From: Roseibium sp. TrichSKD4
GTDB lineage: Bacteria; Pseudomonadota; Alphaproteobacteria; Rhizobiales; Stappiaceae
Assembly (NCBI RefSeq): GCF_000148725.1
Contig: NZ_GL476304.1
Span: 274,527-338,526, forward strand
DNA length: 64,000 nucleotides
Direction: 5' to 3'
The notes below the pieces were generated by a model that worked only from the letters and a program-made list of their open reading frames with translations, was not told where the DNA came from and searched no databases. Shown here piece by piece: positions 1-64,000 of this stretch (position 1 is its first letter; each line of letters opens with the position of its first letter). The translations under genes and the position numbers were made by a program.

Positions 1-267
1 CGCAGTTTGGACCGAAATAGGATCGCTCGGCGCTGAAGAAAAAATTGCTTCAAGTGCAGCGTCTCGGTTGGACAAGGACACCGGTGCAGTTTCTTCAAGC
101 ACCTGACCAGCCAATGTTTCCAACGACGTAACAAAACCACGATTGGCGCCGGATAATTCCAGATGAGCGCCCACCAAAGCATGCGTGGGAGATGCGAGTG
201 TTCCAGCAGCATAGCCAGCCAGCAACTCATCCATCCCGGTTACATTTCGTTCCATGTCTACACTCAT
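1..267 (-). CDS. ChrR-like cupin protein, N-terminal part (cut by window edge)
   Basis: Reading the minus strand from 267 gives an open frame to base 1 (89 codons). It has the N-terminal pattern of the ChrR anti-sigma/cupin family: MDELLAGYAAGTL, then a helical stretch with HLELSGANRGFVTSLETLAG. Classical ChrR uses a His and a CxxC pair here to bind zinc; in this copy the cysteine positions read SGAN, so zinc binding through this domain looks lost. The C-terminal cupin lies outside the window. The start is uncertain: ATG at 267 is preferred, with in-frame ATGs at 312 and 255. No ECF sigma gene lies upstream, because cysK is divergent there. It may therefore act as a cupin or with a distant sigma factor. 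Confidence 0.6.
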   Translation of the reverse strand, partial: MSVDMERNVTGMDELLAGYAAGTLASPTHALVGAHLELSGANRGFVTSLETLAGQVLEETAPVSLSNRDAALEAIFSSAPSDPISVQTA

Positions 268-522
268 TCCAGCCAACCGGCCAATCTCCCTCAAGCGATG
301 TTCAGGCAGCATTCGCAAGGCTTACGCGAAGATCACTTGATCAGATCAAACCGCCTCGACTTTTATTCTAGTTTGTTTTGCCAGACAATCCATAGCCGCA
401 GCGGAACAAGCAAAAGATCACTTTCAATGGACAAGCGCATATACAAGGCAGTTCTGCTTGATCCTTCGGGAAAGGGCGATTAGCGTCGCCGCAAAATCAA
501 ATCTTCAAATGGGACCTGCTTC

Positions 523-1557
523 ATGCCCCTCCACGCTTCTGTCATCGACGCAATTGGAAACACGCCACTTATACGGCTCAACGCCCTGTCAGATGAAACA
601 GGCTGTGACATTTATGGTAAGGCTGAGTTCATGAATCCGGGCCAGTCCGTCAAGGATCGCGCGGCCCGCCACATGATTTTGGAGGCGGAAAACCGCGGTG
701 ACCTGAAGCCGGGCGGCGTTATCGTGGAAGGAACGGCTGGCAACACCGGCATTGGCCTTGCACTTGTTGCAAGTGCTCGCGGTTATCGAACAGTGATCGT
801 GATTCCGGAAACACAAAGCCAGGAAAAGAAGGACATGCTGCGCCTATGCGGTGCTGAACTTTTGGAGGTCCCGGCCCTGCCCTTCAAAAACCCCAATAAC
901 TATCAGCATGTTGCGCGCCGGTTGGCGGAAGAGCTGGCAGCGAGTGAGCCCAACGGTGTTCTTTTCGCCGATCAATGGAACAACATGGACAACCGCAAAG
1001 CCCATTTTGAGACCACAGGTCCGGAGATCTTCGAGCAGACCGGCGGAAAAGTAGACGGCTTTATTTGTGCCGTCGGCACCGGCGGCACCCTGTCTGGCGT
1101 TTCTTCCTACCTCAAAGACAAGAAGCCCGATGTCGCCATCGGCTGCGCTGACCCCTTGGGTGCAGCGATGGCGAGCCTGTTCTCGACCGGCGAAGCCAAG
1201 GCCAGCGAGGGCGGATCCGTCTCCGAAGGTGTCGGACTTGGCCGCTCCACACCGATTGTTGAGGCTGCCAAGGTTGATCATGCATGGTCGATCTCGGACG
1301 ATGAGGCTCTTCCACTCGTGTTCGATTTGGCCGAAAAAGAAGGTCTTCTGCTGGGTGGTTCGTCTGCCATCAACATCGCCGGTGCTCGGCGTCTTGCGCA
1401 AGAGCTCGGCCGCGGCCACACCATTGTGACGATCCTCTGTGACCATGGAACGCGCTACCAGTCCAAACTATACAATCCGGAATTCCTGCGCTCGAAAAAC
1501 CTGCCGGTCCCAGCTTGGCTCGAGCAAAAGACTGCGCTCGAGGCTCCAATTGTCTGA
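523..1557 (+). CDS. cysK: Cysteine synthase A (O-acetylserine sulfhydrylase)
   Basis: Fold-type II PLP enzyme of 344 aa that makes cysteine from O-acetylserine and sulfide. The PLP lysine is K44 in NPGQSVKDRA, the substrate-binding TAGNT loop is at about 71-75, and the phosphate-binding GTGGT loop is at about 185-189. The N-terminal IGNTPLIRL is diagnostic. At 344 aa it is slightly longer than the usual 310-325 because of a C-terminal extension. The start is the ATG at 523. It lies 16 bases before cls and may be co-transcribed with it. Cystathionine-beta-synthase-like paralogues share the same fold, but there is no CBS domain, so cysteine synthase is the better call. Confidence 0.9.
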   Translation: MPLHASVIDAIGNTPLIRLNALSDETGCDIYGKAEFMNPGQSVKDRAARHMILEAENRGDLKPGGVIVEGTAGNTGIGLALVASARGYRTVIVIPETQSQEKKDMLRLCGAELLEVPALPFKNPNNYQHVARRLAEELAASEPNGVLFADQWNNMDNRKAHFETTGPEIFEQTGGKVDGFICAVGTGGTLSGVSSYLKDKKPDVAIGCADPLGAAMASLFSTGEAKASEGGSVSEGVGLGRSTPIVEAAKVDHAWSISDDEALPLVFDLAEKEGLLLGGSSAINIAGARRLAQELGRGHTIVTILCDHGTRYQSKLYNPEFLRSKNLPVPAWLEQKTALEAPIV

Positions 1558-1573
1558 GTAAGGCCTTCTCCCA

Positions 1574-3088
1574 ATGACCGTCCAACCGACGTCCACACCG
1601 GAAGACCTTACGGGTAGAAGTCTGCTGTTTCGGACGTTGGTTGAAGACGCAAACTTTCTGGACATGATTGCCAACAATCTCGGCCTTTTGGCCGGCCTGT
1701 TGCTGGTCATCTACGTTCTTGCGTTTATCTGCGCGGTCCGGGAAATCATGAACAGCCGAACGTCGCAGGGCACGATTGCCTGGCTCTTGTCGCTGTTTTT
1801 CATTCCCTATGTCACGGTGCCCCTCTATTTCATTTTCGGGTGGCGGTCATTTTCAGACTACAAGCATATCCAGCACCGGTTGGGCCGCTTGCAGCGAAGC
1901 AAACGCGCTGAAGACATGCAGTTGGTCGACCGGCATGAGACCCGGGATTGGCAAGTCCTGGCACGCATTGCGAACCTGCCGTTTTTATCGGGCAACAATG
2001 CTGACCTGCTGATTGATGGTGATGCGACCTTCACCTCCATTTTTGAAGGCATCGCCGCTGCACAACAGAGCATTCTGGTGCAGTTTTTTACCGTCCGCGA
2101 TGATGAGCTTGGAAATCAACTGGCGGACGCCCTGATAGACCGGGCCAAAGACGGTGTCCCTGTCTATTTCCTCTTTGACGACATCGGCAGCCGAACGCTG
2201 TCCAACCGCTATATCAACCGTCTCAGAGCCGCTGGAATTCATACCTGCGGGTTCAATGAACACCATCGGTATCTTCGCTTGTTGGGCCCAATGCGTCTCA
2301 ACTATCGCAATCACCGCAAGATCGTGGTGACCGACTTTGTTCACGCATGGGTGGGCGGACATAATGTTGCCGATCAGTATGTCGGGAAGTCCAAGCGCTT
2401 CGGTCATTGGCGCGACACGCATGTGAAGGTGTCCGGTCCGGCAGCCCTTGCCTGTGCCCTTTCCTTTTCCGAAGATTGGCTTTGGGCGAGTGGGCAGAAA
2501 CTGGTTTTTCCGAAAGCCAAGGAGCTGCCGCGGCCGGGGGACGAACCTGTCCTCGTGATGCCAACCGGCCCAGCTGATGAGCTGGAAGAATGCTCGATCG
2601 CCTTTGCCGAGGCGGCTGCGCGGGCGCGTAAACGGCTCTGGATCGTAACGCCGTATTTCGTCCCGTCACTGGACGTTCAAACCGCTCTTTTTGCCGCGGC
2701 CATGCGCGGCGTTGATGTGCGCGTACTCCTGCCTGAAAAGGCAGATCACCGGATCGTCTGGCTTGCCAGCCATTCACACGCGGATCTGATGGTTCGGCGC
2801 GGTGTGGTAGTCTATCGATATCGGGATGGCTTCCTTCACCAGAAGGTGACCTTGGTAGATAACGAACTCTGTTCTGTTGGCACAGTCAATTTCGACAATC
2901 GCTCATTCCGGATCAATTTTGAGATAACCCTCTGGTTCACCCACTCCCGCATGATCGACAAAGTTCACGCGATGCTGGAAGAAGATTTTTCCAATGCCCG
3001 CCAAACCGGAACCGATGATTTGGCCAACCGGAGCTATGCATTCCGTGTGTTGGCTCAAGCTGCAAATCTCCTCTCGCCAATTCTGTAA
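1574..3088 (+). CDS. cls: Cardiolipin synthase (phospholipase D family)
   Basis: The 504-aa protein has two N-terminal transmembrane helices (about residues 36-58 and 66-90) followed by two phospholipase D catalytic motifs: H247-x-K249 with D254 and H422-x-K424 with D429. This is the ClsA/ClsC layout. The enzyme condenses phosphatidyl groups to form cardiolipin at the inner membrane. The second motif carries the usual GTVNFDNRS continuation. It starts 16 bases after cysK, behind a short AAGG. Both HKD motifs are intact, so activity is expected. Other membrane PLD-type phosphatidyltransferases cannot be excluded. Confidence 0.9.
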   Translation: MTVQPTSTPEDLTGRSLLFRTLVEDANFLDMIANNLGLLAGLLLVIYVLAFICAVREIMNSRTSQGTIAWLLSLFFIPYVTVPLYFIFGWRSFSDYKHIQHRLGRLQRSKRAEDMQLVDRHETRDWQVLARIANLPFLSGNNADLLIDGDATFTSIFEGIAAAQQSILVQFFTVRDDELGNQLADALIDRAKDGVPVYFLFDDIGSRTLSNRYINRLRAAGIHTCGFNEHHRYLRLLGPMRLNYRNHRKIVVTDFVHAWVGGHNVADQYVGKSKRFGHWRDTHVKVSGPAALACALSFSEDWLWASGQKLVFPKAKELPRPGDEPVLVMPTGPADELEECSIAFAEAAARARKRLWIVTPYFVPSLDVQTALFAAAMRGVDVRVLLPEKADHRIVWLASHSHADLMVRRGVVVYRYRDGFLHQKVTLVDNELCSVGTVNFDNRSFRINFEITLWFTHSRMIDKVHAMLEEDFSNARQTGTDDLANRSYAFRVLAQAANLLSPIL

Positions 3089-3135
3089 ATCCGTGAAAGG
3101 GTGCCGGGTCTTTTTCGATTTATTCCGGGTGTCTT

Positions 3136-3786
3136 GTGTTTGACTTTCTGCCTTCCCTCGCTGTCCTGCTGACATTCTCAGCTGCCTCCTTAGTCCTGAT
3201 TCTGGCACCGGGGCCTGACATGGCCCTGTTTCTGGGCAAGACCATCGCCCATGGCAGATCTAATGGCTTTGCTGCTGTTCTGGGCGCTGCAACAGGTGTC
3301 GTGGTTCACTCGGTTCTTGCCGCTCTTGGGGTGTCCATTTTGTTGGCGACTTCAGAGACAGCCTTCTTTGTTCTCAAGGTGCTTGGCGCAGGCTATTTGG
3401 TCTGGCTTGCTTACCAATCCATTCGCCATGGAACCAATCTGGTTGTTGAGACTGGAGAAACGGAGCGCGAGACCGCATTGGGCAGCTGGTTTCATGGTGT
3501 CTGCATCAACCTGTTGAACCCAAAGATCGTATTGTTCTTTGTGACGTTCTTGCCGCAGTTCATTCATCCTGCTGATCCGAACGCTGCGGCCAAGCTTTTG
3601 TTTTTGGGTCTCTATTTCACTCTGCTGGCAACGCCAATTTGTTTTGCAATGGTGGCCTGTGCCTCACAATTGGTCACAACACTCAAACGCTCGCCTCGAA
3701 TCTTGCGGGTTTTTGATTGGGGGATCGCGGGCGTGATGGGAACTTTTGCGATCAAATTGCTGGCAACTCAGGCAAGCGGTCGCTGA
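3136..3786 (+). CDS. LysE/RhtB family amino-acid exporter
   Basis: The 216-aa hydrophobic protein fits the LysE/RhtB exporter family. Near the N terminus it has LAPGPDMALFLG, the conserved PGP motif of the first helix. It then has ILGAATG-type glycine-rich helices, VLGAGYLVWLAYQ in the third helix, and NLLNPKIVLFFVTFLPQF, the signature NPK segment. About six transmembrane segments are expected. The likely role is efflux of amino acids such as homoserine, threonine or lysine; the substrate cannot be read from sequence. Translation probably starts at the GTG at 3136. Confidence 0.85.
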   Translation: MFDFLPSLAVLLTFSAASLVLILAPGPDMALFLGKTIAHGRSNGFAAVLGAATGVVVHSVLAALGVSILLATSETAFFVLKVLGAGYLVWLAYQSIRHGTNLVVETGETERETALGSWFHGVCINLLNPKIVLFFVTFLPQFIHPADPNAAAKLLFLGLYFTLLATPICFAMVACASQLVTTLKRSPRILRVFDWGIAGVMGTFAIKLLATQASGR

Positions 3787-3857
3787 TCGGTAAATCGCCC
3801 TTGCAGCATTGATCTTCAGCTGGTCAATTATGCCAATCAGAATCCCAAGAGGTGCCC

Positions 3858-4574
3858 ATGACACATCCGCTTTTTCGCGACGATGCCTATTTGCGCACAT
3901 GTGATGCAGAGGTGGTCGACATAAATGATCGCGGCGGACTTATTCTTGATCGAACAATTTTTTATGCCACGGGTGGCGGCCAACCTGGAGATACCGGGTA
4001 CTTGGAACTAGATGGCGGCGAACGTCTCGACATCGCGGCAACGGTATATGATTCAGATCGAACCACGATCATCCACGTTCCGGTAGAGGGCAGCCCGTTG
4101 CCAGAGATTGGGGCCAAAGTCGTTGCCCATCTTGATTGGCAACGGCGCTATCATATGATGCGCGTGCATACAGCGCTTCATCTTCTGTCCGTTGCGCTTC
4201 CCTTCCCTGTGACCGGCGGCCAGATCAGCGAAGGTGAAGGCCGCCTTGATTTCGATATGGGCGATACCCAACTCGACAAAGAAGACATTAAAGCCAGATT
4301 GGCGGACCTTGTTGCTGGAGACCATGAAGTGACGACCGAATGGATCACCGACGAGGAACTTGATGCCAAACCGGACCTCGTCAAAACAATGTCGGTCAAG
4401 CCACCTCGAGGCTCTGGCCGTGTCCGTCTGGTCCGCATTGGCGCTGATGTTGATCTTCAGCCTTGTGGCGGCACGCATGTGACACGCACCTCGGAGATCG
4501 GGACAGTGGAACTTGGCAAGAGCGAGAAGAAGGGCAAGCAAAACCGCCGCGTCCGTATCCGGCTCGTCGATTGA
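3858..4574 (+). CDS. AlaX-type alanyl-tRNA editing protein
   Basis: Stand-alone editing domain of the alanyl-tRNA synthetase family, 238 aa. It hydrolyses mischarged Ser-tRNA(Ala) (and sometimes Gly-tRNA(Ala)). Zinc ligands are visible as HxxxH (HTALH, about H104 and H108) and CxxxH (CGGTH, about C203 and H207). The N-terminal half carries FYATGGGQPGDTG, the conserved tRNA-proximal loop. The ATG at 3858 is preferred over the upstream GTG at 3852 because AGAGG sits directly before it. The stop codon lies 10 bases before the next gene, so the two are probably translated from one mRNA. Confidence 0.88.
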   Translation: MTHPLFRDDAYLRTCDAEVVDINDRGGLILDRTIFYATGGGQPGDTGYLELDGGERLDIAATVYDSDRTTIIHVPVEGSPLPEIGAKVVAHLDWQRRYHMMRVHTALHLLSVALPFPVTGGQISEGEGRLDFDMGDTQLDKEDIKARLADLVAGDHEVTTEWITDEELDAKPDLVKTMSVKPPRGSGRVRLVRIGADVDLQPCGGTHVTRTSEIGTVELGKSEKKGKQNRRVRIRLVD

Positions 4575-4584
4575 GGAGACACAC

Positions 4585-5070
4585 ATGCGCCTGTCTGGGA
4601 GCTGCCACTGCGGATCGGTTCAGTTTTCGGTTGAAAGCGGAACTTACTATCCCTTCAACCGCTGTTATTGCTCCATCTGTCGCAAGACAACTGGCGCTGG
4701 CGGCTATGCCATCAACCTGAAGGCAGATGCCAACAGCCTTGACGTTGAGGACAAGGAAAACGTCAAAAAAGTCTACCATGCGCATATAGACGGAAAGGCA
4801 AGTCCGGCTGAGCGCCACTTCTGCAGCAAATGTGGGTCCCATCTCTGGTTATGGGATCCCCGTTGGCCAGACCTTCTTCATCCACTGGCCGCAGCAATTG
4901 ACACCGACCTGCCAAAGACACCCGAAACCGTTCACCTCATGCTCGGGTCCAAGGCAAGCTGGGTCGATGTTCCCGACGGGCCTGATCACAAACATTTCCC
5001 CGAATACCCGGAGCACTCGATAGACGAGTGGCATCGCTTGCACGGATTAAAGGAAGGCGAAACCGAATGA
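4585..5070 (+). CDS. GFA-family zinc protein (CENP-V/glutathione-dependent formaldehyde-activating fold)
   Basis: The 161-aa protein has the GFA cysteine pattern: CHCG near residue 7, CYCSIC around residue 34 and CSKCG around residue 82, forming structural and catalytic zinc sites. The start is the ATG at 4585 behind GAGGAG. An in-frame extension to 4513 would overlap alaX heavily and is unlikely. The family is named for the proposed glutathione-formaldehyde activation, but most members have unknown substrates. The stop overlaps the start of the sulfurtransferase (ATGA), which indicates translational coupling and perhaps a link to thiol chemistry. Confidence 0.82.
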   Translation: MRLSGSCHCGSVQFSVESGTYYPFNRCYCSICRKTTGAGGYAINLKADANSLDVEDKENVKKVYHAHIDGKASPAERHFCSKCGSHLWLWDPRWPDLLHPLAAAIDTDLPKTPETVHLMLGSKASWVDVPDGPDHKHFPEYPEHSIDEWHRLHGLKEGETE

Positions 5071-5921
5071 CAACTCCCTCTCCTATCGTCTCGACAGATT
5101 GGCTTGCGGCAAACCTTTCTTCGCCCGATCTTATCGTCGTTGACGGCTCTTGGTATCTGCCGCAGATGGGACGCGATGCAGACGCTGAATATTTGGAAGG
5201 CCATATCCCCGGTGCAATTCGGTTCGATATCGATGAAGTCAGTGACCCAACTTCCGGCCTCCCACATACCTTGCCCGCCCCCCATGTGTTTGCATCCAAA
5301 ATGCGCCGACTTGGAATTGGTGATGGCGCGCGCATTGTCGTTTATGATGGAATCGGTCTGTTTTCAGCCCCACGGGTGTGGTGGATGTTCAAGGTGATGG
5401 GCGTCGAAGACGTCTACATTCTCGATGGCGGAATGCGAAAATGGAAAGCGGAAGACCGCCCACTAGAGGATCTTCCGGTCAAGCGTCCTGAAAGGCACTT
5501 TACAGCGCGCCTAGACACCAGCGCGCTCGCCGATATCAATGACGTTCTGAAGGTGGTTGAGAACGGCTCTGCACAAATCCTCGATGCACGACCTGCCGGA
5601 CGGTTCACTGGAGAAGACCCGGAACCGCGCGAAGGCATGCGATCAGGTCACATGCCCGGTGCCCACAACCTCCCCTTCAATCAACTGATGCAGGAAGATG
5701 GCACGATCAAATCAACCGACGAGATCTCCAACATGATCATTGACGCCGGTCTGGATTTGACCAAACCGATCATCACGTCATGTGGCTCCGGTGTGACGGC
5801 AGCAGCTCTCACACTTGCACTCACTCTTTCCGGAGCGAAAAAGCTGAAGCTTTATGACGGTTCCTGGAGCGAATGGGGCAGCCGAGAAGATACACCCGTT
5901 GCGACAGGCGCCACTGAATAA
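5067..5921 (+). CDS. sseA: 3-mercaptopyruvate sulfurtransferase
   Basis: The 284-aa protein has two rhodanese domains: an inactive N-terminal one (about 10-130) and a catalytic C-terminal one with C239 in CGSGVTA. That loop is the mercaptopyruvate sulfurtransferase signature, as opposed to CRKGVT of thiosulfate rhodaneses. DGSWYLP near the N terminus is also typical. It transfers sulfane sulfur from 3-mercaptopyruvate to thiols or cyanide. The start at 5067 forms an ATGA overlap with the upstream gene, behind AAGGAAGG. It is the last gene before a strong terminator. Confidence 0.9.
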   Translation: MTTPSPIVSTDWLAANLSSPDLIVVDGSWYLPQMGRDADAEYLEGHIPGAIRFDIDEVSDPTSGLPHTLPAPHVFASKMRRLGIGDGARIVVYDGIGLFSAPRVWWMFKVMGVEDVYILDGGMRKWKAEDRPLEDLPVKRPERHFTARLDTSALADINDVLKVVENGSAQILDARPAGRFTGEDPEPREGMRSGHMPGAHNLPFNQLMQEDGTIKSTDEISNMIIDAGLDLTKPIITSCGSGVTAAALTLALTLSGAKKLKLYDGSWSEWGSREDTPVATGATE

Positions 5922-5925
5922 ACAC

Positions 5926-5954
5926 AAAAAGCCGCCCGATTGAAGCGGCTTTTT
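5926..5954. terminator. Bidirectional intrinsic terminator
   Basis: The arms AAAAAGCCGC and GCGGCTTTTT enclose a 9-base loop, with T-runs in both directions. It lies between the convergent sseA (plus) and META-domain gene (minus) and can serve both. Confidence 0.9.
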
Positions 5955-5975
5955 CCGTTGGAACAATTGAACGTG

Positions 5976-6407
5976 TTACTGGCGAACCAACTTTGCCAGC
6001 AGGTTACCGCTGCCATCAACGAGTTCCAGCGTCGTCTTGTTCGCGGTGTAACTGCGGGCCTCATTCAAGGCAGATAGGAATGCATATTCCTGTTTCATGA
6101 CGTCGTCCGGGCATAACTTTTTGGTCGTTGCCAATGGACCAAAAGAGACGGTGTCCCGATCTCCCTCCATCTGCCCGAGAATGTTGTTGCAGCCGCCTGA
6201 ACCGCTGACTTGGCCGTCATGTTTGATACCCAAGGTCGATTGCACTTTTGCATTGACCGGTTCGCCGGCAATTTCTTCAGCTTTCCAAGTGCCAACCAGC
6301 ACTACGGGCGCAGTTCCGTTCGCGCGCACCTGAGGAAGGCTTACCGCCACGCTGAGCGCCAAGGCTGACAAGGAAAACGCGCCCCACTTCAAAAATCGAT
6401 TGGTCAT
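5976..6407 (-). CDS. META-domain (HslJ-like) exported protein
   Basis: The 143-aa protein has an N-terminal signal sequence (basic MTNRFLKWG, then a hydrophobic run to about residue 28). One META domain follows, with GTWKAEEIAGEPV at its start, GGCNNILG in the middle and a TLELVDGSGNLLAKL ending. Two cysteines (GGCNN and KLCPD) could form a disulfide in the periplasm. HslJ relatives are linked to stress and novobiocin tolerance, but the molecular role is unknown. The ATG at 6407 is preferred over 6452 because it gives a clean signal peptide. Confidence 0.78.
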   Translation of the reverse strand: MTNRFLKWGAFSLSALALSVAVSLPQVRANGTAPVVLVGTWKAEEIAGEPVNAKVQSTLGIKHDGQVSGSGGCNNILGQMEGDRDTVSFGPLATTKKLCPDDVMKQEYAFLSALNEARSYTANKTTLELVDGSGNLLAKLVRQ

Positions 6408-6635
6408 TTTGTAAATCCGTATTTGCTGCCAATACCCTTCGGCTTGCGCCACTGCTGCAATCTAAATCGCTAATCTCGTCGAGCATAAGGCAAAAAAGTG
6501 AAATTGCTGAGCCGATGTTGTGCTCCTTGTCGCAACTTATCGTGCCCCAAATTCCGGTTTTCGCAAACTTCGGTTTTTGGCCTCTACCAAAACGTGGATG
6601 GAATTCTCCGGGCAACTCCCATTTCCATACATAAC
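6408..6635. other. Intergenic region upstream of the META and XRE genes
   Basis: Divergent upstream region with no supported gene. A CAACTTAT sequence at about 6533-6540 resembles half of the palindrome at 6636-6664, so the region may hold a second weak operator site. Confidence 0.4.
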
Positions 6636-6664
6636 GTAAGTTGTTATTGTTAGTAGCAACTTAC
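6636..6664. promoter_or_regulatory. Inverted repeat, candidate operator of the XRE regulator
   Basis: The perfect 8-bp arms GTAAGTTG and CAACTTAC are separated by 13 bases, 55 bases before the XRE start codon. Size and position fit an autoregulatory operator. Binding is inferred. Confidence 0.45.
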
Positions 6665-6719
6665 CAAGTTTAGAATGTCTTTCAGTGAGATATCGTGACA
6701 CAGACTTTCGATACACTAA

Positions 6720-7496
6720 ATGCCATCTTCTCTAAAAAACCTGACTAAACTCATTCCGAACGGTAAAAACGTAAGCGTCGTAGCAAGAGAAATCGGGATT
6801 GATCGAACTAAGTTTGCTCGCTACCTCGCCGGCACAGCATTGCCTCGGCCCGAAGCCCTTTCCCGAATATGTGACTATTTTGACGTCGATGCGCGGATCC
6901 TGACCCAATCTCTAGAAGAAATCGCAAGCGCTGACGCTGCCAAGCAAATTGCCAACAGCACTTTGGAGGAACTCGGCTTTTCACTCTCGCCAGTAAGCCG
7001 CTCAATGTTGCCTGATGGTATTTATGCAGAGTGGAAACAATGCCTTACCAATACTGGGATGTTTCGCCTTCATTTAATTTCGGTGCGCAGTTCGAGAGGC
7101 GCTAGGGTTCTGCGAGCAAAAGTCCCTACCATTCCTATGGGCCGCGAGCGCTTCGCGCGCCCAATGGTATCGTATGTTGGCCCAGCTTTCGACGCACCGG
7201 ACGGCTTTATGGTGTTCGATCAAGGACAGGCTGGAACGACCCGTGCAATTGCTTTTACGGTCTACAAAAAGCTCGATGCTCCGACCAAAATGTTCCGTGG
7301 TTACAAGTTAAGTGCCATGACCTGGCACACAAGACGCCACACATTTAACGGAGGATTGGTTCTGGAGAAACTTGGACCAGATTTGGGGTTGATCAAGAAA
7401 ATTGCTCGCCTGCCTATAGAACTGTGCCCCGCTGAAGTTCCAGACCACATTCGAAAGTACTTTGACGGTTACGCATCTCAGGCTGCACCGCTTTAG
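6720..7496 (+). CDS. XRE-family transcriptional regulator with unrecognised C-terminal domain
   Basis: The 258-aa protein begins with a Cro/C1-type helix-turn-helix (about residues 17-55: VSVVAREIGIDRTKFARYLAG, then LPRPEALSRICDYFDVD). The remaining 190 residues form an alpha/beta domain that I do not recognise. It holds basic and aromatic patches such as GMFRLHLISVRSS and MTWHTRRHTFNGG. This layout is common among alphaproteobacterial regulators of unknown ligand. The gene stands alone between terminators, with a candidate palindromic operator upstream, so autoregulation is plausible. Confidence 0.75.
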   Translation: MPSSLKNLTKLIPNGKNVSVVAREIGIDRTKFARYLAGTALPRPEALSRICDYFDVDARILTQSLEEIASADAAKQIANSTLEELGFSLSPVSRSMLPDGIYAEWKQCLTNTGMFRLHLISVRSSRGARVLRAKVPTIPMGRERFARPMVSYVGPAFDAPDGFMVFDQGQAGTTRAIAFTVYKKLDAPTKMFRGYKLSAMTWHTRRHTFNGGLVLEKLGPDLGLIKKIARLPIELCPAEVPDHIRKYFDGYASQAAPL

Positions 7497-7521
7497 TCGC
7501 TGTAGGAACCAGACAAAAAAA

Positions 7522-7545
7522 CGGCCCCGGACATGTCCGGGGCCG
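7522..7545. terminator. Bidirectional intrinsic terminator
   Basis: A perfect 24-base palindrome (arms CGGCCCCGGACA and TGTCCGGGGCCG) lies between the convergent XRE gene and aapP. An A7 run precedes it (T7 for aapP transcripts) and AATTTT follows it. Confidence 0.92.
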
Positions 7546-7573
7546 AATTTTGTAGTCAGTGGTCTTCGCCTGA

Positions 7574-8377
7574 TCAGTGATGAAGGATCTGGCTGAGGAA
7601 CAGTTTTGTCCGCTCATGCTGCGGATTGGTGAAGAACGGCTCCGGCTCGTTCTGCTCCACGATCTGACCTGCATCCATGAAGATCACGCGGTTGGCGACC
7701 TTCCGGGCAAAGCCCATCTCGTGAGTTACGCAAAGCATGGTCATGCCTTCTTCCGCAAGACCAACCATCACGTCCAGCACTTCCTTGATCATCTCCGGAT
7801 CAAGCGCTGATGTTGGCTCATCAAACAACATGATCTTCGGGTTCATACACAAGGACCGTGCAATCGCCACACGCTGCTGCTGACCACCAGAAAGCTGGCC
7901 GGGATATTTCATGGCCTGCTCTGGGATCTTCACGCGTTCCAGATAGTGCATCGCGATGTCTTCAGCTTCCTTCTTGGGCATCTTGCGAACCCAGATCGGA
8001 GCCAGCGTGCAGTTTTCCAGAATGGTCAGATGCGGGAAGAGATTGAAGTGCTGAAAGCACATGCCAACCTCACGGCGGATCTCGTCGATCTTTTTCAGAT
8101 CATCGGTCAGTTCGATTCCATCGACTACGATGTTACCGGCCTGATGTTCTTCCAGACGGTTGATGCAACGGATCATCGTGGATTTGCCGGAACCAGATGG
8201 TCCGCAAATAACGATCCGCTCACCGCGCATGACCTTCAAATTGATGTCCCGCAAGACGTGAAAGTCACCGTACCACTTGTTCATTTTGGTGATTTCAACC
8301 GCTACATCGGTATCCGACACCTGCATTTTTGAGCGATCTGGCGTGTAGTCGTCGCCTATGTTTGTCGCGTCAGTCAT
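7574..8377 (-). CDS. aapP: General L-amino acid ABC transporter, ATP-binding subunit
   Basis: ATPase of the polar amino-acid uptake family, 267 aa. Walker [10 protein letters not shown] is at 59-67, the signature LSGGQQQR at about 162-169, Walker B IMLFDE at about 182-187 and the switch histidine at H219. It energises import through AapQ and AapM. It is the last gene of the aapJQMP order characterised in Rhizobium, where the transporter takes up a broad range of L-amino acids. A 25-aa N-terminal extension before the ABC domain is typical of AapP. It lies 67 bases downstream of aapM and is closed by a strong terminator. Confidence 0.93.
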
Positions 8378-8444
8378 GAGTTTTAACTCCGAATTCTTAT
8401 CCAGAGCCGGGCGAACCGATCAGGCCGCCCAGCAGTCCGATCCG

Positions 8445-9599
8445 TTAGCGCTTGTGGCCGGTGTGTAGCTTTTTCTCCATGAAAATGGAGTAGCGCGACA
8501 TGCCAAAGCAGAAAAGGAAGAACACAACACCTGCAAACAGGTAGCCGGTTGGTCCTTGGGATGGCGTTGCCCAGGTCGAGTCAGAGAACGACGACTTGAT
8601 CTGGCCGAGAAGGTCGAACATTCCGACGATCAGAACCAGGGTCGTGTCCTTGAACAGCCCAATGAAAGTGTTCACGATGCCCGGGATCACGAGCTTCAGC
8701 GCCTGCGGCAAAATGATTAGATACATCATCGGCCAGAAACGCAGCCCAAGCGCCATCGCACCTTCATATTGACCTTTCGGGATGGCCTGCAAACCACCGC
8801 GCACCACCTCAGCCATATATGCGGCCGAGAACAGTGTCACACCGATCAGCACGCGCAGCAACTTGTCGAAGTTCACACCTTCGGGCAAGAACAACGGCAA
8901 CATCACAGACGCCATGAACAGCACTGTAATGAGCGGCACACCCCGCCAGAACTCGATGAAGATGATCGATACCAGCTTGATGATCGGCATTTGCGACCGC
9001 CGTCCGAGAGCCAAGGCGACCCCCAACGGGAGCGATGCAACAATGCCCGTTACCGCGATTACCAACGTCACCAACAAGCCGCCCCAGACTGCTGTTTCAA
9101 CAATCGGGAACACAACGAATGAGCCAAATTCCAACCCGGTCAGGAGGTAATAGGCAGCAATCGGGAACATCACGAGAAACAGGAAGGCGTTCAGACCCTT
9201 GGCCGGAACACTCGGCATGGCCAACGGGATGAGAAGCAGAGCGAACAAGCCATAGACGATGTTTACCCGATAAAGTTCTTCATACGGATATCGACCGTAG
9301 ATGAACTGCTTCATGTAGGCACCAACATAGGCCCAGCATGCACCAACCTTTTCGCCCGGTTCGGCAGCAAGACAGGCGGTTCTGTCTTCACCTGTCCAAA
9401 CCGCGTCGATAAATGCGAACTGGATAATCGGCATGATCATCGAATAGGCAATAAAGATGCCGATTACGGTCAGGATCGTGTTCCCGATAGAGGAGAACAG
9501 ATTCTGGCGCATCCAGCCAATTGCACCGGTGGTGGAAACAGGAGCCGGCAGTAGCGGCGCCTCTTCCGTACGAACGTGAAACATTTCAGCGTTTGCCAT
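8445..9599 (-). CDS. aapM: General L-amino acid ABC transporter, permease AapM
   Basis: Integral membrane permease of 384 aa. The C-terminal half is a HisM-type BPD_transp_1 domain with the EAA-like loop EVVRGGLQAIPKGQYEGAMALGL contacting the ATPase. The N-terminal half carries extra hydrophobic segments and a large loop, characteristic of the long Aap/Bzt permeases. The start codon follows GGAGCGGATCAA. It is encoded 11 bases after aapQ and forms the heterodimeric channel with it. Confidence 0.92.
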   Translation of the reverse strand: MANAEMFHVRTEEAPLLPAPVSTTGAIGWMRQNLFSSIGNTILTVIGIFIAYSMIMPIIQFAFIDAVWTGEDRTACLAAEPGEKVGACWAYVGAYMKQFIYGRYPYEELYRVNIVYGLFALLLIPLAMPSVPAKGLNAFLFLVMFPIAAYYLLTGLEFGSFVVFPIVETAVWGGLLVTLVIAVTGIVASLPLGVALALGRRSQMPIIKLVSIIFIEFWRGVPLITVLFMASVMLPLFLPEGVNFDKLLRVLIGVTLFSAAYMAEVVRGGLQAIPKGQYEGAMALGLRFWPMMYLIILPQALKLVIPGIVNTFIGLFKDTTLVLIVGMFDLLGQIKSSFSDSTWATPSQGPTGYLFAGVVFFLFCFGMSRYSIFMEKKLHTGHKR

Positions 9600-9610
9600 T
9601 TGATCCGCTC

Positions 9611-10789
9611 CTACCGTTCGACCAGCGCCATGCGCTTGTTGTACCAGTTCATGAAGGCAGACGTGCCCAGGCTGAGTGACAGATAAACAACCATCCAGAT
9701 CCCGACAATTTCAATCGCACGACCAGATTGGTTCATGACGATCTGGCCATTTGCCACGAGATCCGGAAACGCGATCGCAACCGCGAGAGATGAGTTCTTT
9801 GTCAGGTTCAGATATTGACTGGTCATGGGCGGAATCATCACGCGCATGGCCTGAGGAATGACCACCAGACGCAAGGTCGGGCTGTTCCGCAATCCAAGTG
9901 CATGTGCGGCTTCCGTTTGGCCATGGCTGACTGCCTGAATACCGGCCCGGACGATTTCCGCGATAAACGCTGCTGTGTAGATCGACAGCGCAAACAACAG
10001 AGCCAAAAACTCAGGGATCAGCCGTTGTCCACCAACATAGTTGAACCCCTTCAGAACCGGGTATTCGAACTGAACCGGGAGACCTGTGATCAGGAAAACC
10101 AGCAACGGAAAGCCAATGATTGCACCGAGCGCGGTCAAGCCGACCGGGAATTGCTGTCCCGTCAATTCCTGACGCTTGCGGGCCCATGACCGGATCACGA
10201 ATGTCGCGATAATGCCGATAATGAGAGCGGCAAGAGAATAGACCGCCACATCTCCCCAAATCGGCTTTGGCAAGAAGAACCCGCGATTGTTCAAAACGGC
10301 ACCAGCACCAAGCTCAACGCTTTTGCGGGGACTAGGCGTGCTTTCAATAAGAAGCAGATACCAGAACAGGATTTGCAGAAGCAGCGGTACGTTCCGCACA
10401 ATTTCCACATACCAATAGGCCAGCTTGGAGATAACCCAGTTGGTAGAGAGCCTTGAAATCCCGACCACAAACCCGATGATTGTGGCGAAGAAGATCCCGA
10501 AAACCGCGACAAGAAGCGTGTTAAGGAAGCCGATTACAATCGCGCGCCCATAACTGGAAGTCTCGGAATATTCGATTGGGGTCTGGCTGATACCGAAGCC
10601 AGCCGTATTTTTGAGGAAGTCGAAGCCGGAGGAGATATTTTGTCTCTCCAGGTTCGCTGCCGTATTCGAAACTATGAACCACCCGCCGGCGACCAGAAAT
10701 GCTACCAGTAGAACTTGGTAGAACAGTCCACGTACCTTGGGGTCATTCAACAGCGATGCGCGCGGTGGCGCGTCTGCCGTATCTGACAT
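9611..10789 (-). CDS. aapQ: General L-amino acid ABC transporter, permease AapQ
   Basis: The 392-aa permease pairs with AapM. The transport domain is split: helices around YGRAIVIGFLNTLLVAVFGI open it, a long insertion with two to three extra helices follows, and the EAA loop EIVRAGIQAVSHGQTEAAHALGL lies near residue 280. This long form with an insertion separates AapQ/BztB from ordinary HisQ proteins. The gene lies 250 bases after aapJ, separated by a strong hairpin that may lower its expression relative to the binding protein. Confidence 0.92.
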   Translation of the reverse strand: MSDTADAPPRASLLNDPKVRGLFYQVLLVAFLVAGGWFIVSNTAANLERQNISSGFDFLKNTAGFGISQTPIEYSETSSYGRAIVIGFLNTLLVAVFGIFFATIIGFVVGISRLSTNWVISKLAYWYVEIVRNVPLLLQILFWYLLLIESTPSPRKSVELGAGAVLNNRGFFLPKPIWGDVAVYSLAALIIGIIATFVIRSWARKRQELTGQQFPVGLTALGAIIGFPLLVFLITGLPVQFEYPVLKGFNYVGGQRLIPEFLALLFALSIYTAAFIAEIVRAGIQAVSHGQTEAAHALGLRNSPTLRLVVIPQAMRVMIPPMTSQYLNLTKNSSLAVAIAFPDLVANGQIVMNQSGRAIEIVGIWMVVYLSLSLGTSAFMNWYNKRMALVER

Positions 10790-10985
10790 ATGTCCTCGCC
10801 CGATTTCTCGCTGCAGCCATCGGGCCAGCCGGTCATGTGAGCTGGCGTTAAGCTGCTAGCCAAGCTGTTTCCTAAAACACTCCGCTTGTTGCGGTTATCA
10901 CCCCGTCGGCGGAAACAGCTACCCTCTTTCAAAGCCATTGGTGCTTATTGGCTGAAAGCCCCGCACCTTGTTGGCCTGTTCTTAG

Positions 10986-11015
10986 GGCCCCGGCAGCAAA
11001 CTTGCCACCGAGGCC
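10986..11015 (-). terminator. Hairpin between aapJ and aapQ (partial terminator or mRNA stabiliser)
   Basis: On the minus strand GGCCTCGG pairs with CCGGGGCC (one G-U) around a 14-base loop. There is no clear T-run. Its place directly after the binding-protein gene suits attenuation or 3'-end protection, giving excess AapJ. Confidence 0.6.
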
Positions 11016-11039
11016 CGGCATTAAGACCCGCTCAGCGGA

Positions 11040-12056
11040 TTAGCGTACTGGCGGTGCGTACAGAACGCCGCCTTTTGACCACAGAGCGTTTACGCCACGT
11101 GCGATACCAAGCGGTGTGTCCGGACCAACGTTGGCGTCGAAGCTTTCGCCGTAGTTACCAACGTGCTTGATGATGCGAGCAGCCCAGTCGTTGGTCAGGC
11201 CGATGTTCTCACCATATGCACCTTCAGTACCAAGAAGACGCTTAACACTCGGGTTGTCGGAACCCTTCATGTCGTCAACGTTTGCAGATGTTACGCCAAG
11301 CTCTTCAGCGTTGATCATTGCGTTGAGAGTCCACTTGACCAAGTTGAACCATTGATCGTCGCCCTGACGAACAACCGGTCCGAGAGGCTCTTTGGAAATG
11401 ATTTCCGGCAGAACCATGTGGTCGCCCGGGTTGGTCAGCTTCAGGCGCTGAGCGTACAGGCCGGATGCGTCCGTGGTGTAAACGTCACAACGACCGGCAT
11501 CGTATGCAGCAACAACCTCGTCGGCTTTCTCGAAGGCAACGATTTCGTACGGCATGTTGTTGGCACGGAAGTAGTCAGCAACGTTCAGCTCGGTTGTTGT
11601 ACCGGTGTTGGTGCAGACAGATGCGCCGGACAGTTCCAGAGCGGAGGTAACGCCGAGGTCCTTACGAACCATGAAGCCCTGACCGTCGTAGTAGTTCACG
11701 CCAGCGAAGTTCAGACCCAGAGATGTGTCACGAGTCATTGTCCAGGTGGTGTTCCTGGACAGAACGTCGATTTCGCCTGACTGCAGAGCAGTGAAACGCT
11801 CTTTAGCAGACAGCGGGGTGAACTTTACAGCGTTCACATCGTCAAAGATTGCAGCGGCCATTGCGCGGCAAACGTCAACGTCGAGACCGGTCCAGTTACC
11901 TTGGGAATCCGGGTTAGAGAAGCCTGGAAGGCCCTGGCTCACGCCGCACTGAACAAAGCCTTTGGCTTTAACATCGTCCAGAGTTGCAGCAGAAGCGCTT
12001 GTTGCAGCAACGCCCATTGCAGCGCCCAGAACAAGCGGAAGAAATTTTTTTGACAT
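11040..12056 (-). CDS. aapJ: General L-amino acid ABC transporter, periplasmic binding protein
   Basis: Solute-binding protein of SBP family 3, 338 aa. It has a cleavable signal peptide (MSKKFLPLVLGAAMGVAATSASA, cleavage near residue 23). The mature part opens with TLDDVKAKGFVQCGVSQGLPGFS, followed by GLDVDVCRAMAAAIF, the family signature. It delivers amino acids to AapQM. The ATG at 12056 is chosen because it gives a correct signal sequence; the frame is open to 12155 but lacks support. It is the first gene of the operon. Confidence 0.93.
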   Translation of the reverse strand: MSKKFLPLVLGAAMGVAATSASAATLDDVKAKGFVQCGVSQGLPGFSNPDSQGNWTGLDVDVCRAMAAAIFDDVNAVKFTPLSAKERFTALQSGEIDVLSRNTTWTMTRDTSLGLNFAGVNYYDGQGFMVRKDLGVTSALELSGASVCTNTGTTTELNVADYFRANNMPYEIVAFEKADEVVAAYDAGRCDVYTTDASGLYAQRLKLTNPGDHMVLPEIISKEPLGPVVRQGDDQWFNLVKWTLNAMINAEELGVTSANVDDMKGSDNPSVKRLLGTEGAYGENIGLTNDWAARIIKHVGNYGESFDANVGPDTPLGIARGVNALWSKGGVLYAPPVR

Positions 12057-12225
12057 GGATATGCAGCCTTTATTGTTACCCACATTGTTTTTGCATTGGT
12101 ACTTTTTGAAGCCGAACCCTCCACGCCATCTCGTCAGCAAATCCGAAGATCGCATCCCAAGTCCGCGTCCAACCTAAGACAAAGGTCGGTTCCTCCGGGC
12201 ATCAGACTTCCGTACCAACAGGCAC

Positions 12226-12254
12226 ATACGATGGCATTTATGCGTAAGGGTCAA
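12226..12254 (-). promoter_or_regulatory. Candidate sigma-70-type promoter of aapJQMP
   Basis: On the minus strand TTGACC and TCGTAT are separated by 17 bases, about 170 bases upstream of the aapJ start. The match to the -10 consensus is moderate. Confidence 0.4.
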
Positions 12255-12657
12255 GAGGTTGCGTGATACGAATGGATATATTTAATCAATTAAACTGGCT
12301 TTCACGGACAGTTTAGGTCGCACATAAGGGGAACAAACGAAATCTTGTTGCTTGACCCAACCACCCCAAGCTTCAATCCTTTGACTTACAGCCATTGTCT
12401 AGTGCGATTATGTCTCTTATTGCCAAGAACTCACCGTCTACCGCACCACTTTTTTCTACTCAGGCAGGTAATTCCCTCTTGTTCCCGCCAGATATTCAAT
12501 CTGAAGCAAGCGCTATTTTCGAAGCTCGGGCTGGCCAGTCTTGCGCTGATTGATCTTTGGTGATCAAAAGCTAAACTGCTGCCTTCCTTCGGACCGCGGC
12601 TTGGAAAATATCCACACCCTGCCGCTTCTTTCAAAACACCTTCAAAAGTTGGTCTTC
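12255..12657. other. Intergenic region between aapJ and metC
   Basis: No gene is supported here. The region is the divergent upstream area of aapJ and metC. I looked for a SAM riboswitch before metC and found no convincing match. Confidence 0.5.
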
Positions 12658-13836
12658 ATGGATAAAAAAACGTCTGGAAAAAACTATCAAACCGACACCC
12701 AGCTCACCCATGTTGGACGCTATCCGGATCAGTTCCATGGCTTTGTGAATCCGCCTGTGGTGCATGCATCTACGGTTCTGTTTCCAGACGTTGAGACCAT
12801 GGCAACAGGCAATCAAAGCTACACCTACGGTCGGCGCGGAACACCAACAACAGAGGCGTTGGAAAATGCCATCACAGAGCTGGAAGGCGCGGCGGGAACG
12901 CGGCTCGCAACGTCCGGGCTCAATGCCGTGGCACTGGCATGTCTTTCCTGCCTGAAAACTGGTGATCATTTTCTCATCCCCGACACCGCCTATGGTCCTA
13001 CCCGCCATTTCGCAGACACCGTACTGCCAAAGATGAATGTCGAGGTAGCGTATTATGATCCCACCCGGGCAACCGATATTAAGGGGCTTTTCAAAGAGAA
13101 CACCGCGGCATTGTTCCTTGAAGCGCCGGGGTCTTTGACTTTTGAAATGCAAGATATTCACGCCTTGTCGGCAGCTGCCAAAACAATCGACGCAACCGTC
13201 TTGATGGACAATACGTGGGCCAGCCCTCTTTATTGCAAACCGATAGACCTTGGCGTTGACCTCTCCATTCAGGCGGGAACGAAATACATCGTTGGCCATT
13301 CCGATGTCATGCTCGGAACCATTGCCGCGAGCGAAAAAGCCTGGGGAGCGCTCGACACTGTCTACGGTGCTATGGGTGTTCATGTCGCTCCAGACGACGT
13401 CTACCTCGCGCTTCGAGGCCTGCGCACCCTGTCAGTGCGATTCGAACGTCACTTCAAGAACACCATGTCGGTCATTAACTGGCTGAAGGACCGCGATGAA
13501 GTGGCTGCCATCCGTTATCCAGCGCTGGAAAGCGACCCCGGCTATCATCTTTGGAAGCGAGACTTTTCTGGTGCGTCGGGTTTGTTCGCTTTTGATTTCA
13601 AAGCAGGCACCACGAAAGAGCAATCGAACCATTTCTTCAACTCGCTCAATCTCTTTGGCCTTGGCTATTCATGGGGTGGGTTTGAAAGTCTCGCTATTCC
13701 AGTGAAACTGAAAGGCATCCGGACCACGACCGATATTGACCCGGACTGCCTGTCCGCCCGCCTCCACATCGGTCTGGAAGATCCACAAGATCTCATTGCA
13801 GATTTGGAACAAGCGTTGGAATCCGCTTTTCAGTAA
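12658..13836 (+). CDS. metC: Cystathionine beta-lyase
   Basis: The 392-aa PLP enzyme belongs to the Cys/Met metabolism family. The PLP lysine is K209 in QAGTKYIVGHSD and the cofactor-binding aspartate is D184 in MDNTWASP. RRGTPTTEALE near residue 60 and SGLNAVALA (substrate and phosphate contacts) are typical. The SD-V-M spacing after the lysine and the WGGFESL segment match beta-lyases better than gamma-synthases. It cleaves cystathionine to homocysteine, pyruvate and ammonia in methionine synthesis. The ATG at 12658 is preferred; the upstream in-frame extension to 12550 reads like non-coding sequence. Confidence 0.88.
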   Translation: MDKKTSGKNYQTDTQLTHVGRYPDQFHGFVNPPVVHASTVLFPDVETMATGNQSYTYGRRGTPTTEALENAITELEGAAGTRLATSGLNAVALACLSCLKTGDHFLIPDTAYGPTRHFADTVLPKMNVEVAYYDPTRATDIKGLFKENTAALFLEAPGSLTFEMQDIHALSAAAKTIDATVLMDNTWASPLYCKPIDLGVDLSIQAGTKYIVGHSDVMLGTIAASEKAWGALDTVYGAMGVHVAPDDVYLALRGLRTLSVRFERHFKNTMSVINWLKDRDEVAAIRYPALESDPGYHLWKRDFSGASGLFAFDFKAGTTKEQSNHFFNSLNLFGLGYSWGGFESLAIPVKLKGIRTTTDIDPDCLSARLHIGLEDPQDLIADLEQALESAFQ

Positions 13837-13860
13837 AGCTCAACAGATCTGACTCAACGA

Positions 13861-13898
13861 AAAGGCCCGTCAGATTGTCGGGTCTTTTCTTTTTTCGC
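13861..13898 (+). terminator. Intrinsic terminator of metC
   Basis: AAAGGCCCG pairs with CGGGTCTTT (one G-U) around a 9-base loop, followed by a TTTTCTTTTTT-type run. It overlaps the end of the convergent small membrane gene. Confidence 0.8.
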
Positions 13899-14184
13899 GG
13901 AAGATGAGCCAGAGATTGCGGAAATAAATGAGCAAGCCGAGGCCCTGCCCTGCAATGAACACCGGGTCTTGGCGCTGAATGGCGTAGATCAACAGCAGAG
14001 AACCGCCTGCCAAAGAGAAGAACCAGAAGGCGACTGGAACGATAGAGCGTCCGACGCGTTCGGATGCGACCCATTGCACGACAAAGCGCATCATGAACAT
14101 TGCCTGGGCGAAGAAACCCAAAATGATCCAGAAATCAAATCGCTCTACAAAAACAGTGTAAAGCCAATCATATAGCGCGTTCAT
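13870..14184 (-). CDS. Small LAB_N-domain membrane protein (lipid A biosynthesis N-terminal-like)
   Basis: The 104-aa protein consists almost entirely of the LAB_N domain, the same three-helix module found at the N terminus of some lipid A disaccharide synthases. Visible motifs are FWIILGFFAQAMFMMRFVVQW, FWFFSLAGGSLLLIYAI and a C-terminal GQGLGLLIYFRNLWLI. It is the last gene of a minus-strand operon with a GT2 transferase 15 bases upstream. In rhizobia, small membrane partners of this kind accompany polyprenyl-phosphate sugar transferases (the RgtE/RgtF pair). A role as partner of the GT2 enzyme is inferred from this neighbourhood. Confidence 0.75.
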   Translation of the reverse strand: MNALYDWLYTVFVERFDFWIILGFFAQAMFMMRFVVQWVASERVGRSIVPVAFWFFSLAGGSLLLIYAIQRQDPVFIAGQGLGLLIYFRNLWLIFREKRKDPTI

Positions 14185-14199
14185 GGCGTTCTCGTCGTT

Positions 14200-15003
14200 T
14201 TAGTCCGTTACCGCTTTGGCAGCTGTCCGGTTTCCCGTCTCACCAGCAATCGGAGACACATTTGGAAGGTTCTTCCGCCGCCGCCTCAACCACCACACCC
14301 CGATGAGATCCAATATTCCGATCAGGGCCCGGTCGAAGATGCCGTATTTTGATGTTCCAAATCGGCGATTGCGGTCTTCCACATCGATGTGGACCACACC
14401 ATACCCTTCGCGGATGACAAGTGCGGGCAAAAAGCGGTGCCAACTGTCAAAATAGGGCAGCTGCAAAAAGACCTCACGGCGGAGCGCCTTCAACCCACAG
14501 CCACTGTCCCGGGTGTTGTCCTTCAAAATCGCTCCGCGCACACGATTGGCAAACTTGGAAGCAAGACGCTTTGCAAGGCTTGCCTTACGACCAACGCGCT
14601 GACCAGCGGCCAAGGCTGTTTTGGGTCCAGCCGCTTCTAGGGCATCAAGCAATTGCGGTATATAGGCAGGATTGTTCTCACCATCTCCATCAATGGTGGC
14701 AACAACCTTGCCCCGCGCGTTCTGCAAACCGGTTCTGACAGCGCAGCTCTGGCCGCATGAAGAGGCATGGGAAAAAGGCCGGAGCCACGGATTGGCGTTG
14801 GCGTATTCAGCCAGAACAGTTGCTGTTTCATCCGTTGATCCGTCATCTATGACGAGCACTTCGAATGTCCGCCCTGACAACGCAGCACCAATTTCATCAA
14901 GCAGAATGGGAAGATTCTCTGCTTCATTCTTGGCTGGAACCACGACCGAAACATCTAGATTTCCGGGATACTCGGCCAGAAATTCCGCGTAGCTGCGTGT
15001 CAT
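14200..15003 (-). CDS. GT2 polyprenyl-phosphate glycosyltransferase (DPM1/ArnC/RgtE-like)
   Basis: The 267-aa protein has a GT-A fold. VSVVVPAKNEAENLPILLDEI opens the nucleotide-binding half, VIDDGSTD follows, and DGDGENNP holds the metal-binding DxD equivalent. A C-terminal segment with GTSKYG and a short hydrophobic stretch is typical of dolichyl/undecaprenyl-phosphate sugar synthases. It would load a sugar from a nucleotide donor onto a polyprenyl phosphate at the cytoplasmic face. Its start overlaps the PAP2 gene stop by four bases. The sugar is unknown; galacturonate or galactosamine are options by analogy with rhizobial lipid A systems. Confidence 0.82.
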   Translation of the reverse strand: MTRSYAEFLAEYPGNLDVSVVVPAKNEAENLPILLDEIGAALSGRTFEVLVIDDGSTDETATVLAEYANANPWLRPFSHASSCGQSCAVRTGLQNARGKVVATIDGDGENNPAYIPQLLDALEAAGPKTALAAGQRVGRKASLAKRLASKFANRVRGAILKDNTRDSGCGLKALRREVFLQLPYFDSWHRFLPALVIREGYGVVHIDVEDRNRRFGTSKYGIFDRALIGILDLIGVWWLRRRRKNLPNVSPIAGETGNRTAAKAVTD

Positions 15004-15929
15004 GACGTTTCTTGCTCCGCAGCACCCTTGGCCGTTTCCGATGTCGCTATCGCTTGCTCATAGCGCCATGCACGACGTCGGCCTCTTACAACATCCCAGA
15101 CGGCGCGGGCGCACGCATTGGCAGATCGTGAGCTCATGATTGGCTCAATGCTGCCGTCTTTGTTGTAAGCAAAGCCAATACGGCGTCGGGCTAAGGCACG
15201 GGCCGTGAAGTAGGTGAATGTCATCCCGAGCAGCGTTCCGGCAATGACATCGCTTGGGAAATGCGCCCCGACCATGACACGGCTGAATGCCACCCAAAAG
15301 GCAATGACCGCGATCAGCCAGAGATAGGCCGGGAAAATCAGCGCCAATGCCATGGCAAGTGCTGCAACTGTTGTGGAGTGACCAGACGGGAAGCTGGTGT
15401 ACGAACCGTGCAGGGCGAGTATGTCGAAATGCACCGGGCCGACTTGTTCATAAAGCTTGGGACGGGCACGACCCAAGCCCCATTTGAAAATGATGGCCAG
15501 AATGCCGGTTGCAGCAACGCAGTAAAAAACAAATCCGGCATAGGTAAAAACCGCACCAACTGCCATGCGCAGGCGGAAGGTCAGTTCGTTAGCTTTGATC
15601 GCCAACAAATAAAGACAGGTGAGACCGGTCGACCACAAAATCCAGTGCGCCTTCCCCAAATCTGTAAAGGCCGCAAAGGTGGCGCGATACTCACCCGGCA
15701 GAGACCGGATCCAAGGATAGGTTGGAATATCGAAAGCGACGACAGCTACGCCAACCGTCAACAGCAGAACAGCCAGCAAATCCTGAGGGCGTTGTCCTGG
15801 ACGCAAGGGATCAACAAAGTCCACCGATCTTTGTTTTCGGGAGGAAATGGTCGTTGTCACCCGTGCGAAGTTCTTCCGCATGCGGTTGAGAATAAATTTT
15901 ACCCGATCAGTAAAACCAGACTTTTCCAT
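15000..15929 (-). CDS. PAP2-family membrane phosphatase (lipid A phosphatase candidate)
   Basis: The 309-aa integral membrane protein carries the three phosphatase motifs of the PAP2 superfamily: KWGLGRARPK (KxxxxxxRP), PSGHST (PSGH) and SRVMVGAHFPSD (SRxxxxxHxxxD). About six transmembrane helices are predicted. Its place in an operon with two lipid-linked sugar transferases suggests an LpxE/LpxF-like role, removing a lipid A phosphate that is then replaced by sugar. Undecaprenyl pyrophosphate phosphatase activity is an alternative. The N-terminal 50 residues are cytoplasmic and basic. Confidence 0.82.
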   Translation of the reverse strand: MEKSGFTDRVKFILNRMRKNFARVTTTISSRKQRSVDFVDPLRPGQRPQDLLAVLLLTVGVAVVAFDIPTYPWIRSLPGEYRATFAAFTDLGKAHWILWSTGLTCLYLLAIKANELTFRLRMAVGAVFTYAGFVFYCVAATGILAIIFKWGLGRARPKLYEQVGPVHFDILALHGSYTSFPSGHSTTVAALAMALALIFPAYLWLIAVIAFWVAFSRVMVGAHFPSDVIAGTLLGMTFTYFTARALARRRIGFAYNKDGSIEPIMSSRSANACARAVWDVVRGRRRAWRYEQAIATSETAKGAAEQETS

Positions 15930-15938
15930 AACACCCTT

Positions 15939-17702
15939 TTATTCTTCATTAGTCGGTTGTTTGGCCCGATAAAGACCTATCACAACGTCGTCACCGCCAT
16001 TGATGTTGAGGCCGTCTACCTCGCCAACCAGCTCAGGCACAAGTGCCTTTGCCTTTGCAGCTTCCAGAAACGCTGTTTTCTCCCGGCTTTCTATGGCGGC
16101 AATGCGGCAATGCCCATCGCCTGAATTGTCATTTTCTGAAAGGAGGCTGGCCGCCTCCTCAGCTGGAACGATCTTCGTATCGGTCCCTTGCAGAAAAATA
16201 AAGCTCGGCTCGTGAAAACCTGTTGTTGTAACGGCCTTGGTTGTGCACCCGGGCACAGCATCAATTGCGGACGCCAAACGTGGGCTCACCCAAATTGGCG
16301 TCAAAGCCGGGCCGACAAATCCCCACACACCAACGGATATACACGCAGCTGCTCCTATGGCGACTGACATAGCCTTGAGCGGAACCGCTGCAACGATACG
16401 ACTTGCTGCGATCAGCGACAAAATGGCTCCGAGGACAGCGATCACAACACCGGGAGGAGACGGCCAAACACCAAGGGCAATAGGCCCGCCGAAGCTTGCG
16501 CCCGCTACGGCAATTGCCGGAACAGCCAGCAAAATTGCCGAAACCCAACGATGCCAGCGCGCGCTTTGGGTGCCCGCCCCATCAACCAGTGCTGCAGCAG
16601 TCGCCAAAGCCAAAGCTGGTAGAAGTGGCATCGTGTAGTGCGGCAATTTGGTCGCAACCAACTCAAACACTATCCACGACGGGAGGAACCAAGCTGCCGC
16701 AAAAAGCACCAAAGGGCTTTTCCGCTCTCGCCAGATGACTGGCAGGGCCAATACAAAAAAGGCGGGTAAAGGCCAAAACACGCCGAGCATTGCTCCCAAA
16801 TGCGTCAGCGGCGGCGCTCCGTGACTTTCCTGTCCTTGCCCGATTTTACCGACAAGATCCTTGCCAATAGCCTCTGTAAAGAAGGCTCCATCGGTTGCGA
16901 GCCCGATAGCGATATACCAAGGGGATGCAAGGGCGATCATCCACAAGAAACCGATAATGGGTGACGCTGCCTGAAACCATCTGACTTTTCTGGACAAGAG
17001 CATGAGCCCCGCCACGGTAAAGCCGACCACCATTGGGGCCACAGGCCCCTTGACCATGATGCCTATCGCCAAAGCTGTCCAAAAAACAAAGCCAAGCCCC
17101 CACAAGCGCTTGTCTTTTTCGGACAACCAAATTCGCGCTAACGCACCTTGAGCAATCACAATCGAGGCAAAGAGCATTGCGTCGGTTTTGGCAAGCCGCC
17201 CTTCCACACCCAGAATAATGGCCGATACAAGGAAGAGGCCGACCAACAAGGCACCCGGCGCGCCCATGAAGGCTCTCGCCATCCAGAACCCAGCCAAAAC
17301 GACGAGAACAGCGCCAATCAGCGACGGCAACCGATAAACCCAGAGCGGACTATCAGGCCCATCTCCGATTACTTTTGCCGCAGCGACCTGCATCCAATAA
17401 ATGCCGACGGGCTTCTTGTGCCGCGCCTGATCCTGAAACCGAATATCAACATAATCGCCGGTTTCCATCATTTGCTTGGTGGCTTGGGTGTAACGCGGTT
17501 CATCACGATCCAGTGGCGGAACCGTCCACTGCCCCGGCACGAAGAAAACCAGCGCAAGCGCAAGAAGCAACAGCGGTGCAGACAGGTCGTGGCCAAACAA
17601 GCGTAACCACAATGGCTTTTTCTGCTCTACAGACGTAGCACCTGTTGTTTCGGTTACGGGGACGGCAGTCGGTTCATTTTCCGTGGAGCTGGTTTCAGTC
17701 AT
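15939..17702 (-). CDS. GT39/ArnT-like lipid-linked glycosyltransferase
   Basis: The 587-aa polytopic membrane protein resembles GT-C enzymes of the PMT/ArnT/RgtD type. The first periplasmic loop carries PPLDRDEPRYTQATKQM, with the catalytic acidic DRDEPRY motif, then HKKPVGIYWMQ. About a dozen transmembrane helices follow, with a soluble C-terminal portion. It should transfer a sugar from polyprenyl phosphate to lipid A or another periplasmic acceptor. It is the first gene of the four-gene operon (9 bases before the PAP2 gene). The ATG at 17702, behind AGGTCTCGG, is preferred over the GTG at 17723. Confidence 0.83.
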   Translation of the reverse strand: MTETSSTENEPTAVPVTETTGATSVEQKKPLWLRLFGHDLSAPLLLLALALVFFVPGQWTVPPLDRDEPRYTQATKQMMETGDYVDIRFQDQARHKKPVGIYWMQVAAAKVIGDGPDSPLWVYRLPSLIGAVLVVLAGFWMARAFMGAPGALLVGLFLVSAIILGVEGRLAKTDAMLFASIVIAQGALARIWLSEKDKRLWGLGFVFWTALAIGIMVKGPVAPMVVGFTVAGLMLLSRKVRWFQAASPIIGFLWMIALASPWYIAIGLATDGAFFTEAIGKDLVGKIGQGQESHGAPPLTHLGAMLGVFWPLPAFFVLALPVIWRERKSPLVLFAAAWFLPSWIVFELVATKLPHYTMPLLPALALATAAALVDGAGTQSARWHRWVSAILLAVPAIAVAGASFGGPIALGVWPSPPGVVIAVLGAILSLIAASRIVAAVPLKAMSVAIGAAACISVGVWGFVGPALTPIWVSPRLASAIDAVPGCTTKAVTTTGFHEPSFIFLQGTDTKIVPAEEAASLLSENDNSGDGHCRIAAIESREKTAFLEAAKAKALVPELVGEVDGLNINGGDDVVIGLYRAKQPTNEE

Positions 17703-17876
17703 TCCGAGACCTGGTCTATTCACGGGTCGCGCAAGGCTGGCAAAAGCACGACGCGATCCCTTTCATGTTGGGGTCTGTCCTACATGAGCTTGCGGAAAAG
17801 GGAAACACTCACTTGTGCTGAGACGTTACTTCGATATCGTCGCAGGGCACTGTTCGACAAACGAGATTGCCCTTTC

Positions 17877-18704
17877 ATGACACTCATTGCCCAAATATCC
17901 GATCTGCATTTAAGACCCCGTGGCGCCACCTGTTTTCGCGTTAGCGATACAAACATGTTTGCCGAGCGCGCGGTACTCGCCCTGAAGAATCTGCCACAAA
18001 TGCCAGATGCAGTTGTGGTGACAGGTGATCTGACGGATGGAAACGATCCACGGGAATATGACCTTGCCCGGGAAATACTATCCCGGTTGCCCATGCCCGT
18101 TTATGTCGTCCCGGGCAATCATGACGGTACACTTGCCATGGCGCAGGCCTTTAAGGATTATCCAGGAATAAGGGCGGCGGATCAAAAGCCGAAGCTTTCC
18201 TATACAGCGCAAATCGGCGAACTACAGTTGGTCGCGCTAGACAGTTCAATTCCGGGCAAGCCCTATGGTCAGATTGGAGAAGACCAATTGTTATGGCTTG
18301 AGGCTGCTTTATCCGCCAACACAGCCCCTACCCTCATTGCCGTTCATCATCCCCCAATTCAAACGGGTATGCACTTCATGGACACTATCGGCCTGAAAGA
18401 CGCTGATGCTTTGGGAAACGTTGTCCAACGCCACTCGCATGTGAAACGCATCATGTGCGGCCATGCGCATCGGGCAGTCACAGCGGAATTTGCCGGAACT
18501 GTTGTTACGTTGGCGCCGAGCACAGCGCATAATTCTGCGTTGGACTTTTCAAAAGACGCACCGGCGCATTTCAGGCTTGAACCTGCACAGTACTATATAC
18601 ATGTCACAACACCAGATGGATCAATCGCAACACATACAGCATTCGTTGAGCAGGCTCCCGGTCCTTTTTCATTCGTTGCTGACGAAGGCATCTCATGGCC
18701 ATGA
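17877..18704 (+). CDS. Calcineurin-like phosphodiesterase (CpdA/GpdQ family)
   Basis: The 275-aa metallophosphoesterase has its metal-binding motifs in order: QISDLHL near residue 8, GDLTDGND, PGNHDG, HHPPIQTGMHFMD and GHAHR. Together these form the dinuclear site of class III cyclic nucleotide and glycerophosphodiester phosphodiesterases. The substrate could be cAMP or glycerophosphodiesters. The ATG at 17877 starts right at the core domain; the frame is open to 17784 but the extra part looks unrelated. It is coupled to the CAP gene by an ATGA overlap. Confidence 0.85.
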   Translation: MTLIAQISDLHLRPRGATCFRVSDTNMFAERAVLALKNLPQMPDAVVVTGDLTDGNDPREYDLAREILSRLPMPVYVVPGNHDGTLAMAQAFKDYPGIRAADQKPKLSYTAQIGELQLVALDSSIPGKPYGQIGEDQLLWLEAALSANTAPTLIAVHHPPIQTGMHFMDTIGLKDADALGNVVQRHSHVKRIMCGHAHRAVTAEFAGTVVTLAPSTAHNSALDFSKDAPAHFRLEPAQYYIHVTTPDGSIATHTAFVEQAPGPFSFVADEGISWP

Positions 18705-19264
18705 ACACAGGCACTACACCACCTTTGATTCAGAGACACGCTGTATCCGCGCTCATAGCAGCCCTCGTTGCAACGCTCCTGTCAGCTTGTAGCGTCCTGC
18801 CGCAAAAACCTGAAACGACTGAGCAACCGGTTATCCGAGAGGTCGCAGTCAATCAGGACGCGCTTCTTTCGCTTATCAACGCCTACCGAAGCGAGAATGG
18901 GTTGCCCGCTCTGGAAATCGACCAAACCCTCAACCGGGTATCCGTCGACATGGCGTTTCATATTGCCAAGAGAGACAGCATGGACACATGGGCGCATTCG
19001 GATTTTGGACTGTCCAGCCGCCTCGACAAGGCCGATTACAAGAATTACGCAGCGGCTGAAAATCTTGGCGCCGGTTACGCTGACCTTCAAGCCGCCTTTG
19101 ATGGCTGGAAAGGCTCAGAAGGCCACAACAAGAACCTTCTCAACCCCTATGTTACGCAAATTGGCATTGGGCGTACGGTTCGCTCAAACGGAAAATGGCG
19201 CAATTTTTGGGCTCTTACGCTTGCTCGACCTGAAAGTGCAGGAAGGCCTGATATCCGCCAATAA
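18701..19264 (+). CDS. CAP-domain (SCP/PR1) lipoprotein
   Basis: The 187-aa protein starts with a signal peptide ending in the lipobox LLSAC, so it should be lipid-anchored. A bacterial CAP domain follows: LLSLINAYRSENGLPAL, WAHSDFGLSSRL (the His/Ser region), AAENLGAGY (catalytic-type glutamate) and GHNKNLLNP. Bacterial CAP proteins are envelope-associated with mostly unknown biochemical roles. The start at 18701 overlaps the upstream stop (ATGA); an ATG six bases earlier is also possible. Confidence 0.85.
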   Translation: MNTGTTPPLIQRHAVSALIAALVATLLSACSVLPQKPETTEQPVIREVAVNQDALLSLINAYRSENGLPALEIDQTLNRVSVDMAFHIAKRDSMDTWAHSDFGLSSRLDKADYKNYAAAENLGAGYADLQAAFDGWKGSEGHNKNLLNPYVTQIGIGRTVRSNGKWRNFWALTLARPESAGRPDIRQ

Positions 19265-19280
19265 TGACGGGTTTTGCGCG

Positions 19281-19308
19281 AAAAAAGAGGCGGGCTAAAA
19301 CGCCCGCC
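19281..19308 (-). terminator. Intrinsic terminator of the YcaO gene
   Basis: On the minus strand GGCGGGC pairs with GCCCGCC around a 6-base loop and is followed by TCTTTTTT. It lies about 140 bases beyond the ycaO stop. A second weak hairpin (AAAACTCA/TGAGTTTT, 19361-19381) lies between. Confidence 0.75.
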
Positions 19309-19446
19309 CAAGTAAGGTTTCCAGAGACCCCGAAGGGCACCGGCAATCGCCAGTGAGAACAAAACTCATAAGTTGAGTTTTATACTCATATTTATTGAAT
19401 AGACCGTGACGTCAGACCTGTCAACGGGGGGCGCTTCCAACCACAC

Positions 19447-20988
19447 CTAAAAAGGGTACACACGCTCAGAATATGTCTTTTCAAGAGCGTCCCGTTTCGC
19501 GGAGCAGTGACGGACCTCTTCGGGATACAGTCTCACTCTGCCAAAACGTGGCTCCAGACTACAAAGGTCCGGCGACAGGATTTTAACGCAAGGGACATTG
19601 AGCACTGGGTGCGTTGCATCAAATTTCCAAATCGAGATGCCAGCGGCAATGTAGCTGTCAATAAGATCTTGAAACGAATACTCGGTATTCCAGTCCCCAT
19701 CGACTTCAAAATACCGCCCGCTGCCGCACAGGTCCGATAAAAGCCGATGTCTCCGGCCATATGCAACTGCGGGTGACGAGGCTCCGGATTGTTGCTCAAA
19801 CAATTTCGAAAAAGACTGCGACACCTCGCTTTGCAACATTTCCTGATAAGCGCTGCGAACCGCTTCGTGAAGCGTCAAACCAGCTGAAACCCCCATGGCA
19901 GCGCCGAATCCGTCCGGATCAGCAGACACCGCCCCGGCAACGTGCACGCTGAATTGGGTCGGGACACAAAAAAAGGCACACTGTCGTTCTCTACACTGCA
20001 AATACTGCCAGTGTTTTTCGCCTAAATTTTGGGCAATCTGTTGCGGTTGAAGGAGGTTTATCCCCAAGCGGTTGTACCAAGCCGGAGCAAAAACGTCTCG
20101 TTCAACCGCCTCGAGAAATGCTCCTTTGAATGCCTGTTCCTGCGTCTGATGGACAGCGGCACCAGACGTACTCGCGCTTCCAGATAGGCCCCACTTTTCT
20201 GCCTCACCAAATAAGCCGCACAGTGACGGGAGCTGGGCTATTTCACCGGAGTTCAGACTTTCGATTTTGATCCGTCTCGCAGAAGCCGAATTCAACGAAT
20301 CCAAGGCGTTTGCGTCCTTCCGATGCTTCCCGTCAGCTGCCAGGACCGCTTTCGACACTTGCCGCTTGCTAAACCCTAGAAACGCGCTCGCTTCCAAATC
20401 TCGCACTTTTCTTGAAACTGTATTTATCCTGTGTTCATCGCCATCTGGAGCGGTTTGAAGACTAAGTCGCTCAGCAATTTCGCCAATACAGGACAAGAAT
20501 GCCGCCGCAGTACTTTCTCCCTGCCCCCCCGCGACGATCTTAAGTGGCTGTCGGAAGCCTTCGCCGTTTGTGTCGGGCGTTTCCGACCAAATTCCCGTAC
20601 AGAAGACGATCGGACATCCGGGCAATCGAACGTTTCGCAGGCGCAAAAACCTCGGATCGAGCACCTTCGAAAACAAGTCATACGTGCGGCTGGGTAGTAG
20701 TGATGAAAAACGAGGCCCTTCGTCATCGATCACGATTAAGCCGAGCGCGACTAGGTCGTGGTAGAGACTGTTTTTGACACCCGCTTGTTTTTGAATTTTC
20801 GGTTCTGAGAAGAGCCCTCCTAGAACCGACAAACCGTCCCTCATTTTTTCATATGCCCAATCGACGCCCACCAAAAAACAACCATAAGTATCTATATTAG
20901 ACGAAATACGCAAACTGGTTGATTTAACCACCTTCAACGGATCAAAACTGAAATACGGCGCAAGTAAACACACTGCCGTCACGAACAA
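19447..20988 (-). CDS. Stand-alone YcaO-domain protein (ATP-dependent peptide backbone modification)
   Basis: Up to 513 aa. The C-terminal 350 residues show the YcaO pattern: GGQGESTAAAFLSCIGEIAERL (first ATP/Mg region), SGAAVHQTQEQAFKGAFLEAVERDVF (second, ExxERD) and GVSAGLTLHEAVRSAYQEML. The end reads VPCVKILSPDL followed by a terminal VYPF. YcaO enzymes phosphorylate amide backbones to form azolines, thioamides or amidines. The terminal PxPxP tail of classic cyclodehydratases is absent. No E1-like or flavin partner is nearby. The N-terminal 150 residues resemble no domain I know and might bind the leader. The start is uncertain: the frame opens at TTG 20988 without a clear ribosome site, and ATG 20844 would give 465 aa. 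Confidence 0.8.
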   Translation of the reverse strand: MFVTAVCLLAPYFSFDPLKVVKSTSLRISSNIDTYGCFLVGVDWAYEKMRDGLSVLGGLFSEPKIQKQAGVKNSLYHDLVALGLIVIDDEGPRFSSLLPSRTYDLFSKVLDPRFLRLRNVRLPGCPIVFCTGIWSETPDTNGEGFRQPLKIVAGGQGESTAAAFLSCIGEIAERLSLQTAPDGDEHRINTVSRKVRDLEASAFLGFSKRQVSKAVLAADGKHRKDANALDSLNSASARRIKIESLNSGEIAQLPSLCGLFGEAEKWGLSGSASTSGAAVHQTQEQAFKGAFLEAVERDVFAPAWYNRLGINLLQPQQIAQNLGEKHWQYLQCRERQCAFFCVPTQFSVHVAGAVSADPDGFGAAMGVSAGLTLHEAVRSAYQEMLQSEVSQSFSKLFEQQSGASSPAVAYGRRHRLLSDLCGSGRYFEVDGDWNTEYSFQDLIDSYIAAGISIWKFDATHPVLNVPCVKILSPDLCSLEPRFGRVRLYPEEVRHCSAKRDALEKTYSERVYPF

Positions 20989-21064
20989 AGTCGGAAGAAT
21001 AACTGCGCCTCTGGGTCACATACAGCACCCATTTCTGTATTGAAATTAAATTGGAGGTCTACAG

Positions 21065-21352
21065 ATGAGCATTTTCACTAGCAATTCATCCTTAGTCGCA
21101 GGAAAAGAATTAGCGTCTATTATCGGTTCAGACGAAACGCGCGAGAATTTCATTCAAAACCCGAAACAAGTCCTTACAAATTCGGAATTACCAAACAACC
21201 TCGTTGTGCTTGCAGATACTGCCGACACAATTCATCTGGTTGTACCGGCTCAAGTCGATGTTGATCGAATTGTCGCTAATGATGAAGCCTATTTCGAGGA
21301 ACTGGGACAATTGGCCCTAAGCGCCTGCATGTATGAAGATATTCCAGAATAG
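21065..21352 (+). CDS. Candidate modified-peptide precursor A (NHLP-like leader)
   Basis: The 95-aa protein lies divergent to the YcaO gene, with a strong ribosome site (GGAGG, 7 bases before the ATG). Residues about 24-60 resemble the nitrile-hydratase-type leader peptide family: ETRENFIQNPKQVLTNSELP, then a beta segment LVVLADTADTIHLVVPA. The C-terminal 30 residues (after VDVDRIV) would be the core. They hold a single Cys in LALSACMYED and no GG/GA cleavage motif. The same NPxxVL...LP element appears in the next gene. The call as a RiPP precursor is an inference from the leader and the YcaO neighbour. The cysteine-poor tail is unusual. Confidence 0.65.
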   Translation: MSIFTSNSSLVAGKELASIIGSDETRENFIQNPKQVLTNSELPNNLVVLADTADTIHLVVPAQVDVDRIVANDEAYFEELGQLALSACMYEDIPE

Positions 21353-21378
21353 GGCATCCGGGTCCACTCCCGTGAGCT

Positions 21379-21409
21379 GCGCCAACCAACTCCGACATCA
21401 GGTTGGCGC
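21379..21409 (+). promoter_or_regulatory. Hairpin between the two candidate precursors
   Basis: The perfect 9-bp stem GCGCCAACC/GGTTGGCGC with a 13-base loop has no T-run after it. It could stabilise or process the mRNA so that the upstream precursor is made in excess. Confidence 0.55.
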
Positions 21410-21462
21410 GGCAATCCCATTCTGATTACCGATTACCAATATCCCATAATCTGAGGGCTGAT

Positions 21463-21759
21463 ATGGCGCGTTTTCCCTATCACAAGTCAAAGGTGTCTGC
21501 GCTTGGGCGCCTTTTGGCAAAAGCAGCTACAGACCCCGCTTTTAAAGCCGAACTTATGCAGAACCCTCAAGAGGTCTTGAAAAAAGCGGCTCTTCCTGAT
21601 GTCACGCTGCAGTTATTCAATTTCAATGTCGTGGACGGCGCACAGAACACCCCGATGATCGCACTTCCTTACCGCCTGAATGAACAAAAGGTTGCGGAAT
21701 GTGACCCGGAATATCTGGCTGGAGTTGCTCGCCTTGTGCCCACAACAAACCTGTCATAA
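21463..21759 (+). CDS. Candidate modified-peptide precursor B (NHLP-like leader)
   Basis: The 98-aa protein starts at the ATG at 21463 behind GAGGG; an upstream TTG at 21403 is inside the hairpin and unlikely. FKAELMQNPQEVLKKAALPDVTLQLFN aligns by eye with precursor A (NPxxVL, LP, then a beta strand). The tails are also comparable: CDPEYLAGVARL here and NDEAYFEELGQL in A. The tail has one cysteine and ends VPTTNLS. The shared architecture supports two paralogous substrates for the divergent YcaO enzyme. It ends 16 bases before the convergent regulator gene. Confidence 0.62.
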   Translation: MARFPYHKSKVSALGRLLAKAATDPAFKAELMQNPQEVLKKAALPDVTLQLFNFNVVDGAQNTPMIALPYRLNEQKVAECDPEYLAGVARLVPTTNLS

Positions 21760-21775
21760 CTGAAACAGTCGCTGA

Positions 21776-23767
21776 TCACGCTTCACCAAGAACGGACCGG
21801 CGAACCAAACTGGCCCCGACCTGATAATTGTGCCGCACTCGAGGATCTTGGAAGATGTTAATCCGCTGATCCCAGGAGGCATCATTTATTTCCGCGAAAA
21901 GGTCGGAGGACAGCAGGTTTTCGTACTTACCTCTGTACAGCTGCAAAACACTTCGCGCTTCACTTTCTCGCCCAACACACATCAAGGCTGAAACCCGCGT
22001 TGCCAAACTGATCAGACTTCCAAGCGGCGCGCGTTCACCAAACTGAATTGCGCGTTCATAGTCGCCGGCAGCAAAATAGATGTTTGCCATATACTCATTC
22101 ACGATCCGGGGCGGAAACGTGAAGGTAGAAAGTGCCTTTTCTGCATATTTGACGGCTTCTTGATAGCGCCCAAGTGCCGCCAGTCCCTCAGCTACCGACA
22201 TGAGATTGCTCGGATCCATCGGATTAAGGCGCGATGCTTCCGAGAACGCGTTGCCAGCGTCCTCCGTTGCCCCACACAGGACAAGAGCCCATCCAAATAG
22301 CCTTTGATTGATTGACTGCCATGGATCAAGCGTGACTGCTTTTTCAGCGAGCATCACGGCCTCTTCGATCCGCGGGACGTCTGACGCGTTTTTTACCGCG
22401 TAATAAAGCAGCTGCTTCATTTCGATGGATGCCTTGCCCGCATAGGTCAAGGAAAACTGCGGACACTGGCGCTCAAGATCGTTCAATATCCGCAAGGCCT
22501 TCTCATCCGCAGTGCGGGAGAATTCCCAGAGCATGGCTTCGGCCTGACACCATTTGGCGAATGGAGCGGTGTTGCGAGGATTTCTCAGGCGATGCAGTAC
22601 TTGAGAGTGGATGCGATTCACGGAATGAAACGCCAAGGGCCGCGCCTCACAACTGGTAGACCAGTCGCTTAGATCAACCACATCATGAAAAAGGATCTTG
22701 CCGGATTGCCGATCTTCAAACTGGAGATACACTTTTTCCAGTTCGCACTCAGTGCGAAAGCGCAGAAGATAACTTCCCAATTCCCCATCATCGAGGCGCG
22801 CCAAAGCAGCAACGCCTCCCGGCTCTTCATAATCTGCCTGATAGAGATCGAAATATTGATAGGATGACAGACCGTTGACGATTTCATCGCGTAGCGCTCT
22901 GGCCTTTGCATCCCCTTTCTTCTGGACCGCAATTGATGCAATTGCGATCTTGGGAAGACGAATGACATCATCACCTTCCGGTAAGAAATTTAAGTCTTGA
23001 GACCTTTCGGACCGTGCACTCGACTGGCCCGAGGCGAGTAGCGCCGTTTGACGACTGGTTTCAATTGCTTTTCGTGCATTGGCAGCGAGACCTGACTTTT
23101 GGTTCACCTCGCGCTCGCAAGCACTTAATTGATGCTGGGCAAGCTCCATCTGGCCAGTTTCCCGATAGTATCGAAGAAGGGCTTCGTGCGCGATCTCATG
23201 TCCTGGATCTATGTCGACAACAAAGCGCGCTGCAACTTCCAAAATGACGGAATTTCCAGACCTTTCCGCACCGCTAAACAGCTCAACTAATCTTTCAACT
23301 GCTTGCCAACGAATGTTTTCCCGCTCCACAGCAAGCCAGTCGCCGAAATTCGGGTCCAGTGTATCGTACCCTTCCAGAAACGGCCCTTTCCAGAGATCAC
23401 GCGCTGTTTCCAGAGACGCACCATTTCCTTGCTGAAGCAGCTGGAACAGGGTTGGGACATCCCAATTGAGAGGTCCGGCGTGCGCGGCGAGATACGTGTG
23501 TTTGGCCTCAAGAAACGGAATACCACAGGCATCTTCGAGGAGACGAACCTGCCTCAATGCCTGCCGCAGAGACTGCGATGCCCGATCCCGGTCCGAGGCG
23601 CTCCAAAACAGGTCCGCGATTTCCTCTCTAGCCACAGGCTGGCTGTTTCGACGCAAAAGCACGGTTAAAAGCGCAAGTGCTTTCCTCGTTTTCACATGAA
23701 TCGCCTGCCCCATCTCATCAGTCAATGATGGCGCTCCCAAGCTATGAAACGTAACGTTTTTATTCAT
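21776..23767 (-). CDS. BTAD (SARP-like) regulator with TolB-like and TPR domains
   Basis: The 663-aa protein opens with an OmpR-type winged helix (about 1-100: KTRKALALLTVLLRRNSQPVAREEIADLFW, the standard start of SARP/BTAD regulators). A BTAD helical repeat domain follows (about 105-245, with GPFLEGYD and LLRYYRETGQMELAQHQLSACE). A middle segment from about 270 (IAIASIAV...RDEIVNGLSSYQYFDLY) looks like the TolB-like domain of CadC-type regulators. Several tetratricopeptide repeats run from about 440 to 610. It is convergent with the precursors and divergent from the 85-aa gene, so it is the likely regulator of the locus. The signal is unknown. Confidence 0.78.
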   Translation of the reverse strand: MNKNVTFHSLGAPSLTDEMGQAIHVKTRKALALLTVLLRRNSQPVAREEIADLFWSASDRDRASQSLRQALRQVRLLEDACGIPFLEAKHTYLAAHAGPLNWDVPTLFQLLQQGNGASLETARDLWKGPFLEGYDTLDPNFGDWLAVERENIRWQAVERLVELFSGAERSGNSVILEVAARFVVDIDPGHEIAHEALLRYYRETGQMELAQHQLSACEREVNQKSGLAANARKAIETSRQTALLASGQSSARSERSQDLNFLPEGDDVIRLPKIAIASIAVQKKGDAKARALRDEIVNGLSSYQYFDLYQADYEEPGGVAALARLDDGELGSYLLRFRTECELEKVYLQFEDRQSGKILFHDVVDLSDWSTSCEARPLAFHSVNRIHSQVLHRLRNPRNTAPFAKWCQAEAMLWEFSRTADEKALRILNDLERQCPQFSLTYAGKASIEMKQLLYYAVKNASDVPRIEEAVMLAEKAVTLDPWQSINQRLFGWALVLCGATEDAGNAFSEASRLNPMDPSNLMSVAEGLAALGRYQEAVKYAEKALSTFTFPPRIVNEYMANIYFAAGDYERAIQFGERAPLGSLISLATRVSALMCVGRESEARSVLQLYRGKYENLLSSDLFAEINDASWDQRINIFQDPRVRHNYQVGASLVRRSVLGEA

Positions 23768-23948
23768 AATTCAAGTGCCATCAATTGAGTTAAAAGAGCC
23801 AGAAAACGGCGATAATGCATGAGCCTCAATTATGCGAGAGCAGAGCCTGCAAAATATATCACGCTAATTTCACGGGGCAAAACCATGTTAGGCTTCGTAT
23901 CGTAGATCGACAGATCAATTGATTTTTTTTGGTAACGGCAGGCAACCA

Positions 23949-24206
23949 ATGTCAAATTTTTCTGACCCGACTTCATCTGACACTTTTTTGGACGAGTGCG
24001 GGAACGAATCCCTAAAGCGCATGATTTATTTCACCAAGCGGCAAGCGGAGAAGGACGGCAAGACTTTCTGCGCCTATTTTCTCGATATGGCTCTCAATGC
24101 CCTTGCGGATGACTCAGAAGAAATGAACGCGCTGGTCAAATCACGAGTAACGCCTCTTCCCTTCCCGGCAGCGCAGGCTCAAAAGCAAGCGCAGAATAAT
24201 GTTTAA
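23949..24206 (+). CDS. Small protein of unknown function divergent to the BTAD regulator
   Basis: The 85-aa soluble protein starts at the ATG at 23949 behind GGCAGG; a TTG at 23919 is less likely. It is mostly helical, with LKRMIYFTKRQAEKDGKTFCAYFLDMALNALADD in the middle and a Pro/Gln/Ala-rich tail. There is no signal peptide or known domain. The regulator gene starts 181 bases away on the other strand, and an inverted repeat (CATAATT at 23765-23771, AATTATG at 23828-23834) lies between. The strong terminator after it supports real transcription. It could be a partner or immunity factor of the YcaO locus, but nothing shows this directly. Confidence 0.6.
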   Translation: MSNFSDPTSSDTFLDECGNESLKRMIYFTKRQAEKDGKTFCAYFLDMALNALADDSEEMNALVKSRVTPLPFPAAQAQKQAQNNV

Positions 24207-24299
24207 AGCGGAACGTTCGGGGTAATGAGCATTGACCCAACTGGTGAGTGCAGCATGTCCCGAACGGAGCGCTAGCAGCGTCCTCTCCCAACTTTGACC

Positions 24300-24335
24300 A
24301 TCGTTGCGCCGCTGACGGCGTAACGATGTTTTTTT
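24300..24335 (+). terminator. Strong intrinsic terminator
   Basis: A 12-bp stem with one G-U (ATCGTTGCGCCG/CGGCGTAACGAT) and a CTGA loop is followed by a G and seven T. It closes the 85-aa gene and is the last chromosomal feature before the prophage. Confidence 0.88.
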
Positions 24336-24522
24336 GCTCAGTCTTTGCGCATGACCGAACGGGTCAGCAGATTTCGGTATTTTGGAGGTTTGGCGACCCC
24401 GGCAGGGGGGAAAAGATCATTGAATTAATTGACCTTTTTTGTCCCGCACCTTGTTTAGTGCCGCTAATTGAGGGATTGATATCACAATAGATTTTCGAAT
24501 CTATCCCGCACCCAATTTCGGC
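24336..24522. other. Probable chromosome/prophage junction region
   Basis: No gene is supported. It contains a perfect hairpin at 24487-24504 (ATAGATT, TTCG loop, AATCTAT), 18 bases beyond the methylase stop. The left attachment site must lie near here if the prophage ends at the methylase. Without the right end the core sequence cannot be defined. Confidence 0.4.
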
Positions 24523-25365
24523 TTAAAGCGTGGCATCTCCAATTATCAACGGATGGTCGAAGTTCGTGATGATCAATTCGCCAAACTCCTTTGGCGCACT
24601 CTCTGAAATCGAATAAGTCACGTTAACCGGCAACATTGGTTGGCCTTCAAACGTTTCTCTTATTTCCGGCGTATCATTGATCGAGACGATGACCTTTCCT
24701 TCAGCACCGCGCATCAGGTCCGCCAGGACTTCAAAGTCAGACCGGGCAAACATCTCCTTACCGTAGTCATCCTCGCAGCCGAAATATGGTGGGTCGCAGT
24801 AGATCAGCGCCTCTGGCCGATCATAACGCGGAATGAAGTCCTGAAAGCTCAGGTTCTCAATCACGACACCCGCGAGCCGTTCGTGAACATCTTCCAGAAT
24901 TGGCACCAGGCTGGTGAGGTTAAACCGGCCTCCCCTTTCTGCGCAGACGCCAAAGTTCTGCCCTGCGACTTTTCCGCCAAATGCGGTGCGTTGAAGGTAG
25001 AGAAACCGAGCAGCCCGCTCCAGGTCGGTGAGCGTTGATGGATCGACACGCTGCAGGCGGTCGAACTCGCGCCGACTGGTGATCTGGAACTTCAGGCAAT
25101 CGAGAAACTGCGGATAATGGCGCTGCAGGATCCGGAACAGGTTCGCCACTTCGCCGGAATAGTCGTTTATGACCTCTGCACCTGGCACAAACTTGCGGCG
25201 TAGAAAGACACCACCCATCCCGACAAAGGCTTCGGCATAAAGGTCATGTTTGACCGCAGAAATCAGCCGGATAAGGCGCTTGGCAAGGTTCCTCTTGCCC
25301 CCAATCCAAGGCGCAACTGGCGCGACACCATTGTTCTCACGTTCCCCAAAGAGGTTTGACTCCAT
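24523..25365 (-). CDS. DNA adenine methylase, D12 class
   Basis: The 280-aa N6-adenine methyltransferase has WIGGKRNLAKRLI at the N terminus. The S-adenosylmethionine motif is FVGMGGVFLRR (FxGxG) near residue 47, and the catalytic motif is CDPPYFGC (DPPY) near residue 192. The D12 order matches Dam-type enzymes. With no endonuclease beside it, it is likely an orphan phage methylase, either protecting phage DNA from restriction or influencing host methylation. It is the leftmost prophage gene, next to the expected attachment site. Confidence 0.87.
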   Translation of the reverse strand: MESNLFGERENNGVAPVAPWIGGKRNLAKRLIRLISAVKHDLYAEAFVGMGGVFLRRKFVPGAEVINDYSGEVANLFRILQRHYPQFLDCLKFQITSRREFDRLQRVDPSTLTDLERAARFLYLQRTAFGGKVAGQNFGVCAERGGRFNLTSLVPILEDVHERLAGVVIENLSFQDFIPRYDRPEALIYCDPPYFGCEDDYGKEMFARSDFEVLADLMRGAEGKVIVSINDTPEIRETFEGQPMLPVNVTYSISESAPKEFGELIITNFDHPLIIGDATL

Positions 25366-25642
25366 CTCTTCACACTCCTAAACACCCGCGATCTGCAGCA
25401 GCGCAGAATCGGACCTTTGGGTCTGATCGCGGGGGCGATGGAATGCTTGTGTGACATCGATCGGCATAAAGTCTTGTCGGACTGCCGATTTCCGGAGCGT
25501 TGGCGCGCTCCGGATCTCCCGCGTCAATTCAACCGGGAAACTTTTAGAATTTTGGTGATGCGGCGAGCCGCGTTCTGGACACGTTCGGTCAATCAGTTCA
25601 TGAGAACATAATAAGAACAAATGAACAGGGCTATGCTCAAGA
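25366..25642. other. Intergenic region between the methylase and the small plus-strand gene
   Basis: No gene is supported on either strand. It should contain the methylase promoter and the upstream region of the 75-aa gene. Confidence 0.4.
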
Positions 25643-25870
25643 ATGGATCTGAAGTGGCGCGCAACATGGCCAGATAAGGCCAATGACGGGATAGCAACCT
25701 GTGACAAGGTACCGGGCCTTCAGGCGCGTGTTTATCTGGAGGCAGGTGGTAAGCGTTGGTATTGGTTCGTCAACGACACCCACGCCCGCGCGCAAGGCAT
25801 TGAAGACACCAAGGAAGCGGCCAAAGAGGCTGTCAGGCGAGAGTTCAAGCGTATCGCGAGGGAGGGATAA
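25643..25870 (+). CDS. Small phage accessory protein of unknown function
   Basis: The 75-aa frame, on the strand opposite to its neighbours, has a protein-like composition: LQARVYLEAGGKRWYWFVND (a beta hairpin) followed by a helix TKEAAKEAVRREFKRIA. The pattern of two strands, W-Y-W-F-V and then a regularly spaced helix recurs in small phage and plasmid proteins I have seen without assigned function. The ribosome site is weak. It lies between the methylase and ietS like a separately expressed extra gene. Confidence 0.5.
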   Translation: MDLKWRATWPDKANDGIATCDKVPGLQARVYLEAGGKRWYWFVNDTHARAQGIEDTKEAAKEAVRREFKRIAREG

Positions 25871-25985
25871 GGCTTCACTCGCCAATTGCGATAAGGTGCG
25901 ATGCCCAGAAGGTCATCGCCGCCAAGCGACGCAATGTCCGGAATCGCAATGGAAACTTGAACTCCTTTTTGCGCATCTCAAGTTG

Positions 25986-28202
25986 TCAGGTGCGGATTGG
26001 TACTTCCAAAATTGGCCGCAGCGGCTCGATCTGTGTCGCATATTGACGTACGACCTGATCGTAGAGATCAGCTACACCCTTCGCTTGTACAGAGACCACC
26101 ATCGCGTAGCTCAATTTTTCAGGAGGAGCATAATTGCGCCCTTCAAGCCGAGCATTGTAGTGGATGTCGAAGCAGGGGTTGATCAAAGAACTGCCGCGTT
26201 TGCGTTTGACCGCATGAAGACAGTTTTCCCACTTCCAGGCATCGTGCCTCAATTCATCTTCCGTCGCACCCGGTAGAGACGAGCCAAAGAAGCTGTCGGA
26301 ATTGGGATGGACCTGCTCGTCGCGCGAATATTTTGTGTCGTTGGGGCGGAAAGTCACTTCCAATCCGGCTCGCGTATAGTTTCCGGGGTGATGCGGATCT
26401 GTTTGGGTCTTGTAACAGAGCGTGGCTGTAATAGAGACCATACCGCTCATTTGCGTTGACGGAACAGGAATTGCTGCACGGATATACTTGGCCGGGGATA
26501 TTTCGCCCTGGTAAACGACCCGAACCGTGTCGTCATCACAAAGGATGACGTCGTCCAAACTGCGCGCAACACGCCCCCAACCGATTTCTTTGTGATCTTG
26601 GCCACCTTCCTCACTTGTATGCACAAGGAGAGTACGGATGGCGAGATGGTTCAGGCTGCCTCCGAAGTGAGCGCGAATGCCGGCACCCAACCGCAACACA
26701 CTTGGCGTGGCGAAGGATGTGCCACCCGTCGTTGTGAGCGAAGGTATCGCGTCGGGTGCGACAACGACGAAGGGGCGACTGAACTCGCCCCCGAAATCGA
26801 CCAGATCCGGCTTCACAAGACCCGGGCTACGCCCCGGTCCCTTCGAACTGTAGAGTGCGCGTTGCCAATCCTCTCCAGGAGTATCGCAGGCACCAATTGC
26901 TAACGCGTTGACACAGTCGGACGGAACCTGAACGCGGTCCAAGCCGAGTATGGCGTCCCCTTCCCCATCGTTTCCAACTGCTATCATTGCCAGTGTGGAT
27001 ACTCTTGAAAGACGGTCGTCCAGCACGGCGGTCCAAGCGTGAACATCATCATCCTCGATTGGGAGGCAAGGGCCGAGACTCAGATTGATGAAATCATACT
27101 CTTGGCTCGACAACACCCCTTCAATCCTCTCGAGGATTTCGTACAGTTCGTGTGGGTTTTGTCCCGGCGCTTCGTCCAAGACCCGATAGTGATCAATATT
27201 TGCATAGGGGCGTGGCAAAGGTTCTTTGGTGTTGATGTGTCCAAACAACGCCGCAGATGTCACACCAACACCGTGCGACAGGTCATCTTCTGTCGCTGGG
27301 AGCATTCCGGGTAGCTCATAGGGTGTCGCCCATTGGGTCAAAGGATGGTTATCCGGTATACCACCATCAAAAATTGCGACCCGGACATCTTCTGACACGG
27401 GTCCTTCGGAGGGTAGCACCAGATCAGTTGTTGGGATCCCTGCCGAACGAATGGTCGGCCGTAGGATTCTTAAGCCGGGCATTTGCCTCAATGTTCTAAC
27501 ACCGGTAAAAAGCGCGATGTCATCTGCTCTCTCCACAGGCGCGTCGAGCTCGAGAAAGCAAAGACCTTTGGCGAAGAAACGTCGGCCGAGTTCTACTTCG
27601 ATTTCTTGGACTTGAAGATATTCCTCAAAAGCTTCAAGCATAACGCGCTCAAGCTCGTTGGCATGCAGTACAGTCTCCAGTGCCATTCGCCCTCGCTCGG
27701 GCAAAGACCCTTTGATTTTGGCGTGAGGAACTGGTGCTAAGACCTCCTCAATAGAAATAAGTGCATTCGCGCTTCCTCTATTTGCGCGCCAATTTGGAAG
27801 TTGCTGGCTCCATGAGCGAATAGCAGACCTACGGCCTTTCGCGAATAGTTCAGTCGTTACGGCTTCTTCGGGCTCCCTGCCTCGCGATCGCTTAGCTGGG
27901 GTTGCCTTCTTTGGGCGGCTACCAATCACTTCGATACCCACATCCCGCATGAGTTCATAGGGGAAAAAGGACTTTGCGATGTATTCTGGATTTAGCGTCA
28001 GTGAGATAACTGCCTCATCACCCGGGCAAGCCGCTTGAGGAAGATCATCAATGCGCGATGACGCCTCGGTGACCATTGGCGAAAGCCTGCTGCGAGCCTC
28101 GTTGAATGTGTAAGGGGGCTCCTTCGGAGCGCCTCCGCCTTTGACGACGATATTGTTAGTGAGGCGTTCACCCCGACCCAGAAGAAAATTCTGTTTGCTC
28201 AT
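25986..28202 (-). CDS. ietS: IetS-like subtilisin-family serine protease (defence/plasmid exclusion)
   Basis: The 738-aa cytosolic S8 peptidase has no signal peptide. The triad is visible as D279 (VAIFDGGIPDNHP), H310 (SHGVGVTS) and S496 (GTSFATPS), with the oxyanion Asn at about N411 (AVGNDG). Residues 1-260 form an N-terminal domain not seen in secreted subtilases, and about 200 residues of beta-rich C-terminal domain follow. Its partner, the AAA+ ATPase, is encoded 9 bases upstream. The pair matches IetA/IetS, found as a plasmid incompatibility/exclusion factor in Agrobacterium and later reported among anti-phage systems. The protease is the likely effector. Confidence 0.85.
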   Translation of the reverse strand: MSKQNFLLGRGERLTNNIVVKGGGAPKEPPYTFNEARSRLSPMVTEASSRIDDLPQAACPGDEAVISLTLNPEYIAKSFFPYELMRDVGIEVIGSRPKKATPAKRSRGREPEEAVTTELFAKGRRSAIRSWSQQLPNWRANRGSANALISIEEVLAPVPHAKIKGSLPERGRMALETVLHANELERVMLEAFEEYLQVQEIEVELGRRFFAKGLCFLELDAPVERADDIALFTGVRTLRQMPGLRILRPTIRSAGIPTTDLVLPSEGPVSEDVRVAIFDGGIPDNHPLTQWATPYELPGMLPATEDDLSHGVGVTSAALFGHINTKEPLPRPYANIDHYRVLDEAPGQNPHELYEILERIEGVLSSQEYDFINLSLGPCLPIEDDDVHAWTAVLDDRLSRVSTLAMIAVGNDGEGDAILGLDRVQVPSDCVNALAIGACDTPGEDWQRALYSSKGPGRSPGLVKPDLVDFGGEFSRPFVVVAPDAIPSLTTTGGTSFATPSVLRLGAGIRAHFGGSLNHLAIRTLLVHTSEEGGQDHKEIGWGRVARSLDDVILCDDDTVRVVYQGEISPAKYIRAAIPVPSTQMSGMVSITATLCYKTQTDPHHPGNYTRAGLEVTFRPNDTKYSRDEQVHPNSDSFFGSSLPGATEDELRHDAWKWENCLHAVKRKRGSSLINPCFDIHYNARLEGRNYAPPEKLSYAMVVSVQAKGVADLYDQVVRQYATQIEPLRPILEVPIRT

Positions 28203-28211
28203 CGCTATTGT

Positions 28212-29321
28212 TTAATCCTTTAAAACTTCATTGTTCTTCAAATGTATGCGGATCGTATCGCGCGCGACCCCCGTGATTTCATGCGCTTTTCTTTGGGTCA
28301 CCAGACCATTCCTGACTAGCCGGACCGCGATTTCAATGCGCTCCTGTTTCGAGTGATTGTCAGATGCGACGAGCTGGGAAAGGTAATGATCCAGCCCTTT
28401 GCCATTCAGTGCAGCGGAGCGGCGCGCAAGGGTGACTTCGCGTTCGATGTCGCTATAGGATCGCCCGATCAAAGAGACCGAAAGGATGTCGACCCAGGCG
28501 GACATATCCGGCGCGACCTCTTCAAGCAGCGCCCCCAAAAACGCACGTATCCCGGCTTCCTCCGGCAGAGCGAAGTCGATAGGTTGTTCGAAGCGCCGCC
28601 ATACTGCGGGATCAAGCAGATCTGAATGGTTGGTGGCTGCGATGAGTAGGCCGGACGAAGGCCAATCATCCAGCTGCTGAAGTAAAACCGTGACCAGTCG
28701 CTTTAGCTCTCCGATCTCTCCGGCATCATCGCGGCGCTTTGCGATCGCGTCCAACTCATCGAGCAGAAGAACGCAATCAACGGATTTTGCGTAATCCAGC
28801 ACATGCCTCAAATTGGATCCTGTGCGCCCGAGATAGCTGCTCATCACAGCAGACAGATCGAGGATAATGAGCGGAACCCCGAGCTCGCGTGCAACCCAGC
28901 GTGCACCTAGAGTCTTTCCGACGCCGGGAGGGCCTGTGAATAAAACCGTTCTTGTCGGCTCTAATCCTGCCTCAAGCAATGCGCCGAGGTTTTGCCTCTC
29001 GTTCACAAGGCGGGACAACGTGCTTTGGACATGCTCCGTGTAGACTGGCTCCATTTGCAGTAACGGGGTGTCCTCAACCCTCAACAGCTGGAAGCGAGAA
29101 TCAGTGTCGGTCGGCAAAGCCTTTTCCATACCCTTGCGCAAGGGCGATGCTCGCGTGGGGTTTTTGCGAAGTAGCTCTATCAAGGCACCTGAGAATTGCT
29201 TATTCAGACTGCGGCGCTTCGCTATTCGATGCAGATACGTCAGAACGTCTTGAGTGCGCCCTGACAGCGCCACCCTCGCAAGGTGGACGAAATCCTTTTC
29301 GATTTCATCATTATCTGCCAT
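28212..29321 (-). CDS. ietA: IetA-like AAA+ ATPase
   Basis: The 369-aa ATPase has Walker A GPPGVGKT (130-137), Walker B LLLDELD (about 185-191), sensor-1 ATNH (about 229-232) and a WRRFE arginine-finger segment. The N-terminal 100 residues are helical. The last 40 (LVTQRKAHEITGVARDTIRIHLK) look like a helix-turn-helix, so the ATPase may contact DNA. It is encoded just upstream of the subtilase, in the order of the IetAS system. It probably senses the invader or presents protein to the protease. This mechanism is inference. Confidence 0.85.
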   Translation of the reverse strand: MADNDEIEKDFVHLARVALSGRTQDVLTYLHRIAKRRSLNKQFSGALIELLRKNPTRASPLRKGMEKALPTDTDSRFQLLRVEDTPLLQMEPVYTEHVQSTLSRLVNERQNLGALLEAGLEPTRTVLFTGPPGVGKTLGARWVARELGVPLIILDLSAVMSSYLGRTGSNLRHVLDYAKSVDCVLLLDELDAIAKRRDDAGEIGELKRLVTVLLQQLDDWPSSGLLIAATNHSDLLDPAVWRRFEQPIDFALPEEAGIRAFLGALLEEVAPDMSAWVDILSVSLIGRSYSDIEREVTLARRSAALNGKGLDHYLSQLVASDNHSKQERIEIAVRLVRNGLVTQRKAHEITGVARDTIRIHLKNNEVLKD

Positions 29322-29787
29322 TCTTTTATCCCAATTATTTATTTGTCTTAGCTGGTCACTAACATAACTGGGAGGAAATTATTTTACAAACCCTTTATTC
29401 TTCCACTTTAGAAATTTCATTCATTGATACGCTAACTCCTTAGCGTTGATCAGGCACTCAGCCGCGATCCGGAGCCACTTGGGGGCGCACCAAACGGTAT
29501 CGATCCTTTGTGAATGTCCCGTATGAGATGACGGACGAGACCGTTATCTCCTGATCCTGCTATCAACCTTTACAGGCCAACACCGATCACTCCCGCGCGC
29601 GGGTGTCCAAACAGCAGCGCCAAACAGAGAAAGGCGTCTGGCAACGGTCAATCAACTAGACGCCCCTCTCAGGTTGACCACCCTAAGAGCGACTTCGCGT
29701 GTCCCTTCGGACCAGTGGTAGCAGTTACATCACAGGTAAACTGCGGCGACGTTTGAATTGTATCGGATTGTAAGGTTTGCATTTGGC
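29322..29787. other. Intergenic region upstream of ietA
   Basis: No supported gene in 466 bases. The main visible structure is a perfect hairpin at 29429-29446 (ACGCTAA, CTCC loop, TTAGCGT), about 110 bases before the ietA start. It could be an operator. A separate promoter for the defence pair is likely within this stretch. Confidence 0.5.
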
Positions 29788-30825
29788 TCACCCAGTCTTC
29801 GGCCCCATAACCCGCGTTGGCAGGTTGGAAACGGGCTCATCCCCACGGAAGTGCCCTTTGACCAGTACGACCTTCCCGTTGCGGTAATGACGCTCATGTT
29901 CACTCACCCAATGGCGAACTGGACCAGCCCGCTCTTCCCTCGATTGTCGCTCGAACTCTATGCGAGCCTGCTTCTCTATCATATGGGAGATGGCTTGAGG
30001 GCCGATCCGGATCGTTAGATGGGACTTCTGCGCGCTGGTAACCCAGGACTTCCCGAACTTACGGGCCACCTTAGCTTCCTTCGCTGAAAGTGTTTCCGTC
30101 GGCGTTGGGATAATTCCTCCCAAGTCAGGAGAAACCAGCATCGCAAAGAGCGCAAATGGGATAAAAAGGTCTTGCTTCGTGCGGCTATCGAAATACCCCA
30201 GATTCGCATGAATGCGTTCCTCTGGGTATTGGAGCCGCTTATAGTAATCAAGTAAATGAAGGACCCGGTCTAACAGGTAGTCGTCGAAATTCGGCTGCCC
30301 GTCTGCAGCACGGATAACCCGAAGTCGGCATGTGGGATCCATAAGCTTGGAACCGCTTTCACGAGCGAACATGATGATGCTTAAATGATCTGCATCGCGA
30401 TCATCGATCAAATAACCGCATAGACCCGAACCCAGTGGTTTTTCATAGCCTGCATTTTGGGGCGAATCTCGATCAACGCGTGATGAAGCCAACGCCCCAT
30501 AATCAAACTCAACCCAAGCAACCTTGGCAGGAAGCTCAATCGCTCCCAGTTTTACAACCGAAGGGACATCTGTGTCCTTCACTTGCAATAAAAAGTCATC
30601 ATGGAGTGTATCTGCGTAAGAAGCCGCCAAATGATCCAGTAGATAAACTTTGGCCTGCTGCAGTGCCTCAAGTGTATTTTCTCGAAACAGTCGAAGCTCG
30701 TCGGTTCGGGAAAAATGCCATATCGGATCGTCCTTCGGTGAAGACCTACCTGCCAGCGAAGAGCCATAAGTGGATATCAAATCCTTGTATAACATCCTTG
30801 GTGTTCCAAATATCTCGAAGAACAA
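29788..30825 (-). CDS. Phage-associated protein of unknown function
   Basis: The 345-aa soluble protein has no motif I can assign. The N-terminal 100 residues are mostly helical. The middle (AIELPAKVAWVEFDYGAL, then GSGLCGYLIDDRDADHLSIIMFAR) looks like an alpha/beta or beta-rich core. The basic C terminus (ARIEFERQSREERAGPVRHWVSEHERHYRNGKVVLVKGHFRGDEPV) resembles the R-HWV-H-R-NGK-V-VKGHFRGD ending that I have seen in other alphaproteobacterial phage proteins of unknown role. It lies between lysis and defence genes. Replication, packaging or accessory functions are all possible. Confidence 0.6.
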   Translation of the reverse strand: MFFEIFGTPRMLYKDLISTYGSSLAGRSSPKDDPIWHFSRTDELRLFRENTLEALQQAKVYLLDHLAASYADTLHDDFLLQVKDTDVPSVVKLGAIELPAKVAWVEFDYGALASSRVDRDSPQNAGYEKPLGSGLCGYLIDDRDADHLSIIMFARESGSKLMDPTCRLRVIRAADGQPNFDDYLLDRVLHLLDYYKRLQYPEERIHANLGYFDSRTKQDLFIPFALFAMLVSPDLGGIIPTPTETLSAKEAKVARKFGKSWVTSAQKSHLTIRIGPQAISHMIEKQARIEFERQSREERAGPVRHWVSEHERHYRNGKVVLVKGHFRGDEPVSNLPTRVMGPKTG

Positions 30826-30919
30826 TTTAAGACATAACTATCTCCAGTTCTAAACTTGATGGATTTCGCCTGTCGAGCGTTTCAATAGAACCAATCGAAT
30901 TTGTTGGCTCCCGAATTCA

Positions 30920-31189
30920 CTACAACTGCCTGAACCTTTGATAGTGGAACAGGATCACGCCCGCGAAGAGCACGCCGAGCCCAGCCTTGAGCAGCAACGC
31001 TATATTCGGCACACCCATCAGCCCCAATTCACCAAGCCCATCTGCGGACAATGCCAGAACCAATAGGCCAATACCAATCCGCATGATGGCGGGAACCAGC
31101 CCGAGACGGGTGTCGCTGGTCTGGTGAATAATCCACCATCCGGCAAGTGCGGTTGCCCAGGTAACAAATTGATCGATCCAGAACACCAT
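30920..31189 (-). CDS. Small phage membrane protein (lysis region)
   Basis: The 89-aa protein has three hydrophobic segments (about 8-22, 33-50 and 60-80) and a short basic C-terminal tail HYQRFRQL. It is the last gene of the lysis cassette and abuts the next membrane gene. Size and topology are holin-like, and so is the neighbouring 103-aa protein; one may be the holin and the other an antiholin. Confidence 0.55.
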   Translation of the reverse strand: MVFWIDQFVTWATALAGWWIIHQTSDTRLGLVPAIMRIGIGLLVLALSADGLGELGLMGVPNIALLLKAGLGVLFAGVILFHYQRFRQL

Positions 31190-31500
31190 TACTTCTTGCC
31201 CCCGACCAATTTGTTTTGAAGTAGCAGGACAGCGGTTTCACCGGCATAGCCGCACAGGAACCCTGCCGCCAACCAGGCATAGACCTCCTGTTCAACGAAA
31301 CCTGTCAGAAAGTGTGCGATTATAGGGCCAAGAAAGATGGCAGCGGCCCCACCGGCAACGCCTTGGGCAAGTCGCCTGCGCCAGTGCCGCTCAGGAGCAA
31401 CAACGGCCTTGACCACCGCCCCGGTGATCCCGGACAGGGCGAGAAGCTGGATATTGGACCCAATACCGCTCCAAAGGTCTGCAATTGATCCATCCATCAT
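31189..31500 (-). CDS. Holin-like membrane protein
   Basis: The 103-aa protein has three hydrophobic stretches (IQLLALSGITGAVVKAVV, GVAGGAAAIFLGPIIAHFL, WLAAGFLCGYAGETAVLLL) and a charged loop RHWRRRL. This layout resembles class I phage holins and the small membrane proteins of gene transfer agents. The start at 31500 forms an ATGA with the upstream lipoprotein stop. Confidence 0.6.
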   Translation of the reverse strand: MMDGSIADLWSGIGSNIQLLALSGITGAVVKAVVAPERHWRRRLAQGVAGGAAAIFLGPIIAHFLTGFVEQEVYAWLAAGFLCGYAGETAVLLLQNKLVGGKK

Positions 31501-31700
31501 CGGCACCCCTGCTCTTTCTCAAGCTCCAGAACAGTATCGAGTGAGCGAGCCAGTCGCTCTGACACAACATCGGCGTCGTGTGCTTCCCACTTGATCTCGG
31601 ACAAGGCGGCACAGAGGCCGCTATTTGGGCCGATTGGTGCGCTGACGCAGCCGGTTGCGAATATCGCCAAGAGCGCGGCGATCAGATGTTTGACGTGCAC
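31497..31700 (-). CDS. Small lipoprotein, candidate o-spanin (Rz1-like)
   Basis: The 67-aa protein has a signal sequence and lipobox (LLAIFATGC), giving a mature lipoprotein of about 50 residues. Its first 80 bases overlap the upstream small gene in another frame. Nested overlap with a small membrane protein in the lysis cassette is the classic Rz/Rz1 arrangement, in which the lipoprotein sits in the outer membrane and joins an inner-membrane partner to disrupt the envelope. It has two cysteines downstream and is not proline-rich as lambda Rz1 is. Confidence 0.6.
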   Translation of the reverse strand: MHVKHLIAALLAIFATGCVSAPIGPNSGLCAALSEIKWEAHDADVVSERLARSLDTVLELEKEQGCR

Positions 31701-31839
31701 GGGAAATAGCCTTTCGGGACTTCAGCTGAGCCTTCAAAACAGTGTTCTGTCGGATAAGCCGGTCCTGTTTCCAGTCTAAGACAAGCCCGCGAACAAGGTC
31801 CGCGAGCAGCTTTGTCACAAAAGAGACGAGAAGGTTCAT
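31621..31839 (-). CDS. Small membrane/coiled-coil protein, candidate i-spanin (Rz-like)
   Basis: The 72-aa protein has an N-terminal hydrophobic helix (LLVSFVTKLLADLVRGLVLDW) and a highly charged helix RLIRQNTVLKAQLKSRKAIS that could form a coiled coil. The lipoprotein gene starts inside it in a different frame. It is shorter than typical Rz (about 150 aa), so the spanin call rests mainly on the nested arrangement. Confidence 0.5.
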   Translation of the reverse strand: MNLLVSFVTKLLADLVRGLVLDWKQDRLIRQNTVLKAQLKSRKAISRARQTSDRRALGDIRNRLRQRTNRPK

Positions 31840-32330
31840 GAGGAGTGGCTCGTCACAAAGCCGATCCGGCCATCCCGGTTGAGGTCCATACCAAGCCGCG
31901 CCTCAAGGCGGTCAATCACGCCCTGCCGGTTTATCCCGAAATAGTCCAAGGTTTCGGGCATGGCCTTGAGAACATAGTCAGCTGCCATGGCAAGGGTTTC
32001 GTTTTTGACATCGACCTCAAGGGAACCCGAGAGACGGTCTCCCATTTGGTTTCCGAGCCGTTCCCCAATTCGCTCTCTGGCGTAAGCGATACCGTTGAAG
32101 AGCGCGTCATCAAGCCTGGCTCGCATCTGTTCATTGAGCTGGATGCCCGTCTTGGCCTCAAAGGTGTTCACGGCCTTGCGGCCAAACCAGACAACAACAC
32201 CTGCCAGAACCGTCATCACCGTCTCAAAGACAGGAACCGCAAAGGGGGAAAGATCAACTGTGGTCCCGGCAAAGGCCGAGACGGGACACAGAACGAGCGC
32301 TATCAGCGCCGCGAATGCGAAGCGGATCAT
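31836..32330 (-). CDS. Phage lysis-region membrane protein (LL-H holin-like)
   Basis: The 164-aa protein has a possible signal sequence (MIRFAFAALIALVLCPVSAFA) followed by a transmembrane helix (FETVMTVLAGVVVWFG) and a long charged helical domain with ARLDDALFNGIAYARERIGERLG. That combination resembles the LL-H-type holin family (short exported N terminus, one helix, cytoplasmic or periplasmic helical tail). The C-terminal MDLNRDGRIGF looks like an EF-hand-type calcium loop, unusual for a holin. Confidence 0.6.
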   Translation of the reverse strand: MIRFAFAALIALVLCPVSAFAGTTVDLSPFAVPVFETVMTVLAGVVVWFGRKAVNTFEAKTGIQLNEQMRARLDDALFNGIAYARERIGERLGNQMGDRLSGSLEVDVKNETLAMAADYVLKAMPETLDYFGINRQGVIDRLEARLGMDLNRDGRIGFVTSHSS

Positions 32331-32400
32331 TTCAAAATACTCCGATTTTTTGAGGTAGTGAGGGTTTGCTGAATGTTCAGCGAATCAAGCGGCTATTGGT

Positions 32401-33177
32401 TCAAGCCGTCTTGAGAAGTTTGACGATCATTTCTGCGTGGTAGAGCGCGGTTGCCGTATCAGGCTTTTCGTCATTGTCAGGCATGGCAAGGAATGGCGGC
32501 TTGCCTTGCAGGGCCAGTTTCATTTCCTCGAGGACCTGCGGACCGACAATGCCATCCACCTGAATGCCACGTTCTTTCTGGAACCACATGGTCACCAGCT
32601 CTAGCGTGTGATCAAACGGGCCTGTTGCCGGCACAGGATACGGATGGCCGATCTTGTCACGGTAAGCACCCAGATCCTCACGCCATCGATGAACATCCGG
32701 CCCCGCATCCCCTCGCCTCAACAGCCCGTCCGGGTTTTTGGAAACCACGATGCTGCGCCCTTCCGGGAAAAGGTGGTCATACTCGGCGGAGGCGTTGAAA
32801 CACGGACAGGCTTTAGCCGCATATTCATTGTGACCAGACACTTTTTGAATGTTGAACCGGTCCCGCAAATTGGTCAGCTCGGCAATCAATCCCTCTTTCT
32901 GGGAAAGGGTGCGGGTGTCCTTCGCAGTCTTGCCATCCTTGGAAAGCCCGCCGACATAGACCACGCCAATGGTACGGAGATTGTGGCCCGCGCAATGCGC
33001 GCCCACACTTGCCAAATCCCTGCCCTGCCAACTGTCGCCATTCAGATCGATCACGCGGTGATAGCCAATACCGGACCAGCCACGGGCGCGGTGCCATGTG
33101 TCGATTTCCTTGACCGACACAGCCCGCCCTTCAGGCGTTGCCGTACAATGGACAATGATTTCTGTGAGTGGGCGCAT
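32401..33177 (-). CDS. Endolysin: N-acetylmuramoyl-L-alanine amidase with peptidoglycan-binding domain
   Basis: The 258-aa endolysin has an N-terminal amidase_2 domain of T7 lysozyme type. The zinc ligands are visible in IIVHCTAT (H10), and the C-terminal ligand motif is HNEYAAKACPCFN. A second domain (about 150-225, LRRGDAGPDVHRWREDL then VDGIVGPQV) is a PG_binding_1 repeat that targets the wall. It cleaves the amide between muramic acid and L-alanine at lysis. There is no signal peptide, so release depends on a holin. Confidence 0.88.
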   Translation of the reverse strand: MRPLTEIIVHCTATPEGRAVSVKEIDTWHRARGWSGIGYHRVIDLNGDSWQGRDLASVGAHCAGHNLRTIGVVYVGGLSKDGKTAKDTRTLSQKEGLIAELTNLRDRFNIQKVSGHNEYAAKACPCFNASAEYDHLFPEGRSIVVSKNPDGLLRRGDAGPDVHRWREDLGAYRDKIGHPYPVPATGPFDHTLELVTMWFQKERGIQVDGIVGPQVLEEMKLALQGKPPFLAMPDNDEKPDTATALYHAEMIVKLLKTA

Positions 33178-33210
33178 GATTGGCTTCCTTGTTCAGGGCA
33201 AAACACGAAA

Positions 33211-33230
33211 AGGCCCACGTGCGTGAGCCT
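33211..33230 (-). terminator. Intrinsic terminator between the tail and lysis genes
   Basis: The minus-strand hairpin AGGCTCAC/GTGGGCCT (one mismatch, 4-base loop) is followed by TTTT. It may separate late tail transcription from the lysis cassette or act partially. Confidence 0.55.
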
Positions 33231-33269
33231 GATGACAGTTGGATTTTTGAAAAAGGGGATCAGCCGGCG

Positions 33270-33629
33270 CTATTTGCCGAACGCCGTCCAAAGGAGGGTT
33301 GAGAAGAAGAGCACCCAGCCCCATCGCCTGGAGCATCCTCTAGCAACAGCAGCTCTTCTAAACTCCGCCGATGAAACAGACGGATCATGTCCGCGTATCA
33401 AGAGTTCATCATGAATGGCAGCGGCTGGAAGAACCGCACGATCATGGGGATCAAGCACCCATTCCAGGCACCATGGCACCGAAATATCAAACTCGGTACC
33501 TGGCGGCAGAATGAGCGTCCAGTTGGAGCCCTTCTTGCTGACATCCCATAGCAGCGGCGCAGTCAGCCGGTAGCGTTTCCGGGTGCCTGGAACCCGCTCA
33601 AATCCGTCAAACCGGGCTATTCCAGTCAT
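33270..33629 (-). CDS. DUF1353 family phage protein
   Basis: The 119-aa protein has the DUF1353 pattern: PLLWDVSKKGSNWTLILPPGTEFDISVPW, then AAAIHDELL, then SSAEFRRAAVARG. The HD-L pair and the Fxx(A)xxxxG helix are conserved in the family. It is common near phage lysis genes. Its function is unknown; a peptidoglycan or structural role has been suggested only from position. Confidence 0.72.
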   Translation of the reverse strand: MTGIARFDGFERVPGTRKRYRLTAPLLWDVSKKGSNWTLILPPGTEFDISVPWCLEWVLDPHDRAVLPAAAIHDELLIRGHDPSVSSAEFRRAAVARGCSRRWGWVLFFSTLLWTAFGK

Positions 33630-33631
33630 TT

Positions 33632-34186
33632 TTAAAACTGAGCAGCCAGTTCAGCGGTCGCCTCAGGAACCTTCGGCCACTTTTCGTCATTGGCAAAGTC
33701 CGGATCGACGGCTTCTACAAGAGCCTTGCCAGTTTGGCGAACTTGAGCGATCCACATCAAACCAGCACGATAGGCCGCCATTTGCTCTTCAGACAAAATA
33801 CCGCCGCCAGCTGCAGCTGACAGGTTCATCTGTGTTGACTGACTGGCATGTTCCAAAATCCGCCGTCCGACTTCAGCCCGGATACCGGCAATCAATGCGG
33901 CCTGTTGTTCAGCCTCGGTAGGCGCTGTCAGCTTCTCATAGACGTTCCGTCGCTCACCATCAAACTCATCGGGGTTGCCGGACGACTTCATGTCAGCAAC
34001 GGCTGCTGCCCGAACTTCCGTGTCCTCTTGCCAATTGACTTCCTTGAGCCCCTTTGTGCCTTTCGGCATTTTGGAACCCACAAGCAATGCAAGGTACTTT
34101 TGCCCCAGATACACAACGGCAAGCACACTATTGGTCATCGGCGGCTCTACGATGGTCGCCCCTTCCGAGATTTCAAAGAGTTTCAT
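33632..34186 (-). CDS. Phage tail-associated protein of unknown function
   Basis: The 184-aa soluble protein lies directly after the RCC1-type fibre. It begins MKLFEISEGATIVEPPMTNSVLAVVYLGQKYLALL and continues in helices (EAEQQAALIAGIRAEVGRRILEHAS). I recognise no domain. Small proteins following a fibre gene are often assembly chaperones, which is a guess from position here. Confidence 0.55.
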   Translation of the reverse strand: MKLFEISEGATIVEPPMTNSVLAVVYLGQKYLALLVGSKMPKGTKGLKEVNWQEDTEVRAAAVADMKSSGNPDEFDGERRNVYEKLTAPTEAEQQAALIAGIRAEVGRRILEHASQSTQMNLSAAAGGGILSEEQMAAYRAGLMWIAQVRQTGKALVEAVDPDFANDEKWPKVPEATAELAAQF

Positions 34187-34198
34187 CTAAAGGCTCCC

Positions 34199-35770
34199 TT
34201 ATTGAAACTGAACCAGGTACGGAACGCAGCTTGGTTCATGATCATCATCCGGGATCTGGGCATGCCCGCCATATCCAGTCTGATAGTAGAGACCGTTATC
34301 GGTCAGGATGCCCATACCGGTTTCATTCACGTAGCCGACCGCGCAGAGCGCAACGGGCTTGTGTTTCATGATGTGTACGGGCGTGAAGGAGGATCGGTGC
34401 GATGTATGCCCCACGCCGAGCTGGCCGTTGCCGTTGTAGCCGGTTGTCAGCAACGTCCCGTCGTTATGCAAAACAGCCAAGGAGGCGTAATTATAGCCCC
34501 CATATCCGAGGACTTGCTTGATGCCGCCATTTCCCTCAATTCCAGGGTTTTGAGGGCTGTTTGTATTGGAGGTGTTTCCGAGCCCAAGTTGGCCGTAGTT
34601 GTTGTAGCCGAAGGTCCGGATTGTCCCATCGGCCTTCACCACCGCACTTGAGCCGTAAGCTCCGCCCCAAGCGAGCAACTGCTCATTATCGGTTCCAAGC
34701 GCGGCGATGTGTTGCGGGCTATGGACCGTAGACGTGTTGCCGGTCCCGAGCTGCCCATAACCGTTGTAGCCCCAACTGTAGACGCGGCCATCCTCCAATC
34801 GAGCAAGAGTGTGGCCGTAGGGTTGATCGCCGGTCGAATGATTATCGTCCATACAACCAACAATCTCGACGCATTTGTCAGGAAGAGTAACTTGCTCCGG
34901 AGCGCTTCGGTTATTCGAGTTGCCCAGACCCAGCGGGCCTTGGCTGTTATATCCCCACGCAAACAATCCGCCATTTTCATCAATTGCGAATGTCCGACCG
35001 TAGTTACTGCCAACGCAAACCACCTGAGACCAATCGTCTTTTGCCAAGGCTGTTGGTGTGCTGACCGATGTCGTGTTGCCGAGCCCGAGCTGACCGTAAG
35101 CATTGTAGCCGCTCGCAAACAGTCGCCCGTCATCGGCAAGGAACATCACATGTATGGAACCGGTATACCGACTCTGACCAACGGATATGTCGATGATGTT
35201 GACGCCATCAAGAGCTGTTACCCTTGTTGGAACATGAACGTTACTGGTGTTCCCGACACCGAGGCAACCGTAACCATTCTGCCCCCAAACATAGACTGAG
35301 CCGTCTGACATCAGGCACAGGTTTTCTCTCCCAGAAGTCACCCATTTTGCCACGGTCGCATCAGTCTTGGGAAAGGCAGGAGTGATCGGCGTTGACCGAT
35401 GGTGGTGCCAAGTGCCTTGCCCCAATTGGCCGGAGCCACTATCTCCCCAAAGGCGCAGCGTTCCGTCTTCCATGATGACCCCGCCAGAACGATATCGGCC
35501 ATACATCGCTTTGCCATCAGTCAACTTCGCGACCCGGTTTCCAGCTGCATTCAAGCTGGACTGGCGTTCTGCTGCGGACAGCCCGCGATTGTACAAGTGC
35601 CATGTGGTGGTGTTGGCCCATTCCACGGGCGCAATGCCAGTCACAGCCTCCAACGCCACGCAGATATACGTGGACCCGTCAAGGCTGACGATATCATCCG
35701 CCTCGTACTCGGTTGCAGTGTCGTATTCACCGCGCCATGTGAATTTAATCTTGTTCAAGTCAAGCTTCAT
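34199..35770 (-). CDS. Tail fibre protein with seven-bladed RCC1 propeller
   Basis: The 523-aa protein opens with a small carbohydrate-binding-like module (FTWRGEYDTATEYEADDIVSLDGSTYICV, residues 9-38). Seven RCC1-type repeats follow from about residue 90, each with a DG-(x)-WG/SGYN-GQLG-GN core, for example LRLWGDSGSGQLGQG, VYVWGQNGYGCLGVG and VYSWGYNGYGQLGTG. Seven repeats make one closed propeller. RCC1 folds in phage tails are presumably receptor-binding parts. Repeats four to six are close enough in DNA to allow recombination. It sits between the coiled-coil fibre and the possible chaperone, downstream of gpJ. Confidence 0.8.
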   Translation of the reverse strand: MKLDLNKIKFTWRGEYDTATEYEADDIVSLDGSTYICVALEAVTGIAPVEWANTTTWHLYNRGLSAAERQSSLNAAGNRVAKLTDGKAMYGRYRSGGVIMEDGTLRLWGDSGSGQLGQGTWHHHRSTPITPAFPKTDATVAKWVTSGRENLCLMSDGSVYVWGQNGYGCLGVGNTSNVHVPTRVTALDGVNIIDISVGQSRYTGSIHVMFLADDGRLFASGYNAYGQLGLGNTTSVSTPTALAKDDWSQVVCVGSNYGRTFAIDENGGLFAWGYNSQGPLGLGNSNNRSAPEQVTLPDKCVEIVGCMDDNHSTGDQPYGHTLARLEDGRVYSWGYNGYGQLGTGNTSTVHSPQHIAALGTDNEQLLAWGGAYGSSAVVKADGTIRTFGYNNYGQLGLGNTSNTNSPQNPGIEGNGGIKQVLGYGGYNYASLAVLHNDGTLLTTGYNGNGQLGVGHTSHRSSFTPVHIMKHKPVALCAVGYVNETGMGILTDNGLYYQTGYGGHAQIPDDDHEPSCVPYLVQFQ

Positions 35771-35771
35771 C

Positions 35772-36587
35772 TCAGCCCTCCTGCGTTGCCAGAATTAGAT
35801 GGCCGTTTTGATCAATGGAGAATGTGAGACCCGGAGGCCCGATGTCCCAACAAAGATATTTGGATGTGTCGAAGTCGCCGGTACCGTTCTCTAAAATCAG
35901 ATGATCGTCTTCGCGGTAGAGGCCATAAAACACGCTGCCTGCTGCCAGCAGTTCTTCTGCTTTTGCTTTTGCAGCCTCCGCCCGCTCAACAGCTGACTGG
36001 ACAGAACTAACAACTGATTGGGCAGCCTTTTGTGCAGCATCGTCAAACGTCTCCTGAACATCGGCCGCAATTTCTTCTGCCCGTTTTTTTGCAGCCTCCG
36101 CAGCATCCCTGGCAGCCGTTATTCCTTGCGCATGAGCCTGGGCATTAGAAATATCAGACGCTGTCGGACCTGCTGTCGGCTGACCGTCAGCGTCAAACAT
36201 CATGACCGTGCCAGCCCGGTCAGCCTTTTGGGGGAACGGCTCAATCGTTTCCTCGTCCGGAACCCTGAGTGAATGCGTAATATCGGTTTCGGGAAGCGGT
36301 CCTATCCGGGTCCACTGCCCCTGACCTGACACCCCTGACTTGCGGTAAATACCACGTTTGTCAGATGAAGCGTCTCCCCAGACTTTGGCCTCGGCACCTT
36401 CGCCCCAGTCAAGATCCGCTTCCAGCTCGGCCAAAGTCGCAAGGCTCGGGCCCCGTCTTGCATCCAGCTGTGCGGCAAGTTTGGTTGCCGGCATGACGAC
36501 TGTCTTTTTGTGGCCCGCCACTTCAGCATGACCAATAACCTCATCCAGTATCGGGACAACGTCCAAATGGCTGGTTCTGATTCCCAT
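35772..36587 (-). CDS. Phage tail fibre/collar protein with coiled coil
   Basis: The 271-aa protein has an N-terminal part (about 1-140) with ELEADLDWGEGAEAKVWGDASSD. A long alanine/glutamate-rich coiled coil covers about 145-215 (AAEAAKKRAEEIAADVQETF and similar). A short beta C-terminal tip (GTGDFDTSKYLCWDIGPPG) follows. The layout suits a trimeric stalk that links the tail tip to the propeller fibre encoded downstream. Confidence 0.65.
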   Translation of the reverse strand: MGIRTSHLDVVPILDEVIGHAEVAGHKKTVVMPATKLAAQLDARRGPSLATLAELEADLDWGEGAEAKVWGDASSDKRGIYRKSGVSGQGQWTRIGPLPETDITHSLRVPDEETIEPFPQKADRAGTVMMFDADGQPTAGPTASDISNAQAHAQGITAARDAAEAAKKRAEEIAADVQETFDDAAQKAAQSVVSSVQSAVERAEAAKAKAEELLAAGSVFYGLYREDDHLILENGTGDFDTSKYLCWDIGPPGLTFSIDQNGHLILATQEG

Positions 36588-36734
36588 GTGATGGCTCCGC
36601 TAAACAGACAGCAAAAAGACGCGTTTCGCACAGGCGAAAGCCGCATTGAAAGAGTTGCTTGGTAAGGTTCGATGAGATGTAAGGTCAGAGCATGCCGCGT
36701 GTCTGTTTGACCACTCGATTTGCTCTATCTATTT
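36588..36734. other. Short intergenic region between gpJ-like and fibre genes
   Basis: No gene is supported. It may carry the promoter or leader for the fibre genes. Confidence 0.4.
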
Positions 36735-36783
36735 GTTTTCACCCACTTGCGGAACGGAGTTCCGTCGCTTCGCCTGAACACGC
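36735..36783. repeat. Degenerate REP-like palindromic element
   Basis: The element sits directly after the gpJ-like stop codon. It shares CGCTTCGCCTGAA and the outer GCGTxTTC/GAAxACGC arms with the element at 50947-50990. It contains an extra inner stem (CGGAAC/GTTCCG). It is likely a decayed copy of the same family. Confidence 0.6.
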
Positions 36784-39700
36784 TCAAGTAATCACTGCGG
36801 TATAGGGGCCCGACACAGGCCCGGCCACATCGTCCTCATTCTTCGGCTCAAGATAATAATCATAGGACCCTGCCGGCAACAGCGCGCCATCTTCACCTGT
36901 GGCATCGCCGTCAATAACCTCAAGTGTTGAAGACCTGGAAACCCCATGAGTTCCAATAACGTGGGCCTCACGATCAAGTACGCCGGCACTGGCAAGACGA
37001 TAGATAACAACTGCCACTACATTCTCGTCGTTCTGGGTCACGATGGTGACTTTCGCATGAGCCTTCCCGCCAACAACACCACTCCCGTTCCCAAGGCCAC
37101 GCGGAATGCCTGCATCCGTTTCGCCGATCGTGATGCTGAATATGGCATTGTAAGGTCCTGGAAGACCATTGGGCGTCAAGGCACGAGCCCGCAATTGAAC
37201 CCTGTCCCCGACCTCATAGCCGGAGATCGCCCCGCCGCCCTCAGCGGCTGTTACGTCAACACTTGTCCACGGCGATGTCCCAGAAAGCCTGTGATCAATC
37301 TCAAAACGCCCGATAGTGGCAGAGCTGCCCGAGCCTGGAACCAAAAGCACATCAAGACCATTTGCAGACCCGGTCCCGGCAACGCCCGTTCGAATGGCCG
37401 TAAAGCGCGGCCTTGCCGGAATGGACAGCTGGTCATCCAGTTCCGATCCAATCACGCCAGACCATGTTGGCGGCTCCTCCGCATCCGTCAACGCATCGAT
37501 TTCAGGGGCTGCATCAACGAATGTGATGTGGCTGGTAAAATCCTGCCCCGCCTCAATCCCGCGAACAATAAGTGGCTTGCTTTCTTGGGACGCCTTGCCA
37601 AAATGGACAATGTCACCAGCCTTCGGCAACACCCCACCGCCATCAACCCGGATCACGCATCCAGGCTCACTCTCGAAGACAACGCTACGCAGGCTTGACG
37701 TTCCAATTGTGTCTTCTTCACAGATCCCGGTTCTAAAGCGGACAGCATAGTCAGCGCCTTCTTCCATTTGGATCTCTTCATCCAGAACAATCAGATTGCC
37801 CTCAACACGCTTTACGTGTGCTGCCACCTGCGATTTTTCCAGAACATCCAGGGATCCCATGATCAAATCACCGCGCGTTGCAACACGAACCGCCCCATCC
37901 TGAAGAGCAGAATAGCGATTAGGGCGATGGATGATTTCGTACATGCGCCGACGCGCCTCAATCCAGATCTCATCCGGATTGGTTTTTCCCGGAAGTTCAA
38001 TTTCTTCCGTCAAGTTGATCTCACCGGAAAAACCGGGCCACGGCACGACACGCTCTGCCGGTTCAAACTCGTTGGTCTCATCAAAAAACGGAACCCGGAA
38101 GGCATCTGGCGGATCCAGATATGTGCGCGTCCACTTGAAGCCGTCCGAATTGCGCGGGCTGATATGGTCAACAACCATGTCCTGAGGTCGATCAATAACG
38201 ACACTCCACTTAACCCCGTCATGGCGCGGAGTGGCGCGGCCCGCTGCCGCAATCAGCTGCAGAACTTCAAAGAGCGTCAGATCGCGGTCCAGCACAAAGT
38301 TGAACTTGAGACCCTTGGCAGCACAAAATTCATGCCAATCCTGAAGGAAACCCAGATCGATCCCACTGTCTGCCACCGGATAGGGATTGGCCGGAGACTG
38401 AAGAACAAATCGGTAGAGCGCCGCCGGATTTGACGTTTCGCGGGAGATCCAGCTCCCACCTGCCTTGTCCCAATCCAGGCACACCCGAGACACCAGAGCA
38501 CTGAAATTATCGAGAGAGTTGTTAAGCTGGTAAGTGGCCTTGATACGAAGGGCAGCCAGTGCGAGCGGGCGATCAAAGTTCAAGGGGTACTCAGGACGCA
38601 GGGACTGCAAAACCAGAAAAACCGTCCGATCCTGTTCCCGGTCATTCGTTCGCTCATTCGTTAATCGCGTCACCTCAACTTCATAGCGTCCACGCTTTGG
38701 AAATTCCCAGCTATGCTGGCGATAAAACGCCTCTCGCTTGCCCGCACTCACATTAAGCGTCGTGACCGTGGTCCAGTCATCACCACTTTGCAGGGCTCTG
38801 TATCTGATCCGCACAGAGACACTCAAGGACTGAAGTTTACCATTGGAATTATAGTGAAACAGTCCGCCCGGGAACGAGATGATAACCGACGCGCCCGTGG
38901 AATTTGCAGCTGTGTAGCGGGTCACCGGTTTTTCATTGGCAGGTCCCGAGACGACTGTGCCTGCATCATTTCTGGGAAGTGGCCTTGTCAGATCAGACCC
39001 AACAGCCTCTTCAATCACCTGTTTGGGATAAAGCGTCAAAGGCGCATCGCCGGAAAGCCCTTCCCGGGTTTCGATTTCAATTTCGTCATATTCATCGAGA
39101 TCTGTGGTACCAAGTTTGAATTCAGACAATTTGAGAGGGCCATACCCAAACAGGAACAGGGCACGCACATACTGGATATCTCCAACAATTTCCGTATAGG
39201 AAATCGCGCCAAAAGGCGGAGCATAACGATGCTTGCCGAGCGCAACCGGGACAGCGCCATCTGGTGAAAGCCGGTTTTTCCAGCCCGTGATCGTGTAGGA
39301 CTGCTTGACTTCATTACCCCCCGCACCGGACTGGTCGCCCGGATTGGCAGACGTAGGCGGCACAAGCGCATTTACCAAAAGGTTCCCAAGTGCAGACAGG
39401 CCCAAAGTCAGACCAGCAGAGACAACAGCTGCAGATATTCCAAGCGCACCGGCAATTGGAACAGCCCAAAGCTGACCGAGAGCGACAGCTGCAATGGTAA
39501 CAACAATCATCAAAATGGTTCGAATTGCACTTTTACCCGGCAGGGCCCGGATCAAAACACGCACACCTGGACGAGGACGGACAAACTGCCAGTTTCGTTG
39601 CTCAACCGGCATGGCACCTTGCTCATTTACCAAGACCACACGCAAGGGTAGATTCCCGGCAGCGTCAGCGCTTATTCCAAGACCCGGCAGCACGCTCGCA

Positions 39701-39858
39701 ACGATTTCAGCAAGGCTCATTCCGCAAGGAAGGTCCAGATCGATCCGGCCAAGACCAGGATCAAGCAAACAGGGAGATGCAAGCACAGGCAATGTGTTTG
39801 TCGCCTTGATATCTTGAGCCTTAACCGGAACTTTATCTGGGGGCATGCTCTCGCTCAT
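36784..39858 (-). CDS. Tail tip attachment protein J-like (host specificity)
   Basis: The 1024-aa protein occupies the gpJ position (after tape measure and NlpC/P60 genes). The N-terminal 100 residues resemble the gpI/tail assembly portion (LPCGMSLAEIVASVLPGLG). A hydrophobic stretch follows at 115-165 (TILMIVVTIAAVALGQLWAVP). The body contains the phage tail hub pattern (YTITGWKNRLSPDGAVPVALG, then IQYVRALFLFGYGPL), ending with two fibronectin-III-like stretches. It forms the tip hub and carries receptor-contact regions. The NlpC/P60 gene overlaps it by four bases. Confidence 0.82.
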   Translation of the reverse strand: MSESMPPDKVPVKAQDIKATNTLPVLASPCLLDPGLGRIDLDLPCGMSLAEIVASVLPGLGISADAAGNLPLRVVLVNEQGAMPVEQRNWQFVRPRPGVRVLIRALPGKSAIRTILMIVVTIAAVALGQLWAVPIAGALGISAAVVSAGLTLGLSALGNLLVNALVPPTSANPGDQSGAGGNEVKQSYTITGWKNRLSPDGAVPVALGKHRYAPPFGAISYTEIVGDIQYVRALFLFGYGPLKLSEFKLGTTDLDEYDEIEIETREGLSGDAPLTLYPKQVIEEAVGSDLTRPLPRNDAGTVVSGPANEKPVTRYTAANSTGASVIISFPGGLFHYNSNGKLQSLSVSVRIRYRALQSGDDWTTVTTLNVSAGKREAFYRQHSWEFPKRGRYEVEVTRLTNERTNDREQDRTVFLVLQSLRPEYPLNFDRPLALAALRIKATYQLNNSLDNFSALVSRVCLDWDKAGGSWISRETSNPAALYRFVLQSPANPYPVADSGIDLGFLQDWHEFCAAKGLKFNFVLDRDLTLFEVLQLIAAAGRATPRHDGVKWSVVIDRPQDMVVDHISPRNSDGFKWTRTYLDPPDAFRVPFFDETNEFEPAERVVPWPGFSGEINLTEEIELPGKTNPDEIWIEARRRMYEIIHRPNRYSALQDGAVRVATRGDLIMGSLDVLEKSQVAAHVKRVEGNLIVLDEEIQMEEGADYAVRFRTGICEEDTIGTSSLRSVVFESEPGCVIRVDGGGVLPKAGDIVHFGKASQESKPLIVRGIEAGQDFTSHITFVDAAPEIDALTDAEEPPTWSGVIGSELDDQLSIPARPRFTAIRTGVAGTGSANGLDVLLVPGSGSSATIGRFEIDHRLSGTSPWTSVDVTAAEGGGAISGYEVGDRVQLRARALTPNGLPGPYNAIFSITIGETDAGIPRGLGNGSGVVGGKAHAKVTIVTQNDENVVAVVIYRLASAGVLDREAHVIGTHGVSRSSTLEVIDGDATGEDGALLPAGSYDYYLEPKNEDDVAGPVSGPYTAVIT

Positions 39859-40268
39859 GCTATGGCTCTCATCTTTTTATGCCGGAAATGCCCGATCAAC
39901 CGATGCTTCCAGGCCCCGACACAGTAGCGCTCCAGCTTGGCCTGATCATCGCCGCAGACATGAAGCATCAAACCAGGCGTCACCACGACCCCACAATGGG
40001 CAGCCCCACGCCCTCTTCGAAAGAGCGCAATATCAAACATGGACGGCTCTTCAACCTGACCCCACGGCCCCTGGCTAACGCCTCCGCAAAAAAGCCCGTC
40101 GATTTCCTCGCGCTCTTCACAGCTGACATAATCCTCATGATAGGAGGCAAGTTGGATCCCCAGTTTCTCGCGATAGACCAAAACAACAAGGCCGTAGCAG
40201 TCGCACCCACCCCGATCGCGACCAAGATTTAAAAACGGGATGCCAATATAGGAATTGGTCCAGCTCAT
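39855..40268 (-). CDS. NlpC/P60 tail peptidase (gpK-like)
   Basis: The 137-aa domain carries the NlpC/P60 cysteine in DRGGCDCYGLVVLVYRE and the histidine in GAAHCGVVV, with a third polar residue downstream. Proteins of this type at the tail tip cleave peptidoglycan crosslinks during DNA injection. Four-base overlaps on both sides show tight coupling in the tail operon. Confidence 0.82.
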   Translation of the reverse strand: MSWTNSYIGIPFLNLGRDRGGCDCYGLVVLVYREKLGIQLASYHEDYVSCEEREEIDGLFCGGVSQGPWGQVEEPSMFDIALFRRGRGAAHCGVVVTPGLMLHVCGDDQAKLERYCVGAWKHRLIGHFRHKKMRAIA

Positions 40269-40789
40269 CGATGAAGCCCCGGAAAGCGTTGCTTGGTCAT
40301 GCGAGCACTTGGGAATGCCTCTTCTTCAATTGACTCCCGGCTAATTGAGAGCGTGATTTCCGACGCATCACCCTCGGCCCGCACAAGGCGCAAATCGCGA
40401 TACTCAGCTTCAATCACGTCCGGGCTTGAGGCCAAAACAATAGCCATATGGGCCGTTGCCCTGGTTGTTATGGATTGAAGAACGTCTGCAATGCCTCTGG
40501 TGACATTTTCCAGCACAAGTGTTGCCTCAGCTGGAGCCTCTTCCAGATCACTGGGTAAATCCGTTGAAACCAGAACAAAGTGAAACGGTTCGCTTGACGG
40601 ATTGCTGTCATTGAACGTTGACCTTGTCCCGTAAGCAAGAGGGTCGCTCCACAAGCGCTCAGTTGGATCGCTCGATAGACGCACCGGCTCCTCAAGCTCT
40701 GAGTGTTCAAACACAAACAAAGCCACCTCGACTTCATCAGATGAAGCATCCTCCAGCGACAAACGCTGGTTCAGTGAAACACGGCGCAT
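40265..40789 (-). CDS. DUF1833-like tail protein
   Basis: The 174-aa protein starts at the ATG at 40789, one base after the upstream stop; an in-frame extension to 40867 has no support. It is a soluble alpha/beta protein with EVALFVFEHSELEEPVRLSSD at the N terminus and SISRESIEEEAFPSARMTKQRFPGL at the end. This matches the tail-tip-neighbour DUF1833 family, which occupies the gpL/gpM-like position between tape measure and hub. Confidence 0.65.
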   Translation of the reverse strand: MRRVSLNQRLSLEDASSDEVEVALFVFEHSELEEPVRLSSDPTERLWSDPLAYGTRSTFNDSNPSSEPFHFVLVSTDLPSDLEEAPAEATLVLENVTRGIADVLQSITTRATAHMAIVLASSPDVIEAEYRDLRLVRAEGDASEITLSISRESIEEEAFPSARMTKQRFPGLHR

Positions 40790-40790
40790 G

Positions 40791-41210
40791 TTACGGCATA
40801 ACCACGATAGGAAAAGAAATCTGGAAGCGAATACCGCGTGTGGTTTCGTTGGGAGGCTGCTCGCCAAACAGACAAATCCACGGCGCAGAAAGCAGGAGAG
40901 GTTCGCCTGTCGGCGTCAACAAACGCTCCCCTCCTGAATCTAGAAGCCACCACCCGTCACTGGTCGGATCCGGCATCACAAAGGGCCGTGTCCCTTCAAG
41001 CGTTGCGTGGTGATAGAACTGATCAAAAACGGCCTTTTGATCCCGGTCAACACTGATTGAAAACCCATAAAACTGCGCCACGGAGGAAAACCGGCGACGA
41101 AAGGAAGGCGGGCCGGTTTCCCGGCGTCTTTTAAGACGCGGGTCCTGTGGCTGACGCTGATAGCTGCTCCGTTGAGGCTTGGGAAGATCGTCAGGCCACT
41201 CAAGCATCAC
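40791..41210 (-). CDS. Phage minor tail protein
   Basis: The 139-aa protein lies between the tape measure and the DUF1833-like gene. It has WPDDLPKPQRSSYQRQP at the start, FRRRFSSVAQFYGFSISVDRDQKAVFDQFYHH in the middle and FQISFPIVV at the end. This suggests a small distal-tail ring or tip component (gpM-like position). I do not recognise a named domain with confidence. Confidence 0.6.
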   Translation of the reverse strand: MMLEWPDDLPKPQRSSYQRQPQDPRLKRRRETGPPSFRRRFSSVAQFYGFSISVDRDQKAVFDQFYHHATLEGTRPFVMPDPTSDGWWLLDSGGERLLTPTGEPLLLSAPWICLFGEQPPNETTRGIRFQISFPIVVMP

Positions 41211-44200
41211 CGCTTCACCCGCTTTTTCGTCAGACCATAGTCCTGACCAAGCGTCTTTTGTGCAGCACCACCACGCATGTTGATACCATCGGCAATCTGC
41301 TCTGACATTATGAAACGAATACTGCGTCCGCCACGCTCGTCCCGCTCCTCTTCAACATCAACATGAGCCTTTGAGTAGTTGTTCACGACCACGCTGACAG
41401 GGGGAGCAGCAGGTGCAACAAAAGCCCCGGCCCGCATTCCATTTTCATTCGCCGAAACAGGAGGAGACGCAAACGATGCAAAGGCCGAAGGCCCATGGGA
41501 GCTTACAAATCCGCCCGCCTGATACCCTTTCAAGGTGTTGCGATGCAAAGCCTCCAGTACATCAACGCCAATACGCCGCGTTGCCGGGGCGCTGAATACA
41601 TACTCGTTGGCATGAACAACCCCTTTGACCTGATTATCTGCACCTGGCCCCGTCGCGCCGCCCTCCTGGAAGCCAAACAATCCGCCAATCCCCTTAAAGA
41701 GACCTGCAAAGAACCCGCCAAAGCCTCCCCCGCCTCCCAATCCTCCACCGGCAAGCCCACCTCCGGCCTCACTCAGTCCGGAGAAGACGTTTTGAAGTCC
41801 GCGTGACAAGCTACCTGCAAGGTTTTGGGATTCTCCGGCAAACGAAGTCGCTGTGTTGGCAAGTGAACCGGAACTGTTCGCAAGAGACGATACGGCCTGG
41901 CCGACCCCCCCATCAAAGCGGGTCAGGCTTGACGCCGAATTTGAAAGCCCGCCCCCAAACGTATCCAGCGCGTCTTGCGCTGCCTGCAGTCTGCCAGTCC
42001 AGTTATGCATGGCTTCAGGGTTGCCCCAGCTAAAGCCGGAGGGACGCTCAAAGCCGCCAAAGGCAGCCGTTGCCTCACGCAAATTGGAGCTGTTTTGCAA
42101 AGCGCGAAAGGCGCGCCCTTCTGTGGACATCAGCTCCGACCAGGCGAAATTGAGCTGCCCCTGCACATTTCCAAGATTCTTGCGGCCACCAATGAAATCA
42201 AACAGATTAAAACGCCTGTCATTGTGCTGAAATAATCCAAATGCATTACCCCCATCCCCCACAGCCAGCGGATTAAAGGCGCTTTCTGCCTTGACGTGAC
42301 CAAGAATTGCAGCCGTCTGAAAATCCTTGAGACCCTTTTGGGAAAAGAAGTTCCAGACCTGCGAGGCAACTGATCCATCAAAAGACGGGGCAGCAGGCGA
42401 AGTAAGAGGAATGGAAGATCGCGCCCCTTGCAAACCAACCACTGACCCGAAAGCCGGGTTTGCAGCAGATTGAGCCGGTGCTCCTGACAGTGCTGGAACA
42501 GTGACACCACCCGATGTCCGACCGGTTATCGATCCAAGTAGTCTCGACAGAAAATCATTCGGGGCGGCTCCGCCAAACAGAAAGTTCAGCTGCCCCGCCA
42601 GAAAGTCCCGCAAAATCTGTTTGGCAAGATTTTCCAGAACATCGGAGAATTTTTCTCCATTGACAATCGCATCTGCAAATCCGTCCGCAAGCTCCTTTCG
42701 CAAGGGACTGACAGCCTCTTTCAAATCCGAGGCCTTGCGTTCTGCAAGATAAAGCTTTGCTGCATAGGCGTTCGGCCCATTGCCATGGGACAACTCCTCC
42801 AATCGCAAAAGCGACGTTGCCGCATCATCCGCCGCCGAAGCGTAGTCACGCATCGCCTTGACTCTGGCAAGGTTCCCATCCCCTCCCACACGCGCAAAAA
42901 GCCCTTCACTCTCGAGTTCGCCAATGCGCTGAAGACGGTCCCCCAGCTCTTCTGCCGGTGTGCGGCTCGCCTCAATCAGCCGCTTGACTTCAGAAAGTCT
43001 CTTTTCCAGCTCACGGCTTGCCGGCTTGTTCAATTGCTCAAGAGCCTTTTGATAGTCTTTTGCCGCCCGCGTTCTTGCATCTCCCGCCTGCTCAGCAGAC
43101 AAAAAGCCTTCCCGTTCCGCTGCTGCAATATCCTTCAAGGCGTCCTGATAAGTCTCAGCTGCCGGTTTGACCTTGCCAATCCAGGCTTGTGCAAGTTTTT
43201 CAAGACGGGCCCGCTCCTGCTCTGCAAGATAGGCCTGTTTTTGATCCTCACCAGTGTCATTTTCCTCCCCAAAAACAAAATCGGGGTCATATCCGTTCCT
43301 TCGATCAAGAATGCCCTGATATCGTTGGAGCTCTTTATCGATCACTTCAAGATCGTGGCGCGCTGTTTGAATAAGCGATGCGAAACGCTGATCCCCTCGC
43401 CCCCCATCTCGCTCTTCCAGACCCTTGAGGCGATCCTGTATTGCAACCCGCTCGTTCAAAAGGTCATTGTACTTGCCCTGGACGCGACTGGTCGCCTGAT
43501 CCTCAACCGCACGCGTCAGGTCAACGAGATCGCTAAATCCACGCGCGGCCCCTGCCAGAAACTCCATAAGGTCCTTTGCGGCAGGCGCTGCATCCAAAAG
43601 AGCGCGGGTCAAATTGCGATCAAGGGTCAGGGCAGACTGTTTGAGGCTGCTGTCAACCTCCATGGCCTTTTGCACCAGGTCCCGCTCAAAGACATTCCCT
43701 GCAAGGCGGGCCTCTTCGATCATCGTGCGGAGATTTTTGGCACCAACGTCAATCAGCTCGACAAACCGCTCTCCTGCCGTTCCTCCAAACAGTTCATCTG
43801 CGATCCGAATACGGGCAGAACGATCAAATCCTTGCAGGCGGTCAATAATCTCAAGAAGAAGTTTTGACGGATCTTTCAACTTCTGCTTCAGCTCATCTGC
43901 TCCAAACCCAAGCCGTTGAAAAGCCTCGCTCGCAGGACCCTTGCCCGTAAACACAAACTCGTCAGCCCTCAGGTTCAACTCCTTCAAGCCGTCAGTTAAC
44001 GCATCTACGGAAATCCTGTTGCGGTCGGCAACGATTTGCAGTTCCTGGAACCCTTCCACATCAAGGCCTGCGCGGCGGGCAGCATCCCCAACCTCGGCGA
44101 CGCGTCTGGCAGCATCCTTGGAGGATCGAATGACACTGCCAAGGCCAAGGGTCAGCGCCCCAATGCCAATAGCGGCAGCGGCCCCTGCGGGCCCCATGGC

Positions 44201-44437
44201 TTTCAAGCCAGCACCAACAGCACCAAGGTTCGATGAAAGCCCCTCACTGCGACCCTTGAGGTCTGACACAGCTGCATCAACAGCCTTGAGGCTCCTTCTG
44301 GCCGGTTTGCTGGCTTTCTCAATCCGTTTGAGCGCCTCCTGGCCTTCCTGCCCGAATTTGCGCAACTCTCGCTGAACCACCTTGCCGTCAACAGCGGCAA
44401 GACGGATCCCGACTTGTGGCATTTTATTGCGGGCCAT
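41207..44437 (-). CDS. Tail tape measure protein with embedded lysozyme-like domain
   Basis: The 1076-aa protein is long, helical and alanine-rich at the N terminus, with a hydrophobic segment at about 70-100 (LGAVGAGLKAMGPAGAAAAIGIGALTLG). Residues about 689-817 form a tail-lysozyme-type domain: VASQVWNFFSQKGLKDFQTAAILGHVKAESAFNP, then GNAFGLFQHNDRRF and ATAAFGGFERPSGF, with E as the likely catalytic acid in the KAESAF motif. Length sets a tail of roughly 160 nm if the usual 1.5 angstrom per residue holds. It follows the tail chaperones. Confidence 0.85.
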   Translation of the reverse strand: MARNKMPQVGIRLAAVDGKVVQRELRKFGQEGQEALKRIEKASKPARRSLKAVDAAVSDLKGRSEGLSSNLGAVGAGLKAMGPAGAAAAIGIGALTLGLGSVIRSSKDAARRVAEVGDAARRAGLDVEGFQELQIVADRNRISVDALTDGLKELNLRADEFVFTGKGPASEAFQRLGFGADELKQKLKDPSKLLLEIIDRLQGFDRSARIRIADELFGGTAGERFVELIDVGAKNLRTMIEEARLAGNVFERDLVQKAMEVDSSLKQSALTLDRNLTRALLDAAPAAKDLMEFLAGAARGFSDLVDLTRAVEDQATSRVQGKYNDLLNERVAIQDRLKGLEERDGGRGDQRFASLIQTARHDLEVIDKELQRYQGILDRRNGYDPDFVFGEENDTGEDQKQAYLAEQERARLEKLAQAWIGKVKPAAETYQDALKDIAAAEREGFLSAEQAGDARTRAAKDYQKALEQLNKPASRELEKRLSEVKRLIEASRTPAEELGDRLQRIGELESEGLFARVGGDGNLARVKAMRDYASAADDAATSLLRLEELSHGNGPNAYAAKLYLAERKASDLKEAVSPLRKELADGFADAIVNGEKFSDVLENLAKQILRDFLAGQLNFLFGGAAPNDFLSRLLGSITGRTSGGVTVPALSGAPAQSAANPAFGSVVGLQGARSSIPLTSPAAPSFDGSVASQVWNFFSQKGLKDFQTAAILGHVKAESAFNPLAVGDGGNAFGLFQHNDRRFNLFDFIGGRKNLGNVQGQLNFAWSELMSTEGRAFRALQNSSNLREATAAFGGFERPSGFSWGNPEAMHNWTGRLQAAQDALDTFGGGLSNSASSLTRFDGGVGQAVSSLANSSGSLANTATSFAGESQNLAGSLSRGLQNVFSGLSEAGGGLAGGGLGGGGGFGGFFAGLFKGIGGLFGFQEGGATGPGADNQVKGVVHANEYVFSAPATRRIGVDVLEALHRNTLKGYQAGGFVSSHGPSAFASFASPPVSANENGMRAGAFVAPAAPPVSVVVNNYSKAHVDVEEERDERGGRSIRFIMSEQIADGINMRGGAAQKTLGQDYGLTKKRVKR

Positions 44438-44717
44438 CGTTCATACCCTCATGCTCAAAACTCGACTTGAGATAGGCTCTTTCGAAAGTAACGAGGAACT
44501 CTGTGACGACAGACATAAAGGCAGGGTCCACATGGCCCGCCCGGGCCAGTGCTTCCCCGACAATAAGTCCGGTGCGTTTGCCGCTGAACTCTGACACCCG
44601 CCAGGAGCCCTGCCCGCTTGCAAGACGAACCGCAAGTCGGCCAAGAGCCGTCTTTGGAGCAAAGCGTTCAGCTGGACACCGCATGCCACAACTCTGGTTC
44701 AGCTTTTTGCATCCCAA
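44424..44717 (-). CDS. Tail assembly chaperone, frameshift extension part (gpT-like)
   Basis: The 97-aa frame lies between the first chaperone and the tape measure. It reads from 44717 (TTG, no ribosome site) and has no plausible own start before an ATG at codon 12. It overlaps the end of the previous gene by 19 bases in the -1 frame, with an A5 run before the earlier stop. This fits the long tail chaperone made by ribosomal frameshifting. Stand-alone initiation at the internal ATG remains possible. Confidence 0.6.
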   Translation of the reverse strand: MGCKKLNQSCGMRCPAERFAPKTALGRLAVRLASGQGSWRVSEFSGKRTGLIVGEALARAGHVDPAFMSVVTEFLVTFERAYLKSSFEHEGMNDGPQ

Positions 44718-45262
44718 GCAGTAGTCCGAACCGCCTCGCCCGAACCAGGCTGCGAGACGGGCAATTCGTTTCCCTCTGCACTCACGGTCGCTTGAACCGA
44801 ATAAGCCACACGGTCAAAAGCAGACTTCATGTCCTTATGCAGAAGAAACTGCCCAATCGCATCGCGGGACAAGGCAAGTGGCTCACCCTTCTCATTTCCA
44901 ACATGCTCCCATGAAGAAACGAGCTGCTCAAAAAGAAGAACACTGGAGACAAACGACGACAGCCCCAAGAACCTGCGGAGCCGCTCAGCCAAAAAGTCGT
45001 TCGCCGCTTCCTCATCACCAGATGAAAAAACACCATCCTCATCACTCTCATCAAGCCCCAGACCGTGCTGGGCCAGAAGACTATTTGGCACACCGAACGC
45101 TGCCAAAGCGCCCTGGGACATCAAAAAATCCCGGATAGCCTGCCCCGCTTCCGTTTGCGCCTGTTCAACATCAATTGAGTTGGCAGGTCGCATATGAAGA
45201 ACAACACCAAAGGGCAACGACACAGACCGTTCCTCAAAGGAATATGCCGACGGCTTAAACAT
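44699..45262 (-). CDS. Tail assembly chaperone (gpG-like)
   Basis: The 187-aa acidic protein starts at the ATG at 45262, overlapping the tail tube stop. It has GVVLHMRPANSIDVEQAQTEA and DEDGVFSSGDEEAANDFLAERLRRFLG, typical of gpG-type tail chaperones in other alphaproteobacterial siphoviruses. It guides tape measure folding and tail tube assembly. A -1 slip at GCAAAAAGC just before its stop would fuse it to the next frame. Confidence 0.68.
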   Translation of the reverse strand: MFKPSAYSFEERSVSLPFGVVLHMRPANSIDVEQAQTEAGQAIRDFLMSQGALAAFGVPNSLLAQHGLGLDESDEDGVFSSGDEEAANDFLAERLRRFLGLSSFVSSVLLFEQLVSSWEHVGNEKGEPLALSRDAIGQFLLHKDMKSAFDRVAYSVQATVSAEGNELPVSQPGSGEAVRTTAWDAKS

Positions 45263-46229
45263 TATAAGCCTCGACCCCATTCTCCACTGTCACGCTCAGC
45301 ATGGCCTTGTGTGCAGTTTGCTCCGCCCGCCAGTTAAACTCCGCCTGCAATCCACCCGGCCCCGACACAGGCGCAAAAGGGGCCTTTTCAAACCGAACAG
45401 TGGGAAGAGAAAGCAGTATCCTGGCGCTTTGCGACAAGGAAAACTCCAGCTCCATCGAGACCGGGTCCCCCGCCGCCATGATGTCGTAATAAGCATCATT
45501 TACATACCGAACCCGGCCCGAACCGTTACAACTGGCATCTTCATCCAATGCATACCCGGCCAGATACTTATCTCCTGTCAAATCATCAGAGGCAGAAGGA
45601 TTGTTCTGGTAATTGAAAGAACCACCCAGGAAATTGGCGGCATCAACCCCATTGATCCGCATCAAACCCTTGGCGGCTGGTATTTGCCCCAACGGCAACT
45701 GTTCTGCCACAGAACCACCTTTACTGGCTGCAAGTTTTGTCTGGCTTCGACCGACCAATGAAACCGTTGCCTGACGAAAACCACTTGCCCGCGCAGTGTC
45801 AAACGATATCCCGGCTGCCAAACACCCAACATTTTGGAAAAACGCTGCGCCCGCCCGCTTCTCCACTTCAATGGTCCGATAGGAAAGAACTTCACCGCCG
45901 CTGGTGAACACATGCGTATAGGGACCATCACCGCTTGTAACAGGTGACCCGAAAAGCATGGTCAACCAATAGGGCAAGTGATTGACATCCATGGGCACGA
46001 CAACTTCACCGCTCATGCTGACCAACCCAGGTGCAGGCCCTGTCTGATCACGGTTGTTGTGACGGTCTGTACCAAGAAGCGGGTCAGCTTCTTGCGGCTC
46101 ACTCTCACCCAGGTTTTCAGAGTAAAATGGCGTTGCCAAATACGTTCCCTCTGAGGCGGTGTGAAAATCCGCCTGGTCAGAAAAAAGCAGATTTGCGGTC
46201 TTGCCGCGCGGGGTTGCACTGGTCGGCAT
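45255..46229 (-). CDS. Major tail tube protein
   Basis: The 324-aa protein has the beta-rich features of long-tail tube subunits: MSGEVVVPMDVNHLPYWLTMLFG in the first half, then TIEVEKRAGAAFFQNVGCLAAGISFD and LTGDKYLAGYALDEDASCNGSGRVRYVND, which fit the tube beta barrel. It polymerises around the tape measure. It is the first of the dense tail genes after the IS and lies just before the chaperones. Confidence 0.78.
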   Translation of the reverse strand: MPTSATPRGKTANLLFSDQADFHTASEGTYLATPFYSENLGESEPQEADPLLGTDRHNNRDQTGPAPGLVSMSGEVVVPMDVNHLPYWLTMLFGSPVTSGDGPYTHVFTSGGEVLSYRTIEVEKRAGAAFFQNVGCLAAGISFDTARASGFRQATVSLVGRSQTKLAASKGGSVAEQLPLGQIPAAKGLMRINGVDAANFLGGSFNYQNNPSASDDLTGDKYLAGYALDEDASCNGSGRVRYVNDAYYDIMAAGDPVSMELEFSLSQSARILLSLPTVRFEKAPFAPVSGPGGLQAEFNWRAEQTAHKAMLSVTVENGVEAYNV

Positions 46230-46282
46230 GGATCAGGTCTCCAGGTCAAAAATCGAAAAATTCAAGGAAAATTCGGCCTCAA

Positions 46283-46507
46283 TCAAACCCTGCCAGCAAC
46301 AGCAAGATCCAAATCGCTCGCAGGGCGCAAAAGCTGCCCGTATTGCTCAGCCTCTTCTTTGCTCAACCGAAGAATGGCACCACGAGCACCCTTCCCCTCA
46401 ACAGGGCCAAGCAACACAAAAGTCCCCTTGGCCGCTCGTCCAAGGGGGGATTTCTTGCAGGTCACACCATTTTCCTCAATGGCGCTCAGCGAAACAGAAT
46501 CAGACAT
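46283..46507 (-). CDS. Small phage tail-region protein
   Basis: The 74-aa protein starts at the ATG at 46507. It contains GVTCKKSPLGRAAKGTFVLLGPVEGKGARGAILRLSKEEAEQYGQLL, a small mixed alpha/beta fold. No family is recognised with confidence. Such small genes often sit between tail terminator and tube genes. The IS element is inserted immediately upstream, so expression may depend on the interrupted operon. Confidence 0.5.
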   Translation of the reverse strand: MSDSVSLSAIEENGVTCKKSPLGRAAKGTFVLLGPVEGKGARGAILRLSKEEAEQYGQLLRPASDLDLAVAGRV

Positions 46508-46531
46508 TGGATTTCTCACCGTTGATTGTTT

Positions 46532-46993
46532 TCATCTTTCACCTCGCGGGATACCCCGTCCTTCAGGTCGGGGAGGAAAGCGAGTGCGGCCTTCGGCCGC
46601 TTCTCTTTGAGATTTGACATATTTGGCGATGACCGATAGCGGTGCGCCTCCGCAGCTTGCTGCGAAATATGCGGGCGACCAGAGGACGCCTTTATGGTAA
46701 CGACCAGTAATTTCGGGCCTGTACTCTCTCAAAGTTCTACTTGAGACGCCTTTCAGTCTGTTGACCAGCTTTGAAAGCGCTATTTTGGGTGGGTAATGGA
46801 CAAGTAGATGCACATGATCGTCTTCCCCATCACATTCGACAAGTTTGGCTTCGAATTCGGTACATACTTTTGCAAAGATATGCTTCAGGTCTTGAATTGC
46901 CGGTTCTGATAAGACGTTGCGTCTGTATTTCGTGACAAAGACCAAATGGACGTGCAGAAGATAAACGACATGCCGACCAGTTCTGTAATCCAT
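46532..46993 (-). CDS. tnpA: IS200/IS605 family transposase TnpA (Y1 HUH)
   Basis: The 153-aa transposase has the HUH motif HVHLLVHYPP (H60 and H62) and catalytic tyrosine Y125 in IAKYVKSQ. The preceding WSPAYFAASCGG segment is characteristic. It catalyses single-strand peel-and-paste transposition. The start is the ATG at 46993; the frame runs open further to 47956 but that is read-through. Its C terminus (PRPEGRGIPRG) is translated from the left-end hairpin. Confidence 0.9.
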   Translation of the reverse strand: MDYRTGRHVVYLLHVHLVFVTKYRRNVLSEPAIQDLKHIFAKVCTEFEAKLVECDGEDDHVHLLVHYPPKIALSKLVNRLKGVSSRTLREYRPEITGRYHKGVLWSPAYFAASCGGAPLSVIAKYVKSQREAAEGRTRFPPRPEGRGIPRGER

Positions 46994-47029
46994 GTTGTTG
47001 CCTTTGGGAGCCAATGTTAGGGTCCGAGC

Positions 47030-48274
47030 ATGATTCAGCGCGGCTATCGTTATAAATTGGGCCCTACACCAGAGCAGGAAGATTTGCTTGCCCAGTTTGC
47101 TGGCGTGTGTCGTCTGATTTACAATATCGCCTTGGAGCAACGCCGCGATCATTGGCAGAGGTTTAGAAGTAGAACCGGCCAGAATATCAGCTATCCGTCT
47201 CAGGCTCGCGAATTGACCCTGCTTCGTGACGAGTTTGACTGGATTGCTGCAGTTTCCCAAACCTGCCAACAACAGACCCTGAGGGATTTGGACCGGGCTT
47301 ACCAGAACTGGTTCAAAGGCATTGCCAAATACCCAACCCCAAGGAAAAAGGGGCGTAACGATACGTTCCGCTATCAAGGCCGCGAAGTTCAAACCCGCAA
47401 GTTGAATGGCAAATGGTCCGAAGTTCGTTTGCCCAAGATCGGATGGGTTGGGTATCGCGATACTCGTGCGTTGCGAGGCAAGATCAACAATGCGACGATC
47501 AGCCTTGACGCCAAGGGCTGGCATATATCTTTTGCTGTTGCGATTGAGCACGAAGCGCCGGCTAATATTGCACCGTCTGTTGGTGTCGACCGTGGCGTAG
47601 CAAACACCCTTGCGCTTTCGACCGGTGAACGACTTTGTGTCCCTGAAAGACTGATCAAGTTGGAGAAGCGGCAGAGAAGAGCGCAGAAGATGCTGTCCCG
47701 CCGTAAGCGCGGGTCGAGGCGATATGCCAAGGCACGGAAACGTGTTGCTACGCTGAGCGCATTGCGTTCGCGCATACGCAAGGACTGGCATCACAGGGCC
47801 AGCCTTGATCTGTCCCGCCGATTTGGAACTGTGGTTCTTGAGGATCTCAAGACCAGAAACATGACAGCTAGCGCAAAAGGAAGTGCTGACGAACCGGGGC
47901 GTATGGTACGCCAAAAGGCGGGACTTAACAGGTCTATCCTGAACCAGGGCTGGCATATCTTCGAAACCCTACTTGAGTACAAATTGGAAGAGCGGGGTGG
48001 GTATTTGTGTAAGGTGCCTGCCCATTACACGTCGCAGACCTGCGCGGAATGTGGAACCGTCGATAGGGAAAGCCGTCAGAGCCAAGCGTCTTTCTCTTGT
48101 AAACATTGCGGACACACCGACCATGCAGACACAAATGCTGCGAAGGTAATTTTGCGTCGGAACACGGCGTCTATGGACATGGAGGAAGGGCATTGGCTCT
48201 CCTGTGAAGTGTCAACTCGAAAGAGCCGTAAGGCTCTCGAAAATCCCCCTCCTTCAGGTGGGGGAAGATGTTAA
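47030..48274 (+). CDS. tnpB: TnpB RNA-guided nuclease (IS605 OrfB)
   Basis: The 414-aa TnpB has an intact RuvC-type core: D187 (GVDRGVANT), E271 (VVLEDLKTRN) and D367 (HADTNAA), with a zinc ribbon C338, C341, C357 and C360. The N terminus MIQRGYRYKLGPTPEQEDLLAQFAGVCR is the usual start. It cuts DNA guided by the element's omegaRNA and the transposon-adjacent motif. TnpA is divergent, 36 bases away. The frame runs to a stop inside the right-end hairpin (ENPPPSGGG), as is usual. It looks functional. Confidence 0.92.
   Translation: MIQRGYRYKLGPTPEQEDLLAQFAGVCRLIYNIALEQRRDHWQRFRSRTGQNISYPSQARELTLLRDEFDWIAAVSQTCQQQTLRDLDRAYQNWFKGIAKYPTPRKKGRNDTFRYQGREVQTRKLNGKWSEVRLPKIGWVGYRDTRALRGKINNATISLDAKGWHISFAVAIEHEAPANIAPSVGVDRGVANTLALSTGERLCVPERLIKLEKRQRRAQKMLSRRKRGSRRYAKARKRVATLSALRSRIRKDWHHRASLDLSRRFGTVVLEDLKTRNMTASAKGSADEPGRMVRQKAGLNRSILNQGWHIFETLLEYKLEERGGYLCKVPAHYTSQTCAECGTVDRESRQSQASFSCKHCGHTDHADTNAAKVILRRNTASMDMEEGHWLSCEVSTRKSRKALENPPPSGGGRC
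48120..48270 (+). ncRNA. Probable omegaRNA (TnpB guide RNA)
   Basis: By family precedent the guide RNA overlaps the 3' end of tnpB and the right end of the element, with the hairpin at 48245-48264 inside its scaffold. The guide portion would be read from the DNA beyond the right end. The limits given are approximate. Confidence 0.5.
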
Positions 48275-48814
48275 CACAGGAAAATCAAAAAGGTCCGCGT
48301 GATCGGGTGAACCATGCATCGATGGAACAACAGGCAGGTTCAACTTAAACCAAAGCTCCTGCGCCTGTTTGCAGCCAAAGGAACGACGCGTCTCTGCAAC
48401 CATGCGAACGCGCACCGAATTCGGTACACCAGACACCTGCACAGGTTCGCGCTCGGGCTTTGAACCTTGCAAGAAATGTTCGGCCAAAACCGCATAACAT
48501 TCGCGCTGATAGGTTAGGACGCGTTCGCGAACATGTTCGTCCTTGATCCGGTTGCTATCGACCGTAAATAGCCAACCATTGATCAGCTCAAGCTTTAAAC
48601 AAAGCGTCTTCTGCTCACCGCCCCGACCGAAAGGCACCTGCATAATACAGGTACCTTCCGACAAAATAGGATCACGTGAAACACGTTGGCGTTGCCCCTC
48701 CCATTTCATCCCCATTGCCTCTACGATCGGTTTAAGGGCCACATACACGCCGTCTTCAGCCTCAAAACCGAACAGTGTGTCACCACGAAAGTTCACTGTA
48801 ATAATCTTACCCAT
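48254..48814 (-). CDS. Phage antirepressor, N-terminal domain (3' end replaced by IS)
   Basis: The 186-aa reading frame opens with FRGDTLFGFEAEDGVYVALKPIVEAMGMKWEGQRQRV, the P22-type antirepressor N-terminal domain, and continues with ELINGWLFTVD. The ribosome site GGAGAC precedes the ATG. The last codons (SSPT, stop) are read from the right-end hairpin of the IS, so the native C terminus is lost, though probably only a short stretch. Antirepressors usually counter a lytic repressor. Its place in the tail module is unusual. Confidence 0.75.
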   Translation of the reverse strand: MGKIITVNFRGDTLFGFEAEDGVYVALKPIVEAMGMKWEGQRQRVSRDPILSEGTCIMQVPFGRGGEQKTLCLKLELINGWLFTVDSNRIKDEHVRERVLTYQRECYAVLAEHFLQGSKPEREPVQVSGVPNSVRVRMVAETRRSFGCKQAQELWFKLNLPVVPSMHGSPDHADLFDFPVLTSSPT

Positions 48815-48864
48815 TGTAAAGTCTCCATCGGCGCCCGGTCCGCCAAGCCCGGAAACGCACAGGG

Positions 48865-48880
48865 GTTTGCATTTGCAAAC
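48865..48880. promoter_or_regulatory. Palindrome upstream of the antirepressor gene
   Basis: The perfect GTTTGCA/TGCAAAC pair with a 2-base centre is flanked by GC-rich inverted sequence. It could be an operator or promoter element for the antirepressor gene. Confidence 0.4.
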
Positions 48881-48969
48881 ACCGGGGCCGATGAAGCCGG
48901 GTGTTCGCGTCTCTTCTCCACTGGCGGCGGAGAAACTTGCTTTGATCAGTGAAAGAACGGCGGACCGAC

Positions 48970-49428
48970 CTAATAGGGCACGTTCGAGACAAAACCCGCG
49001 CTCAGGACGACTGTAATCCCGGCAATGTTTGCAGCTCCGTCCGTTGCCTGATCAAGCCGATCGATCCCGGAAATCTCGAAGACAGCGCAGCTGTCTTCCT
49101 TCTCATTCGCCCTTACCAGCGCTTGATGCACACAAGACAAAAAGAACTTCAAAACAGAGCGCCGCTGCGCATCCGTCTCCGCTTTGACAATCAGTTCCAG
49201 CAGCGCTGTTTGACGAAGCTCATATTGAAAAGCCCCAGCTCCGAGCGCCTCATTGAGCCGCTCAAGGTCCCCATCCACCATATTGGCATAGGCGCTTGCC
49301 CCCTCATCCAGCACGGTGAAAGCCCGCTCGAGCGTTTCATTGCGATCAATCGGCGGAATGCCATCATGGCTTTCGGCAACATCCTGCAAAACAGCGTGTA
49401 AGGCCGTCAAAACATCATCAGAGCTCAT
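48970..49428 (-). CDS. Phage tail terminator-like protein
   Basis: The 152-aa protein lies between the gp10-like gene and the tail tube region, where tail terminators (gpU-like) occur. It contains DGIPPIDRNETLERAFTVLDEGASAYANMVDGD and LRQTALLELIVKAETDAQRRSVL, giving an alpha/beta fold of terminator size. The call rests on position and size. Confidence 0.55.
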   Translation of the reverse strand: MSSDDVLTALHAVLQDVAESHDGIPPIDRNETLERAFTVLDEGASAYANMVDGDLERLNEALGAGAFQYELRQTALLELIVKAETDAQRRSVLKFFLSCVHQALVRANEKEDSCAVFEISGIDRLDQATDGAANIAGITVVLSAGFVSNVPY

Positions 49429-50102
49429 TGACCGAGCCTTTGTAGCATTTTACGCGTAATGAGATCCGGGGTCGCCTGTTGAATGATCCGGGCCGTCAAC
49501 GCTACATCGAAGCGCTTGCCGAGGCGCACCTGCTTCACCAAAGTATACATGAGCACGCGCTCAGACTTGCTGCGTCCGCCTGCCTTTACACGCCGTGACC
49601 CTTTGCGCTTGCCGCGCGAGCGTCGAAACCCCGTTTCAGAAAACGCATAAAGGACACGACCACCCGCCCCAGGTTTTGCAACAACTGCAAGACTTTCATT
49701 TCCAAATTCGCTCAAAAAATCCGCCATGGACATGCGCCGACCTCTCGCCCCTCGCTTGCGGCTCGCAGGCGCAAAGTCAGTCGGAATGGCCAGCCAGCCA
49801 CCTTGAGACACGGAACGGATCGCGCCGTCCTTCGAAAACGCATCTACGATCTGCGGGGCCTTGCTCCAAATCAGCGCTGCAGGCTCCATTGTGGGTAAGC
49901 CTTTACGCGGATAAACCTGAGAGCGCCACGTTTTCGCAAGTCGCGCCCCCAATCCCGCTCTGGTTATTTGCTGCCTGAACCGTCGTTTTCCCAATTCGGC
50001 AGCATCTTCCATTCCGCCCCGCAAGGCAGCGCTCAGTTCCCTTTGCTCCCCTTCCAGGTGCTTTTGCAAATCACCGACAAGGGCAAGTTCAAAATCAGCC
50101 AT
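49425..50102 (-). CDS. HK97 gp10-like/DUF6441-type phage protein
   Basis: The 225-aa basic protein has ELALVGDLQKHLEGEQRELSAALRGGMEDAAELGKRRFRQQITRAGLG at its N terminus and a basic region SRGKRKGSRRVKAGGRSKSE. It has the size and position of gp10-type neck or tail-completion proteins. It overlaps the next gene by four bases at 49425-49428. Confidence 0.62.
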   Translation of the reverse strand: MADFELALVGDLQKHLEGEQRELSAALRGGMEDAAELGKRRFRQQITRAGLGARLAKTWRSQVYPRKGLPTMEPAALIWSKAPQIVDAFSKDGAIRSVSQGGWLAIPTDFAPASRKRGARGRRMSMADFLSEFGNESLAVVAKPGAGGRVLYAFSETGFRRSRGKRKGSRRVKAGGRSKSERVLMYTLVKQVRLGKRFDVALTARIIQQATPDLITRKMLQRLGQ

Positions 50103-50418
50103 GGATCACATCGACCTTGCATGACCAGACAAGTCGGGCCGGATCCGTGAGCCGGGGCTCGCCAACCACCTTGTAGCGATCTCCGCTCTCAAGGGAAAAC
50201 ACACCTCCAACAGCGGGCGAGAGTTCCCACGCTCGCACGAACAGCAAAGTCGAACGAGCGACCGGGCTGGAAAATTCCGAAATAGAAACGCCAATGTCTT
50301 CGTCTGTGGCAAATCTGATTTGACAAGAGGCATCTTCCCCCACAGCCGGAGAATAAGTGGCCGCATCACCGAGCTCTTCAAACTCGGCATCGACCACTTG
50401 CCTATCTAGTTCTTTCAT
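50095..50418 (-). CDS. Head-tail joining protein (phage FII-like)
   Basis: The 107-aa protein starts at the ATG at 50418; the frame is open to 50472 but this start sits 8 bases beyond the previous gene's stop. The pattern QIRFATDEDIGVSISEFSSPVARSTLLFVRAWELSP with GDRYKVVGEPRLTDPARLVW is typical of the gpFII/attachment adaptor fold (GDRY then PR-D). It caps the head for tail joining. Confidence 0.68.
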   Translation of the reverse strand: MKELDRQVVDAEFEELGDAATYSPAVGEDASCQIRFATDEDIGVSISEFSSPVARSTLLFVRAWELSPAVGGVFSLESGDRYKVVGEPRLTDPARLVWSCKVDVIHG

Positions 50419-50425
50419 CGGGGTT

Positions 50426-50829
50426 TCAGGAGCCAATAAGCTGGTTCTGAGCGGGAGGCGATGGCGGAGCACCCGAGGAGCCTGAAGGTTTCAACATCTC
50501 CCAGAACTTGTCACGCTCATGCGCTGAAATTTCAAAGCCAAGCCGTTTTTCCAGTTCGGCAACGACAGGCTTACCGCTTGAAGTGAATGATCTTCATTTT
50601 CTGCATCAAGTTGCTCTATAGCCGCCGTCATGGCGTTTTCAAGAGCTTTGCCTGAAGGGCGCTTTACCGGACTCACTTCTCCGGGATTTTCCGGAAGCGT
50701 ACCAAACTGTTTTACAAGAGCATCCGCCTCGTCAGCATCAAGGGCGACCGGGTTCCCCGGTGCAATCTCACCCTTGTTCGTGACAACTGTCACCGGCAGG
50801 CGAACCGTTTTTACATTTCTCTTCGACAT
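50426..50829 (-). pseudogene. Frameshifted phage head-region gene (gpFI-like)
   Basis: The N-terminal part from ATG 50829 reads well (VRLPVTVVTNKGEIAPGNPVALDADEADALVKQFG, then NAMTAAIEQLDAENEDH). After about base 50586 the reading frame is nonsense and ends at 50491. The -1 frame continues naturally: TSSGKPVVAELEKRLGFEISAHERDKFWEML, ending at 50426. Family members usually carry a D-H-[WF]-T-x-x-G-K-P junction, so the intact frame would result from one extra T in the TT after GATCA. This means a single-base deletion, or a sequencing error, in a gene normally 8 bases before the next start. Confidence 0.75.
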
Positions 50830-50946
50830 CAGTCGTCTCCAATTTTAATAAGGCGGCAGTTTCCCGCCACTCAATTCACCAAACGTTGCTGCAGAGCTTT
50901 TGGTGCTCCTTGAAGCACTCAGTCCGCTCAAGAAGCTCGACTTATC

Positions 50947-50990
50947 GCGTTTTCGGACGGCGAACCGACCTCCGCTTCGCCTGAAAACGC
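50947..50990. repeat. REP-like palindromic element
   Basis: Outer arms GCGTTTTC/GAAAACGC and inner arms GGCGAA/TTCGCC lie directly after the capsid stop codon. I recall similar GCGTTTTC...GGCGAA elements from intergenic regions of Rhizobiales genomes; that is recall, not a search. Confidence 0.65.
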
Positions 50991-50991
50991 T

Positions 50992-52023
50992 TTATCGAAC
51001 CAATACAAAAGCCGTTGCGTTAACCTCACCTGGAACAGGGAGTGGCGCTGATTGCGTCATCAGGAAATCAACGGAAGGATCTTCCTGTGACCACATTTTC
51101 GGAAAGCGGCTGACCGCCTTCAAGGCACGATTGTCCCGGATAGCTCCGTGGCAAAAGCTGCCAGCCAATGTGGGAGGTGCAGCCATCAAACAACCAAGGC
51201 TCGGGAAAAAATCAAGGATAGTGCCATCCTCAGCTTCAAAGATCTGGGTGTATTGCCAGAAATCGAATTGGCCGATAGACCCCAGATAAGCAGCGACCAT
51301 ATCTTCAGCGCCAGTGGCAACCGGACCAAGCTGAAAACGCCCGTCCATCTGACGACGGTTATCCAGAACGTCCTTGATTTCAGCATCGCCGGTAAACAGT
51401 TCAGCTGCCTCCGCCCCAAAGACAACATTCGTTACCGACCCACCCGACTTCTTGGCGATCTCTGTTGCCCAATTCCGAATATTGGACTTGATACTCACAC
51501 CATCCTCGCCCCATCGAGCACCACCTGTCAGAATTTTCGTCAGGGACGGATCCCTGCCAAAATCGACGGTTTGTGCAGGATAGTCCTCGCCCTCACAGAC
51601 AACAGCACCTGTTGTCAGCACCTGTGCGCACATCCACTCTTCACGACGGGTGATCTCAGCGTCCTGATCGGCAAGTTTCTGGATCATATTACGCCGATAA
51701 CGTTCTTCTGGAGACAGCTCGCCGCCAAAAGCCTCGCCTGCCAGCCGGACAAAGTTTTCATCCGGACTGATTTCATCTTTCGGCTTTACATAAGGAGGCT
51801 CAAATGTCTCAACTGAACGGCCACGAGCACGACGCGCCTTACCAGCAACATGCGGAGATACAAAGGGCGCAATCTTTCGACGCTTGGCAACTTTATCAAA
51901 GGCAATTTCTGCCGTCACGAATTGTACGCCAGTCGGAAAGAACATATCACGCAACCAAGCAGTCGGACGATCAAGTGTCGGCAGAACGCGTTGCAGCGCG
52001 GTGGTTGAATAAAGCGGATCCAT
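50992..52023 (-). CDS. Major capsid protein (phage E-type)
   Basis: The 343-aa protein resembles lambda gpE: MDPLYSTTALQRVLPTLDRPTAWLRDMFFPTG at the start, RYRRNMIQKLADQDAEITRREEWMCAQVLTTG in the helix of the HK97-fold core, and MVAAYLGSIGQFDFWQY near the end. It is the main shell subunit. It follows the gpD-like decoration gene, and its end carries the REP element. There is no separate maturation peptide; cleavage would be done by the S49 protease upstream. Confidence 0.88.
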   Translation of the reverse strand: MDPLYSTTALQRVLPTLDRPTAWLRDMFFPTGVQFVTAEIAFDKVAKRRKIAPFVSPHVAGKARRARGRSVETFEPPYVKPKDEISPDENFVRLAGEAFGGELSPEERYRRNMIQKLADQDAEITRREEWMCAQVLTTGAVVCEGEDYPAQTVDFGRDPSLTKILTGGARWGEDGVSIKSNIRNWATEIAKKSGGSVTNVVFGAEAAELFTGDAEIKDVLDNRRQMDGRFQLGPVATGAEDMVAAYLGSIGQFDFWQYTQIFEAEDGTILDFFPSLGCLMAAPPTLAGSFCHGAIRDNRALKAVSRFPKMWSQEDPSVDFLMTQSAPLPVPGEVNATAFVLVR

Positions 52024-52083
52024 GCTGGAAACCTCTCTTGTTGGAAGTAAAGTTGAGGAAAAATTCGCGCTGCGGCGGAACGA

Positions 52084-52440
52084 TCAAGCCCGCGTGCGGA
52101 CAAAGATGGGCAGACCCGCGATCCGAAACGCAGCCTCTACGCTATCAGCGTCATGATCGGCACCGAATTTCAGTTGGTCTGCTGCAAACTCACCGCTTGC
52201 ATAAGCCGGGGCCACGACATCACCGCCACTGGCGTCGACATCTACAGCCAGAACCAGGCTCGGGACCTGCGATCCATCAGCTGCTGCCGAAGCGGTAAGC
52301 TGGTATTTGTCAGAATCGGTGATACGTCCCAAAACAGAACCGCGCTCCAGCTCTTGCCCGGAGAGAATTGTCACCTTGCGCATAGCAACAGGAAAGTCCC
52401 CGGCGACAAGACCGCCAGGTTGATAGGAAGAATTAGGCAT
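52084..52440 (-). CDS. Head decoration protein (gpD-like)
   Basis: The 118-aa protein starts at the ATG at 52440 behind AAGGAGGG, the strongest ribosome site in the head region; an extension to 52497 is not needed. The pattern GLVAGDFPVAMRKVTILSGQELERGSVLGRIT with DGSQVPSLVLAVDVDASGG matches gpD trimers that cement expanded shells. A strong ribosome site suits a protein made in high copy number. Confidence 0.85.
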   Translation of the reverse strand: MPNSSYQPGGLVAGDFPVAMRKVTILSGQELERGSVLGRITDSDKYQLTASAAADGSQVPSLVLAVDVDASGGDVVAPAYASGEFAADQLKFGADHDADSVEAAFRIAGLPIFVRTRA

Positions 52441-52493
52441 CGTGCCCTCCTTCAAAACAATGTTGAGATGAGTGTTGGCGTTTTGCCTGTCGA

Positions 52494-52979
52494 TCAACCT
52501 CGCGCCTTGGCGCGGTTGTCCTTCATACGCGAGGCGGTTGCCACAAGAGCATTATCACCTTCTGAAAGGTCAGATGCTGTGCCCTGAAAATCCTGCCCCG
52601 GCGATTTATCCTTGCCGGACATGGCTTGGGAAAGCGAAGAAGATTTCCCGCTTGCTTTCAAAAGACCCCTTGCCCGAGCGGGAGTTATACTTCCATTGGC
52701 AACATCATTTGCCAATTCCATCGCCAGCTTTGACCGGCCTTTTGCTTCCGGAGAGGACATCAACGCGAATGCCGCATCCACATTCGCGCGAGAACATGTG
52801 GCGTTGTCGCCTTCTTCATTCTCATTTCCATCTTCTGAGGCTTCATCGGTAGACTGCTCTTCCTGCTCGGCTTCATCCTCTTTTTCGTCCTCTGCGTCAT
52901 TTTCTGACGCTGAATCAGACGCAGTATCGGGTGCTGGCTTACCACGAAGGTGAGCCAGAGCATTCTTTACTCCGGACAT
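52494..52979 (-). CDS. Acidic capsid assembly protein (scaffold candidate)
   Basis: The 161-aa protein has a central run of Asp/Glu/Ser/Asn residues (about 18-57) and a helical C terminus ALMSSPEAKGRSKLAMELANDV. Its position between the S49 protease and the decoration gene matches lambda gpNu3, the scaffold. In lambda the scaffold is the C-terminal part of the protease; here it is a separate gene. The acidic stretch may be the internal assembly core removed at maturation. Confidence 0.65.
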   Translation of the reverse strand: MSGVKNALAHLRGKPAPDTASDSASENDAEDEKEDEAEQEEQSTDEASEDGNENEEGDNATCSRANVDAAFALMSSPEAKGRSKLAMELANDVANGSITPARARGLLKASGKSSSLSQAMSGKDKSPGQDFQGTASDLSEGDNALVATASRMKDNRAKARG

Positions 52980-53005
52980 GTCTTTCTCCTGGTTTTGGGA
53001 TTTGA

Positions 53006-53851
53006 TCAGCCGCGCGTTGCCTCGATCAAGGAGGCAAATGCCTTGTCAGGCGACATGATCTGGTCGATCAGGCCGATTTCTCTGGCCCGAGCGAGATTGA
53101 GCGGACCATCGTAAAGCTCCGCTTCTGTTTCTAAAACTGTTTGCCTGTCGATACCTCGTCCCGCAGCAACATGATCAGCAAAGAGATCACGAACAGCATC
53201 AACGCTCGCCTGCCAGCTCTCACGAACAGTGTCGGGCAACTCTTGATACGGATTTCCATCAACCTTGCGAGCACCTGAATGGATCAAAGTAACTTTTAGT
53301 CCAACATCGGAGAACATTTTTGAGAAATCGCCATGCATGCGCACAACGCCGATGGACCCTACACTGCCGGTATTTGGAACTGTAATCACTTCCGCAGCAC
53401 TAGATATCGCGAAAGCAGCACTGGCGGACAGATCACGCACAATGGCCATAATCGGCTTCTCGCCACGGGCCTGCCGGATAAACTCAACAAGCTCAAAGCA
53501 ACCCGACACCATACCGCCTGGACTGCTGACATCCAGCGCAATGGCCCGTATATCCGGATCGGAAAGGGCTGCAAGAAACGCAAGGCGAATTCCGTTATAT
53601 CCTGTGATCCAGGATGCACCATGGAACGGCAGGTCAGAAACAAGGAACCCATAAACACTGATAACAGCAACCCCGTCCATGGCAGTATAAAGACGTGAGG
53701 GCTGCCCCTCATCCAGCCAAACCAGCCCCGCGCTGTCGCGTGGAACCTTACCGATCATCTGGATTTTTTCAGCAAAGTCGCTGATCCGGTTTTCAAGCAA
53801 CGAAACACAGCAGCCATTCAGCGATGCGAGCGTGAGTGTGTGGGCAGTCAT
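53006..53851 (-). CDS. S49-family head maturation protease (gpC/SppA-like)
   Basis: The 281-aa serine protease has ALDVSSPGGMVSGCFEL (active-site glycine-rich loop), then DLSASAAFAISSAAEVITVPNTGSVGSIGVVRMHGD. The catalytic Ser is in the SAAFAIS segment, and the Lys lies about 50 residues downstream as in SppA-type enzymes. It processes head proteins during assembly, as gpC does in lambda. The portal gene overlaps it by four bases. Confidence 0.85.
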   Translation of the reverse strand: MTAHTLTLASLNGCCVSLLENRISDFAEKIQMIGKVPRDSAGLVWLDEGQPSRLYTAMDGVAVISVYGFLVSDLPFHGASWITGYNGIRLAFLAALSDPDIRAIALDVSSPGGMVSGCFELVEFIRQARGEKPIMAIVRDLSASAAFAISSAAEVITVPNTGSVGSIGVVRMHGDFSKMFSDVGLKVTLIHSGARKVDGNPYQELPDTVRESWQASVDAVRDLFADHVAAGRGIDRQTVLETEAELYDGPLNLARAREIGLIDQIMSPDKAFASLIEATRG

Positions 53852-55488
53852 GTGTCGCCCCCTTCCTTAGCATCGGACTTTGTGGATTCAGCAGAGCCGT
53901 CCTCGCTATCCTTTTCTGAGTTAGAGATACCTGGGTTTTTCAACGGCCCTTCAAGCTCTCGGCTCCGGAACGCCTCATTTTCCCGACCAAACTGGTCGAG
54001 GTTCTGTTCCCAGTCGCCGCCTTGTTGAGCTGTCTCCTGTTCCAGCGTGGTAAGTCTGGCACCCATCCGCAAAATTGCAGCCTGTGCTTCCTTGACTGGA
54101 TCGATGTAGCCTCGCGCCGGTCCAATCCAGTCACCACGCATGTAACCGGCCGGCGCTTCATAAAAGCTTCGCGCATGTGCGGGCGCTTCGACGTACCCAC
54201 GATCAAGTGCTTCTTCCAAAAAAGCCGCAAATATCAGATTTGCAGCACCAGCAATCAGCAAACCACGGAGACGATGAATTCCCCGCCAAATCTCATTAAG
54301 CGCCGCACGGGCGGACGAATAGTTGGTTTTCGTCCAGTCCATGGCAAGCTGCTCATAGGAGACCCCAAGAGACGCTGCCAAAGCCCGTAAAAACACCTCT
54401 TGGAAGGCAGGAAAACCCGATGTCTGTCTTGGTTGCGTGTTCAGATCAAGACGGTCAGACGGGAACATGTGAACAAACCTGCTCTCATCCATCGTCTTGT
54501 TGTTTTTGTAGAATTTTGCCCGCTCAGAGGTAAAGCTACCCCAATCGGTCACACCCTCTACCGGCTGGCTGCCCACCGCCTCAGCAGCGTATTCTGCACC
54601 CATCTGGGTGTAGATAGCACCGACAATAGAAGAATTGAGCGCAGCTGCGCGAAGCTCTGAGCGCGCATGATTGCGAAGCATCTTCTGCCCCGCCAAATTG
54701 CTGACCAGTCGAGAAATGCCGCGCGTTTGTCCTGCTCGGCGCTTGTCAAAGACATGCAAGACCTTTGGCCGTTGCCACGATCCAATCTGATCCCAGCGTG
54801 GGATGCGCTGCCAAGTGAAGGAATCGGATCCGTATTGAAATACGTCGCACGGGTGCGCCTTGCGAATGTGATAGGCAATCGGTGCTCCGTCACTGCTAAA
54901 CTCAACACCACCTTTCAAAGTGGCCGTGTCCATTCGGTTGTCAGGATTGGAAAGACGATCCGGATCAACAACCTGAACCGCTGTTGCATAGTCACGGCCT
55001 GGTTCACTGATCCAGCGCAATACTGCCAGCGCTTCTCCGCCAACGAACTCTCTCGCTATCAAACCCATTTGTCCGACAAAGTTCAGCTGACGCTCCGCGT
55101 CACCACGAAAAATCGGATCTTCCGCCCAGGATTGCCAAGCTGTCTGTATGTCATTTCCGAGTTGATCCGCCTCTTCCTGAGTAATGCCAAGCAATTTGGC
55201 AGAAGGCTTGGAGTTCAGGCGGAACGTTCCTCCAACCAGCATATCGACCTGACGGTCGATGCCGGAGGACACCCAGGGGTCGTTGCGGTCAAGATCCCGA
55301 ATGCGAGCAACTGCGCCATCACGATTAGGCAACCAGTCCGCGTCGGCAGATTGGAGTCCTGGCGACCAACCGGCAATACCCGGCTCTCGATCGCCAGTCG
55401 CCTCAAACGCTGAGCTTGTAGCAAGAGACACCGGGCGCGCCGATACGCCAGACGCGTCACCCGCACGAACCCTGATAACTGGCTTCAC
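53848..55488 (-). CDS. Portal protein (lambda gpB type)
   Basis: The 546-aa protein matches the lambda-type portal family: DRNDPWVSSGIDRQVDMLVGGTFRLNSKP near residue 67, AVQVVDPDRLSNPDN, then KVLHVFDKRRAGQTRGISRL and SYEQLAMDWTKTNYSSARAALNEIWR. It forms the dodecameric DNA channel at one capsid vertex. The C terminus is acidic. It overlaps the gpW and S49 genes by four bases on either side. Confidence 0.88.
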   Translation of the reverse strand: MKPVIRVRAGDASGVSARPVSLATSSAFEATGDREPGIAGWSPGLQSADADWLPNRDGAVARIRDLDRNDPWVSSGIDRQVDMLVGGTFRLNSKPSAKLLGITQEEADQLGNDIQTAWQSWAEDPIFRGDAERQLNFVGQMGLIAREFVGGEALAVLRWISEPGRDYATAVQVVDPDRLSNPDNRMDTATLKGGVEFSSDGAPIAYHIRKAHPCDVFQYGSDSFTWQRIPRWDQIGSWQRPKVLHVFDKRRAGQTRGISRLVSNLAGQKMLRNHARSELRAAALNSSIVGAIYTQMGAEYAAEAVGSQPVEGVTDWGSFTSERAKFYKNNKTMDESRFVHMFPSDRLDLNTQPRQTSGFPAFQEVFLRALAASLGVSYEQLAMDWTKTNYSSARAALNEIWRGIHRLRGLLIAGAANLIFAAFLEEALDRGYVEAPAHARSFYEAPAGYMRGDWIGPARGYIDPVKEAQAAILRMGARLTTLEQETAQQGGDWEQNLDQFGRENEAFRSRELEGPLKNPGISNSEKDSEDGSAESTKSDAKEGGDT

Positions 55489-55724
55489 TGCTGACCTCCA
55501 AAGCGAGCCAAAACCGGACCTACGCCCGAAGACCTACCGGTCAGCTTGGCAAGTTCAATCTTCAACAACGCGATTTCCTGATTGATCTCGCTAAGGCTCG
55601 CCAATTGGTATTTGACGCCACCGCCCTGCGACCCGGTGATTTCAACGCGCTGCCTTCCAAGCAGCTGCTGCCGTTTTGCCGCCTCAAGGTCGGCAATCGT
55701 CTGTTCGATTTCTTCTCGGGTCAT
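55485..55724 (-). CDS. gpW-like head-tail joining protein
   Basis: The 79-aa protein sits between terminase and portal genes, as lambda gpW does. A helix (IEQTIADLEAAKRQQLLGRQRVEITG) is followed by a beta strand (GGGVKYQLASLSEINQEIALLKIEL), the gpW fold. It joins head and tail by binding at the portal. Confidence 0.8.
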   Translation of the reverse strand: MTREEIEQTIADLEAAKRQQLLGRQRVEITGSQGGGVKYQLASLSEINQEIALLKIELAKLTGRSSGVGPVLARFGGQQ

Positions 55725-55729
55725 GGTGT

Positions 55730-57826
55730 CTAACGGTTCAGTTCCGCCAATGCTGAGAGCCCGTCATAAAGCGAGCTGGTTGCTCGCTCGGGTTTTTCAG
55801 ATGTAACTTTTAGCTCTTTGCGTACAGGGGCCGCACTGACGACGCCGGTCGGCGTGTCACCAAACAAATCCGCTGGCTGGCGCGCCAAATCATTTAAGAA
55901 CGCTGCCTGCTTTGCCCACCGCTCTTCAGGCCAATCCCAAAGGGACGCAAAATGTGTCAAAGCCCAGTTATAGACACGGCAATCAAACCAGTGGTTTGCT
56001 CCCCGCGCTCTCCACACTCGTTTCGGGCCATGCCGGCCTTTTTCGATTGCGACATATTCAGAAACGAGCTGCTTGAAATAGTCATCCTCGGTATTGGCTG
56101 GAAAATGGCAATAGCCGTTTGGAAAATCAGAACTTCCTTCTTTTGGGCCTCGGCTGAACAGCGTCATCAAGGTTGCCTTGATGCCATAGTTGCCAACAAG
56201 CCAAACCTTTGCTCCAAACGCCCGTGCTTTACCCGCCGATAGCCCGGTTTTCCGCACCTCAGGGTTTTCCGCACTGGCAATCGGCAGCTTCGTCCAGCCT
56301 TCAACACCGCGCACGTTGATTGCGTTGTGCCGACGACGTGTCCACTTATAGACCGCCTCAGAATGATATCCGCTGTCGACCCCGATCAGATCGTCCATAA
56401 CACGTGTGCCAACAGCATGCACACACCCCTTATCGACAATCATGTCCAACCCGGACCAGGCACCTTCCATAGGAACGGACGTTTCACCAGGCAAAAACCC
56501 ATAATCAATCGTCCAACTTTCCTTGTTTGGGCCCCAACCTACTCGCTCCCAATAAAGCCCGGTCGCCTGTACATCAACCGCCAGCGTAATATAGAGAACA
56601 CCCGCAGGAGCAAAACCACGTTGCCAGTCACTCTCTCGCCGCGCAGAAAGCGCTTCCCAAGGAGGTGCATCTGTTTTGGCTTCATAGGCGTGACCAAGCG
56701 AAGTGTTGACAAACGGCTTTAACAATTCGGGATCATCACCCGCCTCGACTTCCTGCCGGGCAAGATCATCCCAGACCTCAAACACCGACATGAACCCGGT
56801 AATGTGGTAACCGGCGCGGTAGACATTCAACGGACGCTCGCGCCATGCCTGCGCCGCCTCAACCGAAATGCAACCCAGCGGCACTTCCCCGTGTTCGTCA
56901 GGCATTGTCGGTACCCAGCAAGCCCCGTTTTCGGCTGAAACCATGAAACGCTTGTCAGTTTCATAATGCCGTTCACCGCACGACCCACAGACCACGTGAC
57001 ATTTGAATGGAGCCTCGCGATTGTGCTGGACGTCCTTCCAGTCCCAGTCATTCAACATGCCACATGACTTGCAAGCCATGTAGTAACGTCGGCGATCGCT
57101 GTTCTCATACTTCCGGTCGATGTTCTCACCCTTCAGATGCGGCGTCGAAACATCGAGGGATTTGGAGAGCCCGAGAACCTTGTAGGTCTTCATCCGTTGC
57201 TCGGACAATTTGTCCGGGTCCCCTTCCCCGTCCGCATTGTCTGTCCAGGCCGACGTATCATCACGAATGATGTAACGAACTGAGTGCTGGCGAAGGGATG
57301 CAGCGGAGTTCGCGCCGCCGAACAACAAAAACCCGCCCCGGAAACGAAGTCGCTTCGAAGTCGAACCCTTGGTTTTCGCCTTCACCGGACGCACAACGCC
57401 ACCTTTTTCCGGGTTAAGAACGTCGGTCGCCTCAATTGTCTCATTCAGCTTTTCTTCTTTCCAATCGAGAGCAGCCTGAATCGTTGCCTGAATGTACATG
57501 ATAGGTGCTTGTGCCATGTGCATGATGAAACCGATCCAGTTTTCCGCAACAGCAGACCCACCGGACTGTGCGGCCTTCTTCAAAACAACCTCAGGGATTG
57601 GATCGTCAGGCGACAGGCGGTCCATAGGCTCGATAAGGTATGGCGCTGTGCTGTTACGCCACTTGCCCGGCATCGCTGCGCCTTCCGGAAAACGGCGATG
57701 CTCTTCTGCCCACTCAGAAATCAACATGCGTTTGTCGGGACGCAAGCCAGCAGCTGTCGAGCGATCGAGATCAGAAAGATTCTCAGAAAGCTGCGCCTGA
57801 CTTTGTTCGCTAAGACCCTGCATCAT
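55730..57826 (-). CDS. Terminase large subunit (gpA type)
   Basis: The 698-aa terminase has EVVLKKAAQSGGSAVAEN (Walker A-like loop near residue 90), RYIIRDDTSAW (Walker B/coupling) and a C-terminal nuclease part with GVDSGYHSEAVYKW. It pumps and cuts concatemeric DNA. The tandem ATGs at 57826 and 57823 lie inside the end of terS; the longer frame to 57940 is not needed. The gpA order links packaging to cohesive-end (cos) genomes in lambda-like phages. Confidence 0.9.
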   Translation of the reverse strand: MMQGLSEQSQAQLSENLSDLDRSTAAGLRPDKRMLISEWAEEHRRFPEGAAMPGKWRNSTAPYLIEPMDRLSPDDPIPEVVLKKAAQSGGSAVAENWIGFIMHMAQAPIMYIQATIQAALDWKEEKLNETIEATDVLNPEKGGVVRPVKAKTKGSTSKRLRFRGGFLLFGGANSAASLRQHSVRYIIRDDTSAWTDNADGEGDPDKLSEQRMKTYKVLGLSKSLDVSTPHLKGENIDRKYENSDRRRYYMACKSCGMLNDWDWKDVQHNREAPFKCHVVCGSCGERHYETDKRFMVSAENGACWVPTMPDEHGEVPLGCISVEAAQAWRERPLNVYRAGYHITGFMSVFEVWDDLARQEVEAGDDPELLKPFVNTSLGHAYEAKTDAPPWEALSARRESDWQRGFAPAGVLYITLAVDVQATGLYWERVGWGPNKESWTIDYGFLPGETSVPMEGAWSGLDMIVDKGCVHAVGTRVMDDLIGVDSGYHSEAVYKWTRRRHNAINVRGVEGWTKLPIASAENPEVRKTGLSAGKARAFGAKVWLVGNYGIKATLMTLFSRGPKEGSSDFPNGYCHFPANTEDDYFKQLVSEYVAIEKGRHGPKRVWRARGANHWFDCRVYNWALTHFASLWDWPEERWAKQAAFLNDLARQPADLFGDTPTGVVSAAPVRKELKVTSEKPERATSSLYDGLSALAELNR

Positions 57827-58415
57827 CCGTATCGGCCTGATCGAATTCCTCTGCAAGCCCATCCAGTATTTTACGGATTTCGTCAGACAACATGGTGCGG
57901 ATGGTCCGCGCATCTGGAGCGCTTGCCAAGGCGTCGGCACACACTGTCGGCAAACCCGTCAATCGATCGCGAACCTTCCGGAAGTTCTCGAACATACGAG
58001 CATCCGCGTCTTCCTTGCGAACAATATTGCCGATCAACTCTTCATATTCGAGCCGGGCCCGTTCAGCCTCAACAACAGCACGCTTGGCCTTCGCCTCATT
58101 GTACGAAGCCTGCGAAGAATTCTTGACAATACCCTGCTCTTCTCTTGCCGACTTGGTTTCAAGAGCCAGACCCGAAACATTGACCTCAGGGTTACGCAGC
58201 CCCTGTGCCGGGTCAGTAGCATTACCCACTAACTGCAAAAATTTCGCAGCATGAACGCGGCGTTCGCGCCCGACCTGGCGTACCTCCAAAACCCCATCGG
58301 CTTCAAAGGCCTTTACACGCTTTGAAATCGCCTGCTTCGAAACGCCAAGCATGCGCGCGACATCCGCAAGCGATTGCCAAGTTTCCGTTTCAAGACCTGC
58401 TGTTTCGTCTGTCAA
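57810..58415 (-). CDS. Terminase small subunit-like DNA-binding protein
   Basis: The 201-aa protein has an N-terminal helix-turn-helix (LADVARMLGVSKQAISKRVKAFEADGVLEV, about 14-43), the layout of Nu1-type small terminase subunits. A long helical region follows (EAKAKRAVVEAERARLEYEELIGNIVRKEDADARMFENF). The likely role is binding packaging-site DNA and loading gpA. The start is a TTG at 58415 inside the iteron cluster; a later start is possible but would remove part of the domain. Confidence 0.78.
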   Translation of the reverse strand: MTDETAGLETETWQSLADVARMLGVSKQAISKRVKAFEADGVLEVRQVGRERRVHAAKFLQLVGNATDPAQGLRNPEVNVSGLALETKSAREEQGIVKNSSQASYNEAKAKRAVVEAERARLEYEELIGNIVRKEDADARMFENFRKVRDRLTGLPTVCADALASAPDARTIRTMLSDEIRKILDGLAEEFDQADTDDAGS

Positions 58416-58467
58416 CTTTAGTCAACCCGTCACGCCCCAAACCGTCAACCAAGTCAACTTGGTCAAC
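58411..58467. repeat. GTCAAC iteron cluster at terS (packaging-site candidate)
   Basis: Five copies of GTCAAC start at 58411, 58421, 58444, 58453 and 58462. The last three are 9 bases apart and lie within an inverted repeat ACCAAGT/ACTTGGT (58448-58463). The cluster overlaps the terS start. This could be a small-terminase binding (cos/pac) site or a regulator binding site. Confidence 0.6.
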
Positions 58468-58743
58468 CCTGCGAAAATTCGATCCATCTTCCCAAGACAC
58501 GCGCTCAGTCCCCCCGCATTGCCTCAGGCCCCAGCAAGGACCCAAACCCCAAAAAGGCCCGCATGAAGCGATCCAGTTGCGATATGTCTTGAAATTTCCC
58601 ATAAGAACCCATAGCGCCAACTCCACCTAACCGGTGTTTTATCGTTGGCTGGGTTCCCCGCTTCGGTCACTTATTAGCGTCTGGCCTTGCGCCAGCATCA
58701 AGTCCGAAGGATCCAGTGAGTCGTCCTGCAAACCTAGATACGC
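58468..58743. other. Intergenic region between terS and the NusG-like gene
   Basis: No gene is supported. Together with the iteron cluster it is the longest gap in the prophage core. It is a plausible place for the late promoter and cos/pac site. Confidence 0.5.
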
Positions 58744-59331
58744 TTAAACGACCAGATCGTCAACTGTGGTCTTGATGCGGGTTTTACGACCAAAAAGCGA
58801 AAACTCGCCATAAACCGTCTCTGCATCCGGTTTATAGGCCGTAACGGTCATTTTAAACTTGGCAAATACCCCTTTTGGTAAAAGCAGAGACTGACCAACC
58901 TTGATGAACGTTCCATCGGCAATTCGCTCACCAGTATCCAACTGCTTGATCAAGGCTACCATTTCGTGAGCAGCAATGAGATAGGGACTTCCAGCGCTAT
59001 CCAGAGACAGCACACCTTCCACACCATCGCATTCGCGAACAGTGGACCAATCCTGACCAGCCTGACGATCAATTCCAGCGAACAAATAGCGGGTAAACAT
59101 CGGCTTGTTTACGACAATCGTCTTCTTTGAACGTGGCTGAACCCGCTCGATCCGCTCTTCCGGCAAATGAGCCACCACGCCCTGATTGATCAAACCTGCA
59201 AAAGCGCGTCGTTCACATTGCGGATTGGCATAGACCACACCCCATTCCAGAGGATAGCCACGCACCAGAGCCTTCAAAAGCTCCACCTGCGGGTTCAGCT
59301 TCTTCTTCTGCTTTTCGCCAAGTTTGCTCAT
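58744..59331 (-). CDS. Phage-encoded NusG-family transcription elongation factor
   Basis: The 195-aa protein has a NusG N-terminal domain (EWGVVYANPQCERRAFAGLINQGVVAHLPEE, with MFTRYLFAGID at its end, the NGN pattern). It ends in a KOW-like beta barrel (VGQSLLLPKGVFAKFKMTVTAYKPDAETVYGEFSLFGRKTRIKTTVDDL). The start is the ATG at 59331; the TTG at 59364 has no support. Phage and plasmid NusG paralogues (such as LoaP, RfaH, UpxY types) allow specific read-through of terminators. Here it would be made just before the late genes, so it may act as an antiterminator for the terminase-to-lysis operon. Confidence 0.8.
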   Translation of the reverse strand: MSKLGEKQKKKLNPQVELLKALVRGYPLEWGVVYANPQCERRAFAGLINQGVVAHLPEERIERVQPRSKKTIVVNKPMFTRYLFAGIDRQAGQDWSTVRECDGVEGVLSLDSAGSPYLIAAHEMVALIKQLDTGERIADGTFIKVGQSLLLPKGVFAKFKMTVTAYKPDAETVYGEFSLFGRKTRIKTTVDDLVV

Positions 59332-59375
59332 GTTCGCCGCTTTCCATATTGCTTTGTCGATCAAATGCCCAGCCC

Positions 59376-59954
59376 TCAGGCTGACATTGCCGCCTGCACC
59401 TTGCCCATGATTGCCTGTCGTTTGCCCTCAATACCGCTGACCAAAAGAGCTATCATGCGACTGGGCGCTTTCTCAGCCTTCGCCGCTTCCAACTTCTGGT
59501 CGACGCGACGAGCAGCATCAATCAGCTCACCCCTTTCAACGGAATCAGGAAGGCAGTGATGCTCCTGCACAAACTCGATCAGCCCGACATACCAGCCCTC
59601 GGTAAGTGCTCCTTCCAGAAGTTCGCCCCCATCAGCCCGAATTTTTGAAATCGCCCACTCAACCGACATTCTCGGCGCAACTCCGCCGCGCTCTACCTCT
59701 CGCGGCCTATCCGCCGCAAGCCGCCGTGCGCACGCTGTCTCGCAAGCCTTGATCGCCGAGGCAATGGCAGGCCATGTCTGCGTGTCTGCCGTTTCGAGAA
59801 ACCAGTCTGCCGCAGCCTTCAGGTCCGCATCGTCAAACCGGGAGAGCTTGCCCCGCAGAAGCTTAAAATATTCATCCATGGAGGCACCGGGAGCCCTTTT
59901 GAAGATCGCCTGCAAAGGGGTGATAAAGTGTTTGAAAACATCGCATTGGCTCAT
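59376..59954 (-). CDS. Phage protein of unknown function downstream of the replication gene
   Basis: The 192-aa protein starts at the ATG at 59954 behind GGAGGTCAGGTGAC, overlapping the upstream stop. It is helical (YFKLLRGKLSRFDDADLKAAADWFLETADTQTWPAIASAIKACE), with no Walker motif. Its place directly after a wHTH replication-type protein recalls the gpO/gpP order, so a helicase loader analogue is possible, but no motif supports it. Confidence 0.6.
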   Translation of the reverse strand: MSQCDVFKHFITPLQAIFKRAPGASMDEYFKLLRGKLSRFDDADLKAAADWFLETADTQTWPAIASAIKACETACARRLAADRPREVERGGVAPRMSVEWAISKIRADGGELLEGALTEGWYVGLIEFVQEHHCLPDSVERGELIDAARRVDQKLEAAKAEKAPSRMIALLVSGIEGKRQAIMGKVQAAMSA

Positions 59955-60922
59955 GTCACCTGACCTCCAAATACCCGTTGTAGAGCTGCATTGCATTCGT
60001 CCGCTGCTTCGTCGCGGTACCCGCTTCCAGCGCGGTTGCCAGAGGGAGTGAAAGCTTGTTTGCCTTGAGAAACATCGCCGCCATTCTGCGACATTCGCGC
60101 AGCATCCAGCCGCGCCTGTCGATTGCGCGAAATCGCCTTGGTGAAGTAACTCAGCGAACCGGGCGGCTCGTTTCGACGTGATGAGACATCGGCTATCGTC
60201 GGCAGAACATCGAGATCAAAATCAAACCCGGCAGCATCCCACTGGGCGAGGATTGCGAAATCACCACGCCAACCCGGATCATCGAAGGCAATTCCCATCG
60301 CCCGGCAAACCCGCCTTCCCCGCTCAACAATCGGAGCGACAGGCGTCTGCGGTTCTGCCTTCGCCTCATCCCGTGAAACAGGCGTCCGTGAACCACCCTC
60401 TTGCTGGTCGTCTGGTGCGGGCGCACGCGCGACCACCCCACCTATTCGTTTATCTTGGGTCGTTAACATTGGTGCGCATCCCTGGGTGCGCAGGGCCTGC
60501 GGCATGGGTGCCGCAGGGGGGGCGGCATCGGTGCCGCAGGGGTGCGCATTTATGCGCAGGGGTGTTTCACGGGAGTGAGGCTTATTTTCGGGCTCTGAAA
60601 CAGCCTCTTTTGGACCCACATATTCGTCGTCTTCGCGGTCGAATATCACACGATAATCATGCGCCGCCGACGCCCCTGATGAGCGCTCATTTGGCCGATG
60701 CTGGACGTAACCAGCGTCATAGAGCCGCTCCAGCGAACGCTGAATGGTCCGCCTGTCGCAACCCATCTCTGCAGCCATTTTCACCTGAGACCGACAGCAC
60801 CAGCCAAGATTGTCAGTGTGCCGACCAAGCAGACACAACACCTTTAGGTCTCGCCCCTGCAGTCGATTGTCCGTCGCAGCCATGGCCGGAATGATGGAAA
60901 ACCTCTGGCGAACCACACTCAT
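59951..60922 (-). CDS. Phage replication-type protein with winged helix
   Basis: The 323-aa protein starts at the ATG at 60922 behind GAGGTGGAGG, with an ATGA overlap. The N-terminal domain (LQGRDLKVLCLLGRHTDNLGWCCRSQVKMAAEMGCDRRTIQRSLERLYDAGYVQHR) is a winged helix of the HTH_36 type found in phage and plasmid initiators. The central part is proline and acidic rich with low complexity. The C-terminal 80 residues include GIAFDDPGWRGDFAILAQWDAAGFDFDLDVLPTIADVSSR. It probably binds the phage origin. Confidence 0.72.
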   Translation of the reverse strand: MSVVRQRFSIIPAMAATDNRLQGRDLKVLCLLGRHTDNLGWCCRSQVKMAAEMGCDRRTIQRSLERLYDAGYVQHRPNERSSGASAAHDYRVIFDREDDEYVGPKEAVSEPENKPHSRETPLRINAHPCGTDAAPPAAPMPQALRTQGCAPMLTTQDKRIGGVVARAPAPDDQQEGGSRTPVSRDEAKAEPQTPVAPIVERGRRVCRAMGIAFDDPGWRGDFAILAQWDAAGFDFDLDVLPTIADVSSRRNEPPGSLSYFTKAISRNRQARLDAARMSQNGGDVSQGKQAFTPSGNRAGSGYRDEAADECNAALQRVFGGQVT

Positions 60923-61191
60923 GCCTCCACCTCGCTCATGGCGCACAGCCGGATCGTTGTGTACTCGTGAATCCCGCCCTGCAGGCTGATGAAGCCAAGC
61001 CCCATCAGCCGCATGAAACACACATGCACAACCAGCACTGCCAAACCGAGATCAGACGCCAAAGCAGTCAGAGACACGCAAAGCGGCCTGTCAGGAACGT
61101 GTTTTTGCGCCAGATAAAGCAGCACAGCCCGAAGCGCTGGATCATGATCAAGTGGCTGGGATATCGCCCAGTCCATCGCAGGTGCGCTCAT
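60919..61191 (-). CDS. Small phage winged-helix-like protein
   Basis: The 90-aa protein starts at the ATG at 61191 behind GGGAGG. RAVLLYLAQKHVPDRPLCVSLTALASDLGLAVLVVHVCFMRLMGLGFISL reads like a compact winged-helix domain. It overlaps both neighbours by four bases. A regulator of early phage genes or a replication accessory is possible. Confidence 0.6.
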   Translation of the reverse strand: MSAPAMDWAISQPLDHDPALRAVLLYLAQKHVPDRPLCVSLTALASDLGLAVLVVHVCFMRLMGLGFISLQGGIHEYTTIRLCAMSEVEA

Positions 61192-61400
61192 CGGCTACCT
61201 CCCGCGCCAGACTGGCGTGTAGGCATGGTGAATCGGATATTGGAGCGGATCGCAAGAACCGTGACGCCGTTGGTGCGCTCTCGGTCGATCTCGGCAGGGA
61301 CAATCTCTAAGTTCACCGTGATCCCGCGCCGGGCCCAATAGGCGCGAATATGCGCCGCGCAGTCCTCGTTCAGCTGCCGCTCGGCTTTACTGTTCGTCAT
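61188..61400 (-). CDS. Small phage protein
   Basis: The 70-aa protein starts at the ATG at 61400, overlapping the methylase stop. It contains ERQLNEDCAAHIRAYWARRGITVNLEIVPAEIDRERTNGVTVLAIRS, an alpha/beta pattern common in small phage proteins of unknown role. It is part of the tightly coupled early operon. Confidence 0.6.
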   Translation of the reverse strand: MTNSKAERQLNEDCAAHIRAYWARRGITVNLEIVPAEIDRERTNGVTVLAIRSNIRFTMPTRQSGAGGSR

Positions 61401-62062
61401 GCGGCAAACCCCTCTTCCAAAACCTGCCCGCCCCACAGGGCTGCCATCGCGTCGGCAATGCCGGGAAAGAACCGTGATCGCTCCTTCGCCCGGTTCGGTC
61501 CGGGCGGCATGCGAAACACCCGCTCCCACTGCTTGTATTCTGCGGTCCCCTTGTCAGGAGGCGTGAGCCTGTTGGTCGGTTCCAGCTTCTTCAGGTTCTT
61601 CAGATAAAGCCCGGTTGCCTTGAAAAACGGATCGCCAAACCACCATGGCTGAACGATTTGCGCTGGCAGCTCATAGCCACGGATCAGCGCCTTTGCGTGC
61701 TTGTGCATGATCGGGTTTTCAATAGCGATCCGTTCAATCGGCGCGTTCCAGAAGTCCGAAAACAGCGCCGCACCAACTTCCAGTTCAGCCCGCATGTCTT
61801 CAAGTGTCTTGCCCTTCGGAGGGCTGGTAAGCCACCTGACCCCGGAATTGCACAGCCGTGTGCAGGGCGGATGGGCGACCATCAAGAGGTCCCAGCCATC
61901 ATTCAGCAAATCGCGGGCATCACCCACAATATGGCGATTACTACCATCCTCGGATGGCAACAGGTCACACGACCAGGCATCGTGACCGTATTTGAGAAAC
62001 GCGTTGCGAACCGTGCCGGAAAATTCGCAGGCAACGAGAACGCGGAGAGGAGCCTGTTTCAT
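61397..62062 (-). CDS. Phage DNA cytosine methyltransferase-like protein
   Basis: The 221-aa protein has RVLVACEFSGTVRNAFLKYGHDAWSCDL (SAM-binding first motif) and AHPPCTRLCNSGVRW, the PPC-type motif of cytosine C5 methylases with a catalytic cysteine. The usual C-terminal target-recognition domain is absent, so it is a short variant. It may modify phage DNA or bind nucleotides. It overlaps both neighbours by four bases. Confidence 0.68.
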   Translation of the reverse strand: MKQAPLRVLVACEFSGTVRNAFLKYGHDAWSCDLLPSEDGSNRHIVGDARDLLNDGWDLLMVAHPPCTRLCNSGVRWLTSPPKGKTLEDMRAELEVGAALFSDFWNAPIERIAIENPIMHKHAKALIRGYELPAQIVQPWWFGDPFFKATGLYLKNLKKLEPTNRLTPPDKGTAEYKQWERVFRMPPGPNRAKERSRFFPGIADAMAALWGGQVLEEGFAA

Positions 62063-62838
62063 GCCGCCACCTCGCTCAGTACGGTGTCGACATTGGCCTT
62101 GATGACCTCAAATGAGACGGCGATTACCCAAGGGTTGGCGTCCCAAGCGTAGATACCGGCGTTGCGGTCACCATTGAGGCTGTCCCATAGACACTCGAAA
62201 GCGGTTTTCGCATTCCCAAAGGTATTTTTGACCATTAGGTGGCGTAGTGGATCGGAGATATCACCCCAAGGGTATTTGGCCTGACTTTCCACCCATGCAC
62301 AAACGCCCTCTGCCTTTGCGTCTTTTTCGCTGATGTCCTGCAACCGCTGCACCCTGACATCGGTCACTTTCAGGGTGATACGGGATGCCCAACGTGGCAT
62401 GTGCATTCCGGGGCGGTAACGCCCAAAAATAGGTGTGATTTCTCTTACCCGGCATTTGCACCGTTCACCATTCGCTGAGAGTGAACGCCAAGTGCCGTCC
62501 GCAAGATACAGAACCCCGGCACCCGAGACATCGTTCACTGGCAGTTCGCTTGGTTTCACCTTGTCCAGGCAGGCAAATGTTTTCCAAGCTTCGCGGACGT
62601 AGAGGAGGTCGCCAACCTGATAAGGCAAAACTTCCAGCAACGCGTCATGTCGCAGATCGTTCCATAGCAATCGTTTGTCGCGGAACTGCCAGTCATATCC
62701 GCGCGTGTCCGAGGGGCCGAACTCGGTAATAGGACCGAACCTCAATAGCCTGTTCATCACCCTGCGCGTTTGGGTCTTTCTGTCCTCCAAAAGTCCGATA
62801 ACCATGGAGCCAGTGAAAAGGGCATCGCGAACTCTCAT
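62059..62838 (-). CDS. Phage ASCH-like domain protein
   Basis: The 259-aa protein shows MPRWASRITLKVTDVRVQRLQDISEKDAKAEGV in the C-terminal half, the ASCH (RNA-binding/PUA-like) pattern: R-I-T-L-x-V-T-D-V-R-V, then the E-A-x-A-E-G helix. The N-terminal part starts FTGSMVIGLLEDRKTQTRRVMNR, which is the ASCH-family KTQTRR motif. The family is thought to bind RNA or nucleotides. In the operon it is flanked by the DUF5131 and methylase genes. Confidence 0.75.
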   Translation of the reverse strand: MRVRDALFTGSMVIGLLEDRKTQTRRVMNRLLRFGPITEFGPSDTRGYDWQFRDKRLLWNDLRHDALLEVLPYQVGDLLYVREAWKTFACLDKVKPSELPVNDVSGAGVLYLADGTWRSLSANGERCKCRVREITPIFGRYRPGMHMPRWASRITLKVTDVRVQRLQDISEKDAKAEGVCAWVESQAKYPWGDISDPLRHLMVKNTFGNAKTAFECLWDSLNGDRNAGIYAWDANPWVIAVSFEVIKANVDTVLSEVAA

Positions 62839-63986
62839 GACGCACCCCCCAGATCGGGCATGCCGTCATGCAGAACACCATCGAGTAGACGTCCGGACGC
62901 CTTTTTGCCCCTGCGATCAACCCGAACAACCCGCTCGCCATGGAAGCCATGGCCACCTTCAAGGTTCAGCCAGCGCCCCTTTGGGGTTCGCCTCTTGATT
63001 TCGCTGCAATGTCCCCAATCCGGATCTTCAACGTCCCGGTCGAAAACCGTGGACCAACCGCCCCACTGCTTGAAGAAAAACGCGACAGCCGCTGCCTCGC
63101 ACTGGTCACGAATGGACCGCACCCAATCAGGGTGCATAGGCCGAGCCTTGCGCCCGCTCTCTCCGCCGACAATGACCCAGGAAACAAACCCGCATAAATC
63201 AACGTTCGTGCGGCCATTCGCAGTTGCTCGCACGTTCGTCGCCCACGGGACAGTCCCCCCCGGCATCCATATCTTGCCGCTCATTGCGTCCTGATAGCTC
63301 GGGACACCATCCACAGGCACACCATATGGGACTGCCGTCAGATCGACCGGGCCCAACAAAGGCTCCGCACTCAGGAACCGGACCGCCGCAGGCGTCTTGA
63401 GGAGATACGGAATCCGCGTATCCGCCGTCGCCTGATCTTCAATCGACACACCAAGCCAGACGTTGGGCAGCGGCCAAGTTTTGTTGATCAAACTCGGTTC
63501 TTCTGAATTTCCAAAACCTTCAAGAACCTTTCCTGCCCTTTTCGGGTCGATATGACGTGCCGCTTCAGCAACATCACAATCACGGTTCTCAGCCAGCAGG
63601 TAATCCCGCATCCGTTCAGGGCGTTTCGTCAAAACCTGATAGGTGTGGTGCGGCGTCAACGCCATGACAGCAAAAACCTTGTCGATCACCTCATCGGGTA
63701 CCCCCTCATGAAAGAGGTCCGAGTGAGCGCAGACAAAAATCCGCCTTGGTTTCCTCCAGCCCATAGGCTGGTATAGCCAGTCCCGGTTGACCCGGATTTC
63801 CCCCGTAAACTTGGCAACGCCATCTGCATTCTTGCGCGCAAGACCTTCGCGGGACGGATGGTTTTTCAGTCTTGTCGCCGCCAGTTCCGCCGCATAGCAA
63901 TTTCGGCACCCTTCCGAGACAAGAGTGCAACCCGTAACAGGATTCCAGGTCGCATCGGTCCATTCGATTTGAGAGGTTTCAGCCAT
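62835..63986 (-). CDS. DUF5131/phage Gp37-Gp68 family protein
   Basis: The 383-aa protein opens IEWTDATWNPVTGCTLVSEGCRNCYAAELAATRLK, the family start, with a C-x6-C-x2-C cysteine cluster resembling a radical SAM-type iron-sulfur site. RIFVCAHSDLFHEGVPDEVIDKVFAVMALTPHHTYQVLTKRPERM follows, and the second half contains WVIVGGESGRKARPMHPDWVRSIRDQCEAAAVAFFFKQWGG. This is the Gp37/Gp68 family, whose function is not established. It is the rightmost complete gene in the window, and its ATG lies 14 bases from the edge. Confidence 0.85.
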   Translation of the reverse strand: MAETSQIEWTDATWNPVTGCTLVSEGCRNCYAAELAATRLKNHPSREGLARKNADGVAKFTGEIRVNRDWLYQPMGWRKPRRIFVCAHSDLFHEGVPDEVIDKVFAVMALTPHHTYQVLTKRPERMRDYLLAENRDCDVAEAARHIDPKRAGKVLEGFGNSEEPSLINKTWPLPNVWLGVSIEDQATADTRIPYLLKTPAAVRFLSAEPLLGPVDLTAVPYGVPVDGVPSYQDAMSGKIWMPGGTVPWATNVRATANGRTNVDLCGFVSWVIVGGESGRKARPMHPDWVRSIRDQCEAAAVAFFFKQWGGWSTVFDRDVEDPDWGHCSEIKRRTPKGRWLNLEGGHGFHGERVVRVDRRGKKASGRLLDGVLHDGMPDLGGAS

Positions 63987-64000
63987 CAGTCGCCCCCCGG

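What the first reader, a model, noticed from the sequence alone, without database searches (positions are those of the whole stretch)
19447..24206. Compact YcaO locus with two NHLP-like peptides and a BTAD/TPR regulator, without other maturation genes
Seen: a YcaO protein divergent from two small genes whose products share NPxxVL...LP leaders and similar tails, then a 663-aa winged-helix/BTAD/TolB-like/TPR regulator, then a divergent 85-aa gene with its own strong terminator. Known: YcaO proteins modify peptide backbones, and NHLP leaders belong to RiPP precursors. Inference: this is a small peptide-modification system. Unusual points are the single stand-alone YcaO (no E1-like partner, no PxPxP tail), cores with only one cysteine each, and no transporter or protease. 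The products may be modified proteins with an internal role, not exported antibiotics.
Basis: partly seen in the sequence, partly recalled or inferred. Interest (0 to 1): 0.78.

Follow-up and report, generated by a model that had tools for sequence, protein, structure and literature searches.

The report
Self-regulating YcaO peptide-modification module in Stappiaceae
A group of marine bacteria carries, at one fixed chromosomal place, a small set of genes in which a peptide-modifying enzyme, two related small proteins, a DNA-binding regulator and an unknown small protein are inherited together, which suggests an internal modified-protein circuit and not an exported antibiotic.

Summary
The finding is real. 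A partner-free YcaO (19447-20844), two paralogous NHLP-type proteins A (21065-21352) and B (21463-21759), a SARP-like wHTH/BTAD/TPR regulator (21776-23767) and an 85-aa protein (23949-24206) keep the same order and orientation in 46 of 46 fetched loci; 48 of 87 family genomes have the orthologous YcaO. A one-peptide form occurs in 7 of 10 genomes of a second family and one further genome. New here: an 11-bp direct repeat, CGTGANA-n4-CGTGATA, in the regulator/85-aa intergenic region of 47 of 47 loci, exactly once in 15 of 18 whole genomes; its form is that of SARP operators. A has one invariant Cys; B's Cys is private to the window. The YcaO tail (window RVYPF; RPFPF in 26 of 32 rows) aligns with TruD's end. 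No E1-like partner in 6 of 7 genomes; TfuA absent from 12 of 15. Best reading: YcaO modifies A at Cys88 and the self-controlling regulator reads A/B. Chemistry and sensing are inferred. The prophage to the right is a neighbour, in tRNA-Arg.

The parts
19447..20844 (-). Stand-alone YcaO, 465 aa from ATG 20844 (frame open to 20988); TOMM-type YcaO domain, tail RVYPF (RPFPF in most relatives)
   Evidence: Pfam YcaO 3e-29; 32-row profile aligns to TruD 373-781, E 1.3e-30, to the last residue; orthologues in 48 of 87 family genomes
20845..21064 (.). Divergent YcaO/A intergenic region, 220 bp
   Evidence: sequence; the 11-bp repeat does not occur here
21065..21352 (+). Protein A, 95 aa, NHLP-type, conserved C-terminal half with one invariant Cys (Cys88)
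   Evidence: alignment of 38 rows; combined profile hits NHase alpha and 8tb1
21463..21759 (+). Protein B, 98 aa, paralogue of A (MARFP...); most conserved at its N-terminus, no conserved Cys
   Evidence: NHLP 1.2e-6; hhalign with A, E 1.8e-14; Cys count
21776..23767 (-). Regulator, 663 aa: Trans_reg_C-like wHTH, BTAD, TPR
   Evidence: Pfam; homologue in 46 of 46 loci
23857..23874 (-). Operator-like 11-bp direct repeat CGTGAAA-TTAG-CGTGATA
   Evidence: 47 of 47 loci; only copy in window, 0 in 100 shuffles; exactly one in 15 of 18 genomes
23853..23880 (-). Sigma70-like promoter TTGCCC-16-TATATT; the repeat covers its spacer and two bases of the second hexamer
   Evidence: 1 found against a shuffle mean of 3.8, so no evidence by itself
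23949..24206 (+). 85-aa protein (s85), Cys41 invariant in 20 rows
   Evidence: 46 of 46 loci; alignment; present in 12 of 12 genomes with the locus, 0 of 6 family genomes without
24299..24328 (+). Terminator-like stem-loop, 13 pairs, T run
   Evidence: 3 found in the region, shuffle mean 6.7; fold z -4.1
24389..24406 (+). 3' end of tRNA-Arg(TCT), probable prophage attachment core and right limit of the host locus
   Evidence: single exact match in window; tRNA-Arg after s85 in 5 of 8 relatives scanned, sequence in L115

Best explanation
A chromosomal, self-regulating modified-protein module. Shown: five genes kept as one unit; A and B homologous to each other and to nitrile-hydratase-type leader proteins; a YcaO of the TOMM cyclodehydratase type without an E1-like or TfuA partner at the locus; a conserved 11-bp direct repeat of SARP-operator form upstream of the regulator gene. 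Inferred: the folded NHLP part of A docks directly on YcaO, with B as a Cys-less partner or competitor; YcaO uses ATP to activate the backbone amide at the invariant Cys88 (ALxxCxY), most simply to form a single thiazoline; the modified A, or its short C-terminal piece, stays in the cell and is bound by the middle/TPR part of the BTAD regulator, which controls its own promoter and perhaps that of the 85-aa protein through the repeat.
For: Same order in 46 of 46 loci while the set diverges faster than its flanks (median identity to the window: YcaO 34, A 48, B 44, BTAD 41, s85 54, versus 56-79% for six flank genes). YcaO residues G121-E122..E125-R126 and E245..E248-R249-D250 invariant; TruD/LynD-like domain and tail. 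Single-peptide form in other Rhizobiales keeps the Cys (..LGTMAVLGC.RP and alike, invariant in 8 rows) and a related 11-bp repeat in 6 of 8 loci. A's second half is its most conserved part. SARP operators are heptamer direct repeats, classically 11-bp units (PMC10972967, passages). NHLP-YcaO engagement is known for MprE7/MprC (PMC12455567, passages). Distance residuals after three flank controls: A C-half with BTAD TPR part 0.28, B with TPR part 0.37; CAP control with BTAD parts and YcaO at most 0.07 (32 loci). A second YcaO-BTAD form has another small protein ending in a D-Y-..-C motif.
Against: No chemistry tested. The covariation signal is modest and post hoc; with only two flanks removed a false target (ArnT) gave 0.28-0.56 with everything, so leftover phylogeny is not excluded; A's N-half with YcaO fell to 0.07, while A's N-half with the regulator's DNA-binding part kept 0.27, which my model does not predict; some CAP controls were nominally significant before ranking. 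The repeat is seen only at the regulator's own promoter, so no output genes are known, and no such repeat was found in 12 type II loci. No RRE-like domain could be shown: the YcaO and A models were poor (pLDDT 37 and 53). The TPR part was not compared with known peptide receptors.
Confidence: 0.42

Rival explanations
1. A and B are working proteins (for example a heterodimer) of which A needs one backbone modification at Cys88, as McrA needs its thioamide; the regulator only adjusts supply and senses something else.
For: The second half of A, not its start, is most conserved; fixed chromosomal place; no export or protease gene seen in the window's set; precedent of a YcaO acting on a large protein (McrA, recalled).
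Against: A is short and its N-terminal part varies; residual covariation of A's second half and B with the TPR part, although modest.
Confidence: 0.27
2. An ordinary secreted NHLP-type RiPP (bacteriocin) whose export and protease genes lie elsewhere, with A and B a two-peptide product like the Burkholderia NHLP pairs.
For: Tandem NHLP pairs with one member ending in Cys or Cys-Cys are described for Burkholderia (PMC2887384, passages); NHLP profile hits.
Against: No fused cyclodehydratase: no TIGR03882 in 6 of 7 genomes; no Gly-Gly just before the conserved tail, by eye; C-terminal segment conserved and not hypervariable. Export genes elsewhere in the genomes were not searched.
Confidence: 0.2
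3. The YcaO no longer modifies peptides and acts as a binding or regulatory protein of the BTAD regulator.
For: Fast divergence (mean pairwise distance 0.58); no partner protein found.
Against: Motifs that hold ATP/Mg in YcaO enzymes, as recalled, are invariant over 32 rows, and the tail is kept.
Confidence: 0.07

Closest known systems
NHLP-type TOMM clusters with fused cyclodehydratase (TIGR03793 with TIGR03882); MprE/MprC, NstC/NstD
   Same: NHLP-type substrate with structured leader; YcaO domain of the same clan with a homologous tail
   Different: Here YcaO is stand-alone, the substrate's C-terminal segment is conserved with one Cys, and no C domain, transporter or protease is seen in the set
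NHLP-Burk tandem pairs (TIGR03795, Haft 2010)
   Same: Tandem NHLP pair, one member with a Cys at or near the C-terminus
   Different: No TIGR03795 hit among the rows of A1, A2, A5; no TIGR03882 partner in 6 of 7 genomes
Stand-alone YcaO proteins of bottromycin clusters
   Same: YcaO without a C protein (PMC4603692, passages)
   Different: Other precursor type; bottromycin clusters have further enzymes, none seen here
SARP/BTAD regulators (AfsR, PimR type)
   Same: BTAD and TPR with a wHTH; heptamer direct repeat with 4-nt spacer
   Different: No NB-ARC hit in Pfam; tied to one locus in Alphaproteobacteria, about one repeat per genome

Membership tests
YcaO (PF02624) | Match above Pfam gathering score, conserved E-rich motifs kept | tested here: met
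   102.8 bits vs 25.7; invariant motifs over 32 rows; their ATP role is recalled
TOMM cyclodehydratase pair (C+D) | E1-like/cyclodehydratase partner TIGR03882, fused or in the genome | tested here: not met
   absent in 6 of 7 genomes; G114 has it beside another YcaO. TIGR03603 not tested; the window's own genome is not held
TIGR03604 SagD subfamily | Score above curated cut-off | tested here: not met
   84.8 bits vs 219.25
TfuA-dependent thioamidation | TfuA gene with the YcaO | tested here: not met
   TfuA in 3 of 15 genomes (G003, G039, G188), each beside another YcaO
NHLP precursor (TIGR03793) | Score above curated cut-off | tested here: not met
   A 16.3, B 28.3 bits vs 50.9
NHLP / nitrile hydratase alpha clan | Profile homology to NHLP or NHase alpha structures | tested here: met
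   1v29 8.3e-9, 8tb1 3.1e-6 with a 20-row profile of A, B and single-peptide relatives
NHLP RiPP precursor | Hypervariable core | tested here: not met
   second half of A is its conserved part
NHLP RiPP precursor | Leader removed by a protease | not testable with these tools
   needs peptidomics
SARP-type regulator | wHTH plus BTAD | tested here: met
   BTAD 25.0 bits over cut-off 22.1; Trans_reg_C 21.6, under its cut-off 26.2
SARP-type regulator | Binds heptamer direct repeats | not testable with these tools
   repeat of that form present in 47 of 47 loci; binding needs EMSA
YcaO product chemistry | -18 Da (azoline) or +16 Da (thioamide) on the substrate | not testable with these tools
   needs mass spectrometry

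The most novel reading that the evidence does not exclude
A peptide-signalling circuit of a new kind in Gram-negative bacteria: a partner-free YcaO writes one backbone modification near the C-terminus of a dedicated NHLP-type protein, and a SARP-like BTAD/TPR transcription factor reads that modified end inside the cell. The YcaO-BTAD pairing recurs with a second, unrelated-looking small protein (..RVADYTIxVC-T), so it may be a general design.
Probability: 0.28. Interest if true: 0.86.

Novelty: new variant of a known kind. Interest (0 to 1): 0.66.

Why it matters
YcaO enzymes are known mostly from antibiotics and from methanogen MCR (recalled). An export-free YcaO unit kept at one chromosomal place with its own SARP-like operator would point to a regulatory or structural use of backbone modification in common marine bacteria (Roseibium, Pannonibacter). 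It gives a compact, cultivable test case: three proteins, one candidate Cys, one predicted operator, one expected mass change.

Tried and rejected
Prophage cargo: rejected. The prophage begins at the tRNA-Arg core 24389-24406, the locus lies at the same place in 46 relatives, and viral-contig scans with the YcaO, its alignment and the A alignment gave no relative; the phage collection had no near match to 24200-49000.

Defence system: no PADLOC hit at 0.001 for the five window proteins and one type II protein.

PraR operator: G001 has a second exact copy of its repeat about 50 bp before an XRE-type gene beside an lnt-like gene (names by eye). Published PraR sites are CAAC-N5-GTTG (PMC5527310, passages) and TTGCAA (PMC4149787, passages), not CGTGA repeats; a TTGcaG does stand just before the repeat in the 47-locus consensus, so I cannot exclude overlap. 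Extra repeats genome-wide (5 in 18 genomes) are near the reversed-pattern control (3 in 18).

Structure route: models of YcaO (pLDDT 36.8) and A (53.0) from three-row alignments were too poor for a fold search, which I did not run.

First genome-contig scan with the YcaO protein found none; the second, with MetC, gave the relatives. Plasmid searches gave one weak YcaO relative with the window protein and six with L194's.

Papers: searches YcaO+NHLP (10 papers), YcaO+BTAD (1, where BTAD is a DOI string), YcaO with Roseibium names (115 at two terms, 15 listed, none with YcaO), YcaO+tetratricopeptide+precursor peptide+alphaproteobacteria (0), nitrile hydratase+leader peptide+YcaO (22, 12 listed), YcaO+pheromone+quorum sensing (104, 10 listed) listed no paper that describes this set by title or abstract start; most listed papers were not opened, and most subscription papers are not held.
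Full report
What is in the window. The YcaO gene (19447-20844, minus; frame open to 20988) is divergent from A (21065-21352) and B (21463-21759), B is convergent with the regulator gene (21776-23767, minus), and the regulator is divergent from the 85-aa gene s85 (23949-24206). Pfam finds YcaO (3e-29), BTAD (2.7e-5), Trans_reg_C (2.3e-4, under cut-off) and TPR units. NCBIfam finds NHLP weakly in A (0.0063) and B (1.2e-6), both under the curated cut-off. A terminator-like stem with a T run follows s85 (24299-24328).

Where it comes from. No whole genome is held for the window. Seven genomes were tested first: YcaO orthologues in 4 of 7 (the Roseibium, Labrenzia and Pannonibacter ones; none in two Cohaesibacter and one Paramesorhizobium).

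Conservation of the set. In 87 genomes of the family, 56 have a YcaO match at 1e-6; 48 of these are close orthologues (E 8.6e-19 or better) and 8 have only a distant form. I fetched 46 of the 48 orthologous loci; all 46 carry CAP - YcaO - A - B - regulator - s85 in the same order and orientation as the window, with ArnT, PAP2 and GT2 beyond (PDE found in 43, MetC in 44). Median identity to the window: YcaO 34, A 48, B 44, regulator 41, s85 54, against PDE 56, CAP 62, ArnT 65, PAP2 68, MetC 69, GT2 79. The fixed place argues for vertical inheritance; no tree was built. The set diverges faster than its surroundings.

A and B. A (38 rows) has invariant A50 D51 D54 H57 P61 D65 D73 Y76 G81 A84 L85 C88. 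B (37 rows) has invariant R3 F4 P5 L14 G15 A21 P35 L51 F54 P69 Y84 and no Cys. They are paralogues (hhalign E 1.8e-14). Information per column is highest in A's second half (3.0-3.7 bits per ten-residue block from residue 51, 1.9-3.0 before) and in B's first 20 residues. The window B Cys has no counterpart in 46 homologues; 14 of 47 B rows have some Cys elsewhere or here; A has exactly one Cys in 45 of 47. A combined 20-row profile finds nitrile hydratase alpha chains (8e-9) and the NHLP structure 8tb1 (3e-6) among solved structures.

YcaO. The 32-row profile aligns positions 54-459 with TruD 373-781 (E 1.3e-30) and with LynD, to the last residue. The tail is RPFPF in 26 of 32 rows and RVYPF in the window; in the second family 6 of 8 end in NPxPFVI, and long YcaO proteins of other Alphaproteobacteria end in forms such as LNPVPVIA. 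No TIGR03882 partner in 6 of 7 genomes; the seventh, G114, has it beside another YcaO. G001, G004 and G053 have this YcaO as their only one. TfuA is absent from 12 of 15 genomes and present in G003, G039 and G188 beside another YcaO.

Second family and second form. An order-wide sample (397 genomes) gave 19 hits to the A profile. Eight of the ten outside the family hold a single A/B-like peptide between YcaO and regulator in the same orientation, seven ending ..VLGC.(R/K)P.. and one ..VRGCR; an s85-like frame was found in 6 of these 8, some at weak E-values. In one small family 7 of 10 genomes have it. In a class-wide sample of 385 genomes the combined profile matched 30, but only the query genome strongly (2.3e-38, next best 7e-10; the weaker ones were not examined), so the set looks narrow. 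Distant YcaOs in the first family (10 loci) sit directly before a BTAD regulator in 10 of 10, and in 9 of 10 a convergent 122-152 aa protein ends in a motif such as RVADYTIAVC-T (in L166 RLADYCIDLC-M). Its profile matches 2 of 385 genomes class-wide (L288, L289), and L292 was found by eye. Among 57 class-wide YcaO regions, 10 hold a BTAD-like frame, 5 of them next to the YcaO (L282, L283, L288, L289, L292). Near two of the first-family type II loci an animal haem peroxidase gene is found.

Operator. In upstream stretches of 47 loci, CGTGATA is found before the regulator in 46. The full repeat CGTGANA-n4-CGTGANA is in 47 of 47 loci, with 3 further copies; with A or T at the free places there are 48 matches in 964,344 bases versus 0.05 in shuffles, and the repeats of all 46 relatives are on the regulator's strand, median 103 bp before the start I used. 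In 18 whole genomes there are 23 matches, 18 at this locus and 5 elsewhere (G001 one, G014 two, G075 two), against 3 for the reversed pattern. In 6 of 8 second-family loci an 11-bp repeat such as CGTGATT-TCAT-CGTGAA lies upstream of the regulator; none was seen in 12 type II loci. The pattern was found in the data and then tested on whole genomes. In the window the repeat covers the spacer of a TTGCCC-16-TATATT promoter-like site, which would fit self-repression, an inference.

s85. A 20-row profile finds it in 12 of 12 genomes with the locus (G062 has a second, weaker match) and in 0 of 6 family genomes without a YcaO match. It is a member of the unit, of unknown role.

Covariation. On 41 loci, after removal of flank distance (GT2, ArnT, PAP2), A and regulator keep 0.42, B and regulator 0.36, YcaO and B 0.34, A and B 0.24, YcaO and A 0.23, CAP controls 0.06-0.19, three of these nominally significant. 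Split by part, A's C half and B follow the regulator's middle and TPR parts (0.32-0.36; 0.30-0.47), not its DNA-binding part (0.09; 0.02); A's N half follows the DNA-binding part (0.32) and YcaO (0.24). With ranks and 32 de-replicated loci the values are 0.28 and 0.37 for the TPR part, CAP controls -0.03 to 0.11; A's N half with YcaO falls to 0.07 and with the DNA-binding part stays at 0.27, which my model does not predict. When only two flanks are removed, ArnT as a false target still gives 0.28-0.56 with every gene, so leftover phylogeny is a real concern. I treat this as a hint.

Right border. The window keeps TTTGGCGACCCCGGCAGG at 24389-24406, the 3' end of the tRNA-Arg(TCT) found after s85 in 5 of 8 relatives scanned (sequence in L115); phage-like genes, judged by eye, follow to the window's end. 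The prophage is a neighbour, not part of the system.

Judgement. What is added is its conservation, its fifth gene, the operator, the corrections on tail and Cys, and a second YcaO-BTAD form. I file it as a new variant of the YcaO/NHLP kind. The peptide-sensing reading is attractive but rests on architecture, operator form and modest covariation.

Noticed in passing
window 24389-64000: Prophage probably inserted in the 3' end of tRNA-Arg(TCT) right beside s85; only one end lies in the window. By eye it carries a subtilase-like and an AAA-like gene (25986-29321).
   Followed up: partly
L159-L168, L288, L289, L292: Second YcaO-BTAD form with a convergent 122-157 aa protein ending in a D-Y-..-C motif; no Pfam match for the three tested.
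   Followed up: partly
L166:3737-5503, L168:12932-14653: Animal haem peroxidase genes (PF03098) near two type II YcaO-BTAD loci; a Tyr and a Cys lie in the conserved C-terminal motif there.
   Followed up: no
L282, L283: YcaO with a 240-aa TfuA-like gene, a 136-aa protein and a BTAD regulator in one block, possibly a third form; the TfuA label is by eye.
   Followed up: no
L351 1501-1518: G001 has an exact second copy of its 18-bp repeat about 50 bp before an XRE-type gene beside an lnt-like gene.
   Followed up: partly
upstream of A in the 47 loci: AATTGCA occurs in 29 of 47 stretches before A, close to a published PraR core TTGCAA; the window was not among those checked by eye.
   Followed up: no
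L001 (plasmid CP023455.1) 5036-8780: A Rhodobacteraceae plasmid carries a YcaO gene divergent from a BTAD regulator gene.
   Followed up: no
window 46532-48274: TnpB-like and TnpA-like frames of an IS200/IS605-type element inside the prophage, judged by eye.
   Followed up: no
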